DNA of 64,000 bases from Bacteroidales bacterium (GTDB taxonomy: Bacteria > Bacteroidota > Bacteroidia > Bacteroidales > UBA12077). The notes under the pieces are model-generated. The model was given only the letters and a program-made list of their open reading frames with translations, was not told where the DNA came from and did no database searches. Each line of letters starts with the position of its first letter. Position 1 is the first letter of the stretch. A program made the position numbers and the translations under genes. The stretch lies in NCBI GenBank assembly GCA_016342685.1, contig JAEINU010000013.1, forward strand, positions 1-64,000, written 5' to 3'. Positions 1 through 64,000 of this stretch are shown here, one piece after another.

Positions 1-1
1 C

Positions 2-2140
2 GATGAAATAGAGTCAGTAGAGATTACAGATGGGACAATTGTTAATGTAGATGTCAATGCAGGAGCAGCGATTGCAGCAACAAAATTGTCCAATGGTTCT
101 ATTGACAATACAGAATTTGAAAACCTTGATGGTTTAAATCAAACATTAGCTACAACAGATAACGTTGTTTTTAACCAAGTGACGGCAGATCTAGTAGGAG
201 ATGTAACAGGTAATATATCTGGTACAGCTTCAAATGTTACAGGAACAGTTGCAATAGCAAATGGAGGTACAGGACAAACGACTCAACAAGCAGCTATCAA
301 TGCATTAGCTGGGTCAGTTACAGTGAATCAATTCTTACGAGGAGATGGTACAAATGTAAGTATGTCAGCAATTCAAGTAGGAGATGTTCCTACTTTGAAC
401 CAAAATACAACTGGTACTGCTTCGAATGTAACAGGAATAGTGGCAGGCGCTAATGGAGGAACAGGAGTTGATAATACTGGAAATACAATTACTCTAGGAG
501 GTAATATTAATACAGCAGAAGCATTTACAACAGCAGGGGCAAATGCTCTAACTTTAACAACAACAGCAGCAACGAATGTTACCTTACCAACGACAGGAAC
601 TTTGGTTACATTGTCGGGAAATGAAACTTTAACAAACAAGACTATAGATGCAGATAATAACACCATTTCTAATATAGATGATGGTGAGATTAAAGCTGGT
701 GCTGCAATTGATGCAACAAAAATTGCAGATGGATCAATTGACAATACAGAATTTGAAAACCTTGATGGATTAAATCAAACATTAGCTACAACAGATAACG
801 TTGTTTTTAACCAAGTGACGGCAGATCTAGTAGGAGATGTAACAGGTAATATATCTGGTACAGCTTCAAATGTTACAGGAACAGTAGCAATAGCAAATGG
901 AGGAACAGGACAAACAACACAACAAGCAGCTATCAATGCATTAGCGGGTGCTACAACGACAAATCAATTTTTACGTGGCGATGGAGCGAATGTTTCCATG
1001 TCAGCTATTCAAGTTGCAGACGTGCCGGTGCTTAATCAAAGTACTACAGGAAATGCGGCAACCGCAACAGCACTTGCAACTGCTCGTGATATTAATGGTA
1101 TAGCTTTCGATGGCACTGCTGATATTATAGTTACCTCAGCAGCAGGAACACTCACAGGAAACACATTAAATGCGACTGTAATTAATAGTAGTCTAACTAG
1201 TGTAGGAACCTTAACAGATCTTACAGTTACGAATCCTATTGCGGGGTCTGTTACAGGCAATGCTGCCACTGTTACAACGAACGCAAATCTTACAGGAGAC
1301 GTTACTTCTCTAGGAAATGCTACTACTATTGCAGACAATGCTGTAACAACTGCAAAAATAGCCGATGCAGCTGCAGACCAAATCTTAACCACTGATGGAG
1401 CTGGAAATCCAGTATGGGATGCTAAATCGAATTACACTGCAGTATTACCAAGTGGGAATATTTTTATTGGAAATGGAACAGGAACAGCTACAGCAAGAGT
1501 AATGAGCGGTGATGTAACTGTAAATAACACAGGTGTTACAGCAATTGGAAATGCAAAAGTTACCAACACAATGCTTGCGGGGTCAATTGATTTAACTTCT
1601 AAAGTAACAGGAACACTTCTTGTTTCAAATGGTGGGACCGGACAAAATACATATATAGATGGGCAGTTACTTATTGGTAATTCTACTGGTAACACTTTGT
1701 CTAAGTCAACCCTAACCGCTGGTAATGGTATAGATATAACAAATGGAGCCGGTTCTGTTACTATATCGAATAATATAGCGGTAAATCAGGTAACAACATC
1801 TGGTACAATATCGACAACAAACGGTTCATACGTGTTAGCAACTGGGATGACTGTTACACCAGGCGCTGGAGATTACTTGGTGTTTTTTACAGGTACAACT
1901 TTAAATACCACTAATTCTGGGGAGACTTATTTTTCTGTATTTAGTAATGGAATTCAAATAGCAAGTTCAGAGGTTATTCATGAAAACGAACAAAGTACGG
2001 AAGTTACACCTGTTTCTATTGTCGGATATGTAACTGGATTGGCAGATGCTCAATCTATTGAAATCCGTTGGTATACAAGTGGAGGTACTCAAGGTTATTT
2101 ATATGGACAAAAACAGATGATTGTACAAAGAGTAAAATAA
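2..2140 (+). CDS. Phage-tail-fibre-like repeat protein, 5' truncated by the window edge
   Basis: The frame is open to the left edge, so the start is outside the window; the TTG at 86 on the ORF track is not a real start. The protein is low complexity and rich in Gly, Thr, Asn and Val. It carries motifs typical of phage tail fibres: IANGGTGQTT, SGNETLTNKT, and a LATARDINGIAFDGTADI-type segment. A block of about 100 residues (SIDNTEFENLDGLNQ onward) occurs twice with a 212-residue period and almost identical DNA. The last 120 residues or so lack the repeats and look like a beta-sandwich head. No phage structural gene is visible downstream; an exported FKBP-like gene follows after 27 bp. The sequence supports a fibrous, probably trimeric surface or tail-type protein. 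Whether it belongs to a prophage, a tailocin or a cell-surface adhesin cannot be decided here. Confidence 0.7.
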   Translation, partial: DEIESVEITDGTIVNVDVNAGAAIAATKLSNGSIDNTEFENLDGLNQTLATTDNVVFNQVTADLVGDVTGNISGTASNVTGTVAIANGGTGQTTQQAAINALAGSVTVNQFLRGDGTNVSMSAIQVGDVPTLNQNTTGTASNVTGIVAGANGGTGVDNTGNTITLGGNINTAEAFTTAGANALTLTTTAATNVTLPTTGTLVTLSGNETLTNKTIDADNNTISNIDDGEIKAGAAIDATKIADGSIDNTEFENLDGLNQTLATTDNVVFNQVTADLVGDVTGNISGTASNVTGTVAIANGGTGQTTQQAAINALAGATTTNQFLRGDGANVSMSAIQVADVPVLNQSTTGNAATATALATARDINGIAFDGTADIIVTSAAGTLTGNTLNATVINSSLTSVGTLTDLTVTNPIAGSVTGNAATVTTNANLTGDVTSLGNATTIADNAVTTAKIADAAADQILTTDGAGNPVWDAKSNYTAVLPSGNIFIGNGTGTATARVMSGDVTVNNTGVTAIGNAKVTNTMLAGSIDLTSKVTGTLLVSNGGTGQNTYIDGQLLIGNSTGNTLSKSTLTAGNGIDITNGAGSVTISNNIAVNQVTTSGTISTTNGSYVLATGMTVTPGAGDYLVFFTGTTLNTTNSGETYFSVFSNGIQIASSEVIHENEQSTEVTPVSIVGYVTGLADAQSIEIRWYTSGGTQGYLYGQKQMIVQRVK
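98..1040 (+). repeat. Two-copy direct repeat, 636-bp period, inside the tail-fibre-like gene
   Basis: About 300 bp starting near position 98 recurs near position 734 with only scattered, mostly third-position changes. The offset of 636 bp is exactly 212 codons, so the duplication preserves the frame. The fragment at the left edge (AGAAIAATKLSNGS) matches the residues just before the second copy (AGAAIDATKIADGS), so the repeat unit probably continues upstream. Confidence 0.85.
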
Positions 2141-2167
2141 TTTATATATAAGAAGAAAAGTTAAATT

Positions 2168-2860
2168 ATGAAAACAATAACATTAACTCTTTCAGTAATT
2201 CTGATAAGCATTGTAAGTTTTGCTCAAGAGCAAAAATCAGAGCAAGAGAATGTGCAAGAAATTAGACTGGCAAATCAATCAGATAGCTTACAATATGCTC
2301 TTGGTGCATTTCTGGGTCAATGGCTTGTTAACAATAATTTTCAGATTGTTAATGCAAACCTGTTTTTACAGGGAATGGATGACGTAATACAAAACAAAAC
2401 ATTAGCTGTTACTGATTCAACTATTGCTCCAATCATTTCAGCATATCAGCTTTCAAATCAATACGAGAAAAACAAACAGATGGAAGATCAGTTATTTGCG
2501 TCTTTAAAAGGAAAAGCTGGGGTTGGTGTATTACCTAGCGGAGTAAATTATATTATTATAGAAAAAGGAACTGGAAATAGACCAAATTCAAATAGCAATA
2601 TTGTTTTTCATGCTAAAGGAGTTTTTCCAGATGGAACTTTATTCGAAGATACTTATCAAAAAAATCAAGCTATTACAAATGTTGTATCAAAACTAATTCC
2701 TGGATTAAGCGAATCCATTCAATTAATGCCCGTGGGTTCAAAATGGAGAATTTTTATACCATCTGCTTTGGCATATGGTTCTGTTGGGGTCGCGGAAAAA
2801 GTACCGCCTTATACAGCTTTGGTTTTTGATATATCATTACTAGAAATTAAAGAAAAATGA
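2168..2860 (+). CDS. Exported FKBP-type peptidyl-prolyl isomerase-like protein
   Basis: A 230-residue protein with a clear signal peptide ending at SFAQ. Residues about 35-110 resemble the helical FKBP N-terminal dimerisation domain of MIP/FkpA proteins, and residues about 120-228 form an FKBP fold (PDGTLFEDTY, LIPGLSESIQLMPVGSKW, IPSALAYG, VPPYTALVFDISLLEI). FKBPs catalyse prolyl cis-trans isomerisation; this one would act on periplasmic or outer-membrane proteins. The active-site pocket looks altered: the usual V-x-Y-x-G strand reads VFHAKG, and the conserved Trp of VIPGW is Leu here. It may therefore be a weak isomerase or a pure chaperone. It lies 27 bp downstream of the fibre-like gene, consistent with co-transcription and a role in folding that product. 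Confidence 0.8.
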   Translation: MKTITLTLSVILISIVSFAQEQKSEQENVQEIRLANQSDSLQYALGAFLGQWLVNNNFQIVNANLFLQGMDDVIQNKTLAVTDSTIAPIISAYQLSNQYEKNKQMEDQLFASLKGKAGVGVLPSGVNYIIIEKGTGNRPNSNSNIVFHAKGVFPDGTLFEDTYQKNQAITNVVSKLIPGLSESIQLMPVGSKWRIFIPSALAYGSVGVAEKVPPYTALVFDISLLEIKEK

Positions 2861-2865
2861 TAAAA

Positions 2866-2981
2866 CATTCTTCGACAAGCTCAGAATGACAATAATTAGG
2901 TTGTCATTCCCTTGCAAAAGGGAATCTCGCATGTGTTAAACGAAACTATTGCAAGATCCCCAATCAAGTTGGGGATGACAG
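2866..2981 (+). repeat. REPIN-like cluster of palindromic units
   Basis: Three short hairpins fill the gap before the adhesin gene. The first pairs CATTCT with AGAATG around TCGACAAGCTC. The second (2902-2930, TGTCATTCCC..GGGAATCTCGC) and third (2951-2981) are imperfect inverted copies of each other about 20 bp apart: the reverse complement of the third reads TGTCATCCCC..GGGGATCTTGC. Two REP units in inverted orientation are the structure called a REPIN, mobilised in trans by RAYT transposases. No RAYT gene is present in this window. Confidence 0.6.
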
Positions 2982-3015
2982 TATAAACTGAAAGAAGAAA
3001 CAGAAACAGAACGAT

Positions 3016-6000
3016 TTGAATAGGAAGAATAAACATATAAAATCAAGTGCTTTAAAAGCAATCAGATCTTTGGTAAAGATTTCGATTGTGCTTGCTTGTA
3101 TTTTATGGTTTATGCAATCGGGTTCGTTAAAAGCACAGGTTATTAATAATAATGGTGCAGCAATTTCTGTAAGCGGTGGAACTTTTGTTCAAGGTGATAC
3201 TTTGGAAAATACTGCTGGTTCTATTTTAAACAATGGCACAATCGGATTAAGAGGTCATTATATTAATATTGGTACTACTGGTGGTAATGGGGTGTATAAT
3301 TTGCAAGGAAACTGGATCAACACAGGTATTTTTAATGCAGGATTTAGTTCTGTTTATTTCCTCGGTAATAAAAACCAAATCATAACAAGTGTTGGGGGAG
3401 AACAGTTTTATAATCTTACTATTAATAATTTAGGAGGTACTTCAGCAACAAATAGGATAATCTTATCGAATAATGCCGATGTGGCAGGAACACTTTCAAT
3501 AGCACAGGGTAATATCGAAACAGGTGCAAATACTTTATTTCTTACAAATCAATCAGCGGCTTCGCTTAATTATACTTCGGTTACGGGAAGTAGGGTAATT
3601 GGTAAATTTGAACGTGGAATAAATGCTGCAGAAAACTATTTGTTTCCTATTGGATCTGATGCAAATTATAATCCATTAAATCTAAATACAAATTCGATAC
3701 AAATTGGAGGATCTGTTCTATCGGAATTTGTAGTGGCTGATCCTGGTGATGTTGGCCTTCCAATACCAGATGCAGGTTTCCCATTAGCTAAAGATAGTGT
3801 TGAAGTATATGAAGCGTTTGATGATGGATACTGGAGTTTAACATCTAACAATGGTTTTTCCAGTAATGATTATAATATTAATCTTGATGGCTCAGGTTTT
3901 TTATCTCCTTTACAGGAAATTACTCGAATTATTAAACGTCCAGCTGGAGGAGATTGGTTAGTTGATGGTAGTCATAACAATGCGATCGGTTCTATTGCAT
4001 ACAGGAATAATTTTTCGGGAGGAATTTCTAACACAGGAAATCATTTTGGATTTGGTCATTGTAGACCAAGAATTCAGGTTCAACCAAAAGATACTGCTGT
4101 TTGTGACGGAGAAAGTGCTGAATTTTCAGTAGTGGCTAGTGGTCCTCAACCATTAACTTATCAATGGCAAGAATTTAGGGGGGTAGGGTGGAACAATATC
4201 TCTGATGGAGGAATTTATTCAGGTACAACATCAGATACTCTTTTAATTGATCCTACTGATCTTAGTATGAATGGTTATCGCTACAGAGTATTTATTTATG
4301 ATCAATATGGTAATTTTAAAATAAGTCTGTCTTCGGCAACCTTAACGGTTAATCCAAACCCAGTTGCAACAGCTACACCACAAATAGATACGATTTGTAG
4401 CGGTAGTACAACTTTTATAGATCTTAACAGTGATGTGGTTGGAACAACCTATTTTGTTGAAGTATTAAATTTTGCAACAACAACAATTTTGGGAGCAGAT
4501 GGAACATTAGTAGACGATACAACAATTCAACAAACCCTTATAAATCCTTCATTATTTGCCGATTCAGTAGTTTATCGAATATTCCCAACAGGACCAGTTT
4601 CAACTTTCTGTGGTGGTACTGCCGATACAGTTATTATTTGGGTAGAACCTACCGTTGAAATTAATGCAGTTAATGATACAATTTGTAATACTGATTTTAC
4701 AAACATTCTTGTAACAAGTCCAAATACAACAACAAACGGAATAAGATATACATGGAGTGTTGTGCAAGATGCAAATATTACCGGAGCAACAAATAGTATT
4801 GGTCAGGGGCAAAATATTAATACAGCTATAATACAATCTCTTACAAATAGCGGATTGGTAGCTCAAAAAGCGACGTATACAATTACTCCTTGGGCAGTTA
4901 ATGCAATTAATATTAATGAATGTACTGATGCTGGAGAAGTTATAACAATTGATATTTGGGTTGAACCAACTATCCAAATTAATGCAGTAAATGATACTCT
5001 TTGCGATGGAGATATTACAAATATTGTAGTTACCAGTCCAAATACAACAACGAATGGAATAAGGTATACATGGACAGTTGCTGATAATCCAAACATTAAC
5101 GGTGAAACAAATAGTGTTACAACGGGTCAGCTTATTGGATCGGCAATCGCACAAACCCTTATAAATACAAGTGATTCTAAACAATTAGTGCAATTTGTAA
5201 TTAGCCCATGGTCTATTAATGCTATCGACGAGAATGAATGTACCGATGCTGCAGAAATTATTACAATTGACATTTGGATTGATCCAACGCCTCGTGTTAT
5301 TGTAGATGTTATTCGGGATACAATTTGTAATGATACATATACTCAAATAGACTTAACAACTCCAAGTGTATTAACTACAGGTATTGTTACATTCGATTAC
5401 AATTCAATTGCTGACTTAGGATTAACAGGTAATAGTACTGGAATAACTGGATTAATTGATGGTAATTCGATTGTAGATTCCTTGCATAATGCAACAGCAT
5501 GGCCTGCAACTCCATTGCTTGTTCGTTATAGTATAACACCAAAGGGAACAGCTATTGGTTGTGCCGATGGAACAATAATTACCGATTCAATAACAGTTCA
5601 TCCAACAGCAGATACAAAGTTTGTTGATGTAGATAGTGTAACATGTTATTTGGATTCGGATGGTACTGCTACAATCGAGGCTAGGAATACAATAAATAAC
5701 TTTACCTTCCTTTGGAACGACCCTCTTAATCAAACAGATTCAATTGCAGATGGATTGGTACGTGGGGAATATATCGTTACTGTTACCGATAATCAGGGTT
5801 GTATAAAATTGGATACAGTTTTAATCGAAGAGCCTGATGAGTTATTCGCAGGATTAGATAGTTTATCAGATCTCTCTTGTTTTGGAATGGGTGATGGTTA
5901 TGTCGAAGTTGATCCGATTGGAGGAAATGGAAAGTACACATACATATGGTCACTAGGTGGAGTAGAAATAGCAACCACTCCATTTATTGCAAATGTAAGT

Positions 6001-7965
6001 GGTGGAGATTTTGACGTTACGGTGTATGATTATAAATTCTGTCGTAAGGATACTTCTTTTACAGTTGTTGAACCAAATCAACCGAATATTAATATTGATG
6101 TTAATAATGTAAGATGTTATGGCGAAAACGATGGTTGGGTAGAAGTTACTACTCCAGCAATTTCGTATGAATGGGATACTGGAGAAACAACTTCTAGAAT
6201 TGAAAATTTAACTGCTGGGGAATACACTGTAACAATTACAACAGGAGATAACTGTAGAGCATCTTCTGGTGCTGAAATCATTGAACCAGACTCTATCACT
6301 GTCGGTCATAATAAAACAAATATCATTTGTGCTGGAGATGCAAGTGGAACTATAGATTTAACCGTAATCGGAGGAAACGATTTCTTTGCATATACATATA
6401 ATTGGACAACTGTTGGTGGAAGTGGATTGGTTGTAACAGACGAAGATCAAACTGGAATATCTGGAGGTAAATATTATGTTACAGTAAGCGATTACAGAGG
6501 TTGTACAGGTACCGATTCTGCAGAAATTGAAGAGCCTGGTCCATTCTATTTGGATCCAGACTCATCAAATGTTACCTGTTTTGGTGATTCAAATGGTTGG
6601 ATATCTCTTGATGTGTTTGGAGGAAATGGTACCGATTATACATATGTATGGTCGAATTTAAGTGGCGATAGTTTTGGAGATGTTCCTTTAATTGAAAATC
6701 TGCAAGCAGATGAGTATTATGTTATTGTAAGAGATACAGCATCGTGTGAAATATTTGATACTATTTTAATAACAGAACCAGATCTTTTAAAAATTAAGCC
6801 GTTTGAAACAAATTCTACTTGTTATGGATACAATAATGGTACAATAAAAATAGATATTACAGGAGGAAATGGTGGATACAACATCAATTGGTCCAACGGC
6901 GAAAACACTGATTCTATTCATAGTCTTGCTTCTGGAACTTATTATGTTACAGTGGTAGATACAGAGAATTGTACTGCATCGGATACCATTGATATTAATG
7001 AACCCGAAGAAATTATTCCAAACATTACTTCAAATAACATTACTTGTTTTGGATTTAATAATGGTATTATAGAAGCTAATCCTTCCGGAGGAATTTCGCC
7101 ATATAATTATATCTGGAGTCACGATCCATTGCTAACTATAAATGAGGCTTTGGATTTAGATCCTGGAAATTATTTAGTAACTGTTGTCGATGGAAATAAC
7201 TGCGAAGACATAACAAGTATTGATTTAACACAACCCGACCCATTGGAAGTCACTGTAACAAAACAAGATATTACATGTTACAGTTTTGGCGATGGATACA
7301 TTAGCCTTTCTATTTTTGGAGGCACTCCAGATTATTCGTACCTATGGTCGAATGGTGTAACCGAGCCAAATGCACAAATGCTTACAGAAGGAAATTATAA
7401 CATTAAGGTAACCGATATAAATAATTGTGGAATCGATACCACGATTGAAATTATTGAACCTGAAAAATTAATTGTAACACCGGTTATAAGAAGACCTACA
7501 TGTCCAGACATACAAGATGGTTATATTGAGTTAAATCTCGTGGGAGGTATTCAACCATATCAAATTTATTGGGGCGATGGAAATCCCGAAGAAAACTTAT
7601 ATGATATTCGATCAGGGATATATGATCTTTACATTAATGATGTAAATCTTTGTGAAATAGATACGTCCTTTACAGTTCGAAGTATACGAGATTTTTGTAT
7701 TAATATCCCAACAGTTGTAACTCCTAATGGAGATTCATTTAACGAAAAATGGGAAATCAATATGGGTGGACTTTATCCTAATGTTGAAATTGAGATATTT
7801 AATCGATGGGGTAAACGAGTATTTTACTCGAAGGGATACGAAGAGTCGCAATTCTGGGATGGCACCGAGAATGGGAAGGAACTTCCAATGGACTCATATT
7901 ATTATATTATTAATCTTAAAAATGGGGCTGAGAGATTATCCGGAATCGTAACAATTATTAGATAA
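3016..7965 (+). CDS. Giant T9SS-secreted SprB-like adhesin with gliding-motility-type C-terminal domain
   Basis: 1649 residues. An in-frame TGA at 2989 limits the start, leaving TTG at 3016, followed by an N-terminal hydrophobic segment (ISIVLACILWF) and cleavage near LKAQ. Residues about 40-350 look like a beta-rich passenger, 350-445 an Ig-like domain (AVCDGESAEFSV), and 450-860 PKD-like modules, two of which repeat with a 106-residue period (EINAVNDTIC / QINAVNDTLC). Residues about 868-1558 hold nine SprB-type repeats, nearly all with an early Cys (TCFGDGDG-like) and a late Cys (DxxxC). The last 85 residues (VVTPNGDSFNEKW, NRWGKRVF, FWDGTENGKELP, YYIINLKNG) are a type B T9SS sorting domain. 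Export by the type IX system to the cell surface follows from family knowledge. SprB itself is the mobile gliding adhesin of Flavobacterium. Whether this organism glides is not shown. Confidence 0.88.
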   Translation: MNRKNKHIKSSALKAIRSLVKISIVLACILWFMQSGSLKAQVINNNGAAISVSGGTFVQGDTLENTAGSILNNGTIGLRGHYINIGTTGGNGVYNLQGNWINTGIFNAGFSSVYFLGNKNQIITSVGGEQFYNLTINNLGGTSATNRIILSNNADVAGTLSIAQGNIETGANTLFLTNQSAASLNYTSVTGSRVIGKFERGINAAENYLFPIGSDANYNPLNLNTNSIQIGGSVLSEFVVADPGDVGLPIPDAGFPLAKDSVEVYEAFDDGYWSLTSNNGFSSNDYNINLDGSGFLSPLQEITRIIKRPAGGDWLVDGSHNNAIGSIAYRNNFSGGISNTGNHFGFGHCRPRIQVQPKDTAVCDGESAEFSVVASGPQPLTYQWQEFRGVGWNNISDGGIYSGTTSDTLLIDPTDLSMNGYRYRVFIYDQYGNFKISLSSATLTVNPNPVATATPQIDTICSGSTTFIDLNSDVVGTTYFVEVLNFATTTILGADGTLVDDTTIQQTLINPSLFADSVVYRIFPTGPVSTFCGGTADTVIIWVEPTVEINAVNDTICNTDFTNILVTSPNTTTNGIRYTWSVVQDANITGATNSIGQGQNINTAIIQSLTNSGLVAQKATYTITPWAVNAININECTDAGEVITIDIWVEPTIQINAVNDTLCDGDITNIVVTSPNTTTNGIRYTWTVADNPNINGETNSVTTGQLIGSAIAQTLINTSDSKQLVQFVISPWSINAIDENECTDAAEIITIDIWIDPTPRVIVDVIRDTICNDTYTQIDLTTPSVLTTGIVTFDYNSIADLGLTGNSTGITGLIDGNSIVDSLHNATAWPATPLLVRYSITPKGTAIGCADGTIITDSITVHPTADTKFVDVDSVTCYLDSDGTATIEARNTINNFTFLWNDPLNQTDSIADGLVRGEYIVTVTDNQGCIKLDTVLIEEPDELFAGLDSLSDLSCFGMGDGYVEVDPIGGNGKYTYIWSLGGVEIATTPFIANVSGGDFDVTVYDYKFCRKDTSFTVVEPNQPNINIDVNNVRCYGENDGWVEVTTPAISYEWDTGETTSRIENLTAGEYTVTITTGDNCRASSGAEIIEPDSITVGHNKTNIICAGDASGTIDLTVIGGNDFFAYTYNWTTVGGSGLVVTDEDQTGISGGKYYVTVSDYRGCTGTDSAEIEEPGPFYLDPDSSNVTCFGDSNGWISLDVFGGNGTDYTYVWSNLSGDSFGDVPLIENLQADEYYVIVRDTASCEIFDTILITEPDLLKIKPFETNSTCYGYNNGTIKIDITGGNGGYNINWSNGENTDSIHSLASGTYYVTVVDTENCTASDTIDINEPEEIIPNITSNNITCFGFNNGIIEANPSGGISPYNYIWSHDPLLTINEALDLDPGNYLVTVVDGNNCEDITSIDLTQPDPLEVTVTKQDITCYSFGDGYISLSIFGGTPDYSYLWSNGVTEPNAQMLTEGNYNIKVTDINNCGIDTTIEIIEPEKLIVTPVIRRPTCPDIQDGYIELNLVGGIQPYQIYWGDGNPEENLYDIRSGIYDLYINDVNLCEIDTSFTVRSIRDFCINIPTVVTPNGDSFNEKWEINMGGLYPNVEIEIFNRWGKRVFYSKGYEESQFWDGTENGKELPMDSYYYIINLKNGAERLSGIVTIIR

Positions 7966-8082
7966 GCAGTTATTAGTAACAGAAAATATAACCATTATAA
8001 CAGTGTTTTAGTATAAATTATAAAACCTTTTTAAATAAAGCCGTATAAGTATTAAAATTATTAAAGTAAACACCTAAAAACT

Positions 8083-9822
8083 ATGAGAGTATTAAACTTT
8101 ACTTTTCTTTTTATTTTTTCATTTATTTTTATTACAAATTCAGCGTTTTCTCAGGAACAATTAACTCATAAAAAGAAAATATATCGCTCGCCGGAAGGGA
8201 AGTTATATGTAAATAAAGATTTACCAATTTATTTCAGGATAGCTACCTCTGACGATGACGAAGCCGAATCATTTTTGTTAAATCCAGCACCAGATTCAAA
8301 AAAGTATGCAAACCCAATGTATCTTGATACTGAGGGGTACAATACATTTCGATCGCCATCAAAGGTAGATACGGTTACAAAAAAAGTTATATATCCTTTA
8401 GAAGATATTATTTATCAAATGTACTCCGATAGTAGGGCGCCAATCACGAAGTTTTCGTTCGATAAAAAGAAGTATTTCAAATCTGCAAATATTTATTACT
8501 TTGGAGAAATTATCGATCTTAAGTTTTCATCATCTGATGCTACTTCGGGAGTTGAGAAAACCTACTATTCTATGAATGGCGCTGGTTATGTTGAAATAAC
8601 CGATAATTTAAAGCTCGATAAAGAAGTTTTATACGAGATTAAATATTATTCTGTTGATCATGTAGGAAATGCAGAATCACCAAAATCAATAAAAATTAAA
8701 ATAGATATAACAAAACCTAGCACAAAGCTTTCTGTCGATACAGATCTGCATGAAAATATAATATCTCCACGATCAAAAATCGTATTAGAAGCTAGTGATA
8801 ATAACTCAAAGGTAAAGAAAACAGTATTTTCTCTTAACGGAGGAACAGTGTATAACTATAATACTCCAATTGTAATTTCAGGCTTAAAAGAAGGTGAACA
8901 TAGCATAACTTATTATTCTACCGATAACGCTGGGAATGTTGAAGCTCACAAAGTATATGATTTTTATTTAGATAAGTCAGCACCATTAATTGTTGATGAA
9001 TTCATTGGAAATACATTTATTGCAAATGGCAAAGAATACTCTTCCGGAAGAAGTAAAGTAAAGCTAACGGCAATGGATAATAAAGCTGGAGTTAAAGAAA
9101 TTAGATACTCAATTAACGGCGGCGAGTTTATGGAATATACTAAACCTTTCTTTTTATCGAAATCAGGAAAACTAAAAATACAAACATTTGTTACCGATAA
9201 TGTAAATAATCAGAAAATAACGGCCATTATGACAAATAAATCGGCCATCTCTTATGTTGATTTATCTGGACCTACTCTAGGGCATTATTTTCAGGGACCT
9301 AATTTTAATTCGAAAGATACAACTTACATTACTAAAGACACAAAGATTAAACTAGCTGCCAAAGACGATGCATCAGGATTTAGCAGGTTAGAATATAGTC
9401 TAGATAACGAAAGTATTGTAGATTATGAAAAAGCATTTAGTATTGGTAATGATGGGGTTCATGTGATTACTTATTCTGGATATGACTTTGTTGACAATTC
9501 AAGCACCAACACCTTTACTTGTGTGGAAGATAATGTTGGGCCTGAGATATTCTTTAGATTCAGTATATTATCAAATAAATCGAAGAATATAGATGGAAAA
9601 ACATATGAAGTATTTCCAAACCATGTTGTGCTATTTTTGTCATCAACCGATTCGTCTGTTGGTTTCGAGAAAATTTCATATTCAGTAAATGGCGCGGCAT
9701 TTAAGCCATATACTAGTCTTATAAAAGGATTTACAACAGATAAATTATATTCTATAAAAGTTAAATCTGGTGATAAATTAGGAAATGTAAGCGAGAAAAC
9801 GATAGATTTTTATATTGAGTAG
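8083..9822 (+). CDS. Exported protein with five tandem Ig-like (OmpL47-type) repeats
   Basis: 579 residues with a signal peptide ending at SAFSQ. After about 100 residues come five similar modules, near residues 125-210, 215-300, 300-395, 396-490 and 490-579. Each has a D-x-x-x-P-type opening, a Y/FS-x-NGG core and a closing YYSxDxxGNxE motif. This pattern is annotated in databases as OmpL47-type beta-barrel or Ig-like repeats and is seen in bacterial surface proteins. No catalytic motif and no T9SS sorting domain are visible, so a periplasmic or outer-membrane-associated structural role is more likely. It is 118 bp downstream of the SprB-like adhesin and only 20 bp upstream of the phosphatase gene, making it the first gene of a three-gene operon. 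Confidence 0.75.
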   Translation: MRVLNFTFLFIFSFIFITNSAFSQEQLTHKKKIYRSPEGKLYVNKDLPIYFRIATSDDDEAESFLLNPAPDSKKYANPMYLDTEGYNTFRSPSKVDTVTKKVIYPLEDIIYQMYSDSRAPITKFSFDKKKYFKSANIYYFGEIIDLKFSSSDATSGVEKTYYSMNGAGYVEITDNLKLDKEVLYEIKYYSVDHVGNAESPKSIKIKIDITKPSTKLSVDTDLHENIISPRSKIVLEASDNNSKVKKTVFSLNGGTVYNYNTPIVISGLKEGEHSITYYSTDNAGNVEAHKVYDFYLDKSAPLIVDEFIGNTFIANGKEYSSGRSKVKLTAMDNKAGVKEIRYSINGGEFMEYTKPFFLSKSGKLKIQTFVTDNVNNQKITAIMTNKSAISYVDLSGPTLGHYFQGPNFNSKDTTYITKDTKIKLAAKDDASGFSRLEYSLDNESIVDYEKAFSIGNDGVHVITYSGYDFVDNSSTNTFTCVEDNVGPEIFFRFSILSNKSKNIDGKTYEVFPNHVVLFLSSTDSSVGFEKISYSVNGAAFKPYTSLIKGFTTDKLYSIKVKSGDKLGNVSEKTIDFYIE

Positions 9823-9842
9823 ACTTTTCTAAAAGTCAGTTT

Positions 9843-12041
9843 ATGAATAAAATAATCCGAACACTAATCATACTTTTAATTTTTATTCAATCGGGATTTG
9901 CTCAAAATCTCGATTCAGAAGTAATTGATGAAATCGAAAAATATAAATCCGAAGTTGAAAAATATAAAGAAAACAAGAATTCTATTCAGCAGGCAAATTT
10001 TCTAAATAAAATAGCATATGTATTTTGGGAAAATGAGCTATTCGACGAGGCAATTAATTACTTCTCCAAATCGCTTGAGATAAATCAATTAAATAAAAAC
10101 AAGAATGGGATTAAGTCTTTATATTTTAATATTGGCTTAATTTATTCCGACAAAGAGGATTATCAGTTAGCACTTTCAAGTTTTGATAATGGATTAAGAA
10201 TAGCCCAGCAACTTAAACAAACACAAGGAATTTACACAGGACTTATTAATAAAGCAGGAGCGCTCAAAAATTTAAATCAAAGCGCCGAAGCCATTTCTGT
10301 TTTAAAGAATGCTTTGCAATATGCCCAAGAGTTAAATAATTTAAAGCATATTCGAACGTGTTATGGAATGCTGGCAGAAAATTACGAAATAGAGAATGAC
10401 TCAGAAAACACATTAAAATATTTCGAATTATTTGCATCCGTCGATAAGCATATTAAGTTGGAGCAGATTAAAGAGATTGAAAAACGGAGTAAACAAGAAG
10501 TCCATACAGCACAAACCGACAAAATAAAAACCGAACAGGAATTATCGAAAAAGTCGGACCAATTAGTTGAAACACAACAAACGTTAAAAGAAACAGAGGA
10601 GATTTCAAAACAGCAAGAGTTGGAACTTAACCTTAAAGAACTTGCAATACGCGAAAAAGAGGCTCAACTTGAGAATGAGAAATTAATTAGATATGGAGTT
10701 TCTGCAATTTTTGTATTTATACTTTTATTTTCAATGTTGATATACAGACAGTATAAGGCAAAAAAGAGAGTGAATGAAAAGCTTGCCGAACAAAATCAAA
10801 AAATAAATATCCAGAAAGAAGAAATAGAAAAGCAAAGAGATTTAGCGAATACACAAAAAACGGCCATTACAGATAGTATTCGTTATGCCAAGCGAATTCA
10901 AAGCGCTTTATTGCCTCCCGAAAGTTATATTAAAAGAAATCTTCCCGATCATTTTATACTTTATAAACCTAGAGATATTGTAAGTGGCGATTTTTATTGG
11001 ATGATGAATAAAGACGATAAAATTATCATTACAGCGGCCGATTGTACAGGACATGGCGTACCAGGAGCATTCATGAGCATGTTGGGAATTGCATTTTTAA
11101 ATGAGATTCTTACGAAGATAATTGAAAATAAACATGTGTATTCATTGCAAGCAAATGAAATTTTGAATCAGCTTCGAACATACATTATTGAATCTTTGCA
11201 TCAAACGGGAGATCCTGACGAATCAAAGGATGGTATAGATATGGCAATTTGCATTATCGATCCCGAGAATCATAAATTACAATACGCAGGGGCTCATAAT
11301 CCATTATATTTGATTCAGAACAATGAGCTTAAAATAATTAAAGGCGATAGAATGCCGGTGGGAATTCATAAAAAGGCCGATGTTTCATTTACAAATCACG
11401 AAATTGATATAAATGAAAACGATCTTATTTATATGTTCTCCGATGGATATTACGATCAAATTGGCGGCCCCAAAGGGCGAAAGTTTATGTCGAGGAATTT
11501 CCAACAATTAATGCTTGATATTCATAAGGAATCGTTACCAGAACAGAAAAAAATCTTAGATAAAAAATTTGAAGATTGGAAGGGTAAGGAAATTCAATTG
11601 GATGATATTCTTGTTATTGGTGTTAAACTGGAATTAACAAAGAAGACACAGCAAAAAGATGATTCTTATGATTGGAGTAATAAAGTAATTTTAATTGCTG
11701 AAGATACAGAGATGAATTATATTTTTTTAGTTGAAGCTTTAAAACCAACAAAAGTGAAAATTTTACGAGCAAAGGATGGAGAAGAAGCAGTAAGTATTTT
11801 TAAGGAAACCGAAAAGATTGATTTAATACTTATGGATATAAATATGCCGAAATTAGACGGCTTCGAAACTACAAAGGAGATTAAGAAAATTAATCCTAAT
11901 GTACCAATAATAGCACAAACAGCACTTAATATTGAAGATGCCCGGGAAAAAGCTACTGAAGTAGGTTGCGACGATTACATTCTTAAACCCATAAGACTCA
12001 AATATTTACTCACAAAACTAGATACTTTCTTAAACAACTAA
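9843..12041 (+). CDS. Membrane TPR-SpoIIE (PP2C-type) phosphatase fused to a C-terminal receiver domain
   Basis: 732 residues. Order: signal peptide to residue 20, periplasmic TPR-like helices (about 25-200), coiled coil, one membrane helix (about 282-300, YGVSAIFVFILLFSMLIY), cytoplasmic coiled coil, SpoIIE-type PP2C domain (about 345-600), and receiver domain (about 612-732). The phosphatase shows SGDFYW, ADCTGHGVPGAFMSMLG, DGIDMAICIID and MFSDGYYDQ, which contain the Asp/Gly metal-binding positions of the family. The receiver has the acceptor Asp in LILMDINMP, a Thr in AQTA and the Lys in ILKP. SpoIIE phosphatases dephosphorylate Ser/Thr of STAS-like or SiaC-like proteins. A DUF1987 gene begins 3 bp downstream and is the obvious substrate. 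A receiver at the C-terminus would make phosphatase output respond to a histidine kinase. Confidence 0.87.
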   Translation: MNKIIRTLIILLIFIQSGFAQNLDSEVIDEIEKYKSEVEKYKENKNSIQQANFLNKIAYVFWENELFDEAINYFSKSLEINQLNKNKNGIKSLYFNIGLIYSDKEDYQLALSSFDNGLRIAQQLKQTQGIYTGLINKAGALKNLNQSAEAISVLKNALQYAQELNNLKHIRTCYGMLAENYEIENDSENTLKYFELFASVDKHIKLEQIKEIEKRSKQEVHTAQTDKIKTEQELSKKSDQLVETQQTLKETEEISKQQELELNLKELAIREKEAQLENEKLIRYGVSAIFVFILLFSMLIYRQYKAKKRVNEKLAEQNQKINIQKEEIEKQRDLANTQKTAITDSIRYAKRIQSALLPPESYIKRNLPDHFILYKPRDIVSGDFYWMMNKDDKIIITAADCTGHGVPGAFMSMLGIAFLNEILTKIIENKHVYSLQANEILNQLRTYIIESLHQTGDPDESKDGIDMAICIIDPENHKLQYAGAHNPLYLIQNNELKIIKGDRMPVGIHKKADVSFTNHEIDINENDLIYMFSDGYYDQIGGPKGRKFMSRNFQQLMLDIHKESLPEQKKILDKKFEDWKGKEIQLDDILVIGVKLELTKKTQQKDDSYDWSNKVILIAEDTEMNYIFLVEALKPTKVKILRAKDGEEAVSIFKETEKIDLILMDINMPKLDGFETTKEIKKINPNVPIIAQTALNIEDAREKATEVGCDDYILKPIRLKYLLTKLDTFLNN

Positions 12042-12044
12042 CCT

Positions 12045-12431
12045 ATGGAACCTTTAATTATAGCTGCAACTCAAGAAACGCCCGGTGTAAACTTTGATAA
12101 AGACCTAGGAAAGTTTTTAATATTTGGGAAGTCATTCCCCGAAGAGGTTAAACGTTTTTTCGATCCTATTATTTATTGGTTGCAAGAATATGAAGCCAAT
12201 TCAAACGAAGAAACCAAATTTGAGATAAGATTGGAATATTTTAATTCTTCTACTGCTACTATGTTACTTGAGGTGCTTTATACCCTTGAGAAAATTATTC
12301 ACGATCGTGGTAAAAAAGTAGTTGTAATATGGAATTATCTGGAAGAAGATGATGATATGTTAGAGGTTGGTGTAGAGTATTCAGAAATGATAGAAGTGCC
12401 GTTTGAATTTAATGTTATTCAAGATTATTAA
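12045..12431 (+). CDS. DUF1987 / SiaC-family regulatory phosphoprotein
   Basis: 128 residues, the normal length of the family. Recognisable segments are the opening beta strand with TPGVNFD, the GKSFPEEVKRFFDPIIYWLQEY stretch, the central LEYFNSSTATMLLEVL and the acidic EEDDDMLEVG. In Pseudomonas aeruginosa SiaC is phosphorylated by the kinase SiaB and dephosphorylated by the PP2C phosphatase SiaA, and it controls the diguanylate cyclase SiaD. SiaC carries its phospho-Thr in a matching N-T-S-S segment; here the candidates are Ser68, Ser69 and Thr70 (my alignment by eye). The gene follows the SpoIIE phosphatase by 3 bp, so they are surely co-transcribed. No SiaB kinase and no GGDEF protein lies in this window, so the kinase and the downstream partner must be elsewhere or different. 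Confidence 0.82.
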   Translation: MEPLIIAATQETPGVNFDKDLGKFLIFGKSFPEEVKRFFDPIIYWLQEYEANSNEETKFEIRLEYFNSSTATMLLEVLYTLEKIIHDRGKKVVVIWNYLEEDDDMLEVGVEYSEMIEVPFEFNVIQDY

Positions 12432-12574
12432 CTACAACATGTATTCTTAAAGAATAAAGTCCAGTCTTTAGTCTCAACTTTTACTTTTGTAATTTCAAAA
12501 TAATCAAAGATTTCTTCAGGCAATAAGGCTTTGATAAGGATACTATATTGTGGTTCTTGTGGATTCATAGTCAT
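12428..12574 (-). pseudogene. Remnant of an ISAon1-like transposase N-terminal region
   Basis: A 48-codon reading frame too short for the ORF track. It encodes MTMNPQEPQYSILIKALLPE.. followed by EIFDYFEITKVKVE and stops soon after. The ILIKxLLPExIFDYFEI pattern resembles, from memory, the N-terminal region protein of ISAon1-type transposases, which is normally about 115 residues and precedes a separate catalytic ORF. Only the first 40 residues or so remain and no catalytic ORF follows. The 3' end overlaps the stop of the SiaC-like gene by 4 bp, so an old insertion or deletion joined the two. Confidence 0.5.
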
Positions 12575-12669
12575 ATTGGTTTTATGACTACAAAGATTAT
12601 ATTTTTATTTAATCCACCAACTTTTCAATGTGATCCGTGATCCGATTTAAGTATAAGACTTTATGATAC
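12575..12669. other. Short non-coding gap upstream of the transposase remnant
   Basis: AT-rich sequence between the transposase remnant and the tRNA-Asn terminator. On the minus strand there is a short open stretch ending in ITDHIEKLVD and a stop, which could be the tail of a lost gene, but it is too short to assign. Nothing else recognisable. Confidence 0.3.
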
Positions 12670-12701
12670 AAAAAAACCTTCAGAATATTCTGAAGGTTTT
12701 T
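12670..12701 (-). terminator. Rho-independent terminator of tRNA-Asn
   Basis: A perfect inverted repeat (AACCTTCAGAAT / ATTCTGAAGGTT) flanked by runs of A and T. On the minus strand it follows the tRNA directly and ends in a run of seven T. Confidence 0.85.
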
Positions 12702-12702
12702 G

Positions 12703-12776
12703 CTCCCCAGGTAGGATTTGAACCTACGACCCCCTGATTAACAGTCAGGTGCTCTAACCAACTGAGCTACTGAGGA
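12703..12776 (-). tRNA. tRNA-Asn (anticodon GTT)
   Basis: Read on the minus strand as TCCTCAGTAGCTCAGTTGG... The acceptor stem TCCTCAG pairs with CTGGGGA (one G-U). The anticodon stem CCTGA/TCAGG encloses the loop CTGTTAA, giving anticodon GTT, and the T arm contains GGTTCAAATCC. The discriminator is G and CCA is not encoded. Length 74 nt. Confidence 0.97.
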
Positions 12777-12808
12777 ATTTTAGACACTTGTTTTGTGTTT
12801 TGCGATGC

Positions 12809-12839
12809 CAAAAGTAAGGGCTTTTATTTAATTAAACAA
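12809..12839 (-). promoter_or_regulatory. Promoter of tRNA-Asn
   Basis: On the minus strand a perfect Bacteroidota -7 element TACTTTTG lies 20 bp downstream of a -33 TTG (in GGGTTG). The -7 element is 32 bp upstream of the tRNA 5' end. Confidence 0.7.
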
Positions 12840-12915
12840 CCCTTCTAACACAAATTTTATATTTTTTTTAGCCTTTAAATGTATTGCGCTGATTATCTGC
12901 TATAAAAAATTGACT

Positions 12916-14082
12916 TTAATCGCAAATTTTTATTCCAAGATCTATCCAAGAGTACAAATCCAAGGGATGATGCTTCAATTTTTGATTATTTCTCTTGTGT
13001 CCGAGTCTAACAATAACAATATTTTTTTCAGGAATACAAATGATATACTGACCTAATATTCCACGAGCATAATACACCATTAAATCGTTGTAGTGACAAA
13101 TCCACCATTGATAACCATAAAAATCCACCGGCTTATTATTTTTATCACGAACATGAGAAGCTGGCGCGAAAGACTCGTTTAAATACGATTCCGATACAAC
13201 TTGTGATCCATTCCAAGAGCCTTTATTTAAAACCAACTGGCCTAATTTCGCAAAATCACGTGCGTTCGAATTAAAACAGCAAAATGCCTTCTCATCTCCA
13301 CCTTTCATATCTAGGCTCCATGTAGCTATGCTTTCTGCCCCTAAAGGCTTCCAAAGCTTCTCTGAGGCATATTCACTTAATGACAGTCCGGTAACTTTTT
13401 TAAGAATCATACTTAAAAGTTGTGGATTGGCTGTTATATAATCAAATTTCTGTGCAGGTGCTTGTATCGATTTAGCTTTTAGAACGAGTTTATTCAAATT
13501 TTTCCCATAATAAGCTTTTGTTGTTACCGAAAACGGATTAAAATAGCTTTCGTTCCATTCCAATCCTGAACTCATTGTTAATAAATCACGAATCGTTATG
13601 TTATATTCTCTCGCATTAAATTCTGGAATATATTTCGAAACAGGATCATTCACCGAGGAAATTAAACCATCGTCTATTGCAATTCCAATTAGCAAACTAA
13701 CAAAGCTTTTAGCCATTGAAAAAGAACTTGAAAAAGATTCTTGTGAGTAACCATCCCAATAACTCTCAAAAACGATCTGGGTATCTTTTATAGCTACAAA
13801 TGCGATACTTTCATATTTTTTTAATAAAGAATTATCTTCCTCAGATAATATATATTTATTGTAATTGAGTGAGGTTTTCCAGCTTTGTGGTTCTCCAGTA
13901 TTAATGGTTCTATTTTCAAAAATTTCATGATCTGAAATCCCTGCAGTAGTATAGATTATCGCATTTCGAAAATAAGGATTTGGTTGTATAAAAAGAATAA
14001 CTATTGTTAGGAGAATTACTCCCGGAATATAAAATTTAAATATTTTTTTCACCTCAGATATTTTTTGATTTTCAAATACCAA
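12916..14082 (-). CDS. Serine hydrolase of the class C beta-lactamase / penicillin-binding-protein-like family
   Basis: 388 residues. The catalytic S-x-x-K motif is SMAK (after SFSSSF), a tyrosine motif lies in FDYITANPQLL, and the third element is replaced by ARGILGQY, as in many esterase- or peptidase-like members. One N-terminal hydrophobic helix (FYIPGVILLTIVILF) would anchor or export it. The track start is TTG at 14082 without a ribosome-binding site; GTG at 14052 would give MKKIFKFYIPGVILL, a tidier signal peptide, and is equally possible. It is the last gene of a five-gene operon, 9 bp after the hybrid kinase. Family members hydrolyse beta-lactams, D-amino-acid peptides or esters, and the substrate cannot be read from sequence. 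Periplasmic action would put it in the same compartment as the kinase sensor domain. Confidence 0.82.
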   Translation of the reverse strand: MVFENQKISEVKKIFKFYIPGVILLTIVILFIQPNPYFRNAIIYTTAGISDHEIFENRTINTGEPQSWKTSLNYNKYILSEEDNSLLKKYESIAFVAIKDTQIVFESYWDGYSQESFSSSFSMAKSFVSLLIGIAIDDGLISSVNDPVSKYIPEFNAREYNITIRDLLTMSSGLEWNESYFNPFSVTTKAYYGKNLNKLVLKAKSIQAPAQKFDYITANPQLLSMILKKVTGLSLSEYASEKLWKPLGAESIATWSLDMKGGDEKAFCCFNSNARDFAKLGQLVLNKGSWNGSQVVSESYLNESFAPASHVRDKNNKPVDFYGYQWWICHYNDLMVYYARGILGQYIICIPEKNIVIVRLGHKRNNQKLKHHPLDLYSWIDLGIKICD

Positions 14083-14091
14083 GATATGAAT

Positions 14092-16005
14092 TTATCCCGT
14101 AGGAGACAATTTGGTTAATTGTTTATTTATTATAGATAAAAGTACCTTCGGTTTAACTGGTTTTATCAGATAGTCGTCCATTCCAGATTCAAAGCCTTTA
14201 TCAATGTCACTTGGCATAGCATAAGCCGATTGCGAAATAACAGGTATATCTTTGTTTATGAATTTAATGCGTCGGGTGGCTTCATAGCCATCCATCTCTG
14301 GCATTTTGATATCCATTATTATAACATCAATTTTATTGTTCTCTTGCACAATTCTAACAGCTTCTAATCCGTTAACAGCCTTTAATATTTTCGCCTTTGT
14401 TATTTTCAGAACTTCTTCAATGTAAATATAATTTGCGGGTTCATCTTCAGCAACCAATATAGTTTTATCTTTCCAATCATATTTATCGTTAGAGACTGGT
14501 AAATGAGAACTATTTGTCAGAGATTTTACCTTGTTAAATGGAATCGTAAAATAGAATGTAGAACCGATTGAAGGAGATGATTCAACCCATATTTTACCAC
14601 CAAGTAATTCAACTAAGCTTTTACTTATCGCTAATCCTAATCCTGCGCCACGATATAATCTGGAGGAGTCATCCTCAATTTTCGTAAAACGGTCAAAAAC
14701 CAAATCTTTTTTGTTCTGATCCATTCCCAATCCTGTATCTTTTACATAAAATAAAAGTTCATTGGAGTTTTTAATTTCGTAGCCAAACTCTATAAAACCA
14801 TCTTCGGTAAATTTTAATGCATTGCCAATCAGGTTTGTAAGAATTTGATTCAACCTTAAAGAATCTGTTTTTATAGTTATATCTTCATCAGGAGTATTGT
14901 CATTAAGTCGGATATCAACTTTTTCTTTTTCCTTCTGTTTTTTAATTTCAGAAAAGGATTGAAGTATTTCGTTTAGGGTATCTTTTAAATTGCAATCTCT
15001 TTGTATTATTTTCAGTTGGTTTGCCTCGATTTTTGATATATCAATAATATCATCAATCAAATGAAGGAGGTTGTTGCCACTATTATTTATAAGCTTAACA
15101 AAATTTTCTTTTTCACCCGGTGTAACTTCAGAATCAGGCATTGTCAGTAATTCAGTAAATCCCAGAATTGCATTCATGGGAGTTCGAATTTCATGCGACA
15201 TATTTGCAAGAAAGGCAGATTTAAGATGATCACTTTCTTCGGCTCTTTCTTTTGATTTTAAAAGCTTCTTCTCTGCAATATCACGTTCTTCTTCACGTTT
15301 TAGTATTTGTTTGAGCATATTATTAAAATCATCGTAAAGAATTCCAATTTCGTCGTTAGATTTTTTTTCTATTTGAATTGAATAGTTTCCTTCGCCAGAT
15401 ATTTTTCTTGTTAATTGTGCAAGATCCAAAATAGGCTGCGAAATTGGCTTTTGGAATCGATTAGCTAAGAAATAAGCAAGAACTATCATACCCAACAGAA
15501 TTCCTACAATAATAAGTATATAGTCCTGTATTTTTGCCATTAACAAGGTGGTATCTGTATGTATAACAATTATTCCATACTTAAAATTATTGTAAACAAT
15601 AGGGTGTTCAATTACAAGGGCCTCTTTTGTAAAAATCGAGAATGATTCTTCTAATGCATCCGGATTTTCGTATAAGGGTGGGATGAAAATATCTTCGGAA
15701 CGTTTATACGAGGAAAATAAAATCCCATTTCTATCATATAAAACACCAGAAACTACGCCAGGAATTGTCGATAATTTAGATAGGATATTTTCGGCTCCAA
15801 CATTATCATCAAAAGTTAAAGGGGCAACAGAATATTCGCCAATAAGCTTAATATTCATCAAAGTATTAAGATGCATTTCATTTCTTAAGCTCTTTATGTC
15901 GCTAATACCTACAATTGTAAATCCTATTAGCATTGTAATAGTACTTACAAAAAGTATTATACTTATTATTTTATTTTTTATTGATATATCGTGAAAGAAC
16001 TTCAT
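14092..16005 (-). CDS. Hybrid sensor histidine kinase with CHASE8-like input, HAMP and receiver
   Basis: 637 residues. Two membrane helices (about 13-33 and 155-178) flank a periplasmic domain resembling CHASE8 (SVAPLTFDDNVGAENIL, VLYDRNGILF). HAMP follows (about 178-235), then a HisKA domain with the phospho-His in MSHEIRTPMN (about residue 271), a HATPase with LTNLIGNALKF, DTGLGM and GAGLGLAI, and a receiver (about 513-630) with acceptor Asp in VIIMDIKMP and Lys in LIKP. The start ATG overlaps the YfiR stop by one base (TAATG), so translation is probably coupled. CHASE8 sensors are commonly encoded beside YfiR proteins, which in the Pseudomonas Yfi system bind and repress the membrane sensor. 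Its receiver resembles that of the SpoIIE phosphatase 2 kb away. No DNA-binding regulator is encoded here. Confidence 0.9.
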   Translation of the reverse strand: MKFFHDISIKNKIISIILFVSTITMLIGFTIVGISDIKSLRNEMHLNTLMNIKLIGEYSVAPLTFDDNVGAENILSKLSTIPGVVSGVLYDRNGILFSSYKRSEDIFIPPLYENPDALEESFSIFTKEALVIEHPIVYNNFKYGIIVIHTDTTLLMAKIQDYILIIVGILLGMIVLAYFLANRFQKPISQPILDLAQLTRKISGEGNYSIQIEKKSNDEIGILYDDFNNMLKQILKREEERDIAEKKLLKSKERAEESDHLKSAFLANMSHEIRTPMNAILGFTELLTMPDSEVTPGEKENFVKLINNSGNNLLHLIDDIIDISKIEANQLKIIQRDCNLKDTLNEILQSFSEIKKQKEKEKVDIRLNDNTPDEDITIKTDSLRLNQILTNLIGNALKFTEDGFIEFGYEIKNSNELLFYVKDTGLGMDQNKKDLVFDRFTKIEDDSSRLYRGAGLGLAISKSLVELLGGKIWVESSPSIGSTFYFTIPFNKVKSLTNSSHLPVSNDKYDWKDKTILVAEDEPANYIYIEEVLKITKAKILKAVNGLEAVRIVQENNKIDVIIMDIKMPEMDGYEATRRIKFINKDIPVISQSAYAMPSDIDKGFESGMDDYLIKPVKPKVLLSIINKQLTKLSPTG

Positions 16006-16583
16006 TAATTATTTTTTACTGGTTGTACAATTCGTGCCGAATTCATTAAATAAAAACTCATTTGCAAAGGAGATTTAAGAACAGCCGATTCATTTATCTC
16101 AAAACGCAACTTATTTTTTTCTTCAAAGAAATTAATTAGAACTCCGTTTTCTGCAAATTTCGGCGAATCGCTAATCGTTAATACTGGTAATCGTTCCGTA
16201 AGGGCTAAAATGTTTTGAAGATTTTTCCTTTCAGATTCTGCCACAACTAAAATATGACAATCTTTAATTTCGTAAAGATTATAAATCTTCTTAATTTCTA
16301 CTCGTTTATTATTGATTTTTTTTATAGCATATATTTGTTCAAGATTCTTATGTAATGGCGTTTTACCCATTACAGCAATAACAAATGGTTTATCTAGATT
16401 GTCCATTTCTGATTCTTCAGGCCAAGTAACAAATCGCGAGAACTTTTCTAAATAAACAGCTTTTAACACATAAATGTTTGCTTGTGAATAACTTTGAAAC
16501 GCACATATAGCAAAGAAAAAAGTTAAAATAAGTTTTAACTTAAGACCATTCAATATTATATGTGTATTTCTTTTTTTAATCAC
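16005..16583 (-). CDS. YfiR-family periplasmic regulator (DUF4154)
   Basis: 192 residues starting at GTG, with a signal peptide (LILTFFFAICAFQSYSQ). The family pattern is clear: KAVYLEKFSRFVTWPE near the mature N-terminus, FVIAVMG, CHILVVAESE, and a closing stretch with FEINESAVLKSPLQMSFYLMNSARIV. In Pseudomonas YfiR sits in the periplasm and inhibits the diguanylate cyclase YfiN under redox control. Here the likely partner is the CHASE8-like histidine kinase encoded immediately downstream. The gene is 3 bp from the binding-protein gene upstream and overlaps the kinase start by one base. Confidence 0.88.
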   Translation of the reverse strand: MIKKRNTHIILNGLKLKLILTFFFAICAFQSYSQANIYVLKAVYLEKFSRFVTWPEESEMDNLDKPFVIAVMGKTPLHKNLEQIYAIKKINNKRVEIKKIYNLYEIKDCHILVVAESERKNLQNILALTERLPVLTISDSPKFAENGVLINFFEEKNKLRFEINESAVLKSPLQMSFYLMNSARIVQPVKNN

Positions 16584-16586
16584 TTG

Positions 16587-17879
16587 TTATCTATTGTAAT
16601 AAGAAATCTCTTTGTATTTATCATTTTCTAAACCCCAAATTACAAATGTTGAATTTGGGTCGCCATTTTCATCAAAATCTATTTTACCCGAGGCTCCATT
16701 ATAATTAATCTCAACACCTGAGTTTATAAGCACAATTGCTTTGTCAAATTCGTTTACATTAATAATAATATCCTCATGATTTGGCGAAGTATCTTTGGTA
16801 ACATTTCGTAACTTCTGTTTTAAATCTTCGGGATTAACCGATTGTGCTTTTTGTATTGCATAAGCAATTGAATATAAGGCATCGTAAGCATGTTCAGAAT
16901 ATGTTGCGGGATCGAATCCGTATTTTTCAGCATAATTGCTTTTATAAGCACTATAGTTTTGAGTATTTGTTGTTGAGCTTGATATACCAATTATGGTTTC
17001 TAGAACTTCAGGTTGCCCATTCGATAAAAGTTCCTTTGGAAATGCTCCTTCAGTTAAAAAAAGTGTTGGTTTTGTATTGTAGTCTTGATAAAAATTTGAG
17101 TACCAAAGGTCTTGAGTTATTTTGGAAACCTCTTCTTCGAATATTGCTAAAAAAATTATTTGGGGTTCATACTCTAATAAATAGTTTATTTCATCGTCAT
17201 AATTATAGTTGCTTATGTCGACACCATTTGTTGGATAATAAGACTTTGCAACAATTGACCCACCCAAAGACTCAAATCGTTCTTGAATAATATTAGCCAT
17301 CGAAACTCCAAAATTATCATTTCTGTATAATATTGCTCCATTCATATATTGTAATGAATCAATCGAATATTGTGCCATTATTCGTCCACTAAAAGCATCT
17401 GATGGGCATGTTCTCCAAATTAAATCTTCATCTTCTAATATTGAAATCTCTGGAATTGTTGCAGAATACGTCATCATTAGTATATTATTATCTATGCACA
17501 ATTGAGTCATTTCAACAGCAACAGCCGAGGTTGTCGGACCGATGATAATATCCACCTTTCTTTCTATCAATTCATTAACAATTTTAATACCCGTTTTCGG
17601 ATTTCCTTCAGAATCTTTAAAAATTAATTCAAACTTTCTTTTTTCGCCATCAATATCAATACCTCCTTTTTGATTTATCTCATCGGCAGCCATTTTAACG
17701 GCAAAGAATATGTTCTCTGCAATTTCTCTGCCAATTGAAACATTTGCTATTACACCAATCCTAATAGGATTTTTAAATGATGATTTGTTATAATCTTCAT
17801 CCAGTTGTTCACAAGCAATGGTACTAATCAGAACCAAAGAAATAAACAGAATAAGTTTGTCTTTTAGTCTTTTCTTCAT
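16587..17879 (-). CDS. Lipoprotein of the branched-chain amino-acid receptor family (ABC-type substrate-binding protein)
   Basis: 430 residues with a lipobox (LISTIAC), so it should be lipid-anchored. The fold is that of periplasmic-binding-protein type 1 of the Leu/Ile/Val class: IRIGVIANVSIGREIAENIF, AADEINQKGGIDIDGEKRK, LIERKVDIIIGPTTSAVAVEM, SEHAYDALYSIAYAI and a final GKIDFDENGDP segment. These proteins bind amino acids, short amides or other small ligands. No permease or ATPase gene is nearby. The neighbours are a TonB-type receptor (3 bp upstream) and YfiR (3 bp downstream), so this copy is more likely a ligand sensor for the kinase than part of a transporter. Confidence 0.87.
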   Translation of the reverse strand: MKKRLKDKLILFISLVLISTIACEQLDEDYNKSSFKNPIRIGVIANVSIGREIAENIFFAVKMAADEINQKGGIDIDGEKRKFELIFKDSEGNPKTGIKIVNELIERKVDIIIGPTTSAVAVEMTQLCIDNNILMMTYSATIPEISILEDEDLIWRTCPSDAFSGRIMAQYSIDSLQYMNGAILYRNDNFGVSMANIIQERFESLGGSIVAKSYYPTNGVDISNYNYDDEINYLLEYEPQIIFLAIFEEEVSKITQDLWYSNFYQDYNTKPTLFLTEGAFPKELLSNGQPEVLETIIGISSSTTNTQNYSAYKSNYAEKYGFDPATYSEHAYDALYSIAYAIQKAQSVNPEDLKQKLRNVTKDTSPNHEDIIINVNEFDKAIVLINSGVEINYNGASGKIDFDENGDPNSTFVIWGLENDKYKEISYYNR

Positions 17880-17882
17880 GTC

Positions 17883-20018
17883 CTATATATATTGGGTAAA
17901 CTTAAAATAAAAGGTTCGTCCTAAGCCCGGAATATCATAGTTGTTAAACCCAGGATAGTTAAATTCTGTATCTAACACATTTTGTATTTTTAGACTAAGT
18001 TTTGTTTTGCTGTTTTTAACTATTTTAATATCTGTTGATGATATCATTACATCCAAAATGAAATAGGGATCTATTTCATATCTGTTTATTGAATATTCAA
18101 TTGGATCATAAATGAAATTATTCTGATCACTTGCAATTCTGGAACTTATATATCTTCCCTCAATATTAATGCTTGAATAAAATCTAGGCAGATAAAGAAT
18201 ATTCCCAAATTTAATCATGTGGCTAGGATATAATGCAGTTTTAATCCTAATTTGATCTAGTATTGGGTCATTCTTTTCGAGAATACTTCTTTCGTACGAA
18301 TAGTTAAGGTAAGCCGTATTGTTTCCAATATTTGCATTTAATTCAGCTTCTATTCCTGCTGAATAAATATTTGAAACATTTTTCGCAGAAATATTTGGTA
18401 TATCACCGTAAGGTAAAAGATATTCAATCTTATCGTCTATCTCTGTATAATAGACATTTGTATTAAAGTTGATGTCTTTAAGAAGTTTTCCAACTAAAGC
18501 CCATTCTAGGGTTTTTGCTCTTTCTGGTCTTAAATTCGGATTTCCAACAATGCCTCCCGGCGAAATGTAGTTTGAATATAATTGAACTGAAGATGGAGCA
18601 TTAAAAGATGTACCATACATTAACTTTGTACTTAACTTATCGGCTATATGATAAACAGCTGCAAGTCTGTAGTTTAGGACATCTCCATAAATATTATGAT
18701 AATCAAATCGATATCCTGCTGTTAGTGTTAGGTTTTCTAAATAATCAAAAGCGAAAAACTCTGCGGCATTAAAAATCATTTGCATGTAGATGCCTAAATT
18801 GTTAAAATTCTCATAACCTTCTGTTCCTCCAGGATTGAGAGTTCTAATACCTGTGCTATTTACTGTGTAAAATTTTTGATGATCGTGAATGTCAGTCGTA
18901 TAATCTATTCCAAACGAGAAATTATTAATATTGTCGAAAGCATAAGTCGAATTAAATCCAAAATCATAACTTGTGTAACTTACTTCGCGTTCGATCCATT
19001 CTGTTGGATCAGAATCATTATCTAATATTTCATTTTTAATAGGTTTTCCCATGGTATGGGCGAACGATAAATTTGTTTCAAAATTGTTAAAAAAAGTATT
19101 TGAGTAGGATATTCTTTCGTATCCCTTAAATAAGCTTAAGCGATTATTATGAGTTAGTGTGCCCCAGTCCAGAAACTCTGCTGTAGAATTTATGTGTTGC
19201 TGATTAAAGTCAAGAGTTATTATTCCAGAAGAATCTGTTTTATACTTAAGTTTTAAATATACCGATAGCGGATTCGATTCATTTTTTAATGCCTTTTCAT
19301 TTGAATTATAAATGGAACTTCCCGGAACATTACTCGGTGTAATACCAGAGTAATCAAATTGTGAATATGAGCTTGCGAAAACAATGTCAAGATTTTTATT
19401 TGTTCCTCCCCATACGGTACTTATATTAAATGTTGTATTATTGTTAATATTTCCCAGAAAATGGGATATAGAATTTTCAACTTCTGATCCTTTTTTTGTG
19501 ATAATATTTATAACTCCAAGAAAAGCATTCTTGCCATATATTGCAGAATTGGGACCACGAATAATCTCTATTTTCTCCACTACATTTAATGGAATTAAGG
19601 AGGGATCTAGGAAATTATCGGAACTTGATCGGAAAGAGACATTTTGACCATCGATCATAACCTTTACGAGTCTCGACCAGCTTCTTAAACCACCATTTAT
19701 TCCTCGTATTCCTAAATTTGGTTGATAATAATCGGTAATAACATCAAATCCGGCAACACTATTTAGGGCTTCGGCAATACTTGAATAACCTCTTTCTCTA
19801 ATTTGTGTTTCGGTAATCACAGAAACAATAGATGGTGCATCTGTTATATTTTGATTCCTTTTTGATGCAGAAACAATTTCAACATCCATAAGGTCTTCAA
19901 GGGAAAGAGCAAAAAGGGCATTGGTAGAACTCGTATCGGTATTTTGACTAAGACCATTGAATGTAAATAACGAAAAAAAGAAAATAAACAGGTATCCTAA
20001 TTTGGTTCGCATGACCAT
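17883..20018 (-). CDS. TonB-dependent receptor-like outer-membrane protein
   Basis: 711 residues with signal peptide (LFTFNGLSQ). A plug domain at about 40-180 has EIVSASKRNQNITDAPSIVSVI, VIDG-like MIDGQNV, and IEIIRGPNSAIYGKNAFLGVINIITKKG. A beta-barrel follows, with a C-terminal aromatic strand (TFYFKFTQYI). It lacks the carboxypeptidase-like N-terminal domain of SusC-type receptors. It is the first gene of an operon running through binding protein, YfiR and kinase with 1 to 3 bp junctions. That context suggests it brings in, or senses, the same ligand as the downstream lipoprotein. It could equally be a simple nutrient receptor; no substrate can be named from sequence. Confidence 0.9.
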   Translation of the reverse strand: MVMRTKLGYLFIFFFSLFTFNGLSQNTDTSSTNALFALSLEDLMDVEIVSASKRNQNITDAPSIVSVITETQIRERGYSSIAEALNSVAGFDVITDYYQPNLGIRGINGGLRSWSRLVKVMIDGQNVSFRSSSDNFLDPSLIPLNVVEKIEIIRGPNSAIYGKNAFLGVINIITKKGSEVENSISHFLGNINNNTTFNISTVWGGTNKNLDIVFASSYSQFDYSGITPSNVPGSSIYNSNEKALKNESNPLSVYLKLKYKTDSSGIITLDFNQQHINSTAEFLDWGTLTHNNRLSLFKGYERISYSNTFFNNFETNLSFAHTMGKPIKNEILDNDSDPTEWIEREVSYTSYDFGFNSTYAFDNINNFSFGIDYTTDIHDHQKFYTVNSTGIRTLNPGGTEGYENFNNLGIYMQMIFNAAEFFAFDYLENLTLTAGYRFDYHNIYGDVLNYRLAAVYHIADKLSTKLMYGTSFNAPSSVQLYSNYISPGGIVGNPNLRPERAKTLEWALVGKLLKDINFNTNVYYTEIDDKIEYLLPYGDIPNISAKNVSNIYSAGIEAELNANIGNNTAYLNYSYERSILEKNDPILDQIRIKTALYPSHMIKFGNILYLPRFYSSINIEGRYISSRIASDQNNFIYDPIEYSINRYEIDPYFILDVMISSTDIKIVKNSKTKLSLKIQNVLDTEFNYPGFNNYDIPGLGRTFYFKFTQYI

Positions 20019-20093
20019 TGTGTTTTAATAAAATCGACTGACGTAATTTATAAAAAATAAGTTAAGCAACTATAAAAGAATTTGCTTTTTTAG

Positions 20094-21077
20094 CTACTCG
20101 TTGCAATTGCAACAAATTTCATAATTACTTCGGTGTTTTAATACGTTTAAGCGGAAACGGTTATATGTTTCCGAGCTCCAAGGTTTTAACGTATTTGTGT
20201 CAATAATGTTACCTATTTTGTGATTATTGTTTTTATCAAAACAACAAGGAATTACTGTACCGTTCCAGGTAATTACCAGAATGCTCCAAATACGAAAGCA
20301 TCTATTATTAAGTTTCTTTTTAATAACGTATTTAGAGTCTGTTAAAGAATATCTCGAATATTTTTTGTTTTTAGGAACCAAATTGAAATTTTGTTTGGAA
20401 CTGATTTGTGCTGTTTTAAATTCTAATTTATCTATTCCTAGATTCTTACATAAGTGCTTTATATTCGGTATTTCATGTTCATTGTGATTAAAAACCAGAA
20501 ATTGAACAACAATTTGAGGATATGCTGAACCAAGCTCTTCTTTTGCTTCTACTAAGTTTTTTATTCCATCAATAACTGTGTTGAGGTTTCCTCCAATCCG
20601 ATACTTTTCGTAACTTGCTTGTGAAGCCCCATCTAGAGAGATAATTATTTTTTTTAATCCTGAATTAACAATTTGTTTGCAATTTAATTGTGTTAGAAAA
20701 TGACCGTTAGTTGATGTGCTGGTGTATATTTTATTATCATCAGAATATTTTATCATTCTGTAAATTTCTTTATTAAGAAATGGTTCTCCCTGAAAATAGA
20801 TCATTTGATAGGTAATATACTTTCTAACTTGATCTATTATTTTTTTATAATCTTCAAAAGGCATTTCACCTTTTTCTACATTTGACGATTTATTGCCAGT
20901 AGGGCATTCTAGGCAGTTAAGATTGCAGCGGTTGGTTGGTTCTGTAGTTAAGCTAAAAGGAAAATTCCAAACAATAACTCTTTTTAAGATTGATGATAAA
21001 AAATAGCAAAAGTAGGCAAGAAGTATATTGTAGAGTTTTAAAAGACTTATATACCGAATTAGTTTGAAGTATTTCAT
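20094..21077 (-). CDS. Radical SAM protein with SPASM-type C-terminus
   Basis: 327 residues. The radical SAM cluster motif C-x3-C-x2-C is CNLNCLEC after TTEPTNR, preceded by a hydrophobic N-terminal segment. SAM-binding positions are suggested by MIYFQGEPFLN and KIIISLDGAS. The C-terminal third has further cysteines (NRCFRIWSI, TVIPCCFD, ICCNCNE) as in SPASM/twitch domains that bind extra Fe-S clusters. Such enzymes modify peptides or sugars; no precursor peptide or partner enzyme is visible, so the substrate is unknown. The start codon lies only 6 bp after the T-tract of the terminator of the upstream ompA-like gene, so expression depends on read-through or a promoter hidden in the terminator. 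Confidence 0.85.
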   Translation of the reverse strand: MKYFKLIRYISLLKLYNILLAYFCYFLSSILKRVIVWNFPFSLTTEPTNRCNLNCLECPTGNKSSNVEKGEMPFEDYKKIIDQVRKYITYQMIYFQGEPFLNKEIYRMIKYSDDNKIYTSTSTNGHFLTQLNCKQIVNSGLKKIIISLDGASQASYEKYRIGGNLNTVIDGIKNLVEAKEELGSAYPQIVVQFLVFNHNEHEIPNIKHLCKNLGIDKLEFKTAQISSKQNFNLVPKNKKYSRYSLTDSKYVIKKKLNNRCFRIWSILVITWNGTVIPCCFDKNNNHKIGNIIDTNTLKPWSSETYNRFRLNVLKHRSNYEICCNCNE

Positions 21078-21083
21078 GGGGTT

Positions 21084-21110
21084 AAAAAAAGGCCGAATCT
21101 ATCGGCCTCA
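21084..21110 (-). terminator. Terminator of the OmpA-like gene, directly before the radical SAM gene
   Basis: On the minus strand the stem AGGCCGA/TCGGCCT with a 5-nt loop is followed by seven T. It lies just after the stop of the OmpA-like gene and 6 bp before the radical SAM ATG. Confidence 0.8.
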
Positions 21111-21117
21111 TGTATTT

Positions 21118-22128
21118 TTAATTTGATTCGAGAATTTGAAATAGTTCATCAAGTTTAGGAGTAAGAATTATTTCAGTTCGTCTATTTTTCTTTCTTGCAT
21201 CGGGTGCTTTTGAATTAATAACCGGATGGTATTTGCTTCGTCCGGCAGCAATAATTCGGTTCCCATCAATTTTTGAATTGGTCATTAAAATACGAACAAT
21301 TGCAGTTGCTCTTTTAACACTTAAATCCCAATTATCTTTTACCGTTGTACTAGAAATATAAGGAACATCATCGGTATGGCCTTCAACCATAATGTTTATA
21401 TCCGGATTTACCGCTAAAACTTCAGCAAGCTTCTTGATTGCGCTAACTCCCTTAGGATCAACACTTGTGCTTCCCGACTTGAAAAGCAATTGCTCATCGA
21501 GCGAAACATACACTTTACCGTTTTTCATTTCAACAGCAAGTCCCATGTCTGTAAATCCCATCAAGGCACGTGAAACAGTTTCCTTTAAGGCATTTACAAC
21601 TGAATCCTTTTTACTTAAAATGCTTTCCAGTTCAACTAAACGAGCACTCTTCTCTTCAAGCTCAGTTTTGTACTTATCCAATTTAAATTGTTCCGATCTT
21701 AAATTGTCTTCTAATTTTCTAAGCTGATCTTCTTGTTCAATTATACTCGCCTGAGTATTCTGAATTTCTTGCAATAACTTTTTAGTTTCAGAAATATTCC
21801 CAGTTAGCAATTGATCTTGTGTTGTTTGCATATCATTATATTGCCTATTGAGTTTGTCGTACTTGATATCAAGCGAATGCAACTTATTTTCTCTGGCTAA
21901 ACTATCAGCATGCATATTCTTAATATTCTCTGTCATTATATCTAACTGAGATTTAAGTTCGGTATTTGCAACATTTAAGTTCTTATTTTCATTTTTAGTA
22001 ATATCTAGTTCTTCTTCACATTGATTACTTTTAAGTTGTAAATCGTCGAATTGTTTCGTAGGCACACAACTGCCCACTAATATTAAAATCAATAAGAAAG
22101 GCAGATAAGATTTGATTTTTAATTGCAT
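21118..22128 (-). CDS. OmpA/MotB-type peptidoglycan-binding lipoprotein with long coiled coil
   Basis: 336 residues. The lipobox is LILVGSC, giving a lipid-anchored N-terminus. Residues about 25-190 are a heptad-rich coiled coil (NENKNLNVANTELKSQ region). Residues about 200-325 are an OmpA-like domain with LLFKSGSTSVDPKG, VEGHTDDVPY, NWDLSVKRATAIVRIL and AAGRSKYHPV followed by KNRRTEIIL, including the conserved Asp and Arg that hold diaminopimelate in peptidoglycan. The role is probably tethering the outer membrane to the cell wall or spacing an envelope complex. It has its own terminator downstream and a divergent neighbour (dxs) upstream. Confidence 0.88.
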   Translation of the reverse strand: MQLKIKSYLPFLLILILVGSCVPTKQFDDLQLKSNQCEEELDITKNENKNLNVANTELKSQLDIMTENIKNMHADSLARENKLHSLDIKYDKLNRQYNDMQTTQDQLLTGNISETKKLLQEIQNTQASIIEQEDQLRKLEDNLRSEQFKLDKYKTELEEKSARLVELESILSKKDSVVNALKETVSRALMGFTDMGLAVEMKNGKVYVSLDEQLLFKSGSTSVDPKGVSAIKKLAEVLAVNPDINIMVEGHTDDVPYISSTTVKDNWDLSVKRATAIVRILMTNSKIDGNRIIAAGRSKYHPVINSKAPDARKKNRRTEIILTPKLDELFQILESN

Positions 22129-22203
22129 AACAACTATTTTAAGTTTTGTTTGTTAAATATAACAAAATTAGAATAAAGCAAAGATATAAAATATGAACAG
22201 CTT

Positions 22204-22239
22204 TGTTGCGTTAATACAAAGTAAAATATCATATCTTTG
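22204..22239 (+). promoter_or_regulatory. Promoter of dxs
   Basis: A perfect -7 element TATCTTTG (22232-22239) with a TTG at 22206-22208, spacing 23 bp. It lies inside the N-terminal extension of the track ORF, which argues for the downstream ATG at 22259 as the true dxs start. Confidence 0.6.
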
Positions 22240-22258
22240 TCACGGTTATAAGAGTGAA

Positions 22259-24175
22259 ATGTCAGAAGATTTACTAAATAAAATAATATTTCCAGAAGAT
22301 CTTAAGAAATTGGATCTGACTGAATTGCCTAAAGTAAGTGAAGAGCTTAGACAGTTTATTATTGATATTGTATCAACAAATCCGGGGCATTTTGGAGCTA
22401 GTTTAGGTGTTGTTGAATTAACGGTTGCTTTGCATTATGTTTTTGACACTCCACGCGATAAAATTGTTTGGGATGTTGGGCACCAAGCCTACGGGCATAA
22501 AATCCTAACTGGAAGAAGAGAGGACTTTCATACCAACAGGAAATATCATGGTTTAAGTGGTTTTCCAAAGCCAAGCGAAAGCGAATACGATGCTTTTGGT
22601 GTAGGACATTCATCCACTTCAATTTCAGCAGCATTAGGAATTGCAAGAGCCGCAGTCTTTAAAAAAGAAGACAATAAGCAGGTGGTTGCTGTAATAGGTG
22701 ATGGTTCCATGACAGCAGGTCTTGCTTTCGAAGGATTAAATCATGCAGGAATAGAAAATACAAACCTATTGGTAATTCTGAATGATAATAACATGGCGAT
22801 AGATCCAAATGTTGGAGCGCTTAAAGAATATTTACTTGACATAACAACTTCAAAAACATACAATAAGCTAAAAAATGATGTTTGGAATCTATTAGGACAT
22901 CTAAATAAGCTTGGACATAATTATAGAAAACTCGCACAACAGATTGATAATGCCGTTAAGTCTTTCTTACTAAAGCAAAGTAACTTATTCGAAGCGTTAA
23001 ATTTCAGATATTTTGGTCCGGTTGACGGTCACGATGTTGTATATCTGGCTAAAATATTAAACGATTTAAAAGATATAAAGGGACCTAAGTTACTTCATGT
23101 TGTAACTCAAAAAGGAAAAGGTTTTAAGCAAGCTGAATTAAACCAAACTACATGGCATGCTCCTGGTAAATTTGATAAGGAAACGGGAGAAATTTTGAAA
23201 ATCAAATCAGATAAAATAGTCCCCCTTAAATATCAAGAGGTATTCGGACATACTATTGTGGAGTTGGCTAAACAAAATGAAAACATTGTAGGTATTACGC
23301 CAGCTATGCCAACAGGTTGTTCTCTTAATATTATGATGAAAGAGATGCCCGAAAGAACCTTTGATGTTGGTATTGCAGAACAACATGCTGTTACTTTTTC
23401 TGCTGGATTAGCGATCGAAGGGATGTTGCCATTTTGTAATATTTATTCCTCGTTCATGCAACGAGCATACGATCAGGTTATTCACGATGTGGCCTTACAG
23501 AATTTAAATGTGGTACTTTGTTTGGACCGTGGAGGATTGGTTGGTGAAGATGGTGCTACACATCATGGAGTATATGATTTGGCATATTTCAGAAGCATTC
23601 CAAACATGATTGTTTCTGCTCCAATGAATGAAGAAGAGTTGCGAAATTTAATGTATACAGCACAGTTAAAGAATCATGGACCATTTTCAATACGTTATCC
23701 TAGAGGTAAAGGAGTAATGCCCGAATGGAAAACCGAGTTTAAAGAAATAACTATTGGAAAAGGAAGATTAATAAAAGAAGGTACAGACATTGCAATTCTT
23801 TCTATAGGTCATGTTGGTAACTTTGTAAAAGAAGCATCAAAAGAACTGTCTAAGAAACGAATAAGTGTTGCCCACTATGATATGCGTTTTGTAAAACCAA
23901 TCGACGAAGAGCTGTTGCACGAGGTTGGGAAAAACTTTAAAAGAATAATTACCATCGAGGATGGAACTATTATTGGAGGTTTTGGTAGCGCCGTATTGGA
24001 GTTTATGAGCGATAATGGCTACAATCCTATCGTAAAAAGATTAGGAGTTCCAGATAAATTTATTGATCATGGAACACCACAAGAATTACATAAAGAATGT
24101 GGCTTTGATGTTGAGGGAATAATTGAAACTGTCAAGTTAATGACTCAACCCAATTTATTGTCGAACGTTGGGTAA
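22259..24175 (+). CDS. dxs: 1-deoxy-D-xylulose-5-phosphate synthase
   Basis: Catalyses condensation of pyruvate and glyceraldehyde 3-phosphate to DXP with thiamine diphosphate, the first step of the MEP isoprenoid pathway and a feed to thiamine and pyridoxal synthesis. The three transketolase-type domains are visible. The N-terminal domain has [32 protein letters not shown] and the ThDP motif [18 protein letters not shown] ending in NDNNMAI. The pyrimidine domain has [17 protein letters not shown] and [20 protein letters not shown]. The C-terminal domain has [11 protein letters not shown] moved the start from 22193 to the ATG at 22259 (MSEDLL), giving 638 residues, because the promoter -7 element lies within the extra codons. 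It is divergent from the OmpA-like gene and seems monocistronic. Confidence 0.96.
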
Positions 24176-24263
24176 ATTTTATCATCAATATTTCTCAAAT
24201 AATTAATTTCTGTTGGATTGATGAAAACTTAAGTTTTTTTATGGCAGACATATGTATAAAAAG

Positions 24264-24271
24264 TATTTTTG
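24264..24271 (+). promoter_or_regulatory. Candidate -7 element for the glycosyltransferase gene
   Basis: A perfect TATTTTTG 33 bp before the ATG. No convincing -33 TTG at normal spacing was found, so this is tentative. Confidence 0.4.
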
Positions 24272-24304
24272 CGTTATTGTGAATTGAGAAAAATATAATT
24301 ATAA

Positions 24305-25174
24305 ATGAAAGTTACTGGATTTAGTTTTATTCGAAACGCCCTTGTGTATGATTACCCAATTGTTGAGGCTATAAAATCTATTTTGCCAATCTGTGACGAG
24401 TTTGTTGTTGCTGTTGGAAACTCCGAAGACAATACTTTAAATCTAATTAAAGAAATCGATAAAGATAAAATAAGGATTATTGAAACTGTATGGGATGACG
24501 GTTTGCGTGAAGGGGGGCGTGTTTTAGCGGAAGAAACAAATAAAGCTTTTAGAGCAATTTCAGAAGAATCGGATTGGGCATTTTATATTCAAGGAGATGA
24601 GGTGATACATGAAAAATACTTGCCTGTTATTCGGTCTGCTATGGAACAATATAAGGACAATTCAAAAGTTGATGGCTTGTTGTTTAAGTATCTTCATTTT
24701 TACGGGTCGTACGATTATGTTGGTGCAGCTCCACGTTGGTATAATAAAGAAATTAGAGTTATAAAGAACAATAAGGATATATATTCTTATCGTGATGCTC
24801 AGGGTTTTAGAAAAAATCAAAATGAAAAATTGAATGTAAAGCCTGTTAACGCTTTTGTGTATCATTATGGTTGGGTTAAACCTCCGCAGTTTATGCAAAA
24901 GAAACAAGAAGAGTTCAATAAACTGTGGCATAACGACGAATGGATAGATAATAATATTGTAAAAACGGAGGAGTTTGATTATTCATCAGTTGATTTTCTA
25001 AGATTATTTGAAGATATGCATCCCGAGGTAATGAAAAATCGTATTAACCTGAAAAACTGGAAGTTCGACCACGATATTTCGATTAATAGAATGTCTATGA
25101 AAAACAAGGTTAAATACTTTTTAAAAAAGTTCTTAGGAATAGAGTTGGGTTATAAGAATTATATTGCCATATAG
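24305..25174 (+). CDS. Glycosyltransferase family 2-like protein
   Basis: 289 residues. The N-terminal half looks like a GT-A fold: MKVTGFSFIRNALVYDYP, ICDEFVVAVGNSEDNT, RIIETVWDDGLREGG and DWAFYIQGDEVIHE, where QGDE would take the place of the metal-binding D-x-D. No signal peptide or membrane helix is seen, so it should act in the cytoplasm or at the inner face of the membrane. The donor and acceptor are unknown. It stands alone between dxs and tRNA-Leu, not in a polysaccharide cluster. Confidence 0.75.
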   Translation: MKVTGFSFIRNALVYDYPIVEAIKSILPICDEFVVAVGNSEDNTLNLIKEIDKDKIRIIETVWDDGLREGGRVLAEETNKAFRAISEESDWAFYIQGDEVIHEKYLPVIRSAMEQYKDNSKVDGLLFKYLHFYGSYDYVGAAPRWYNKEIRVIKNNKDIYSYRDAQGFRKNQNEKLNVKPVNAFVYHYGWVKPPQFMQKKQEEFNKLWHNDEWIDNNIVKTEEFDYSSVDFLRLFEDMHPEVMKNRINLKNWKFDHDISINRMSMKNKVKYFLKKFLGIELGYKNYIAI

Positions 25175-25206
25175 TTTGCAACAAACATGAATTATAGGCA
25201 TTATTA

Positions 25207-25239
25207 TTTTTGCCAATTAAAAAAATAAATCTATTTTTG
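25207..25239 (+). promoter_or_regulatory. Promoter of tRNA-Leu
   Basis: Textbook Bacteroidota promoter: TTTTTG at 25207-25212, 19-bp spacer, TATTTTTG at 25232-25239, 20 bp before the tRNA. Confidence 0.85.
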
Positions 25240-25259
25240 CACTTCTAAGTTTACAAATT

Positions 25260-25343
25260 GCCTGGATGGCGGAATTGGTAGACGCGCTGGTCTCAAACAC
25301 CAGTGAACGCAAGTTCGTGCCGGTTCGACCCCGGCTCCAGGTA
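25260..25343 (+). tRNA. tRNA-Leu (anticodon CAA)
   Basis: The acceptor stem GCCTGGA pairs with TCCAGGT (terminal G-U). The D arm is GGCGGAATTGGTAGACGC. The anticodon stem CTGGT/ACCAG holds the loop CTCAAAC with anticodon CAA. A long variable arm and GGTTCGACCCC T arm follow. The discriminator is A and CCA is not encoded. Length 84 nt, as expected for a class II tRNA. Confidence 0.97.
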
Positions 25344-25356
25344 CTAAAAATGAACG

Positions 25357-25382
25357 AACCCTCTTTGTGAGGGTTTTTTTAT
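25357..25382 (+). terminator. Rho-independent terminator after tRNA-Leu
   Basis: The stem AACCCTC/GAGGGTT with a 5-nt loop is followed by a T run. It is 13 bp after the tRNA and about 30 bp before the deaminase ATG. Confidence 0.85.
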
Positions 25383-25412
25383 ATATATTTATACATCACA
25401 AAACCTGCAAGT

Positions 25413-25859
25413 ATGTGTAAAGAAAATACGATTCATCCATACAATGAAAAACAAACCGAATACGATAAGCGTTATTTGGAGATGGCACAAATTTGGGCAA
25501 AGAATTCATATTGCACTCGGCGTCAGGTTGGAGCGCTTATTGTAAAAGGCAAAATGATTATTTCTGATGGATACAATGGAACACCATCGGGTTTCGAGAA
25601 TATCTGTGAAGATGAAAATGATCGTACAAAACCATATGTTTTGCATGCCGAAGCAAATGCAATAACTAAAGTGGCAAAATCAAACAATAGTTCCGAAGGA
25701 AGTACTCTTTACGTAACGACTTCTCCATGTGTTGAATGCTCTAAACTTATTATTCAATCTGGAATTAAGAGAGTCGTTTTTTGCGATAAATATCATAACG
25801 AAGACGGCTTAAGGTTATTAGAAAGAGCCAAAGTCGAAATACAACATTTGAAAATTTAA
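25413..25859 (+). CDS. dCMP deaminase family protein (ComEB-like)
   Basis: 148 residues. Zinc-binding and catalytic motifs of the cytidine/deoxycytidylate deaminase fold are intact: HAEANAI (zinc His and proton-shuttle Glu) and PCVECSKLI (two zinc Cys). The N-terminal GALIVKGKMIISDGYNGTPSG fits the dCMP deaminase subgroup. The expected reaction is dCMP to dUMP, supplying thymidylate synthesis. The gene starts about 30 bp after the tRNA-Leu terminator with no obvious promoter in between, and the S41 protease follows after 4 bp, so the two form an operon that may depend on read-through. Confidence 0.9.
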   Translation: MCKENTIHPYNEKQTEYDKRYLEMAQIWAKNSYCTRRQVGALIVKGKMIISDGYNGTPSGFENICEDENDRTKPYVLHAEANAITKVAKSNNSSEGSTLYVTTSPCVECSKLIIQSGIKRVVFCDKYHNEDGLRLLERAKVEIQHLKI

Positions 25860-25863
25860 TATT

Positions 25864-27462
25864 ATGTCAGGAAAATTTAACAAAATATATTTACCCATTT
25901 TATTTGCTCTGATTCTAGTAATTGGAATGTTTTTGGGTAAGTCATTAAACAAAAATCCATATCAGAATTACACACATCTTATTCAGCCCGACAATAAATT
26001 GAGTCGGGTGGTAAGTTATATTGAAAATAGATATGTTGATACAATATTAAGAAGTAAGCTTGAAGAAGCAGCAATCCCAGCTTTGCTCGGTGAACTTGAT
26101 CCACATTCGGTATATATCCCAGTAAGTGAAATACAAAGCGTTAATGAGGATATGCGCGGAAATTTCGAGGGAATAGGTGTGGTTTTTAATCATCAAACAG
26201 ATACAGTAATTATTATAAGTGTTATAACTGGTGGGCCTTCCGATAAATTAGGAGTATTGGCAGGCGATAGAATTATTCGTGTGAACGATTCTTTAATTGC
26301 AGGTAAGAACATGTCAAGCAATGATATTGTTGGGATGCTTAAAGGCGAAAAAGGAACAATGGTAAAAGTTAGTTTGGAGCGTGAAAATGTTCCTGAATTA
26401 ATCGAAATTGAAATTATCCGAGATAAAATACCTCTATATAGTGTTGATGTTTCATACATGATTAATGAAGAAATTGGATATATAAAAATTAATCGATTTG
26501 CAGAAACAACTTTTGATGAGTTTGTCGATGGCGTAAAAAAGTTAAAGAAAAGTAATATTAAAAAGCTAATCCTGGATCTTCGGGGCAATACGGGTGGATA
26601 CATGATTGCTGCTACCAACATTGTTGATCAATTTCTAGAAGCTGGTAAATTAATTGTTTACACACAAGGAAAAGCTAGTCCGCGACAAGAAATATTTTCA
26701 ACAGCTCGCGGTGTATGTAAAGATTTAGAAGTGATAGTGCTTCAGGATGAATTTGCAGCATCGGCAAGTGAGATTTTATCGGGTGCGATTCAAGATAATG
26801 ATCGAGGAAAAATAATAGGACGAAGGTCTTTTGGAAAAGGTTTGGTGCAGGAGCCATATCAGTTATCAGATGGATCTGTAATAAGATTAACCATTGCAAG
26901 ATATTATACTCCAACTGGCCGTAGTATTCAAAAACCATATGGCGATGATAAAACTGAATATTACAACGATCTGAATGAACGATATAAGAATGGTGAATTT
27001 TCACAAGCTGATAGTATCCATTTTGTTGATTCGTTAAAGTATGTTACTCCTGAGGGGAACGTTGTATATGGTGGTGGTGGAATTATGCCCGACGTATTTG
27101 TACCTCTCGATACAACAGGTTATTCTCGTTATTACGCAGAAACTATAAGAAAAGGGGGTTTATACAATTTTGCATTCGAATATGTTAATAAAAATAGGAA
27201 CGAATTGATTAAATATAAAGATGCAAAAGCCATTAATGATTATCTCGAATCAGTAAATATTCTCAACCAATTTGTTGAATTTGCTGAAGATAATGGAGTT
27301 TCAAGATCAGCAAAAGGATTTAACAAGTCGAAGCATTTGCTTAATACTAAACTAAAAGCAAATATTGCTAGAAACATTATTGACAACGATGGATTTTATC
27401 CAATTATTCAGGATATTGACACAACATTAAAAACAGCAATTAATTATTTTAAATCAAACTAA
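25864..27462 (+). CDS. S41-family C-terminal processing peptidase (CtpA type)
   Basis: 532 residues. An N-terminal membrane or signal helix (IYLPILFALILVIGMFLG) exports it. A PDZ domain (about 95-175, FEGIGVVFNHQ, GGPSDKLGVLAGDRIIRVND) binds substrate C-termini. The S41 catalytic core follows: LILDLRGNTGGY, the nucleophile in EFAASASEILSGAI, and the general-base Lys in GRRSFGKGLVQ. Such enzymes trim or degrade exported proteins from their C-termini in the periplasm. It begins 4 bp after the dCMP deaminase, an arrangement I believe recurs in Bacteroidota. A second, longer S41 enzyme is encoded at 39.1 kb. Confidence 0.93.
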   Translation: MSGKFNKIYLPILFALILVIGMFLGKSLNKNPYQNYTHLIQPDNKLSRVVSYIENRYVDTILRSKLEEAAIPALLGELDPHSVYIPVSEIQSVNEDMRGNFEGIGVVFNHQTDTVIIISVITGGPSDKLGVLAGDRIIRVNDSLIAGKNMSSNDIVGMLKGEKGTMVKVSLERENVPELIEIEIIRDKIPLYSVDVSYMINEEIGYIKINRFAETTFDEFVDGVKKLKKSNIKKLILDLRGNTGGYMIAATNIVDQFLEAGKLIVYTQGKASPRQEIFSTARGVCKDLEVIVLQDEFAASASEILSGAIQDNDRGKIIGRRSFGKGLVQEPYQLSDGSVIRLTIARYYTPTGRSIQKPYGDDKTEYYNDLNERYKNGEFSQADSIHFVDSLKYVTPEGNVVYGGGGIMPDVFVPLDTTGYSRYYAETIRKGGLYNFAFEYVNKNRNELIKYKDAKAINDYLESVNILNQFVEFAEDNGVSRSAKGFNKSKHLLNTKLKANIARNIIDNDGFYPIIQDIDTTLKTAINYFKSN

Positions 27463-27552
27463 TGTCGATTAAACCTTTTAAAAATATTAAAATCTAAGGG
27501 TAAGTTAGAATTAAATTTTGAATTTAATTTACAATTTGGGTTTTTAGGTTAG

Positions 27553-27588
27553 AACGAGCATCCTTTTAGGGTGCTCGTCTTTTTTTTG
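27553..27588 (+). terminator. Terminator of the deaminase-protease operon
   Basis: The stem ACGAGCA/TGCTCGT, extended by a weaker TCC/GGG, is followed by eight or more T. The rest of the 273-bp gap (to 27735) holds only AT-rich sequence with no recognised promoter. Confidence 0.8.
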
Positions 27589-27735
27589 TAAGATTCTTAA
27601 ATTTCAACTCAGCCTAAGTCATATATTTAGAGTTGCTTGCAGTTTTTTTATTTGTATATGTAATAAATTGAAATTCTCCGTGTCAAAAGCACAGAATTAA
27701 GAATTAAAAAATGTATCACATAAAAATTTAGGATT

Positions 27736-28266
27736 ATGAAAACAATGAAAAAAGTAGCAGTTTTAACAATGGCTGTATTATTAATTGGAGGAGCAAATGC
27801 AATTGCTCAAAATGGAAGAAATTATTCAAAGCAGGGAAATGGATATAACAGAAGTGAGGTTTGCCAGCAAATACCTGATTTAACAGAAGATCAACAAACA
27901 AAAATTAAAGCATTAAGAGTTGATCACATGAAAGAGATGAATACTCTTCGAAATCAAACAAATGAATTAAGAGCAAAAAAACAAACTCTAATGTCAACAG
28001 ATAATGCAGATATGAAAGAGATTAATTCTGTAATTGATCAGATGACAACGCTTCAAAATAAGCGAATGAAAACAAGTGCAAAACATCGTCAGGAAATACG
28101 TAATGAGTTAAACGATGAGCAAAAGGTTTATTTTGATAGCCGCAGAATGCATGGAAACAGAGGTGGAAAAGGAATGCGCCAAGGTCATAGGAGTGGTAGA
28201 GGTAATCAGGGTGCTGGATATGGAAGAGGTGTAAATGCCAATTGTCAATATCCGGTAAATAATTAG
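27736..28266 (+). CDS. Small exported Spy/CpxP-like protein
   Basis: 176 residues with a signal peptide (VAVLTMAVLLIGGANAIAQ). The mature part is helical and charged, with two LTxxQ-like motifs (DLTEDQQTKIKAL and ELNDEQKVYF) spaced as in Spy/CpxP periplasmic chaperones. The C-terminal tail is rich in Gly, Arg and His (MHGNRGGKGMRQGHRSGR), which could bind metals. CpxP and Spy act in envelope stress and metal resistance, but no regulator gene is adjacent. Monocistronic, between two terminators. Confidence 0.78.
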   Translation: MKTMKKVAVLTMAVLLIGGANAIAQNGRNYSKQGNGYNRSEVCQQIPDLTEDQQTKIKALRVDHMKEMNTLRNQTNELRAKKQTLMSTDNADMKEINSVIDQMTTLQNKRMKTSAKHRQEIRNELNDEQKVYFDSRRMHGNRGGKGMRQGHRSGRGNQGAGYGRGVNANCQYPVNN

Positions 28267-28281
28267 TCAGTTTAATGAATG

Positions 28282-28310
28282 AAAAGGGGAGCTAAGAGCT
28301 CCCCTTTTTT
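28282..28310. terminator. Bidirectional terminator between convergent genes
   Basis: The inverted repeat AAAAGGGGAGCT/GAGCTCCCCTTTT has A tracts on one side and T tracts on the other. It serves the Spy-like gene (+) and abuts the stop codon of the sensor gene (-). Confidence 0.85.
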
Positions 28311-30651
28311 ATTTCTCAATATATTCTGAAATATCGTTTGCAATTTTAAGTACTTTAAAAACTTGACCTTCTTCATTATAAATTGGCGAATAAGACTCCA
28401 TAAATAAGTAATTTCTATTCTTAATATTAACTCGCGTTTTTTCTTTCTTGACAATACCACCTTTTAAATCGTTCCAAAACTCTTTGTATTTTTTTTCTTG
28501 AGCCTCTGTAAAATTTATATTGTCTGAATGATTTGTACCTATTACCTCTTCTCTTGCAATTCCAAATAGATTTAGATAGGAATCGTTAACAAAAATAATT
28601 TTTCCGTTTAAATCGTATTCGGCAACAAAACTTGTCGAATCAAGAGCTTTAATAAAACCTTCCATTTCGGCAGATTTCCTGGCAGCTTCTTCTTGAGTTG
28701 CTTGAAGTTCTTCCATATTTTGGCGCATTTCTTCTTCTTGTGCAGCCATTTCTTCTGCTTGTTGTTGGGTTCTTTCAAGAAGGTGTGACGTGTGTTGGCT
28801 CACTTTTACCGATGATAGAGTAGAGGCAATACTTTCGCCAATTTTTTCTACAAATTCAATTTCGTGATCTGCGAATGTATTAAAAGAAGCAATCTCAATA
28901 ACACCAAATACTTCTTCTTCAATTTTTAATGGAACAATAAGAACACATTTTGGGTTTGCTCCACCTAATCCTGATGTTATTTTTATATAATCACTTGGTA
29001 CATCGGTCAGGTAGATTGTTTGTTTTTCAATTGCACATGAACCTACTAATCCTTCGCCAAGCTCTACTATCTTTTCATTGTATTTTTTTCTATCGAAAGC
29101 GTAAGTTGCCAGAAGCTCAAAATAGATGTGATTTTTTTCATCATTGTTTTTAAGAAACAGTCCTCCTTGATTTGCTTTTAGATATTCAATTAAATTAATA
29201 ACAATATTAAATGCTAATTCCTTAATATTATCATGGCTTTGTCTAAGCACATCACCAAAAAGGGCAAGACCTTCGTTTGTCCAAGTTCGTTTTTCATCTT
29301 CGTGCTTTCGAATTAATTCTTCTTTTTGGGCTGCTTTTAGTTTATTTCTCATATCGATAAGAGACTGACCCAATAAATCTTCTTCACTTAATAATTCGAT
29401 ATCGGTCTCGTAATTTCCGTTCCCAATATCTTGTGCAAATTCAGTTTTTTCAATTAAACCGGTAAGAGATTTATTTAAAGCATTGCCCATTTCTTCAATT
29501 TCATCACCCGACTTAATTTGTACAAACATGTTGGTATCGATAGACCCTTTTGCAATATTTTTTAAATATTGAGTGATTTTTAAAATTGGATTTGTAATAT
29601 TATTCGATATAATATAAATAACCAGACTTAGAATTAATAAGCCAAGTATTCCAACTCCAATTGATACTTTAAAGTTTCTGTTGGCTTTAGACATAACTTG
29701 ATCTATTGGGACCGCTATTCCCACAGCCCAAGGAGTGCCTGTCGAGCCAATTTTAATTGGCGCATAAGCAGTGTAATACATCGATCCATCCAAGCCTACA
29801 ACAGAATACGAAAGATATTTCCCCTCTTTAATGTGTTTTGTTACACCTTGTTCGCTATCTTCTTCAGGAAATAAATCTTGAATCCTTTTTCCTATAAATT
29901 CAGGCGAAGGATTTGCAACATATGAACCACCATTAGAAACTAAAAAAGCAATACTATTTTCAAAAGGTTTTATATTATTGATTATTTCCTGAAACTGACT
30001 CAGTTTAATATCAATTCCAATTACACCCACAAATTTATTATCATCAATAATAGGTGAAACGATGCTTGTTTCTAAAACTTCTTCGTAATTATTTTTTGTG
30101 TACGAATAATAATATGGCTCAAGAATTACTGTGTTTCCAGTTTTCTTTGGTAACTGGTAATAATCTCCAGAATATACACTTACTGCATTTGATTCTATAG
30201 ATTCGTCAAGAACTATCCCACCATTATTTTTATAATACAAATGTCCGTAGTTGCCTAATATACTGCTGCCCTTTTTATTTTTATATTGATCATCCAGCTT
30301 ATCTATAGAATTGGGCTCCCAGGTACTCCAAACAGCTAAGAAATCGTTATTTGAAGATAAAGATTCAATCATAATCTGACTTATTACCTTACGGCGATCA
30401 GTTTCTTCAATCTCTTTGTATACTTTGAACGTATTGCTTAGATCTTTTGTAGCGGAGTAATAGTTTTCCAAATATATTTGTACTTGATGCGCCGCTCCTT
30501 TGGCATAAGTATCCGAAATAGTTACGGCATCTTCATAGGCCATTTTTTTAGTTTTTATACTAATATAACCTATTGCAAAAGCATAAATAATAATTGTAGT
30601 GAATAGAATAAAGAATTGAATCTTATGTCTGATTTTAAGATTTAGTCGCAT
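28309..30651 (-). CDS. Large membrane sensor: Cache-HAMP-GAF-coiled coil-PAS without an output domain
   Basis: 780 residues. Two membrane helices (about 13-32 and 330-350) bracket a double-Cache domain (YYQLPKKTGNTVI, VSPIIDDNKFVGVIGIDI, LVSNGGSYVANPSPEFIGKRI). HAMP follows at about 350-440 (NNITNPILKI). A GAF domain at about 465-610 has FGDVLRQS, LGEGLVGSCAIEKQTIYLTDVP and VLIVPLKIEEEVFGVIEIAS. A Gln/Glu-rich coiled coil (QQQAEEMAAQEEEMRQNMEE) and a PAS domain (AEYDLNGKIIFVNDSYLNLFGI) end the protein. There is no HisKA, HATPase, GGDEF, PP2C or methyl-accepting signalling tip. It must pass its signal through a partner protein. Cache domains bind small ligands in the periplasm. Monocistronic. 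Confidence 0.86.
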   Translation of the reverse strand: MRLNLKIRHKIQFFILFTTIIIYAFAIGYISIKTKKMAYEDAVTISDTYAKGAAHQVQIYLENYYSATKDLSNTFKVYKEIEETDRRKVISQIMIESLSSNNDFLAVWSTWEPNSIDKLDDQYKNKKGSSILGNYGHLYYKNNGGIVLDESIESNAVSVYSGDYYQLPKKTGNTVILEPYYYSYTKNNYEEVLETSIVSPIIDDNKFVGVIGIDIKLSQFQEIINNIKPFENSIAFLVSNGGSYVANPSPEFIGKRIQDLFPEEDSEQGVTKHIKEGKYLSYSVVGLDGSMYYTAYAPIKIGSTGTPWAVGIAVPIDQVMSKANRNFKVSIGVGILGLLILSLVIYIISNNITNPILKITQYLKNIAKGSIDTNMFVQIKSGDEIEEMGNALNKSLTGLIEKTEFAQDIGNGNYETDIELLSEEDLLGQSLIDMRNKLKAAQKEELIRKHEDEKRTWTNEGLALFGDVLRQSHDNIKELAFNIVINLIEYLKANQGGLFLKNNDEKNHIYFELLATYAFDRKKYNEKIVELGEGLVGSCAIEKQTIYLTDVPSDYIKITSGLGGANPKCVLIVPLKIEEEVFGVIEIASFNTFADHEIEFVEKIGESIASTLSSVKVSQHTSHLLERTQQQAEEMAAQEEEMRQNMEELQATQEEAARKSAEMEGFIKALDSTSFVAEYDLNGKIIFVNDSYLNLFGIAREEVIGTNHSDNINFTEAQEKKYKEFWNDLKGGIVKKEKTRVNIKNRNYLFMESYSPIYNEEGQVFKVLKIANDISEYIEK

Positions 30652-30712
30652 AGTAATCGTACGTAAGAAATGTTAGGTTAGGTTTATTACGTTTTTTTAA
30701 AACGAATGTTTA

Positions 30713-30741
30713 CAAATTTAAAAATATTTTTTTAGTACCAA
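30713..30741 (-). promoter_or_regulatory. Promoter of the Cache-GAF-PAS sensor
   Basis: On the minus strand TAAATTTG (-7) lies 18 bp downstream of TTG (-33), giving a leader of about 55 nt. The remaining gap up to 30950 is AT-rich and shows nothing recognisable. Confidence 0.6.
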
Positions 30742-30950
30742 ATTTAAAAGGATTTACACATAAAATTCAGTTTTTAAGAATGTTAGAGCCAAGTTAAAGG
30801 GGTTTATAGAAAATTTTCCTGCACTTTTTTTGTTGAATCTGAAAATTGACTATAAATTATATACAATTACATTACTAAAAATAAACAATATGTTGGCGAA
30901 GATCTGAATTATATTATCCAACATCTTGCAAACTCAGAAAGATAATTATT

Positions 30951-32561
30951 TTACAATTCTTTGAAATTGTATCCTTTATTCTCTAAGCGTAAAAAGTGTT
31001 TGTTTAAGGATGATTTAAAAACTTCGAAATCTTTATTTTCAGGTTTTTGCCAAATCACTTCGGATAAAGCACACATTCGAGGTAAAACCATATACTCCAA
31101 ATGATCTTCGGTGGCAATCCATTCTGTCCATACATTTGCTTGTGCACCCAGAATATGCTTAGCTTCTTCGCTCGATAATTCGGCTGGGATAGGTTCGTAG
31201 TTGTAAACATCTTTCAGGTCGGTATATCCTCCAATTGCCAATGGTTCTTCTTCGGGTTTGCCTTGGTAATGATCAAAATAACATTCATTGTTGGGCGACA
31301 TAACCACATCGTGTCCCATTTTTGCAGCGGCAATTCCTCCTTTACTTCCTCTCCAAGACATAACCGTTGCTTCAGGTGCTAAACCTCCTTCAAGAATTTC
31401 GTCCCAACCAATTAGTTTTTTATTATGTGAGATTAGAAATTTTTCTATTCTTTTAATAAAATACGATTGTAATTCGAACTCATTTTTTAAATGTTCATCT
31501 TTTATTCTTTGTTGACATTTTGGACACTCTTCCCATTCTGCTTTAGGACATTCATCGCCTCCAACATGGATATACTCACCTGGGAATAATTCAATAACTT
31601 CTGTCAATACATTTTCAAGAAATTCAAAAGTTTTATCATTCCCTGCACAATACACATCATCAAAAACGCCCCACACTTTTGAAACCTCGTATGGTCCTCC
31701 AGTGCAACCAAATTCCGGATAAGCAGCAAGTGCCGCTAAGGAATGTCCTGGCATTTCAATTTCGGGTACAATTGTAATAAAACGATCCGAAGCATATTGT
31801 ACAATTTCCTTTATATCTTCTTGGGAATAGAAATCACTATGTTCTTGTCCATCAAACTCTTCCCGGTTTTTATCAACCATCGTTTCTGATCTATACGAAC
31901 CAATTTCTGTTAGTTTTGAATATTTCTTTATTTCGATCCGCCATCCTTGATCTTCAGTTAAATGCCAATGAAACGTATTCATTTTATGCATTGCTAATAG
32001 GTCAATGTATTTCTTAACAAACTCCTTATCGTAAAAATGACGACATACATCCAGATGCATTCCTCGCCATTCAAATCTTGGTTTATCAGAGATTTTAACT
32101 CCCGGAATAGTTTTGCTAAAGGATATATTTTGCTCCGATTTATTTACTTCGAAAAGTTGTAATAATGTTTGAACGCCATAAAAAGATCCATTTGCAGCAG
32201 ACGAAGAGATTTTTATTATTTTAGTATCTACTTCAAGCTGATATTCTTCTTTTTCGAATTTTCTATCTGACTCATGAATAAGAAAAATTGCATTTTTATG
32301 AATATGGTCATTGGTCGATTTTATACTTAAATCATAACCAAAATAATCTTTAATCTCATTTTTGAGATACAATGCAACTTTTTCATATTCTATATTGCCT
32401 TGCTCGATTACGATTTTCGTTCTTTTATTGAACGTAAATGACTCGTTTATTTTTTCTACGTTTAATGGTTTTGGGATGATATTAATTTCTACATTCTCTA
32501 TTTTGGGAGTACAAGAATACATACCTATCAAAATAAAAATTACTATACTTACTTTATTCAT
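30951..32561 (-). CDS. Beta-N-acetylhexosaminidase lipoprotein (glycoside hydrolase family 20)
   Basis: 536 residues with lipobox (LIGMYSC). Residues about 25-155 are a GH20b-like N-terminal domain. The catalytic barrel follows, with RGMHLDVCRHFY, HWHLTEDQGWRIEIK, PEIEMPGHSLAALAAYP and the catalytic Asp-Glu pair in HVGGDECPK. Later come GWDEILEGG, the Trp-rich VMSWRG, and ANVWTEWI. It removes terminal GlcNAc or GalNAc from chitooligosaccharides, glycoproteins or peptidoglycan fragments at the cell surface or in the periplasm. The ATG overlaps the stop of the alpha/beta hydrolase gene by 8 bp, so it is the last gene of a three-gene operon. Confidence 0.94.
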   Translation of the reverse strand: MNKVSIVIFILIGMYSCTPKIENVEINIIPKPLNVEKINESFTFNKRTKIVIEQGNIEYEKVALYLKNEIKDYFGYDLSIKSTNDHIHKNAIFLIHESDRKFEKEEYQLEVDTKIIKISSSAANGSFYGVQTLLQLFEVNKSEQNISFSKTIPGVKISDKPRFEWRGMHLDVCRHFYDKEFVKKYIDLLAMHKMNTFHWHLTEDQGWRIEIKKYSKLTEIGSYRSETMVDKNREEFDGQEHSDFYSQEDIKEIVQYASDRFITIVPEIEMPGHSLAALAAYPEFGCTGGPYEVSKVWGVFDDVYCAGNDKTFEFLENVLTEVIELFPGEYIHVGGDECPKAEWEECPKCQQRIKDEHLKNEFELQSYFIKRIEKFLISHNKKLIGWDEILEGGLAPEATVMSWRGSKGGIAAAKMGHDVVMSPNNECYFDHYQGKPEEEPLAIGGYTDLKDVYNYEPIPAELSSEEAKHILGAQANVWTEWIATEDHLEYMVLPRMCALSEVIWQKPENKDFEVFKSSLNKHFLRLENKGYNFKEL

Positions 32562-33357
32562 AACTAAGGGTGTTTATAAATTGACATATGATTTTAACAG
32601 ATGTTTCTTTTTCTTCAATAAAGCCCATGTGTCCTGAATTTTTAAGAAGATGCAATTCAGAATTAATGGGGAGTTTAATTTTCTGGATAATTGTATCGTA
32701 ATCGATGTAATTATCCTTTTTTCCTAAAATAAATAAAAAAGGGATTTTAGTTTCTTCTAATTCAATAGATAAGTCGGGGCGATTTATCATTGCATGTAGA
32801 GTTGCAATTATTCCATTTTCACTTGTTTTTAAAGCAATTTTTTTTACGTTTTCAATATCGTTTTGGAATGAGTTTATATTTTCATTTGCAAAAGCATTGG
32901 GAATATTGAATGTTGCTATAAGGTCTTTTTTACCTTCATTCACAAATTGAATTTCGCGAATTCTTTTCTTTTTTGTTTCTTCGGAGTCGGCGAAAGGGTG
33001 CGAATGGAACAGTGAAAAGCCGAGTAATTTCTCAGGAAAAAGCTTTTGGAACATCAATGCAATGTAGCCTCCCATTGAATGACCAATCATGAAACATTTT
33101 GCAATGTCTAATTCATTTAGTAAATCAAAAGTTACTTTGGTTAATTGTTCAATGGAGTGTTTTTGCTCTAGCTCTTCACTTTTTCCATGACCCGGAATGT
33201 CAATGCAAATAACTCTAAAGTTATTCGAAAGCTCTTGTGCAAATTCACCCCAAATCTCAATAGACTCCATATATCCATGTAAAAGGACAATAGGAAAACC
33301 AGTTCCTAAATCTAAAAAGTGAGTTCGTTTATTATTTAATTCAATAAAAGTATTCAT
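32554..33357 (-). CDS. Alpha/beta hydrolase
   Basis: 267 residues from the ATG at 33357; the track start at 33372 is a GTG inside the upstream gene. The preferred ATG overlaps the upstream stop as TAATG. Fold markers are VLLHGYMES (oxyanion loop), GHSMGGYIAL with the nucleophile Ser, FILGKKDNYID with the acid Asp, and NSGHMGFIEE with the catalytic His. There is no signal peptide, so the enzyme is cytoplasmic. It belongs to the broad esterase/hydrolase group and its substrate is unknown. Confidence 0.88.
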   Translation of the reverse strand: MNTFIELNNKRTHFLDLGTGFPIVLLHGYMESIEIWGEFAQELSNNFRVICIDIPGHGKSEELEQKHSIEQLTKVTFDLLNELDIAKCFMIGHSMGGYIALMFQKLFPEKLLGFSLFHSHPFADSEETKKKRIREIQFVNEGKKDLIATFNIPNAFANENINSFQNDIENVKKIALKTSENGIIATLHAMINRPDLSIELEETKIPFLFILGKKDNYIDYDTIIQKIKLPINSELHLLKNSGHMGFIEEKETSVKIICQFINTLSYE

Positions 33358-33725
33358 TATTTTTTTACCCACGAGCGAGCATCATCCAATTTAGGAAAAA
33401 CCTTTGTTGTCCAATTCGAACCAGTCATAAAATGATCATATTCTCTTGTAATTTCAGCAACATAATCATCTTCGGTAACAATAGCAACTTGCATATCTTG
33501 TTTAAATTCAGATTGAGATTTATCCATGGTTCCAATTATTGAGATATCATATGATGTAATGCTGAATTTATCGATATGTAAGAAATCAAAAATCTGATAT
33601 TTGATGGTATCAAAATTTGCATTGCTAATTACATAGTTATTGGCATCTATAAGATCCTGGGCAGTTACTTCACCTCTAAACTTAACATAAACTCCGTCTT
33701 TATCCCAGTTGATATTAAATGTCAT
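33357..33725 (-). CDS. SpoIIAA/STAS-like small protein
   Basis: 122 residues, no signal peptide. The alternating strands and helices, with VYVKFRGEVTAQDLIDANNYV near the start, YQIFDFLHIDKFSI in the middle and FPKLDDARSWVKK at the end, fit the SpoIIAA-like group of STAS-related domains. Members are small cytoplasmic proteins of unclear function. It heads the operon with an alpha/beta hydrolase and GH20 hexosaminidase through a one-base overlap. Confidence 0.6.
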   Translation of the reverse strand: MTFNINWDKDGVYVKFRGEVTAQDLIDANNYVISNANFDTIKYQIFDFLHIDKFSITSYDISIIGTMDKSQSEFKQDMQVAIVTEDDYVAEITREYDHFMTGSNWTTKVFPKLDDARSWVKK

Positions 33726-33813
33726 ATTAGGCTATATTTTTCGTGAATAGATAGTATATAAATGTGTTAATCAACAAATAGTTCAATATAAAAGTCTGGA
33801 AAAATACTAATTA

Positions 33814-35118
33814 TTATTTACTTTGTTCATGAAAAGTGTTCATGAGTTTTTCAATTTCTTCCACTTCTCTTGGAATGTCTTGCATTAAATCGAAAGGTTT
33901 TTGTCCTACAACGATGTCATTTTCAATTCGTATTCCGATATTTTCTTCTGGAATATAAATCCCTGGTTCGCAGGTTAAGATCATACCGTCTTCTAAAACA
34001 ACGGTTCGATCACCAACATCATGTACATCTAAACCAATGAAATGACATGTTCCGTGTGGATAATATTTTTTCACCAAGGGTTTTTCAGGATCTTGATTTT
34101 CAACATCTTTTAAAGAATACAAACCAAGTTTAATATGTTCTTTCTGAATTAACTCTTCAACTCTTTCATTAATTTTGTTAATGGTTGTTCCCGGTGTTAG
34201 CCAGGTTATTGCTTTTTTCATTACACTTAAAACAGCCTCATAGCATTCTTTTTGGCGATCGGTAAATTTCCCATTTACAGGAATCGTTCTTGTACAATCG
34301 GCAGCATAATTTGCATATTCTGCACCAAAATCCATCAATAAAAGATCACCATCGTTACAAATTTTATTGTTCTCTACATAATGCAAAACACATGCGCTTT
34401 TTCCGGAAGCTATTATTGGAGCATAAGCATGATCTGTTGCTCGATTCCATAAAAACTCATGAGTAATTTCTGCTTCAACCTGATATTCAGTAACATTCGG
34501 CTTCACAAATTTTAAGATCCTGTTAAATGTTTTGTGAGTTATGCTACATGCTTCTTGCATCAATTTTATTTCTTCGGGTTCTTTTTTTAAACGAAGATTC
34601 ATCATTATTGGAGCAAGTCTTTCAACTTCATGTGCTGGAAATTCTTTTTGCAAGTCACCCATGAATCTAAAGTCTGCGGATTCTATCTCGGGCTTAAATT
34701 TTAAATTTTCATTTAAGTTCAGATAAATATTTTCTGCATTTATTGCCAATTCACGAAATGTAGCCTCGAATTCAGAAATGTATTTTATCGTTTTAATTCC
34801 AGATGTTTTAATTGCTTCTTCTTGAGAATATTTATGTCCTTCCCAAACAGCAATTTGTTCATTGCTTTCAATAATAAATAGGATTTCGCGTAAATCTTTA
34901 TTTGGATGATTCGGGCAAAGTGTTAAAATCGTTTTTTCTTGATCAATTCCGGTTAAATACAATAAATCGGAGTTCTGACGAAACGAAAAATACTGATCGC
35001 CATTACGTGGCATTTGATCGTTTGAGTGAATAACGGCAACCGAATTTGCAATTAAACACTTAAGGAGTTTTTTTCTGTTTCTTTCAAATAATGAGCTGTT
35101 TAGCTGAGGATATTTCAT
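33814..35118 (-). CDS. Aminopeptidase P family protein (Xaa-Pro aminopeptidase)
   Basis: 434 residues. It has the creatinase-type N-terminal domain (about 5-165, QYFSFRQNSDLLYLTGI) and the pita-bread M24 catalytic domain. The five metal ligands are visible: the two Asp in LLLMDFGAEYANYAADCTRT, the His in GTCHFIGLDVHDVGD, the Glu in LTCEPGIYIP and the Glu in GIRIENDIVV. It removes an N-terminal residue that precedes proline, in the cytoplasm. It is divergent from sdhCAB. A paralogue lies at 42.4 kb. Confidence 0.93.
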   Translation of the reverse strand: MKYPQLNSSLFERNRKKLLKCLIANSVAVIHSNDQMPRNGDQYFSFRQNSDLLYLTGIDQEKTILTLCPNHPNKDLREILFIIESNEQIAVWEGHKYSQEEAIKTSGIKTIKYISEFEATFRELAINAENIYLNLNENLKFKPEIESADFRFMGDLQKEFPAHEVERLAPIMMNLRLKKEPEEIKLMQEACSITHKTFNRILKFVKPNVTEYQVEAEITHEFLWNRATDHAYAPIIASGKSACVLHYVENNKICNDGDLLLMDFGAEYANYAADCTRTIPVNGKFTDRQKECYEAVLSVMKKAITWLTPGTTINKINERVEELIQKEHIKLGLYSLKDVENQDPEKPLVKKYYPHGTCHFIGLDVHDVGDRTVVLEDGMILTCEPGIYIPEENIGIRIENDIVVGQKPFDLMQDIPREVEEIEKLMNTFHEQSK

Positions 35119-35161
35119 AACTTAGAACTGTTTTAAATTAAAATGATTGTGCGTCTAAACA

Positions 35162-35213
35162 TTGGAATTACGTATTTTAGCAAATATATTTGTTTATGTA
35201 CATATCTTTACAA
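35162..35213. promoter_or_regulatory. Overlapping divergent promoters between aminopeptidase P and sdhCAB
   Basis: The 12-bp palindrome CAAATATATTTG (35181-35192) contains a perfect -7 element TATATTTG on each strand. On the plus strand a TTG at 35162-35164 is 20 bp upstream. On the minus strand the TTG complement at 35211-35213 is 22 bp away. Both directions thus have a complete promoter sharing the same melting region. Confidence 0.55.
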
Positions 35214-35256
35214 ACGGATTTGCAATTTAACTAATGTTCTATAAAAATTAAATTCT

Positions 35257-35931
35257 ATGAGCAAATTTTTCACTTCATCCATTGGACAAAAATTTTTCAT
35301 GAGTATAACGGGATTATTTCTCATGATGTTTTTATGTGTCCATTTAATAATAAATTCTTTATTGCTTTTTGGTGATGGCGAATTATTTAATGAGGCTGCT
35401 AATTTTATGAGTAGCAATCCATTAATGAAAGTTATTGAGCCCATTCTTGCATTAGGATTTATTATGCATATTATTTATGCAGCTTACATTACGCTTAAAA
35501 ACCGAATGGCTAGGCCTCAGGCTTATAAAGTAGTAAGCAAAACAAAGGTTTCATGGGCATCAAAAAACATGTTCATTCTAGGAGGTTTGGTTCTAGTTTT
35601 CTTAGTTATTCATTTAGCTAACTTTTTTTGGAAAATTAAATTTGGAACAGTTGCAACAGTTTCAGCAGATGGTCACGAACTGCATGATGTGTATAGTTTA
35701 GTTGCAGGTTTGTTCAAAGGATGTTTGTTGTATAATGTGCTTTATATATTAGGAGCAATTTTTCTATTTTTTCATCTTACCCATGGTTTTTGGTCAGCAT
35801 TCCAAACAATCGGTTGGAATAATAATAAATGGATTGGCAGATTAAAAACGATAAGTTACATCTATGCAATTATAATTGCAGGTGGATTTGCTGTTATTCC
35901 TTTGTACTTTATTTTTAAGTACTTCGTGTAA
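35257..35931 (+). CDS. sdhC: Succinate dehydrogenase/fumarate reductase cytochrome b subunit
   Basis: 224 residues with five membrane helices. It is the single di-haem-type anchor of Bacteroidota SdhCAB/FrdCAB. Candidate haem-ligand histidines lie in FLCVHLIINS, FIMHIIYAAY, LVIHLANFF and FLFFHLTHGFW. It anchors the flavoprotein and Fe-S subunits to the inner membrane and exchanges electrons with menaquinone. It is first in the operon, 33 bp before the flavoprotein gene. The direction (succinate oxidation or fumarate reduction) is not decided by sequence, though the methylmalonyl-CoA genes in this window would suit fumarate reduction. Confidence 0.93.
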   Translation: MSKFFTSSIGQKFFMSITGLFLMMFLCVHLIINSLLLFGDGELFNEAANFMSSNPLMKVIEPILALGFIMHIIYAAYITLKNRMARPQAYKVVSKTKVSWASKNMFILGGLVLVFLVIHLANFFWKIKFGTVATVSADGHELHDVYSLVAGLFKGCLLYNVLYILGAIFLFFHLTHGFWSAFQTIGWNNNKWIGRLKTISYIYAIIIAGGFAVIPLYFIFKYFV

Positions 35932-35964
35932 AAATCTTAGAATACAAATTGTAAAAAACACACT

Positions 35965-37884
35965 ATGAGTAAATTAGATGCTAAAATACCAGAAGGCCCA
36001 TTGGCTGAAAAGTGGACAAAATATAAGGCTACACAAAAATTAGTTAGCCCAAATAATAGAAAGAAATTAGATATTATTGTTGTAGGAACAGGTATAGCAG
36101 GAGCTCCTGCTGCTGCTTCATTGGCAGAGATGGGTTACAATGTAAAAGTTTTTTGTTTTCAGGATTCTGCTCGTCGAGCACACTCAGTTGCAGCACAGGG
36201 CGGAATTAATGCTTCAAGAAATAATAAAAACGATGGTGATAGTACTTATCGCTTATTTTATGATATGATAAAAGGTGGCGATTATCGTGCTCGCGAAGCA
36301 AATGTATATCGTGCCGCAGAAGTTAGTAGTGACATAATTGATCAGCTTACAGCACAAGGAGTTCCCTTTGCTCGTGAGTATGGTGGAACTTTGGCGAATA
36401 GAACATTTGGTGGAGTGCAGGTTTCTCGCACAAATTATGCGCAAGGACAAACAGGTCAGCAAGTTCTTCTTGGAGGGTATTCTGCACTGAAACGTCAGGT
36501 TGCGCTTGGAAAAGCTACAATGTATAGTCGCCAACAAATGCTTGATATAGTCGTAATTGATGGTAAGGCACGTGGAATTATTACTCGTAATTTGGTAAGT
36601 GGTGAAATAGAGCGTCATGCAGCGCATGCAGTTGTATTAGCTACTGGTGGTTACGGAACAATATATTATCTTTCAACATTAGCAGTACAATCGAATGGTT
36701 CTGCTGCAATGCAAGCATTTAGAAAAGGAGCATTGTTCGGAAATCCTAGCTTTATTCAAATTCACCCAACGTGTATCCCGGTATTAAATGAATATCAGTC
36801 TAAGTTAACATTAATGTCTGAATCCTTAAGAAATGATGGTCGTATTTGGGTTCCAAAGGCTGAAGGTGATAAACGTAAACCAAGTGAAATTCCAGATGAG
36901 GAAAGAGATTACTTCTTAGAAAGAAGATATCCTGCATTTGGTAATTTAGTTCCTCGCGATGTTGCATCTCGCGCATCAAAAGAGCGTTGTGATAATGGTT
37001 TTGGAGTTGGAAAAACAGGGCTTGCAGTTTATCTTGATTTTAGAGATGCTGTTGCTAAACAAGGTAAAAAAGTTATAAAAGGTAAGTATGGCAACCTTTT
37101 CGATATGTATGAAAAAATTACTGGAGAAGTACCTTATGAAACACCAATGATGATATATCCTGCGGGTCACTATACAATGGGTGGTCTTTGGGTAGATTAT
37201 AATCTTATGACAACTATTCCTGGACTATTTGCAATTGGAGAGGCTAATTTCTCTGATCATGGTGCAAACCGATTAGGTGCAAGTTCATTAATGCAGGGTG
37301 CCGGTGATGGTTATTTTATTGCTCCATACACAGTATCAAATTACTTGGCTGATGAAATTACCAATAAAGTGCCATCAACTGATTCTCCTGAGTTTGTTGA
37401 GGCTGAGAATAACGCTAAAGCAATACTTGATAAATTTTTAAATATCAACGGAACTCAAACTGCTACTTCATTCCATAAAAGATTAGGACATATTATGTGG
37501 ACCTATTCAGGTATGCAGCGTAACGAAGAAGGTTTAAAGAAAGCTTTGGGAATGATTGCAGATCTTAAAAAAGAATTCTGGAGCGATTTAAAAATTCCTG
37601 GGAAAACCGATGAGATTAACCAAGAACTTGAGAAAGCAAGTAGAGTGGCTGATTTTATTGATTTGGCTATTTTAATTGTTAATGATGCACTAAATAGAAA
37701 AGAATCTTGTGGCGCTCATTTCCGTGAAGAGAGTATGACCGAAGGTGGAGAAGCAATGCGTATTGACAAAGATTATTCTTTTGTTGCAGCTTGGGAATAT
37801 CTTGGCGAAGATAAAGAGCCTAAACTTCATAAGGAAGAACTTAAGTTCGAAAATGTAGAAGTAAAAGTTAGAAGTTACAAGTAA
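35965..37884 (+). CDS. sdhA: Succinate dehydrogenase/fumarate reductase flavoprotein subunit
   Basis: 639 residues. The FAD-binding Rossmann motif is [19 protein letters not shown]. The His that carries covalent FAD lies in [13 protein letters not shown]. Substrate-binding and catalytic residues fall in [13 protein letters not shown] and [14 protein letters not shown]. The length and insertions match the SdhA/FrdA type of Bacteroidota and epsilon-proteobacteria. It interconverts succinate and fumarate on the cytoplasmic side of the membrane. It sits between the anchor and Fe-S subunit genes. Confidence 0.96.
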
Positions 37885-37957
37885 TTGTAAGACAAAAGAT
37901 ATAAGTATAAAGATCAAAGTCTGAGTACTTGAAACTATAATATAAAATCTTGAAAAA
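37885..37957 (+). repeat. AAAGT/AAGAT-rich spacer repeat, copy 1 (sdhA-sdhB)
   Basis: A purine-rich spacer ending in TCTGAGTACTTGAAACTATA..AAATCTT. It aligns by eye with the mutA-mutB spacer at 53599-53676. Function unknown. Confidence 0.45.
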
Positions 37958-38707
37958 ATGAAAATAAAACTAAATATTTGGAAACAAGCGAATGCTAAAG
38001 CCAAGGGTAAATTTGAAAAATACGAATTAGATGGAGTCGACGCAGAAATGTCATTCCTGGAAATGTTAGATTCCTTAAACGAGAAATTAATTAAAGAAGA
38101 CAAAGAACCTGTTGCATTTGAGCACGATTGTCACGAAGCAATTTGTGGGTGTTGCAGTTTATATATTAATGGGCATCCACACGGACCGGGAAATGAAACA
38201 GCAACATGTCAGGTTCACATGCGATCATTTAAAGATGGCGATACAATTACTGTTGAGCCTTGGAGAGCAAAGAGTTTTCCTGTGTTAAAAGACTTAATGG
38301 TTGATCGCAATGCATTTGATAAGATAATGGCAGCTGGTGGATTTGTGTCCATTGATGCAGGTCAGGCACCAGATGCAAATGCAAATTTAGTAAGCAAAAT
38401 AGATGCCGACAAGGCTTTTGATGCAGCGGCTTGTATTGGTTGTGGTGCTTGTGTAGCGGCTTGTAAAAATTCATCGGCAATGTTGTTTGTATCTGCAAAA
38501 GTTTCGCAATTGGCCTTATTACCTCAAGGTAAAGTAGAAGCAAAACGCCGAGCTTTAAACATGGTTGCTAAAATGGATGAGTTAGGTTTTGGTTCTTGTA
38601 CTAATACTGGAGCTTGTGAAGTTGAGTGTCCAAAAGGAATTGGAATCGATTTTATTGCAAAATTAAATCGCGAATATTTATGTGCATCAATAAAGGAAGC
38701 AGAATAA
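37958..38707 (+). CDS. sdhB: Succinate dehydrogenase/fumarate reductase iron-sulfur subunit
   Basis: 249 residues. The N-terminal ferredoxin-like domain holds the [2Fe-2S] cysteines in [17 protein letters not shown] and ATCQVH. The C-terminal domain has two clusters of cysteines, [13 protein letters not shown] and [15 protein letters not shown], for the [4Fe-4S] and [3Fe-4S] centres. It carries electrons between the flavin and the membrane haems. It is third in the operon and a strong terminator follows. Confidence 0.95.
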
Positions 38708-38733
38708 AATAAATAGCAAAAAACATTAGAATT

Positions 38734-38767
38734 AAAGATCCGGAAATTTAAATTTCCGGATCTTTTT
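38734..38767 (+). terminator. Terminator of the sdhCAB operon
   Basis: A perfect inverted repeat whose arms are AAAGATCCGGAAATTT and its complement, ending in TTTTT. It begins about 27 bp after the sdhB stop. Confidence 0.85.
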
Positions 38768-39126
38768 ATATCAAGGGAGAATCTTAGATATGCAAATTGC
38801 AACTATGTATATAGTGTGAAAGATGCTTTAAAAAAATCCATGGTAGAGCATTGGGGACTATAAACTAATTTTTGAACTTGATTCGGGATTAATAACAGGG
38901 AAAAATAAGTAAAAGCGAACGCACCTGAGAACAAGAGAAGCGGATTAGAAATAATGCTTATAAATTTATCTATAAATCAAAGAATTAGTGTTTTGCTAGA
39001 ATCAAAGCGAAATTTTTTATTCCAATAAAATTAGTACTTTGAATGTCTTTTCGATTTATTTTATTACTTTCATTTTTTAATAGGAATAATATTTCGGTAA
39101 TAAATTCAATACCTTCAAAGTAATAA
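38768..39126. other. 359-bp intergenic region without a recognisable gene
   Basis: AT-rich. No reading frame, RNA fold or repeat that I can support. A TACTTTG near 39034 is one base short of the -7 consensus and may belong to the promoter of the following protease gene. Confidence 0.4.
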
Positions 39127-41250
39127 ATGATATACAGTCGATTTTTTCTCTTAAATTTAATTTTAGCTTTTTCGATAATTTCTAATGCTAATGCTCAATC
39201 AGAAGATGACTGTTGCCAACAAGTTAATACTATGCTTGTTGTTCTTAAAAAGAATCATTATCAACCACATGATATTGATAATGATTTATCACGTAAAATT
39301 TGCAGGAATTATATTAATGCTTTAGATCCCTACGATCTGATTTTTACTTCGAATGATAAAAAAGAGTTTGCAAAATTCAATACTTGTTTAGTTAAAAAAG
39401 ACAATTTAGCTTATTGCGGTTTTTTGAGTTCTGTTTTTGCAACATATAGAGTTAGATTAAGCCAAGCAGATTCAATAATTAATTTACTTTCGAAAATATC
39501 ATTAGAGTATAATAAAAAGGAAGATTTTATTTTCAATTTTCAAGATACTCTGTCTAAGAAATTAGATAAGAGTTCATTAAGGGATCGATGGAGAAAATAT
39601 ATAAAGTATCAAATGTTGGATTATGTTGATGTGCAAAACGACATTGATTCGGAACGTAATTTTAAAAGTTTTTTAGATCAGGAATCAGAATTAAGGGAAA
39701 AGGTAATTTTAAAAGAAAAATGTAGAATTAAGCGCATACTAAATCATCCTTCAGGTTTTGAGAGTTTTCTAACTTCGATATTTTTAAATGAGATTGCGGT
39801 CATATATGATCCTCACACCATGTTTTTTCTTCCTGATGAAAAAGATAATTTTGAGATAAGTCTATCTAAAAAGGCCAAATCTTTTGGTTTAGCTTTTTCC
39901 GATGATGAAGATGGAGAAATAAGAATCGAAAATTTAGTGCCTGGCGGACCAGCCTGGAAATCAAATATATTAAATGGTGGAGATATAATTTTAGAAATTA
40001 GAAAACCGGACAATACTCTTGTTGATATTTCTTGTATTGATATGTACACTTTGCATACCATTCTGCAATCGGCAGAATTAAATACAATAGAATTAAAGGT
40101 TAGAAAAAATAATGGTCAGATTAAAACGGTAAAACTATATAAAGAAGAATTATTTATTGAGGAAAATAAAATTTCTAGCTTTATTTTGGATGGCGAAATA
40201 AAAATTGGATATATTAACCTCCCTGGTTTTTATACCAATTGGGAGCAGGAATATACTCTGGGGTGTGCTAATGATGTAGCCAAAGAAATATTAAAATTAA
40301 AAAAAGAGCAGATTGAAGGATTAATACTTGATGTAAGAAATAACGGTGGTGGTTCTGTGGCTGAGGCCATGGATTTAGCTGGAATTTTTATCGATAGTGG
40401 TCCGTTAAGTGTTTACAAAGAAAAGAATGTAAAACCAAGATTAATAAAGGACATTAATCGGGGTACAATTTATGATGGTCCCTTGGTGCTCTTAGTAAAT
40501 AAATTAAGCGCTTCTGCCTCGGAATTTTTAGCAGCAGTTTTACAGGACTATAACAGAGCAATTATTGTTGGAAGTACAACCTACGGAAAAGCAACCGGAC
40601 AAGTTATAATTCCGAATGACACAAGTTATACTTCTAATAGTATTAATCAAACAGAAAATACATCAGCCCAAGGTTATTTAAAAATTACTAATAGTAAGTT
40701 TTATCGCGTTAACCAAAAGAGTTTTCAAAAAACAGGTGTGATACCTGATGTTGTGTTGCCAGATATTTTAGATTATTATAATGTTGGAGAGGCATCAAAC
40801 TTATATGCTCTGAAAAACGACACAATTATTAAAAAGGTTTATTACAATGCACTTCCATCTTTTCCAATTGATGAATTACAAAAATTAAGCGCAAAAAGAA
40901 CAGAGCTCAACACTAATTTTAAAATGATTAAAAGTTTAGAAGAGACCTTTAAACGGTTCACGACTAGTCCTGAAAAAATCTCCTTATATAGGGATAGCTT
41001 AATAAATAGAATAGAGGAAAGTGGGTATCTCTTTCAAGCAATTGAGGGTTTAAACATCCCTATTTCAGATCGATTAATTGTTAAATCTAATGATTTCGAT
41101 AGAGATTTAATTGAAATAGATCAAAATAAAATGGAGATCAATAAAAAAATAATAGAAGATATTAGTAATGATATATATATAGTTGAATGTTTAAAAATTC
41201 TAAATGATTTAATAACAATAAAACAAGAAAATGGAGATGAGAAAAATTAA
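39127..41250 (+). CDS. Exported tail-specific protease (S41, Prc-like)
   Basis: 707 residues with signal peptide (LILAFSIISNANAQ). An N-terminal domain typical of long Prc-type enzymes (NHYQPHDIDNDLSRKI, ALDPYDLIFT) is followed by a PDZ domain (about 255-335, KSFGLAFSDDEDGEI, LVPGGPAWKSNILNGGDIIL). The S41 core has LILDVRNNGGGSVAEAMDLAG, NKLSASASEFLAAVL with the catalytic Ser, and STTYGKATGQ with the Lys. A helical C-terminal region follows. It would process or degrade periplasmic proteins at their C-termini. The C-terminal 20 bp overlap the start of a secreted helical protein in another frame, which ties the two genes together. Confidence 0.9.
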   Translation: MIYSRFFLLNLILAFSIISNANAQSEDDCCQQVNTMLVVLKKNHYQPHDIDNDLSRKICRNYINALDPYDLIFTSNDKKEFAKFNTCLVKKDNLAYCGFLSSVFATYRVRLSQADSIINLLSKISLEYNKKEDFIFNFQDTLSKKLDKSSLRDRWRKYIKYQMLDYVDVQNDIDSERNFKSFLDQESELREKVILKEKCRIKRILNHPSGFESFLTSIFLNEIAVIYDPHTMFFLPDEKDNFEISLSKKAKSFGLAFSDDEDGEIRIENLVPGGPAWKSNILNGGDIILEIRKPDNTLVDISCIDMYTLHTILQSAELNTIELKVRKNNGQIKTVKLYKEELFIEENKISSFILDGEIKIGYINLPGFYTNWEQEYTLGCANDVAKEILKLKKEQIEGLILDVRNNGGGSVAEAMDLAGIFIDSGPLSVYKEKNVKPRLIKDINRGTIYDGPLVLLVNKLSASASEFLAAVLQDYNRAIIVGSTTYGKATGQVIIPNDTSYTSNSINQTENTSAQGYLKITNSKFYRVNQKSFQKTGVIPDVVLPDILDYYNVGEASNLYALKNDTIIKKVYYNALPSFPIDELQKLSAKRTELNTNFKMIKSLEETFKRFTTSPEKISLYRDSLINRIEESGYLFQAIEGLNIPISDRLIVKSNDFDRDLIEIDQNKMEINKKIIEDISNDIYIVECLKILNDLITIKQENGDEKN

Positions 41251-42280
41251 CCTTGTTTGGATTACATTATTTGTTGTTTTTAGTTTGATAAATGTAAGTC
41301 CAATTTGTGCTCAGAAATTTAGTAATCCGGTTTCGTATATGGAGTATATAAGTATGGAACACGAATTAATCTCAAAAAATATGTGGGATTATATAAAAGC
41401 ATCGGCTCATAGTAAGCGAATGAGTAAAATTGATAAAAAACGTAAAGAATTAATTAGTACAACTGCAATAGCAAAAAGAAAAATAGAACGAATGCCAGAT
41501 TATGAAGGTTATTCGGATTTAAGAGACTCTGTAGTTTCATATTTAGGATTAAGTTATCTAATGTTAACAGAGGATTATGCGGAAATAGTGGATTTAGAGG
41601 AAATCGCTGAGCAGTCATATGATTTAATGGAAGCATATTTATTGGCTAAAGAACGAGCAAATGAAAAAATGGATCAAGCGAGTTTAATGGTAAATAATGA
41701 GCAGAAAAAGTTTGCTGAGAAATACGATATTAATCTTATAGATAGTCAGAATAAAATAGCGCAAAATCTAGAAAAAGCTGGTGAGGTAATTACCTATTAC
41801 AATAAAGTTTATTTAATCTTTTTTAAAAGTTATAAGCAGGAAGCTTATCTAATGGATGCATTGACAAGAGCTGATGTTAATGGAATTGAACAAAACAGAA
41901 GTACTTTGTTGAAAGATTCTGATGAAGGAAACAAAAAGCTTATTGAAATAAAGGGATATGCCGGAGATATAAGTATAAAGAGATCATGCCAGCAATTGCT
42001 AAATTTTTATAAAACAGAAGCATCAACTAAAACACCTATTCTTACGGATTTTTATCTAAAGAAGGAGAAATTTGAAAAGATAAGTACAGCATTTGAAGCC
42101 AAACGCAATTCCGAGAAAACACAAGATGACGTAGATAATTTTAACAAGGCAGTTTCTGATTATAATAATGCAATTAAATCTTATAATAGGACCAATGATG
42201 AACTCAATAATATGAGAAACAATTTATTGGAAAACTGGAACAAAACAGTAAATGCTTTTATGGATAAGCACGTACCATAA
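41231..42280 (+). CDS. Secreted all-helical protein, possibly LIC11966-like
   Basis: 349 residues with a signal peptide ending at ICAQ. The rest is predicted helical, rich in Lys, Glu, Asn and Asp, with FSNPVSYMEYISMEHELI at the mature N-terminus and coiled-coil-like heptads near the C-terminus (NNAIKSYNRTNDELNN). The layout resembles what databases call the LIC11966 surface protein family; I rate that as a weak resemblance from memory. The start ATG overlaps the protease gene by 20 bp, so co-translation is likely and it could be a substrate, adaptor or inhibitor of that protease. No catalytic motif seen. Confidence 0.65.
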   Translation: MEMRKINLVWITLFVVFSLINVSPICAQKFSNPVSYMEYISMEHELISKNMWDYIKASAHSKRMSKIDKKRKELISTTAIAKRKIERMPDYEGYSDLRDSVVSYLGLSYLMLTEDYAEIVDLEEIAEQSYDLMEAYLLAKERANEKMDQASLMVNNEQKKFAEKYDINLIDSQNKIAQNLEKAGEVITYYNKVYLIFFKSYKQEAYLMDALTRADVNGIEQNRSTLLKDSDEGNKKLIEIKGYAGDISIKRSCQQLLNFYKTEASTKTPILTDFYLKKEKFEKISTAFEAKRNSEKTQDDVDNFNKAVSDYNNAIKSYNRTNDELNNMRNNLLENWNKTVNAFMDKHVP

Positions 42281-42306
42281 AATTCAATTAAAAAAGCACA
42301 TAAAAA

Positions 42307-42340
42307 AAACCTGTCAGTTTATGTTACTGGCAGGTTTTTA
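42307..42340. terminator. Bidirectional terminator
   Basis: The stem AAACCTGTCAGT/ACTGGCAGGTTT (one G-T pair) has A-rich and T-rich flanks. It separates the helical protein gene (+) from the aminopeptidase P gene (-). Confidence 0.8.
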
Positions 42341-42356
42341 TTATTGGAATAATATC

Positions 42357-43748
42357 TTACGATTTCATTGTTTCTTCAACTTCTTCAACCGTAATTGGAA
42401 TTCTTTTTCCAATCAGTTGCTGACCAGTTTCTGTAACTAAAAGATCATCTTCTAATCTAATTCCACCAAAATCGATATACTCAGAAAGTACTTTATCGAA
42501 ATTAATAAAATTAGAATTAATATTTTCTGCTTTCCATTTTTTCACTAAATCTGGAATAAAATAAATTCCAGGCTCAGATGTAAGAACAAAACCTTCTTGT
42601 AATTTACGACCAAGTCTTAAACCACTTAATCCAAACTGAGTAGCACGTTTAAATTCATCATCGTAACCAACATGATCTTCGCCTAAGCCTTCCATATCAT
42701 GAACGTCAAGTCCCATCATATGACCTAATCCGTGCGGCATAAATAGTGCATGTGCTCCTTCACGAACAGCATCTGCAGGATTTCCTTTCATGATTCCAAG
42801 ATCGGTTAATCCTTCAGCAATTATCCTTGCCGATTCTAAATGAATATCTCTATATGCAATTCCAGGTTTAATTAATGATATTGCGTGGTTATTTGCATTT
42901 AATACAATGTTGTAAATATCTTTCTGTTTCTGAGAAAATTTACCACCTACAGGAACGGTTCTTGTATTGTCACTAGCATAATGCAAAGGTGTTTCTGCAC
43001 CAGTATCTGTTAGCATTAATTTACCTTCTTGTAGCATGTTACCATGATAATGGTTATGCAATGTTTCTCCATTTTGAGATAATATGATAGGGAACGATAA
43101 CGCTCCACCGTGAGCTAAAGCTATACCTTCCACAGTACCGGCAATTTCTTGTTCGTAAACGTCTGGCTTTGCCATTTTCATGGCTGTGGTGTGCATTTTA
43201 TAACCTATTGCAGAAGCTTTTATTAACTCTTCAATTTCGTATTTGTCTTTTATTGATCTTAAATCAACAACAGCTTTAATTAATTCAAGAGAAACATAGT
43301 TTTCTGTTTCGTTATGATTTATTTCTAATAAATTACTGAATTGAACAATAGAATCTCCTCTGTAAAATGGTAGAACATGAATTGGTCTATTCTGATTGTT
43401 TGCATTTCTCAGGTAATTACCTAATTGTGTTAAAGGCTCGGTATTTTCAACACCAATCTCAGATGCTAATTCCTTAATTGTTGGCTGAGGTCCCATCCAT
43501 ATTACATCATCAATGCTAAAATCATTTCCGAATAAGTATTCTTTTCCAGAATCAAGGTCAATTAAACCACCTAGGCCAGGAACATCTAATCCAAAGAAAT
43601 ATAAAAAGTTACTATCTTGTCTGAAATGATATGCATTATCAGGATAATTAAAAGCAGACTCGGTGTTTCCTAAGAAAAGAACTAATCCTCCTTTTAATTT
43701 TTCTTTTAGTCTATTTCGACGTCCAACGTATACATCTTTTTTAAACAT
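42357..43748 (-). CDS. Aminopeptidase P family protein, second copy
   Basis: 463 residues from the ATG at 43748 (MFKKDVYVG); the track start at 43820 adds 24 AT-rich codons of non-coding character. The creatinase-type N-terminal domain has NAYHFRQDSNFLYFFGLD. The M24 metal ligands are in LTDTGAETPLHYASDNTRTV (two Asp), HGLGHMMGLDVHD (His), LTSEPGIYFI (Glu) and GIRLEDDLLV (Glu). It is a Xaa-Pro aminopeptidase of the cytoplasm. It is clearly paralogous to the gene at 33.8 kb but diverged in length and loops, so different peptide preferences are likely. Confidence 0.93.
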   Translation of the reverse strand: MFKKDVYVGRRNRLKEKLKGGLVLFLGNTESAFNYPDNAYHFRQDSNFLYFFGLDVPGLGGLIDLDSGKEYLFGNDFSIDDVIWMGPQPTIKELASEIGVENTEPLTQLGNYLRNANNQNRPIHVLPFYRGDSIVQFSNLLEINHNETENYVSLELIKAVVDLRSIKDKYEIEELIKASAIGYKMHTTAMKMAKPDVYEQEIAGTVEGIALAHGGALSFPIILSQNGETLHNHYHGNMLQEGKLMLTDTGAETPLHYASDNTRTVPVGGKFSQKQKDIYNIVLNANNHAISLIKPGIAYRDIHLESARIIAEGLTDLGIMKGNPADAVREGAHALFMPHGLGHMMGLDVHDMEGLGEDHVGYDDEFKRATQFGLSGLRLGRKLQEGFVLTSEPGIYFIPDLVKKWKAENINSNFINFDKVLSEYIDFGGIRLEDDLLVTETGQQLIGKRIPITVEEVEETMKS

Positions 43749-44013
43749 ATTATATTGATTTGATTGATTATTAATAATTTGATTAATATTTATATTAAAC
43801 AAGTGAACTAAGAAAAACAAAGGACTGAAATTTTAGTAAATAAAAAAAGCATTGTTGAAACAATTGATCTAAAAAAAACAAACAAAAAGATCATATGCTC
43901 GTATAGAGTTATATTAATTGATAGATTTTAGCATATATGCATATTGCATGTAATTTTTATAGTAACAACTTATAAATCAATCCTGAAATCAGAAAAAATA
44001 ATTGCGAATAGAC

Positions 44014-44043
44014 TTGTATTTTTCATATATTTTAGTATATTCG
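44014..44043 (+). promoter_or_regulatory. Promoter of the conserved hypothetical gene at 44094
   Basis: TTG at 44014-44016, 19-bp spacer, TATATTCG at 44036-44043 (one mismatch to TAnnTTTG). The expected transcript starts near 44050, after the track start at 43944, supporting ATG 44094. Confidence 0.45.
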
Positions 44044-44093
44044 CACTTTATCAACATCTTGTTAACAATCGTAATTTTTTAAATCGTGTTCTT

Positions 44094-44831
44094 ATGCCTT
44101 ACAGAAGATTACCCAACACAGATAGTTCAAGACTAAAAGCGCTTACGATAGCTTTAGAAAAAGGTAAAAAATTAACTCCAATGGATTTAGCCTTTAAGCA
44201 AGGAACTTTTCAACGCGTCAGATCCTTTCTTCCTAAATGGAAAAATGCAATTTTAGAGCATAAAACCACCTACGAAATTCAAATTAAAAACAATAAAGAG
44301 TATTTAAAAAAGATTAAAAAGGCGAAGCTTTATATATCGCATTTTATTCAGGTGGTTAATATGGCCATCGTGCGTGGAGAGATGCAAGAATCTGTTAGGG
44401 AGTTTTACGGAATTGAAAAGGAAAATAACAGATTACCATCTTTGGGAACGGAGGCAGATGTTGTTGAATGGGGTAAAAAAATTATTGAGGGGGAAGCAAA
44501 AAGAAAAATGAGGGGAAATACTCCTGTAACAAATCCCACGATTGCAGTAGTAAAAGTACATTACGATAATTTTATAGAATCCTATAATTTTCAAAAAATG
44601 CTTCAAAAAAACCACTCTAGAGCATTAACTAGTTTGGCCGATTTACGGAATGATTCCGATGAAATTATCTTAAGTGTGTGGAATGAGGTAGAAGAATCAT
44701 TTAGTGATATCCCAGATGATTTAAAAAGAGAAGAAGCCCAAAAATATGGACTTGTTTATGTTTATCGTAAAAATGAGATTGGTCAAATATCTTTACTTAA
44801 AGATAATGAATCTCGAATATTTAACTTTTAA
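44094..44831 (+). CDS. Conserved hypothetical cytoplasmic protein
   Basis: 245 residues from MPYRRLPNTDSSRLKAL; the track extension to 43944 has no coding character and contains a likely promoter. There is no signal peptide or membrane helix. The N-terminal half is basic and helical (KGKKLTPMDLAFKQGTFQRVRSFLPKW), and the C-terminal part has an acidic stretch followed by YGLVYVYRKNEIG. I recall similar proteins in many Bacteroidota genomes but no function. The 3' end overlaps the convergent CPBP protease gene by 11 bp. Confidence 0.75.
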   Translation: MPYRRLPNTDSSRLKALTIALEKGKKLTPMDLAFKQGTFQRVRSFLPKWKNAILEHKTTYEIQIKNNKEYLKKIKKAKLYISHFIQVVNMAIVRGEMQESVREFYGIEKENNRLPSLGTEADVVEWGKKIIEGEAKRKMRGNTPVTNPTIAVVKVHYDNFIESYNFQKMLQKNHSRALTSLADLRNDSDEIILSVWNEVEESFSDIPDDLKREEAQKYGLVYVYRKNEIGQISLLKDNESRIFNF

Positions 44832-45735
44832 CTAATCGTCTGGATTCTTTATAAAAGGCAAATAAGGATGCGCTTACTATTGCCATGCTAATTCCTACAA
44901 AAGCAACTGTTTCTTGCCCTATAGATTCTAGTCCCTCTAGTGCTTCATCTGCATAAAAAAAGTAAGTAATTATGGCTACCGAGTTATTTACAAAATGGCC
45001 AAGAATTGGAACCCAAATTGATCCACTCCAATAAAATAAATACCCTAATAATACTCCTAATATAAACCTTGGAAAAAATCCGTAAAATTGAAAATGCATT
45101 GCACTAAATATAAATGCAGAAACAAGAATTCCAACATGCATATTTTTTGCCCAATCTCCGATTATCTTCTGAAAAACACCCCTGAATATTAGTTCTTCTC
45201 CAATGGCAGGCAATGCACCTATCATAAATAGATTAAAAAGCAAAGAACCAACACTATCCATTCTTAAGAAAGCAGTTGTAATTAACTTAGCGCTTTCTTC
45301 TTTTTCTTTCATCCAGACTTCAACTCCAGATAACCATTCTGGTAATTGCATGTTACTATTTAAAACACCTAGATAACTTATTATTGGAATAGAAATTAGA
45401 AATATAAATATTGTTAAAATAAGGGCGTTTGCGGAAATTTTACGTTTAAAACATAAGTAACTTGTGGCGCTATTACTAAATAAATAACCAATTATAAATG
45501 CAGGAATTATAAATAAGCCAATAGCTTGTAGTGTTTGTAAGTATTTTAAGAATATAATATTGTTTGGATTGTTATAATCAGAAAGTACCGTTGAAAGTTC
45601 AGAAAAACCAATATGAAATAAAGGAATTGCAACAATTAAACCAATAATAAAAGTGATTAAAAAAGAAACCAATATGATGAACAATGAAAATATAAGTTTT
45701 GTAAAAGGATTAGCATCCGAAAATGAATTTTTCAT
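44821..45735 (-). CDS. CPBP-family intramembrane glutamic protease
   Basis: 304 residues with about eight hydrophobic segments. The three motifs of the CAAX-protease/bacteriocin-processing family are present: EELIFRGVFQ (catalytic Glu pair and Arg), FSAMHFQFYG (His) and LGHFVNNSVA (His and Asn). It cleaves membrane-embedded or prenylated-like peptides in eukaryotic relatives; bacterial members process signal peptides, confer bacteriocin immunity or have unknown roles. No bacteriocin gene is nearby. Convergent overlap with the preceding gene and divergent from dus. Confidence 0.88.
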   Translation of the reverse strand: MKNSFSDANPFTKLIFSLFIILVSFLITFIIGLIVAIPLFHIGFSELSTVLSDYNNPNNIIFLKYLQTLQAIGLFIIPAFIIGYLFSNSATSYLCFKRKISANALILTIFIFLISIPIISYLGVLNSNMQLPEWLSGVEVWMKEKEESAKLITTAFLRMDSVGSLLFNLFMIGALPAIGEELIFRGVFQKIIGDWAKNMHVGILVSAFIFSAMHFQFYGFFPRFILGVLLGYLFYWSGSIWVPILGHFVNNSVAIITYFFYADEALEGLESIGQETVAFVGISMAIVSASLFAFYKESRRLVKS

Positions 45736-45763
45736 TTTGAAAAATGAATTAGTTAAAATTATA

Positions 45764-45771
45764 TAAATTTG
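45764..45771 (+). promoter_or_regulatory. Candidate -7 element of the dus operon
   Basis: TAAATTTG 27 bp before the start codon. A TTG at 45737-45739 is 24 bp away, slightly more than usual. Confidence 0.45.
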
Positions 45772-45798
45772 CGTCTAAAATTAATCAATTAAAACACA

Positions 45799-46824
45799 TT
45801 GGTAAAGATAGGGAATATAGAGTTAGGAGAGAAGCCACTTTTTTTGGCTCCAATGGAAGATGTAACAGATCCATCGTTCCGATATTTGTGTAAAAATTAT
45901 GGTGCAGATGTTGTATATACTGAGTTTGTTGCGTCCGAAGGATTAATACGCGATTGCAAGAAAAGTTTTAAAAAGATTCAATTATTTGATTTTGAAAGGC
46001 CAGCTGCGATTCAGATCTATGGTCATCAGATTGATTCTATGGTTGAAGCAGCTAAAATGACTGAAGAAGCCAAACCAGATTTTATTGATATAAACTTTGG
46101 TTGTCCAGTAAAAAAGATTGCTGGTCGTGGAGCAGGAGCTGGAATGTTGCGAAATATTCCATTAATGATTGAAATGACCAAAGCTATTGTTGATGCTGTA
46201 AAAACTCCTGTAACAGTTAAAACCCGCTTGGGTTGGGACGATGATAGTAAGATTATTGTAGATTTAGCTGAACAACTCCAAGATACAGGAATTCATATGT
46301 TAGCTATTCATGGTCGTACGCGTCAACAAATGTACAAAGGCGAAGCCGATTGGACTTTAATTGGTGATGTTAAGAATAATCAGCGAATGAAAATTCCTAT
46401 CATAGGAAATGGTGATATAAAAGATGGAGAATCGGCAAAGCAAGCGTTTGATAAATACGGAGTTGATGGAATAATGATTGGTCGTGCTACGGTTGGTCGT
46501 CCATGGATTTTCAAGGAAATAAAAGATTATCTTGAAAAAGGCGAAGTAATGAAACCTTTAACCATAAAAGAAAAGGTTGAATTGGCAAAGCTGCATCTTG
46601 AAAAATCAATTGAGTGGAAAGGGGAACCACGAGGGATTTATGAAATTCGTCGACATTTATCAAACTATTTTAAAGGCTTGCCGCACTTTAAGGAAACTCG
46701 AATGAAGTTGGTTACCTTGCTTGATGTCCCTGAATTAATAAAAACCTTGGATAGTATTTCTGATCAATATGGAGATTGGGATGATAGCCAACAGGCTGAT
46801 GATTATTCCTACTTTCAATACTAA
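45799..46824 (+). CDS. dusB: tRNA-dihydrouridine synthase (DusB type)
   Basis: 341 residues starting at TTG (MVKIGNIELG), which matches the usual DusB N-terminus so no longer start is needed. The FMN-binding TIM barrel shows FLAPMEDVTDPSFR, QIYGHQIDSMVEAA, IDINFGCPVKKI with the catalytic Cys, GAGAGMLRN, VKTRLGWDD, HGRTRQQMYKGEADW and GNGDIKDG followed by GIMIGRATVGRPWIF. It reduces specific uridines in tRNA to dihydrouridine using NADPH. A lipoprotein gene follows after 13 bp, apparently in the same transcript. DusB is the best match, though other Dus subtypes share these motifs. Confidence 0.93.
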   Translation: MVKIGNIELGEKPLFLAPMEDVTDPSFRYLCKNYGADVVYTEFVASEGLIRDCKKSFKKIQLFDFERPAAIQIYGHQIDSMVEAAKMTEEAKPDFIDINFGCPVKKIAGRGAGAGMLRNIPLMIEMTKAIVDAVKTPVTVKTRLGWDDDSKIIVDLAEQLQDTGIHMLAIHGRTRQQMYKGEADWTLIGDVKNNQRMKIPIIGNGDIKDGESAKQAFDKYGVDGIMIGRATVGRPWIFKEIKDYLEKGEVMKPLTIKEKVELAKLHLEKSIEWKGEPRGIYEIRRHLSNYFKGLPHFKETRMKLVTLLDVPELIKTLDSISDQYGDWDDSQQADDYSYFQY

Positions 46825-46837
46825 AAACATATAAGCA

Positions 46838-47974
46838 ATGAAAAGATTTACCTATTTACTTATTATTTGTATCTCAATTTTATCTGCATGCACACAGCAT
46901 AAAACAGAACAAAATAAAAACATTATTCGTGTTGGGATTTTCGATACGAATGGTGATAGCCCGGGTTGTATTGTGGATGCATACGAAGCTTTAAGAATTG
47001 ATTCTGATATTAAACCGGAAGTGATAAGTGCTGCAACTATCATGTCAGATGATATTTTAGATTTTGACCTTATTTTATTTCCTGGCGGATCTGGAAAAGC
47101 AGAAACAGGTCGTTTGGGAGATTTGGGACAGGAAAGAATTAAAGAACTGGTTTCTGAACATGGTAAAAGCGTAATTGGTATTTGCGCAGGAGCTTATATT
47201 TTAACACAAACAGAAGCTTATCCTTCTCTCGATTTAAGTGGAATGCAAGCAACAGATATAGAGCATGATCACCGAGGACATGGAATAGTGAAGTTTGATT
47301 TAACTGAAAAAGGAGTCGAAATTTTTCCTGAACTCGCTAATCGTGAAATTAGTTTTATGCAATACTACGAAGGTCCAGTTTTAATACCTGTGGAAAATGC
47401 TAAATATAATTCGGAAAGTATAGCAACTATGTTAAGCGATGTGCATACAGTTGAAGGAGCTCCTTCAAACATGACAAATAATAAAGCTTTTATTATTACA
47501 TCAGCAGTAGGCAAAGGAAATACAGCTTCATTTGTTGGACATCCAGAAACTACTCCGGGAATGCGTTGGATGATTCCAAGAATGGTTCGCCATTTATTAA
47601 ATAAAGAATTGGTTTCATATTCGAATAAAGTTGTTCGTCCTGAAATTTATAAGAATGAAATTTTATTTACTGATGAACTTCAAGAATTACAAAGTAAATA
47701 CTATTCAAATTTATGGGGAAACGAAACAGAAAAGATTGAAGCAATAAACGGATTGGTTGAAATTTCAGCATGGTCTGCAAAAAAGAAAATAGTAGGATTG
47801 CTTAGGGATTCTTCTCCAGAAGTTAGGAAAATAGCGGCTAATGCAATTGTTGAATTAGAACGCACTGATTTTATAAATGATTTGGATGTTGCAGTACGAG
47901 TAGAAAAAGATGAAGAAGTTAAACTGTTTTTAGCTGACAAGTTGAAACAGCTAAAATTAATACTGCCAGAGTAA
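46838..47974 (+). CDS. Lipoprotein with GATase1/BPL_N-like domain and C-terminal HEAT-like repeats
   Basis: 378 residues. The lipobox is SILSAC. Residues about 27-240 form a class I glutamine amidotransferase-like domain resembling the biotin-protein-ligase N-terminal group: RVGIFDTNGDSPG, DLILFPGGSGKAE and the nucleophile elbow GICAGAYILT with its Cys. A His-rich stretch follows (EHDHRGHG). Residues about 295-378 look like two or three HEAT-type helical repeats (VGLLRDSSPEVRKIAANAIVELE). An exported, lipid-anchored member of a normally cytoplasmic fold is unusual. The real activity is unknown. It is co-transcribed with dusB, which gives no functional clue. Confidence 0.7.
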   Translation: MKRFTYLLIICISILSACTQHKTEQNKNIIRVGIFDTNGDSPGCIVDAYEALRIDSDIKPEVISAATIMSDDILDFDLILFPGGSGKAETGRLGDLGQERIKELVSEHGKSVIGICAGAYILTQTEAYPSLDLSGMQATDIEHDHRGHGIVKFDLTEKGVEIFPELANREISFMQYYEGPVLIPVENAKYNSESIATMLSDVHTVEGAPSNMTNNKAFIITSAVGKGNTASFVGHPETTPGMRWMIPRMVRHLLNKELVSYSNKVVRPEIYKNEILFTDELQELQSKYYSNLWGNETEKIEAINGLVEISAWSAKKKIVGLLRDSSPEVRKIAANAIVELERTDFINDLDVAVRVEKDEEVKLFLADKLKQLKLILPE

Positions 47975-47996
47975 TTTAACACGAAATAGAACATTG

Positions 47997-48028
47997 AAAA
48001 TCCGATGAATATTCATCGGATTTTTTGT
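47997..48028 (+). terminator. Terminator of the dusB operon
   Basis: A perfect palindrome with arms AAAATCCGATGAAT and complement, followed by a T run, about 22 bp after the stop codon. Confidence 0.85.
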
Positions 48029-48050
48029 TTATAGACATAATAAAATTGAA

Positions 48051-48085
48051 TTGAGATTACGTAAAACATATGATTCTTAAATTTG
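48051..48085 (+). promoter_or_regulatory. Candidate promoter of the PPi-PEPCK-like gene
   Basis: TTG at 48051-48053 and TAAATTTG at 48078-48085, spacing 24 bp (slightly long). It lies 64 bp before the ATG. Confidence 0.4.
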
Positions 48086-48149
48086 TTATTATAGAATTAA
48101 GCTTTTATTTGTATCCTAATTATTTACACTTCTTAAATAGAATACTATT

Positions 48150-51100
48150 ATGAGTCTAAATTATCATAGTACCCCAAGAATTACAGAAAAAAAGAGAAAA
48201 GATATTATTCGTTATATTAACATGAAGCTTGCTTCTATGGGGCAGCCTATTTTTGAGGGAGACACAGGGCAGAAACATGAGGGAATGTCGGAAAAAGAAT
48301 TTGTAAGTCTGGCTGAAAGCTTATTGAATAATTATAAAGAAAAAATGCGTTTACTATCAACGGAAATTATTAACCCGGCAGACAGGCGTATACAAAAGTT
48401 TATTGATCGATACTTAGGTGATTTAAAGTTTGAAAAAGTACTTCGTATTCCTTTTGATTCTTTTGTTTTAGATAAGGCGGGTATTGGAAGAGAGATCAGT
48501 TTGCCCCCTAACGGTAATACATTCGAGAACAAACTTATTAAATCCTATAGAATAAGACAGGGAGTATTGCATAACCCATTGCATGATAGAAGAACAACCA
48601 AAGGTTCGTTTCATATTGTTGAAGGAGGCTTGCCTATTCCTCCCGATAAGAAAGTTGTGCCTAGGATTACATTTGCACATTTTCTTAATTCGGCTTTTAA
48701 TCCACCTGAAGAATTTATGCTTCTTCCTTTTACTTCGGCTCAAGAAAATAAAGCGCACGTATGGACATCCTTATTGTTGAGACCTACAGTTTGCCCAGAG
48801 ATTCCGGGAGTAATGGAAAAGAAAAGTATGGAGATACGATTTTTTGCTCCTGGATCATTGGTTAGCAATCTTGATTTTGTAGAATCTATATTTGGAAATG
48901 CGGGAGATCCTTATCTGTTTAAAAATGATTCTGGGTTAGATTTGGAACATTGGACCGGACATACGGGTTGTGTAGTTTTAGCTCCACAATTAATCAAACT
49001 TAAAAAGAGTGAAATAGGATTACCTAATTTTAATGATGCTACAGATCAACAACGTAAAGATGGAATGTGTTGGAAAGATAAAGACGACTTATATAACGAT
49101 GGGCAACCATTCAAGATCACTTGTCGTGATGAAAGTGGAGTTGTCATTACCTTAATTGCAGATAATTATTTTGGATATTCAAAGAAAGAAGTAAAAACAC
49201 AGATTAGTTATGCAGCTAATATGTTTGGTTTATGTGAAGAAGAGCATGCTGGTGGGACCTTAGCATTTTCTAGAATAAACATGGGCGATTCTTTTTCTGC
49301 TTCAAAAATTGCCGATAAATTGGGGAATAAATATTCATTTACTGATGTCAAGAAATCTTACTCAGGTATAATGAATCTTCAAGCAGAAAGTTATGGTATC
49401 GATAAAGTCCATCCAAACATTTTCTATGTTCCTGAGAACGCAGAGTTTAGTTTAAAAGAGAATTGTGTGAAATGGGAATTCAATGGAAAGATTGAGAGAA
49501 TTAAACTTCTAAAAAATCATTTTTACATATTGCCTAGTGGACAAAAGATTCATATGGAGAAACATCCTTTTGCACCAACATGGTATTTAGCTATTACATA
49601 CTCAGAAGGATCGTTTTTGCACAAACCAAGTACCGTTTCTGGGGGCGGAAAATCTGAAATTTCAAAATCATTATTGAATGCAATTATTTATGGTACTTTT
49701 TTCATCGATAATAAAGAAAAGGATTTTGCAAAGGTTGATGAAATTCTAGGATATGATTACAGCAATATCATAAAAGAACCACAAAAAGAGAAGGATAGCA
49801 GTCGTTTGATATTGGGGGTAGAACGAACTTTGGGATCTGTAATTACTTTATTAACTCCTTTCGAAGGTTATACAGATGAGTATAATGATTTTTTGGAATC
49901 AATTCCAGATCACGTAAAAGCATTGGTTTTTTTGATCAAAAAAATTAATGATGCACAAGGAATTGAGAATAATTGGCGTGAGTTGTTTACTGTCGATAGG
50001 GTTAATGGACGTTTAGGACATTGCTTAATGTTTGATAATAGAAAAATTATTACTTCGTATTTGCGTGTAGGATATGGAATGGATGAATCGTGGTTTGTTC
50101 ACTCTTTACGACCCGATTTTTTGGCAGCTGCAAAAGTGCAAATGGAAGACGATATTTCTGCAACTGTAACTGTACCAAGCAATCAATTAGAATATTTGAG
50201 CAATGAACAAGAAAATGAAAGTGTAAAATTGGTTGAAAACTGCGAATATTTATTTTTTCAAAGACCCGATGAAGCGATTACACGCGGTTATGATAAACAA
50301 GCAGAAGAAGATCTTTCCAAAAAGAATAATTTTACAACAAACTACGAACCCCTGACTCCAGCTGATGGAAAAGAAATAATCGAAGATGCTATTCAATTCG
50401 ATAAGTACACTTATCCTATTAAGTCGCTAATAAAAAAGGGAGCTACTGACGAAAATGATTTATTTTTTATTTCACCATCGCATCCTAGAGTTTTAGATGA
50501 TAATACAAGATCAAAGAATCCAAGATATTTACAAACTAGTCCTGATTTTTCAAATCCAATCGATGGTTATTTGGCAAAAATTGGGACACGTCTTTTTCGT
50601 AAAATCCCGATAGACAAACCAGTAGTTTTTCCTATTACTGACATGCTGCCTGGTAGAAGAAACAACCCTTCAGATAAAAAATCAGGAATTCGTTCTTTGA
50701 GTGTATATAATCCAATTCATTTTCAGGAATTCCCAGAATTATTTATGGATTTCATATGTAGCTTAACCGGGAAATCTCCATCAACAACAGGAGCTGGATC
50801 GGAAGGAGCTCTTACAAAAGGGCCATTCAATATGTTAGTTACAACAAGCGATTTGAATAATGCACTGTTGTCATATATCTTAACAGGATACAATGGATTT
50901 TCTACCGCCGCAGGTCATGTTGGTTCAAAAAATAGGTTCGATCATGATATAAGTATCCTAATTCCTGAGTTATGGTGCCGAATGGGTAAAGAAGAAAAAA
51001 ATCCTAAAAGATTAATTCAAGAAGGCGCTCTGGAGAAACTAAATGATTTCGAATTTAATGGAAAGAAAGTATTAGCAAGTCGATTAGGTTACCGAATTAC

Positions 51101-51632
51101 TCGAACGTTTATTTTTAGACATTTTGGAAGAATTTTTGAAGAACCAATGGGTGTTTTTACCGATGAAATGTTAAAGCCAGAATTACAAGATATGGATGAT
51201 TTTGTTGATGGAATAAACAATATAGTTGAAGCCCAACGAAAATCGGCATTAATGTATTTTGAAGATGGAAGTATTGAATCTGCTATTCCACCATTGAAAG
51301 TCCTTATCCATATTATGGCTTATGGACATTTTGAGAACAAAGGAATTGATGATCCTGAGTTGAGAAAGTTGTTTACAAGAGAATATGTTCTTTCAAGTGA
51401 ATGGTACAAGAAAAGACTTCATTTAAAACAAGAACGAGAGATTAAAAATTGGCAAAAGAAGATTGATTACATTCAGAAGTTTAAGGAAAAGGAAATTAAT
51501 CAATCTATTAGTGATGAGTTAAAAATTGATGATAAACTAAAATATGCTCGTAAGAATCTCGAAAAAGTAAAGACAGAAGCTTATTTAAAATCATTAGTAG
51601 GAACTATTGGCTTAGATTCAATTTTTAAATAA
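48150..51632 (+). CDS. Probable PPi-type phosphoenolpyruvate carboxykinase
   Basis: 1160 residues, no signal peptide. The length matches the PPi-dependent PEP carboxykinases of Entamoeba and Propionibacterium (about 1100-1160 residues), far longer than ATP or GTP types. A phosphate-binding loop STVSGGGKSEISKS at about residue 495 stands where PEPCKs have a G-x-GKT/S loop. Other conserved-looking segments are RVNGRLGHCLMF, PITDMLPGRRNNP and TTGAGSEGALTKGPFN. The enzyme would interconvert oxaloacetate + PPi and PEP + CO2 + Pi. The next genes are methylmalonyl-CoA mutase subunits, as expected for the propionate pathway where this enzyme was first studied. My call rests on remembered family features and context; the alternative is an uncharacterised large conserved protein. 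Confidence 0.62.
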   Translation: MSLNYHSTPRITEKKRKDIIRYINMKLASMGQPIFEGDTGQKHEGMSEKEFVSLAESLLNNYKEKMRLLSTEIINPADRRIQKFIDRYLGDLKFEKVLRIPFDSFVLDKAGIGREISLPPNGNTFENKLIKSYRIRQGVLHNPLHDRRTTKGSFHIVEGGLPIPPDKKVVPRITFAHFLNSAFNPPEEFMLLPFTSAQENKAHVWTSLLLRPTVCPEIPGVMEKKSMEIRFFAPGSLVSNLDFVESIFGNAGDPYLFKNDSGLDLEHWTGHTGCVVLAPQLIKLKKSEIGLPNFNDATDQQRKDGMCWKDKDDLYNDGQPFKITCRDESGVVITLIADNYFGYSKKEVKTQISYAANMFGLCEEEHAGGTLAFSRINMGDSFSASKIADKLGNKYSFTDVKKSYSGIMNLQAESYGIDKVHPNIFYVPENAEFSLKENCVKWEFNGKIERIKLLKNHFYILPSGQKIHMEKHPFAPTWYLAITYSEGSFLHKPSTVSGGGKSEISKSLLNAIIYGTFFIDNKEKDFAKVDEILGYDYSNIIKEPQKEKDSSRLILGVERTLGSVITLLTPFEGYTDEYNDFLESIPDHVKALVFLIKKINDAQGIENNWRELFTVDRVNGRLGHCLMFDNRKIITSYLRVGYGMDESWFVHSLRPDFLAAAKVQMEDDISATVTVPSNQLEYLSNEQENESVKLVENCEYLFFQRPDEAITRGYDKQAEEDLSKKNNFTTNYEPLTPADGKEIIEDAIQFDKYTYPIKSLIKKGATDENDLFFISPSHPRVLDDNTRSKNPRYLQTSPDFSNPIDGYLAKIGTRLFRKIPIDKPVVFPITDMLPGRRNNPSDKKSGIRSLSVYNPIHFQEFPELFMDFICSLTGKSPSTTGAGSEGALTKGPFNMLVTTSDLNNALLSYILTGYNGFSTAAGHVGSKNRFDHDISILIPELWCRMGKEEKNPKRLIQEGALEKLNDFEFNGKKVLASRLGYRITRTFIFRHFGRIFEEPMGVFTDEMLKPELQDMDDFVDGINNIVEAQRKSALMYFEDGSIESAIPPLKVLIHIMAYGHFENKGIDDPELRKLFTREYVLSSEWYKKRLHLKQEREIKNWQKKIDYIQKFKEKEINQSISDELKIDDKLKYARKNLEKVKTEAYLKSLVGTIGLDSIFK

Positions 51633-51661
51633 TCATTCAATTTTTTATAGCATGTCATTTT

Positions 51662-51687
51662 ATGTTAAAAGTCATGATTTTTAACAT
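51662..51687 (+). promoter_or_regulatory. 26-bp palindrome, probable operator of mutAB
   Basis: The left arm ATGTTAAAAGTCA and right arm TGATTTTTAACAT are reverse complements except for one base. The site ends 9 bp before the -7 element of mutA, in the place of the -33 region, where no TTG is found. That position suits a repressor, or an activator replacing the -33 contact. Confidence 0.6.
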
Positions 51688-51696
51688 GAAATGCCT

Positions 51697-51704
51697 TAAT
51701 TTTG
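51697..51704 (+). promoter_or_regulatory. -7 element of mutAB
   Basis: A perfect TAATTTTG 31 bp before the mutA ATG, without a -33 TTG at proper spacing. Confidence 0.6.
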
Positions 51705-51735
51705 CACAGAATTTTAAAAAATTTCACAATTTGTT

Positions 51736-53598
51736 ATGGCAGACAAAACAAAACAAAAGTTGTTCCAAGAATTTCCGCCAATCTCTACGAAAGAGTGGCA
51801 GGATAAGATCACAATAGATCTAAAAGGTGCAGATTTCGACAAAAAACTGGTTTGGAGAACCATTGAAGGTTTTAGTGTTCAACCGTATTATCGTGCTGAA
51901 CATTTAGAAAATTTGAATCACCTAAAATACGTACCTGGAGAATTTCCATATGTACGTGGAAACAAAGCAAAATGCAACGGCTGGTATATTCGTCAGAATA
52001 TCAATGCGAACGATGCAAAAGTAGCTAACGAAAAAGCACTTGATGTTTTAATGAAAGGTGTTGATTCTTTGGGTTTTGAAACTTGTTGTAAAAGTGAGTA
52101 TTCAAACGAAGAGTTCAAAACATGGTTAAAAGATATTAGCATTGCAGACATCGAAGTTAATGTAACTGATGCAACTGCAGCTCATCCTTTTGTTGATTTC
52201 TTAAAAGCTAAGATTGAAGCAGAAAATATCGATAAAAACGAAATTAAAGGTTCTGTTGATTTTGATCCAATGGCTCATTTAACGTTAAACGGTAATTTCT
52301 GTAAAGCTCAATCTGATGTTTTTGATACAGCAAAGGAATTAATCGAAAAAGCAAAAGATTTACCAAAATTCAGAACAATTGGTGTAAACGGTGAAATGTT
52401 TACCAATGCAGGCGCAACAATTGTTCAGGAATTAGCATTTGCTTTAGCAATGGGAAATCAATATTTAAATCTTTTAACCGAAAAAGGATTAGATGTTGAT
52501 ACAGTTGCTGACAATATTAAATTCAACTTTGGTGTAAGCACAAACTATTTTATGGAAATAGCTAAGTTCAGAGCAGCACGTATGCTTTGGTCTAAGATTG
52601 TTGCAGCTTACGAACCTAAGAATTTAGAAGTAGCAAAAATGAATGTTCATGCTGCTACATCGAAATTTAATCAAACAATTTACGATCCATATGTAAACAT
52701 GTTACGTGGAACTACAGAATCAATGTCAGCGACTATTGCAGGAGTTGATTCGTTATCTGTTACTCCATTTAACAAAGCATTCGAAAGTTCAACAGAATTT
52801 TCTGATCGTATTGCACGAAATACTCAAATCTTACTGAAAGAGGAATCTTATTTTGATAAGATTGCAGATCCATCGGGTGGTTCATATTATATTGAAAACC
52901 TAACTCATTCACTTGCTGAGCATGCTTGGAAATTATTCCAGGATATCGAAGCAAAAGGTGGTTATGTTGAAGCATTCAAAGCAGGATTTATTCAGGATCA
53001 AGTTACTGAATCAGCAAATAAACGTAATTTGAGTATTGCTACTCGTCGGGAGATTTTATTAGGAACAAACCAATATCCTAATGCCCTTGAAAAAGTTGAA
53101 GCTAACATTAAAGAAAAATGTTGTACTTCAACAAAAAGAGACGATGCAATTGCAGAGCCAATTAAGGAATTCAGAGGTTCAGAGCAAATGGAAACATTGC
53201 GTTTGAAAACTGAAAGAACAAAAGAAACTCCAAAGGTATTCTTATTGACTATTGGTGATTTAACTATGCGTAAGGCAAGAGCAGGATTTGCTTCCGGTTT
53301 CTTTGCTTGTGCAGGTTTCGAAGTTATCGATAATTTAGGTTTCAAATCTGTTGAAGAAGGTGTTAAAGCTGCAATAGATCAAAAAGCAAGTATAGTTGTT
53401 GTTTGTAGTTCAGATGATGAATATACAGAAGCTGCTCCAGCTGTTTTAGAGCAATTAGGAGATAAAGCAATAACTGTTGTTGCAGGTTACCCTAAAAGTA
53501 TTGATGAATTAAAAGCTAAAGGATTAAAGCATTTTATTCATATGAAATCGAATTTAATTGATACACTTGAAGGATTTCAAAACGAATTGGGAATATAA
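51736..53598 (+). CDS. mutA: Methylmalonyl-CoA mutase small (beta) subunit
   Basis: 620 residues, normal for the family. The N-terminal half is the substrate-barrel-like domain (FPPISTKEWQDKI, LKGADFDKKLVWRTIEGF, DPSGGSYYIENLTHSLAEHAW). The C-terminal 130 residues keep the cobalamin-domain fold (PKVFLLTIGDLTMRKARAGF, VVCSSDDEY) but lack the D-x-H-x-x-G motif, as is standard for this non-catalytic subunit. It pairs with MutB to form the heterodimer that interconverts succinyl-CoA and methylmalonyl-CoA. The gene is separated from mutB by 78 bp and lies 103 bp after the PPi-PEPCK-like gene, with its own promoter. Confidence 0.95.
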   Translation: MADKTKQKLFQEFPPISTKEWQDKITIDLKGADFDKKLVWRTIEGFSVQPYYRAEHLENLNHLKYVPGEFPYVRGNKAKCNGWYIRQNINANDAKVANEKALDVLMKGVDSLGFETCCKSEYSNEEFKTWLKDISIADIEVNVTDATAAHPFVDFLKAKIEAENIDKNEIKGSVDFDPMAHLTLNGNFCKAQSDVFDTAKELIEKAKDLPKFRTIGVNGEMFTNAGATIVQELAFALAMGNQYLNLLTEKGLDVDTVADNIKFNFGVSTNYFMEIAKFRAARMLWSKIVAAYEPKNLEVAKMNVHAATSKFNQTIYDPYVNMLRGTTESMSATIAGVDSLSVTPFNKAFESSTEFSDRIARNTQILLKEESYFDKIADPSGGSYYIENLTHSLAEHAWKLFQDIEAKGGYVEAFKAGFIQDQVTESANKRNLSIATRREILLGTNQYPNALEKVEANIKEKCCTSTKRDDAIAEPIKEFRGSEQMETLRLKTERTKETPKVFLLTIGDLTMRKARAGFASGFFACAGFEVIDNLGFKSVEEGVKAAIDQKASIVVVCSSDDEYTEAAPAVLEQLGDKAITVVAGYPKSIDELKAKGLKHFIHMKSNLIDTLEGFQNELGI

Positions 53599-53676
53599 AA
53601 GATTCAAGTAAAAAGATAAAAGTTTAAAGTAAAAAGTCTTGATACTCAAATCTCAAATCTAAAAATCTTATAAAAC
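53599..53676 (+). repeat. AAAGT/AAGAT-rich spacer repeat, copy 2 (mutA-mutB)
   Basis: Spacer ending TCTTGATACTCAAATCTC..AAAAATCTT, alignable with the sdhA-sdhB spacer at 37885-37957. The sequence is low in C and G and forms no clear hairpin. Confidence 0.45.
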
Positions 53677-55827
53677 ATGAAACCAAATTTTAATAATATA
53701 AATTTAGATCTTCCCAAGTCGAAATACGATTCAGCCAAAGACTGGGAAAAAGAAAACGATATAAAGGAGAATTGGAAAACTCCAGAGCAGATTGATGTTA
53801 AAAATGCATATACTAAGGATGATTTAGAAGGCATGGAGCATTTAAATTATGCTGCAGGTTTAGCTCCTTTTTTACATGGACCATATTCTGCAATGTATGC
53901 AATGCGTCCTTGGACAATTCGTCAATATGCAGGATTTTCAACTGCTGAAGAATCAAACGCATTTTACCGTAGAAACTTAGCTGCTGGTCAGAAAGGTTTA
54001 TCAATTGCATTCGACCTTGCTACTCACCGTGGATACGACTCAGATCACGAGCGTGTTGTTGGTGATGTTGGAAAAGCCGGTGTTGCGGTAGATTCTATTT
54101 TAGACATGAAAATTCTTTTCGATCAGATTCCTTTAGATAAGATGTCTGTTTCGATGACAATGAATGGTGCTGTACTTCCAGTATTGGCATTTTACATTGT
54201 TGCTGGATTAGAGCAAGGAGTTCCATTAGAAAAATTAAGTGGTACTATTCAGAATGATATTTTGAAAGAATTCATGGTTCGTAATACATATATTTACCCT
54301 CCAGAATTCTCAATGAAGATTATTGCTGATATTTTTGAGTACACTTCTAAAAATATGCCTAAGTTTAACTCAATTAGTATTTCTGGTTATCATATGCAAG
54401 AAGCTGGAGCTACTGCTGATATTGAGTTAGCTTATACTTTAGCCGATGGGTTAGAATATTTACGTACAGGTGTTAATGCAGGTATGGATATTGATACTTT
54501 TGCACCACGTTTATCATTCTTCTGGGCTGTTGGAATGAATCACTTTATGGAAATTGCAAAGATGCGTGCTGGACGTATGATTTGGGCTAAATTGGTAAAA
54601 CAATTTAATCCAAAGAATCCTAAATCGATGGCATTACGTACGCACTCACAAACTTCAGGTTGGAGTTTAACAGAGCAAGATCCATTCAATAATGTTGCTC
54701 GTACTTGTGTTGAAGCAATGGCAGCTACTTTAGGTCACACACAATCCTTACATACGAATGCATTAGATGAGGCTATAGCATTACCAACAGAATTCTCTGC
54801 TCGTATTGCTCGTAACACTCAGATTTATATTCAGGAAGAAACGCAAATTTGTAAAGCGGTTGATCCTTGGGCTGGTTCTTATTATGTTGAGAAATTAACT
54901 CAAGAGATTGCTGATAAAGCCTGGACCTTAATCGAAGAAGTTGAGAAGCTTGGTGGTATGGCAAAAGCAATTGAGACAGGTATTCCAAAAATGCGTATCG
55001 AAGAAGCTGCTGCGCGTAAGCAAGCACGAATCGATACAGGTAAGGATACAATTGTTGGTGTAAACAAATACAGATTAGAAAAAGAAGATCCAATTGATAT
55101 TTTGGATGTTGATAATACTGCTGTTCGTGAAGCTCAGTTAAAACGTTTAGCTAAATTACGTGCGGAACGTAACGAAGAAGAAACACAAGTTGCATTGAAA
55201 AAAATCGAAGAATGTGCTGCTACAGGTAAGGGAAACTTACTTGAGTTAGCCGTTGATGCTGCTAAAAAACGTGCTTCTCTTGGTGAAATCTCTGATGCTT
55301 GCGAAAAGACTGCAGGAAGATATAAAGCTGTTATAAGATCAATTTCAGGAGTATATATGTCAGAATCAAAAGATGATGCAACTTATAATAAAGCAAAAGA
55401 GCTGGTAGAAAAGTTTGCTGAAAAAGAAGGTCGCCAGCCACGTATTATGATTGCTAAAATGGGACAAGATGGTCACGATCGTGGAGCAAAAGTTGTTTCT
55501 ACAGGTTATGCCGATTTAGGTTTCGATGTTGATATTGGACCATTATTCCAAACTCCAGCTGAAGCTGCAAAACAGGCAGTTGAAAATGATGTTCACGTAC
55601 TTGGTGTTTCTTCATTGGCTGCAGGTCACAAAACTCTTGTACCACAGGTAATGGAAGAATTAAAGAAACTGGGTCGTGAAGATATTATGATTATTGTTGG
55701 TGGAGTTATTCCGGCACAAGATTATGACTTCTTATACAACGCAGGTGTTGCAGGTGTATTTGGTCCTGGGACAAAAATTCCGGTAGCAGCAATCAAGATG
55801 TTAGAAATTATGCTTGATGAAGATTAA
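53677..55827 (+). CDS. mutB: Methylmalonyl-CoA mutase large (alpha) subunit
   Basis: 716 residues. The catalytic barrel includes [25 protein letters not shown] (quoted in parts: [11 protein letters not shown]), [36 protein letters not shown] and [19 protein letters not shown]. The C-terminal B12 domain has the base-off motif D-x-H-x-x-G as DGHDRG, with [10 protein letters not shown] and GGVIPAQD. Adenosylcobalamin-dependent rearrangement of succinyl-CoA and (R)-methylmalonyl-CoA links the citric-acid/succinate branch to propionate. No epimerase, MeaB GTPase or decarboxylase gene lies next to it in this window; the operon ends in a terminator after mutB. Confidence 0.97.
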
Positions 55828-55848
55828 AAAATAATTTACTATATATTA

Positions 55849-55878
55849 AAAGGCTCGACAATTTGTTGAGCCTTTTTT
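55849..55878 (+). terminator. Terminator of mutAB
   Basis: The stem AAAAGGCTCGACAA/TTGTTGAGCCTTTT (one mismatch) is followed by T6. Confidence 0.85.
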
Positions 55879-55889
55879 AGTTCCAGGTT

Positions 55890-55909
55890 ATTCCCGCGTA
55901 GGCGGGAAT
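55890..55909. repeat. Single REP-like hairpin
   Basis: ATTCCCGC/GCGGGAAT with a 4-nt loop, followed by C. The ATTCCC..GGGAATC core is shared with the REPIN-like cluster at 2902-2930, but here only one unit is present, and a second weak hairpin (GAGAT/ATCTC) follows. The rest of the gap to 56044 is AT-rich. Confidence 0.55.
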
Positions 55910-56044
55910 CAAATTAAGAGATGAGATTTCTGATCTCAGTTTTACTCGTTAGGAATGATAATTATTGAGTTTGTTTACTTTTAATAAATACAATTACTAT
56001 TTTTTTCAGTAATTTTAAATAATCAAACTTAACCCAAAATTGTT

Positions 56045-57022
56045 ATGAAAAAGCTTGTAATTATTTGTATTTATCTATTTGTTAGTTTCCAGTTTGCACA
56101 ATCGCAGAATATTGAAACGATGCAATGGGATAAGGATTTTCAAATTCATATTACATTAGCGAATGATTCAAACTACATTTTAGATATTAAAGAGCTACAC
56201 CATACAAATGCGGCAGAAGATGGATCTTCTTCGTTTACTTATTTACCTACGCGATTGGAAAATGATTATCTGGAGAAATTACTTCAAACAGAAGTTGATA
56301 CAAGTATATCTGACAAACAAATCTTAGAGTCGAACAAAACATTATGGAGTGCTTTGCATAATTCGATTGGCGGTGGTTGGGTTCATTTTGTAAATTGTTT
56401 ATTGTATTCTTTAGAAACGGGTTATTTAGATGTAACAGCACCCTTAATGAAAAGACCTGAGAGTAACTGGAAGCCGAAACCAATGACAGAGTCTTATAAA
56501 AGAACAAAAAAATGGACTTATTATATTCCTGTAGATCAAAAGATTGCAACAAAAGAGTTTGAGCTTAAAAAGAAAAGTAACACTCTAGGACATTTAAATG
56601 ATGTTCCAAAAGAGTTTATCGAATTATTTCTAAAAACCAGTCAATCCGATTATGAGCAGTTAAAATTAAATCCAAGAAGTCGTAAAAAAGCACAAATTGA
56701 TATGGTTAAAATACTTATTGGAGCTAATTATTTGGGAGAGACACAGATTAAGTATATTAAATCGATGGTGCTAAAAGCTTTTGCTCAATACGCCGATAAT
56801 CAATTGCCTTCTGTAATTATATTTGACAATTTTAATGCAGCCGTTGCAATGAGCTTAAACGAAGCAGGTTATCAGGTAGATAAGATTGTTTTTGCCGATG
56901 AACGATTTATTTCAATTCAAACACGATTGGATCGAATAAGTCAAATAAATTTAGTTGTAAAGCAAATTAACGATGTTAACAAGGAGGTGTTCCAGCAAAA
57001 GCTAAAGAATTATTACAATTAG
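56045..57022 (+). CDS. Exported protein of unknown function
   Basis: 325 residues with a signal peptide (IICIYLFVSFQFAQSQ). The mature protein opens with IETMQWDKDFQIHITLAND and contains a Gly-rich spot SIGGGWVHFVN, a basic middle region (RSRKKAQIDMVKILIGANYLG) and SVIIFDNFNAAVAMSL. It does not match a family I can name. The protein is neither strongly repetitive nor membrane-spanning after the signal. It is monocistronic and convergent with the DUF6048 gene, with the stop codons one base apart. Confidence 0.7.
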   Translation: MKKLVIICIYLFVSFQFAQSQNIETMQWDKDFQIHITLANDSNYILDIKELHHTNAAEDGSSSFTYLPTRLENDYLEKLLQTEVDTSISDKQILESNKTLWSALHNSIGGGWVHFVNCLLYSLETGYLDVTAPLMKRPESNWKPKPMTESYKRTKKWTYYIPVDQKIATKEFELKKKSNTLGHLNDVPKEFIELFLKTSQSDYEQLKLNPRSRKKAQIDMVKILIGANYLGETQIKYIKSMVLKAFAQYADNQLPSVIIFDNFNAAVAMSLNEAGYQVDKIVFADERFISIQTRLDRISQINLVVKQINDVNKEVFQQKLKNYYN

Positions 57023-57023
57023 T

Positions 57024-57707
57024 TTATTTTCTATTAAATGGTATTTGATAATAGATATAGTAGTTTACTGCTAAGTGCAAGGATTTGGAACCCGTTCCAT
57101 ATCCTGGAATATCGTATGGTTGAAAATCCGCATCTTTACCGCCAGACAATTGAACTCGAACAATACCAGCCCAACCAAGGTAAATGTTTTTAAAAATCTC
57201 ACCTTTAACGCCAAAAGAAGCCTCAAACCAATATGCATCAAATGATTTTGTAATGCTTGGAGAAGAGTAATTTCCCCAGTGATTTAAATCTATTTCAATA
57301 TTATCGGCCGACTGGCTAAAGTCAGACCGTCCAATTCGAAGTCCTATACCAAGAAAGTCTGTTGGCCATTTTTTAAGCATATTATAATCGAAACCAATTT
57401 TTATAAAAGTACCCTCCGAATTAAGATTATATTTATCCTTTTCAATCGCTATTTCTGAATAACCTCCTTCTATAACCCCAAAATATTTATTGTTTAGATT
57501 AAAATCAAACGATGCTTCATAGGAGCTTCGATCTGGTTTAAACTGAAAATCGGAAAACCGACCAACATTAACACCAAACTTAATTCCTTTTAATAGCAAG
57601 GGCTCTTTTACTTTTTCATCAGCATAAAATTCATCATCTTGTGCAAAAGAATAACTGAATGCTAAAAGGCTGATAAGCAAGCTAAAAATATATTTGTATT
57701 TCTCCAT
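57024..57707 (-). CDS. DUF6048-type outer-membrane beta-barrel-like protein
   Basis: 227 residues from the ATG at 57707 (MEKYKYIF), preferred over the track ATG at 57731 because it directly precedes a clean signal peptide (IFSLLISLLAFSYSFAQ). The body alternates polar and aromatic strands (GIKFGVNVGRFSDF, FGVIEGGYSEIAI, FIKIGFDYNML, LGIGLRIGRSDF), typical of a small outer-membrane barrel, and ends with an aromatic strand. Bacteroidota genomes usually encode this next to a DUF6452 lipoprotein, as here, with a 26-bp coding overlap. Function unknown. Confidence 0.72.
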   Translation of the reverse strand: MEKYKYIFSLLISLLAFSYSFAQDDEFYADEKVKEPLLLKGIKFGVNVGRFSDFQFKPDRSSYEASFDFNLNNKYFGVIEGGYSEIAIEKDKYNLNSEGTFIKIGFDYNMLKKWPTDFLGIGLRIGRSDFSQSADNIEIDLNHWGNYSSPSITKSFDAYWFEASFGVKGEIFKNIYLGWAGIVRVQLSGGKDADFQPYDIPGYGTGSKSLHLAVNYYIYYQIPFNRK

Positions 57708-58152
57708 CTTTATTACTTGATATATTGCCATTTAACAGCTTTAAAGAATCAATAATATTATATGTACTTATAAATGTATCTATCTTATAATTTACAATAA
57801 AACCACATTCAGGTGAAAGAAAAACGGTCTCATTTTGATGATATATTTTCAAAGTATCTTTTTGTTCTTCTGTTTCTGAAGTAAAAATAAATTCGGTAAT
57901 TTCAGAATTTGGAGATAAAATGAGAGACAGACTAGAGTCATCTTTTTCCTCCGAGTAGTAAATACTATCTGACCATTCAGATGAGAATATTGACAAACTA
58001 TCTAAGAACTTTTCATTAACCAGATTGGTGTCGGCGGTATGAAGCTCAACTTTTAAAAAGGTTTCAGTTTCTAAATTACATGTATCATCACCACACGATA
58101 TTAAGAATAACATCGATGCTAAGAAGATTAATATGTGTACACTATTTTTCAT
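57682..58152 (-). CDS. DUF6452-type small lipoprotein
   Basis: 156 residues with lipobox (MLFLISC) and two further cysteines (DDTCNLE and SPECGFIVNY) that could form a disulfide. The remainder is a beta-rich domain with a late GFIVNYKIDTF strand. It is encoded upstream of, and overlapping, the DUF6048 gene, and the constant pairing suggests the two form an envelope complex. No activity is known. Confidence 0.7.
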   Translation of the reverse strand: MKNSVHILIFLASMLFLISCGDDTCNLETETFLKVELHTADTNLVNEKFLDSLSIFSSEWSDSIYYSEEKDDSSLSLILSPNSEITEFIFTSETEEQKDTLKIYHQNETVFLSPECGFIVNYKIDTFISTYNIIDSLKLLNGNISSNKDGEIQIYF

Positions 58153-58194
58153 TCGGGATATGCAATATTTAACGGCAAAAATAGCAGTTTATTC

Positions 58195-58953
58195 TTATTT
58201 ATTTGTTTTATCCACGTATTTCTTTAACATCATGTCATTACCATCAAATACAGCGTATGTAAAATGTCCAAGCCAATCACCCAGGTTAATGTAACGTGAT
58301 GTTTCAGTTAATTTCAGATCAAGAGGGTAATGTCTGTGACCGTAAACCATAAAATCAAAGTTTTCTTTTTTAAGTAAATCTTTCGAATACAAAATTAGCC
58401 ATTCTTTATCTTCACCTTCAAAAGGTCTTGTTTCTCGTGAATATCTACTATGTGTCGACCATGAATTAGCGATCCAAATCCCTAAGTTTGGGTGAAATCT
58501 TGCAAATAACCACTGCGAAAGGCGACTAGCAAATATTCGTTTAAGCATTTTGTATGTTCTGTCTCCAGGTCCTAAACCATCGCCATGAGCTAAGAAAAAC
58601 TTCTTCCCTGAATATTCTTTTGTTATTGGTTTTTTATGTAAAATTATTCCTGTTTCTTGAGGTAAATAATCAAAAATCCACATATCGTGATTTCCAATAA
58701 AAAAATGTACTGGAATTCCTGAATCCGTTATTTCACATAACTTACCTAAAAATCTTGAAAAGCCTCTAGGAATAGCGCGTTTATATTCAAACCAGAAATC
58801 AAATATATCACCAAGCAAGATAATTTCTTTTGCATCATCTTTAATTTCATCGAGCCATTGCACAAACAGCTTTTCTCGCTTAAGACTCTTGTTGTAATCA
58901 GGGAGTCCTAAATGAACATCAGATGCAAAGTATATGTTTTTTCTTTCGGTCAA
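58195..58953 (-). CDS. lpxH: UDP-2,3-diacylglucosamine diphosphatase (LpxH-type metallophosphoesterase)
   Basis: 252 residues. Calcineurin-like metallophosphoesterase motifs are complete: FASDVHLGL (D-x-H), LLGDIFDFWFEYK (G-D), FIGNHDMW (G-N-H-D), FFLAHGDGLGPGD and VYGHRHYPLD (G-H-x-H). The DFWFEY signature and the tail RYINLGDWLGHFTYAVF fit the LpxH branch, which hydrolyses UDP-2,3-diacylglucosamine to lipid X and UMP in lipid A synthesis at the inner membrane. It has no signal peptide. The thioredoxin-like gene lies 3 bp upstream, so it shares that operon. Confidence 0.88.
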   Translation of the reverse strand: MTERKNIYFASDVHLGLPDYNKSLKREKLFVQWLDEIKDDAKEIILLGDIFDFWFEYKRAIPRGFSRFLGKLCEITDSGIPVHFFIGNHDMWIFDYLPQETGIILHKKPITKEYSGKKFFLAHGDGLGPGDRTYKMLKRIFASRLSQWLFARFHPNLGIWIANSWSTHSRYSRETRPFEGEDKEWLILYSKDLLKKENFDFMVYGHRHYPLDLKLTETSRYINLGDWLGHFTYAVFDGNDMMLKKYVDKTNK

Positions 58954-58956
58954 AAT

Positions 58957-60123
58957 CTATTTCAAACTATATTTAAAGGTGCTTAATAACTGTTCTTTTG
59001 AAGGATTAACAAATGCAATTTCTCCCGATGGATTTATTAAAAAACTTGTTGGGAGTTTTCGAATGTTATATATCTTAGCATAATAAGACATGCGTCCGTT
59101 TTGATCTATAACATTAATCCAAGGCAATTGATCAAATTTGATTGCTTTTTCCCAATTCTCAATTTTTGTATCCAAAGAAACTTGGTATATTTCAAATCCT
59201 TTTGAGTGATATTTTTTATAAACATCTTTAAGAACAAGATTTCTTTTTGTGCAATCTTCGTTCCAGGCAGCCCAAAAACTTAATAAGATGTATTTGCCTT
59301 TTGTTTTTGTAAATGAAATGCTATCTCCTTTTGAGTTTGGCAGAAATATCTCAGGTAAATTTATTACACGGCCTTGCTCTCCAACAATATTGTTAACTTG
59401 AGAGTTTAAAACAACTTCATTATATTTTGCCATTAAATTCTCTTTATCAGCAATTAATGTTTTTACATGTTCCGATTCTGGATATTTTTTGATTAGCGAT
59501 TCAGAAACGATTTTAACATATTGAATATCCTTGTTTTTATAAAGAACATAGTTCACATCATCATATTTTTGATACAATGCAACAATACTTGCTAGACTGT
59601 TTAAGTTTCTAACAATAAAAGCTATGGATGAATCCCTCTGTTGATTAACAATATTTGCGTAATTAGCATTTAACTTGTTCAGTTCTTCTTGTGTAGGATT
59701 CTTTAACGATTCAGCTTTCTTATTAATTTCTTTTAGTTGTTGTTTTGTTTCGAATAACTGATTGTTTATATCCTGAACTAAAATAGAACCTTCGGAACCT
59801 TTAATTTGAGCCTTACTAAGATTTTTAATCTCAGTTTTTACCTTTAATTTTTCACCTGGCTCAATTAATAAAGTAAGGAAATTACTTTTTGAAACAGACA
59901 AGTGATAAAATCTAGGAAGGTTTGTCGAAGATTTTATTTTAAAATTACCGTCCTTGTCAATTTTAACTGTTTTTATTTCTTTGGTTCCGTTAACCAACAA
60001 TTCACTAAGGGTGATTTCTTTTTCCTGACCATTTTCAATATTTCCTTCAATTATAAATTGATCTGAAATATCACATGCTGTAAAGAATAGTAATCCAATA
60101 AAAAGATATAGTAAGCGCTTCAT
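58957..60123 (-). CDS. TlpA-type thioredoxin-fold lipoprotein with degenerate active site
   Basis: 388 residues with lipobox (LLFFTAC). Residues about 20-115 are a DUF4369-like beta domain (FIIEGNIENGQEKEITL), then a helical linker and a thioredoxin fold of the TlpA/AhpC-TSA type (about 255-388). The expected W-C-x-x-C is WNEDC in LLSFWAAWNEDCTKRN, so the first catalytic Cys is Asn. The cis-Pro loop (KLPTSFLI) is kept. It cannot act as a normal disulfide reductase; binding or a single-Cys reaction remains possible. The neighbouring gene upstream is a paralogue with intact WCRPC, pointing to tandem duplication followed by divergence. Confidence 0.87.
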   Translation of the reverse strand: MKRLLYLFIGLLFFTACDISDQFIIEGNIENGQEKEITLSELLVNGTKEIKTVKIDKDGNFKIKSSTNLPRFYHLSVSKSNFLTLLIEPGEKLKVKTEIKNLSKAQIKGSEGSILVQDINNQLFETKQQLKEINKKAESLKNPTQEELNKLNANYANIVNQQRDSSIAFIVRNLNSLASIVALYQKYDDVNYVLYKNKDIQYVKIVSESLIKKYPESEHVKTLIADKENLMAKYNEVVLNSQVNNIVGEQGRVINLPEIFLPNSKGDSISFTKTKGKYILLSFWAAWNEDCTKRNLVLKDVYKKYHSKGFEIYQVSLDTKIENWEKAIKFDQLPWINVIDQNGRMSYYAKIYNIRKLPTSFLINPSGEIAFVNPSKEQLLSTFKYSLK

Positions 60124-60196
60124 GCTTAATTATTTTAATGTTAAATAATGCAGTGGTCTTAATAAAAGCAGACCAATTTTAATTTGATGGGCTAAG

Positions 60197-61357
60197 TTAA
60201 TTAAATAATTCTGAAAGTTTTGCTTCAAGAATGTCTCCACGTAAATTTTTAGCAATAATTCTTCCTTGTTTGTCAATTAAAAAACTTGCAGGTATTCCTT
60301 CAACCTTATAAATCTTAGCGGGAGTCGAATTCCAGTATTGAAGGTCGCTAACGTGCAGCCAATTGAGCTCATCTTTTTCTATTGCATTAAGCCATGCGTC
60401 TTTTTTCTTATCCAACGAAACCTGAAAAATTTCAAATCCCTTATCGTGATATTTCTTATAACTTTTCACAAGATTTGGATTCTCAACTCTGCATGGTCGA
60501 CACCATGAGGCCCAAAAATCAATAAGAACATATTTTCCTCGTAAAGAACTTAATGTAATCGTATCGCCTTCTGGATTTGGCAAGGCGATATCTGGCGCTG
60601 TAGCTCCAATGCCAATTACTGTGTTAATTTCGTCATCAATATTTTTTTGTCTCTTGTATTCTTCAATTTGCGAATGCAGTGCTTTTACAGCATCAGATTC
60701 AGGAATGCTATTTGTTAAAGCAGAATCAACCATGTTAAAATACTCGAAATGCTCATTTAAACTTAAAACATAACGGCGAGGTGCTATTTGTTGATAAAGA
60801 GCCATTAATCCCGAAAGGGAATTTTTGTTCTCAAGAATGAAATCCTTGGTATAATCGGTGTGTTCTTCAATAATCTTCTGAGAAGCTATATTTAAAGAAT
60901 CCTTTACCTGATTTATTTTCCAGGATCCAATTAAAGATTGGTAATACGCAGCTAAGGAATCGAGCTTTTCTATGCTATCCTCTAGTTTTGTTCTTAGAAC
61001 TAATATGTTTTCGCTTTGCTCAGAACCAGTAATTGTTGCATTTTTAGCCAAATAATCAATATCTGCTGTAACATGAATTTGATCCAGATTATTAATTATT
61101 AAAGTTAAGTAATTGTTACTGTTTGTTCGTATTGCATAAAATTTAGGAACACTTGTTTGTCCCTTAAACGAAAAAGTTCCCTTATCATTTAAAATAGTAG
61201 AATCTAATACTAGGATATTGTTTGTTTGTAGTTCTACCAGGTATAACTTTTCTCCATTGGCATTACTAATTTCACCCGAAACGGTGAAAAAATCAGGCTC
61301 CGTATTACACGAAGAAAGAATAAAAATCAAAGAAAGAATTAAAGTTAATTTTTTCAT
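60197..61357 (-). CDS. TlpA-type thiol-disulfide oxidoreductase lipoprotein with DUF4369 domain
   Basis: 386 residues with lipobox (FILSSC). The DUF4369-like domain (FFTVSGEISNANGEKLYL) spans about 20-115, a helical region follows, and the thioredoxin fold has GKYVLIDFWASWCRPCRVE with an intact C-x-x-C and the cis-Pro motif GIPASFLI. It would reduce disulfides in the periplasm while anchored in a membrane. Residues align throughout with the next gene downstream (73 bp away), and KYHDKGFEIFQVSLD versus KYHSKGFEIYQVSLD is a clear sign of recent common origin. Confidence 0.92.
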   Translation of the reverse strand: MKKLTLILSLIFILSSCNTEPDFFTVSGEISNANGEKLYLVELQTNNILVLDSTILNDKGTFSFKGQTSVPKFYAIRTNSNNYLTLIINNLDQIHVTADIDYLAKNATITGSEQSENILVLRTKLEDSIEKLDSLAAYYQSLIGSWKINQVKDSLNIASQKIIEEHTDYTKDFILENKNSLSGLMALYQQIAPRRYVLSLNEHFEYFNMVDSALTNSIPESDAVKALHSQIEEYKRQKNIDDEINTVIGIGATAPDIALPNPEGDTITLSSLRGKYVLIDFWASWCRPCRVENPNLVKSYKKYHDKGFEIFQVSLDKKKDAWLNAIEKDELNWLHVSDLQYWNSTPAKIYKVEGIPASFLIDKQGRIIAKNLRGDILEAKLSELFN

Positions 61358-61502
61358 AACTTAAATATTTAGGTTTGATTATCAGTTGATTATAAATTTA
61401 GAGTTCAAAATTAGCGTTATTTTGCCAAAACTCAATAAGTAAACGAGTATTTAGTTTTATTTTCGAATGTATTGAATCCTAAATTTTGAACTTTATTTTT
61501 CA

Positions 61503-61510
61503 TATTTTTG
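61503..61510 (+). promoter_or_regulatory. -7 element of ribF
   Basis: A perfect TATTTTTG whose last three bases are the TTG used as start in the ORF track. A -33 TTG at correct spacing was not found. Its position argues that ribF starts downstream. Confidence 0.5.
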
Positions 61511-61528
61511 TGCTCTAAATTTTGTTTT

Positions 61529-62464
61529 GTGGTTATACATACAGATTTAAATAATTTCAATATAAAAAACCCAATTTTAACCATTGGAGTTTTTGATGGC
61601 GTGCACCAGGGTCACCATAGTATACTTAGTCGTTTAAATGAATTGGCTAGGGAAAAAGATGGAGAGTCGGTAGTACTGACTTTGTGGCCTCATCCAAGAA
61701 TTGTATTGAATAAAGATATCGATTCTCTTCGGCTATTGAGTAATATTGATGAAAAGAAGTATTTGCTTTCTAAGACTCAAATCGATCACTTAATTGTTTT
61801 ACCATTTACAAAGGAGTTCTCAGAATTAACCGCATGCGAATTTATAGAAAACTACCTTGTTCAAAAGATCGGAGTAAAACATTTGGTTGTAGGTTATAAT
61901 CATCAGTTTGGTAAGGATAGGAAAGCAGGTTATGAGTTTTTAAGTGAATGTGCTAACAGATTTGGATTTACAATAGAGAAATTAGATGCAAAATCTGTTA
62001 ATGATGATAATATAAGTTCCACTAAAATAAGAGGCTTTCTGAATGAGGGGAAACTCAATGTTGCGAATAAATATTTGGGGTACGAATATTTTATTAGTGG
62101 CAATGTGGTAGAGGGTAATCAAATTGGGCGCAAAATTGGTTTTCCAACCGCAAATATTAAAATTCCTGAACCATACAAACAAATACCCCAAGATGGTGTA
62201 TATGCCGTGAGGGTTAAATTAAATGGAGACTCCTTTTTTGGCATGTTGAATATTGGAACAAGACCAACAATTGATTCGGATTTAAGAAATAAAAATATCG
62301 AAGTTCATATTTTTGATTTTGATAAAAAGATTTATAATCAAACAATAACAGTATCCTTTGTAAAAAGAATCAGGGATGAAAAGAAATTTTCGGGTTTAGA
62401 TGAACTTACCAAGCAGTTAGATCTTGATAAATCAGAAATACGAAAGATATTTTTGTTAGATTAA
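61529..62464 (+). CDS. ribF: Bifunctional riboflavin kinase/FAD synthetase
   Basis: 311 residues from the GTG at 61529 (VVIHTDLNNF). The track TTG at 61508 lies inside the -7 element. The N-terminal nucleotidyltransferase domain shows LTIGVFDGVHQGHHSIL (the H-x-G-H motif), VLTLWPHPRIVL, VVGYNHQFGKDRKAG and SSTKIRGFL. The C-terminal riboflavin kinase domain shows GNVVEGNQIGRKIGFPTANI, DGVYAVRV and GMLNIGTRPTID. It makes FMN from riboflavin and FAD from FMN, in the cytoplasm. It is divergent from the thioredoxin-like genes. Confidence 0.95.
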   Translation: MVIHTDLNNFNIKNPILTIGVFDGVHQGHHSILSRLNELAREKDGESVVLTLWPHPRIVLNKDIDSLRLLSNIDEKKYLLSKTQIDHLIVLPFTKEFSELTACEFIENYLVQKIGVKHLVVGYNHQFGKDRKAGYEFLSECANRFGFTIEKLDAKSVNDDNISSTKIRGFLNEGKLNVANKYLGYEYFISGNVVEGNQIGRKIGFPTANIKIPEPYKQIPQDGVYAVRVKLNGDSFFGMLNIGTRPTIDSDLRNKNIEVHIFDFDKKIYNQTITVSFVKRIRDEKKFSGLDELTKQLDLDKSEIRKIFLLD

Positions 62465-62496
62465 TTGAACAAAATCCCAATTTTAATAGTATAGTT

Positions 62497-62528
62497 TTGA
62501 GTGATATAGATTTTTTAATGTAATTTTG
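62497..62528 (+). promoter_or_regulatory. Promoter of ahcY
   Basis: TTTTG with TTG at 62497-62499, 21-bp spacer, perfect TAATTTTG at 62521-62528, 45 bp before the ATG. Confidence 0.7.
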
Positions 62529-62573
62529 CGATCCACAACTAAAAAAATAGAAACTTTAATATAAAAAAATAAA

Positions 62574-63989
62574 ATGGACACAATGGTTGATAGCTTATCT
62601 TATAAAGTAAAGGACCTAAGTTTAGCAGACTGGGGAAGGAAAGAAATTGAAATAGCAGAGAAAGAAATGCCGGGTTTAATGTCACTTCGACAAAAATATG
62701 GAGCTGAAAAACCATTAAAAGGTGCCAGAATAATGGGTTCCTTGCATATGACAATTCAAACAGCAGTTCTTATTGAAACATTAACAGAATTGGGAGCTGA
62801 TGTTAGATGGGCAAGTTGTAATATTTTTTCAACGCAAGATCACGCAGCAGCAGCAATAGCAGCAACTGGAGTTCCTGTATTTGCATGGAAAGGTGAAACT
62901 CTTGAAGAGTACTGGTGGTGTACAGACCAGGCATTAACTTTCCCAGGAGGTAAAGGGCCAAATATGATTGTTGATGATGGAGGCGATGCTTCTATGATGA
63001 TTCATATTGGTTATAAAGCAGAAAATGATTCAGCTTTCTTAAATATTGAGCCAAATGCAGTGGATGAAAAAGAACTTTTTAAAAGTTTAAAAGCAACTTT
63101 AGCAAAAGATTCTGATAAATGGCATAGAATGGTTAAAGAAATTCATGGAGTTTCTGAAGAAACCACGACTGGAGTGCATCGTTTATATCAAATGATGGAA
63201 CGTGGTGAATTACTTTTCCCAGCAATTAATGTAAACGATTCAGTTACTAAATCTAAATTCGATAATTTATACGGATGTCGTGAATCTTTAGCAGATGGTA
63301 TTAAACGTGCAACAGATGTAATGTTAGCGGGTAAGGTTATTGTTGTTTGCGGTTACGGTGATGTTGGTAAAGGTTCAGCAAAATCGATGCGTTCATATGG
63401 TGCACGTGTTATCGTTACAGAAATTGATCCAATTTGTGCTTTGCAAGCAGCAATGGAAGGATTTGAAGTAAAACCAATCGAAGAAACTTTAGATGAAGGA
63501 AACCTATTTGTTACAACAACTGGAAATAAAGATGTTGTTACAGCGGAACACATGTCTAAAATGAAAGATCAAGCAATTGTTTGTAATATTGGCCATTTCG
63601 ATAATGAAATCCAAGTTGAGCAATTAGAAAATCTTTCTGGAGTAGAGAAAGTTAATATTAAACCGCAAGTTGATAAATATGTATTTGCTGATGGTCATGC
63701 TATCTTTTTATTAGCAGAAGGTCGTTTAGTAAACTTGGGATGCGCTACTGGTCACCCATCATTTGTGATGAGTAATTCATTTACAAATCAAACATTAGCG
63801 CAGCTTGAACTTTGGAAAAAAGAATACAAAACAGATGTATATCGTTTACCTAAACATTTGGATGAAGAAGTTGCTCGTTTGCATTTAGAACAAATTGGAG
63901 TTAAATTAACAAAACTTACTCCAGAGCAATCTGAATATATTGGAATACCTGTTGAAGGGCCATATAAAGCAGATCATTATAGATACTAA
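62574..63989 (+). CDS. ahcY: Adenosylhomocysteinase (S-adenosylhomocysteine hydrolase)
   Basis: 471 residues, complete within the window. Diagnostic segments are [30 protein letters not shown], the substrate-site Asp in [24 protein letters not shown], the catalytic Lys/Asp region [13 protein letters not shown], the NAD-binding [24 protein letters not shown] and the closing KADHYRY. It hydrolyses S-adenosylhomocysteine to adenosine and homocysteine, relieving inhibition of methyltransferases. The internal insertion length places it with the roughly 470-residue bacterial type. It has its own promoter; the stop is about 11 bp before the window edge. Confidence 0.97.
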
Positions 63990-64000
63990 TCTATTAAGTA

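Follow-up and report, generated by a model that had tools for sequence, protein, structure and literature searches.

The closest described counterpart of the system analysed here is SiaABC(D) of Pseudomonas aeruginosa, in which Thr68 of SiaC is phosphorylated by SiaB and dephosphorylated by SiaA, and in which phosphorylated SiaC no longer binds SiaD (PMC7647112, PMC8457831). A second point of reference is the group of modular receptors with coiled-coil linkers, including RsbU-RsbT and RsbP-RsbQ, in which a sensor and its partner protein are joined to PP2C, histidine kinase or GGDEF outputs; the coiled-coil linker lets one sensor drive a PP2C phosphatase, a kinase or a cyclase, and this helical element has been put forward as the switch in SpoIIE phosphatases, kinases and cyclases that have sensors in common (PMC12143880). 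The window, a 64,000-nucleotide stretch of Bacteroidales DNA from a 4.77 Mb, 100% complete genome (G000), contains a three-gene operon for a genuine and conserved form of SiaA/SiaC partner switching that has an exported partner and whose output is not c-di-GMP; the papers searched gave no description of it. It shares with SiaABC(D) a SiaA-type PP2C domain, a SiaC-family target with a Thr/Ser phospho-site at the N-terminus of helix 2, and SiaB-type kinases in the same genome. It differs in that the phosphatase carries a periplasmic TPR sensor and a C-terminal receiver, an exported Ig-like protein accompanies it, SiaB is absent from the operon, and the genome has 15 SiaC paralogues and no GGDEF (SiaD) match. 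As in the RsbU-RsbT and RsbP-RsbQ receptors, a sensor with a partner protein drives varied outputs through a helical linker, whereas here the receptor is transmembrane, the partner is exported, the sensor is a periplasmic TPR domain and the outputs are PP2C-REC, PP2C, histidine kinase and class III cyclase (compare PMC12143880).

The three open reading frames lie on the + strand with gaps of 20 and 3 bp, and encode the exported Ig-like protein (OMPL; 8083-9822, 579 aa), a TPR-TM-SpoIIE-REC sensor phosphatase (9843-12041, 732 aa) and a SiaC-family (DUF1987) protein predicted to be a phosphoprotein (12045-12431, 128 aa). The coordinates and reading agree with the initial annotation, which had described adjacent genes for an exported five-repeat protein, a periplasmic-TPR/membrane/SpoIIE/receiver fusion and a DUF1987 protein, and the domains underlying each of these descriptions were recovered. 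A scan for promoters and terminators gave a signal no better than chance. The upstream neighbour (3016..7965, + strand, 1649 aa) ends 117 bp before OMPL and was correctly recognised as a SprB-like T9SS adhesin, with matches to SprB repeats as well as to a T9SS sorting domain of type B. Downstream of the operon there is a tRNA-Asn (GTT) gene (12702-12776, - strand) with the palindrome AAAACCTTCAGAATATTCTGAAGGTTTT beside it, followed by a single cluster (14092-17879, - strand) of a hybrid histidine kinase, a YfiR-like periplasmic protein and an ANF-receptor-type binding protein.

In OMPL, a Sec signal peptide and a conserved beta domain at the N-terminus precede five Ig-like (OmpL47-type) repeats (8521-8703, 8776-8967, 9046-9219, 9325-9510 and 9625-9816, + strand), matched by the repeat profile NF047446 with 241 bits (241.3; cut-off 40), and OMPL is the only protein of the window genome with such repeats above the cut-off. 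No lipobox cysteine was found, and the protein has no match to a T9SS C-terminal sorting domain in Pfam or NCBIfam, and a reading as T9SS cargo was rejected on this ground. A structure model built from 47 sequences (mean pLDDT 89.2) has the N-terminal beta domain followed by a string of separate beta-sandwiches, the relative placement of which is not fixed by the model (pTM 0.56). The nearest solved folds are the tandem Ig-like domains of the Aureispira grappling hook protein GhpA (9flp and others), followed by generic Ig and cadherin chains; GhpA is a giant surface filament, and the likeness to OMPL amounts to 11-12% identity with a query-normalised TM-score of 0.4 or less. Model and fold search together speak against a beta-barrel, which was rejected, and the repeats, originally labelled 'OmpL47 beta-barrel', are predicted to be Ig-like sandwiches instead. 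Leptospira OmpL47 (NF047441; PMC2698987) has the same repeat type, NF047446. OMPL differs from it in scoring below the cut-off of that equivalog (157.7 against 250), in a conserved N-terminal domain specific to the OMPL family, and in its modelled sandwiches in place of a barrel.

The phosphatase begins with a signal peptide (residues 1-20, 9843..9902; helix 2-18 in the model), followed by periplasmic TPR helices (residues 25-183, 9915..10391; Pfam TPR_12 and the model), a single transmembrane segment (residues 281-303, 10683..10751), a SpoIIE/PP2C domain of SiaA type with the catalytic Asp and Gly residues kept (391-595, 11013..11627) and a receiver domain with its phospho-acceptor Asp at residue 665 (616-726, 11688..12020), all on the + strand. 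In the model (mean pLDDT 79.9, pTM 0.42), the TPR helices (25-183) are followed by a helix at 187-269 and a long helix at 283-356 that holds the membrane segment and runs on into the phosphatase domain. The best solved match of the SpoIIE domain is P. aeruginosa SiaA-PP2C (6k4e, E 2e-36), while the next SpoIIE-type domain reaches 2e-6, and it therefore belongs to the SiaA branch; its GDFY, DC-GHG, DG and DDI residues align with the active site described for SiaA-PP2C (PMC7647112). The match to the full-length SiaA equivalog NF038263 is confined to the C-terminal half and falls short of the cut-off (195.3 bits against 700). The phosphatase receiver shares 50% identity with its counterpart in the nearby hybrid kinase (14092-16005).

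The 128-aa protein matches PF09345 (SiaC) with 120.9 bits (cut-off 24.5) and aligns to the SiaC structures 6kko/6k4f at E 2e-14, which together with the SiaA-PP2C match upholds the view of a SiaA/SiaC-like pair. Its score on the SiaC equivalog NF038265 is 79.1 bits (cut-off 150), and with both the SiaA and SiaC equivalog cut-offs missed the window proteins are family members, not the same proteins. Tyr65-Phe66-Asn67-Ser68-Ser69 of the window protein aligns with Tyr65-Leu66-Asn67-Thr68-Ser69 of SiaC. Both Ser68 and Thr70, singled out as candidate sites in the initial annotation, are present; Ser68 (codon 12246..12248, + strand) falls on SiaC Thr68 and is the predicted phospho-acceptor. Among the SiaC proteins of the loci studied, Ser/Thr at position 68 and Asn67 are invariant (91/91). 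Several sister loci (L111-L114, L116, L117, L119, L124 and L125) have two SiaC genes after the phosphatase, and where compared the single SiaC of the window is closer to the second of them, so that the first copy appears to have been lost in the window.

Taken together, these features point, with somewhat better than even confidence, to a partner-switching relay that would run from OMPL and the TPR receptor through SpoIIE to Ser68 of SiaC and on to an effector other than a diguanylate cyclase, a scheme in which we infer the contact between OMPL and TPR, the direction of control and the action of SiaB in trans. OMPL would cooperate with the periplasmic TPR domain of the transmembrane receptor to perceive a signal, which the membrane helix and coiled coil would relay to the SpoIIE (PP2C) domain in the cytoplasm; this domain may also be tuned when the receiver at the C-terminus is phosphorylated. 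The active phosphatase would dephosphorylate Ser68 in the neighbouring SiaC-family protein, undoing the work of one or more of the SiaB kinases encoded elsewhere in the genome, and dephosphorylated SiaC would bind and switch an effector that is no diguanylate cyclase.

OMPL, the proposed periplasmic or envelope partner of the TPR sensor, could in principle be the input of this relay or a product under its control, and the loci in which the output domain has been exchanged bear on this choice. In Ekhidna (Cytophagales; L127 and L131) OMPL is followed by a TPR-TM-histidine kinase, at L087 it adjoins a TPR-HATPase protein (histidine kinase output) and at L155 a TPR-TM-class III cyclase, few genomes in all (two Ekhidna, L087 and L155). 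The kinase version is carried by the named strain Ekhidna lutea DSM 19307. The best sensor matches outside the window clade are those of Ekhidna. A tree of the sensor domains places the kinase sensors of Ekhidna as sisters of the SpoIIE-REC sensors in the window clade (support 0.969) and nests L087 inside a SpoIIE clade; in the OMPL tree Ekhidna is likewise sister to the window clade (support 0.994), a congruence that linked genes would give even without contact. A sensor match lies within 3.5 kb of OMPL in 39 of the 52 genomes that have both. An OMPL-less paralogue operon (REC-SpoIIE/TPR-SpoIIE/SiaB/SiaC) is also conserved and present in the window's own genome (L011), and at L066 OMPL stands before a whole operon of this kind. 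Because OMPL keeps its place beside the TPR sensor even when a kinase or cyclase stands in for SpoIIE and SiaC, it appears to be a partner on the input side and not a regulated product. From neighbourhoods and trees, OMPL is best read as the exported half of a receptor, the input partner of an exchangeable transmembrane receptor. If true, the OMPL-TPR pair would serve as a natural test case for the proposed exchange of sensors and partner proteins between phosphatases, histidine kinases and cyclases.

The initial annotation had instead seen a SiaA/SiaC-like pair wired to adhesin or gliding functions, and a related explanation would make OMPL itself a surface or adhesive product, with SiaC tuning how OMPL and the SprB-like adhesin are expressed or exported and thereby affecting adhesion or gliding. 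Within the closest clade, where OMPL identity is 59% or more, a SprB/T9SS adhesin gene does adjoin OMPL in 14 of the 16 loci, at L122 OMPL remains beside the adhesin without the phosphatase, and the Ig tandems of the Aureispira grappling-hook protein are the folds nearest to OMPL. Leptospira OmpL47, which has the same repeat type, is reported to be surface-exposed (PMC2698987), so that OMPL might not reach the TPR domain, a point that counts against the receptor reading. Beyond the closest clade, however, no adhesin was seen within two genes of OMPL among the loci examined, OMPL bears no T9SS signal, and it keeps its TPR sensor where a kinase or cyclase takes the place of SpoIIE and SiaC. The wiring to the adhesin or gliding is thus not supported, and we consider a surface product unlikely.

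A separate question is how closely the phosphatase and the adjacent SiaC belong together. The window genome encodes 15 SiaC genes, many of which stand alone, 19 SpoIIE domains and six SiaB-type (DUF6272) domains at five loci. With this number of SiaC and SpoIIE proteins and so many solitary SiaC genes, the two might not be dedicated partners, the phosphatase serving several SiaC proteins and its neighbour being set by another phosphatase. Against this, the pairing is conserved in many gene orders and tandem SiaC copies stand beside the same phosphatase in sister genomes, and we regard a non-dedicated arrangement as quite improbable. The six SiaB-type domains, none of them in the operon, suggest that the kinase acting on the window SiaC is probably supplied in trans. 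The earlier statement that there is no SiaB kinase or GGDEF gene therefore stands in part: SiaB is missing from the window and GGDEF from the genome, but the genome does hold SiaB-type domains.

Conservation of the neighbourhood had been named as a check on the initial proposal, and it was found far beyond one strain. OMPL occurs in 60 of 295 genomes of the order (38 of 183 genera) and in only five of 395 other genomes of the phylum sample. Of 59 loci from the order, 31 have SpoIIE no more than two genes away from OMPL and 20 have SiaC there; for 80 named GTDB loci, a set that overlaps the first (e.g., L052 and L121), the counts are 47 and 36. A first neighbour of OMPL is SpoIIE in 22-27% of cases, and from the third position on the share of SpoIIE is 0-3%; SiaC is over-represented at positions one and two (also at three in the named set) and accounts for ~4% or less further out. 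The link between OMPL and SpoIIE is present in 17 of 30 families and that between OMPL and SiaC in ten of the 30, and the orders OMPL-SpoIIE-SiaC, SpoIIE-SiaC-OMPL, SiaC-SpoIIE-OMPL and SpoIIE-OMPL were all seen; these neighbourhoods across the order rule out a passive adjacency in one strain. SiaC is found in 56/60 genomes with OMPL and 66/235 without it (nominal p 3e-21, which ignores phylogeny), and in the four OMPL genomes that have no SiaC, OMPL also has no SpoIIE neighbour. That an old cluster was passively inherited or transferred together, with OMPL having an unrelated function, is very unlikely: local synteny is widely shared among Bacteroidota MAGs and the association p-value takes no account of this shared descent, but at least four different gene orders, the spread over 17 families, the sharp drop of SpoIIE beyond two genes and the exchange of output domains with the OMPL-sensor pair intact all speak against it.

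Some 35-42% of OMPL loci have no SpoIIE, SiaC or SiaB neighbour, some of them being contig ends and some belonging to a separate OMPL subclade that lacks TPR-SpoIIE (L088, L095, L169, L170, L173, L179 and L186). In the latter a small gene directly downstream of OMPL encodes a YfiR-like (DUF4154) protein, assigned by Pfam for L170 and by similarity for the other six loci, and this small protein is a second possible periplasmic partner of OMPL proteins.

GGDEF gave no match in the window genome, whereas 8 of 14 control genomes gave matches, and the suggestion that the output may be new gains from this, as it cannot be a GGDEF enzyme of this genome. Among 295 genomes surveyed in the order, 122 encode SiaC, 123 SiaB and 121 the two together, and only 4 of the 12 genomes with GGDEF also have SiaC; in one of the scans behind these figures, copies per genome were counted up to a ceiling of 14. 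With SiaB accompanying SiaC in 121 of 122 genomes and GGDEF in only 4, the output is not c-di-GMP, and this route is ruled out for the window genome and nearly all sampled SiaC genomes. The known role of SiaC proteins is to activate a diguanylate cyclase, yet GGDEF is missing from 118 of the 122 SiaC-bearing genomes sampled in the order. A literature search found no paper joining SpoIIE, Bacteroidetes and partner-switching, and none containing the phrases 'SiaB family protein kinase' or 'SiaC family regulatory phosphoprotein'.

Leads to SiaC outputs come from operons elsewhere and are not evidence on which effector the window SiaC itself acts. Among the best-scoring SiaC genes of 19 genomes, each has a SiaB neighbour (at L224 the neighbouring ORF carries both labels, SiaB and SiaC), and in 13 of the genomes a ~1030-aa TerB-ABC-ABC2 fusion is adjacent. 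SpoIIE-SiaB-SiaC-TerB/ABC/ABC2 operons, each on one strand, are found in the window genome (L010, 5411-12151) and at L238 (2810-9551) and L239 (3218-9968), with the ABC exporter occupying the place of SiaD in Pseudomonas, which hints at one new output class. The REC-SpoIIE, TPR-SpoIIE, SiaB, SiaC operon (L011, 8924-14686; L200-L202) adjoins a divergent REC-PAS-class III cyclase gene, a neighbour seen in the window clade, and here the cyclase is a possible output of SiaC switching. On a broader view, to which we give even weight for and against, many genomes of this Bacteroidota order would have a c-di-GMP-free SiaB/SiaC network with many parallel SiaC switches, one input class being the two-protein envelope receptor (exported Ig chain and periplasmic TPR) exchanged between PP2C, histidine kinase and cyclase outputs, and one output class the TerB-domain ABC exporter replacing SiaD. 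If true, these bacteria would use SiaC switching as a general, multi-channel form of phospho-signalling whose outputs await discovery, the TerB-ABC operon being a concrete first candidate.

Two further SiaC loci were noted in the window's own genome. At L015 (9128-12024) two tandem SiaC genes stand beside a TPR-PD40-OmpA protein whose domain set resembles that of PorE, a T9SS protein, and at L018 (9389-18001) a SiaC gene immediately precedes the gene for a giant exported Calx-beta protein of at least 2666 aa.
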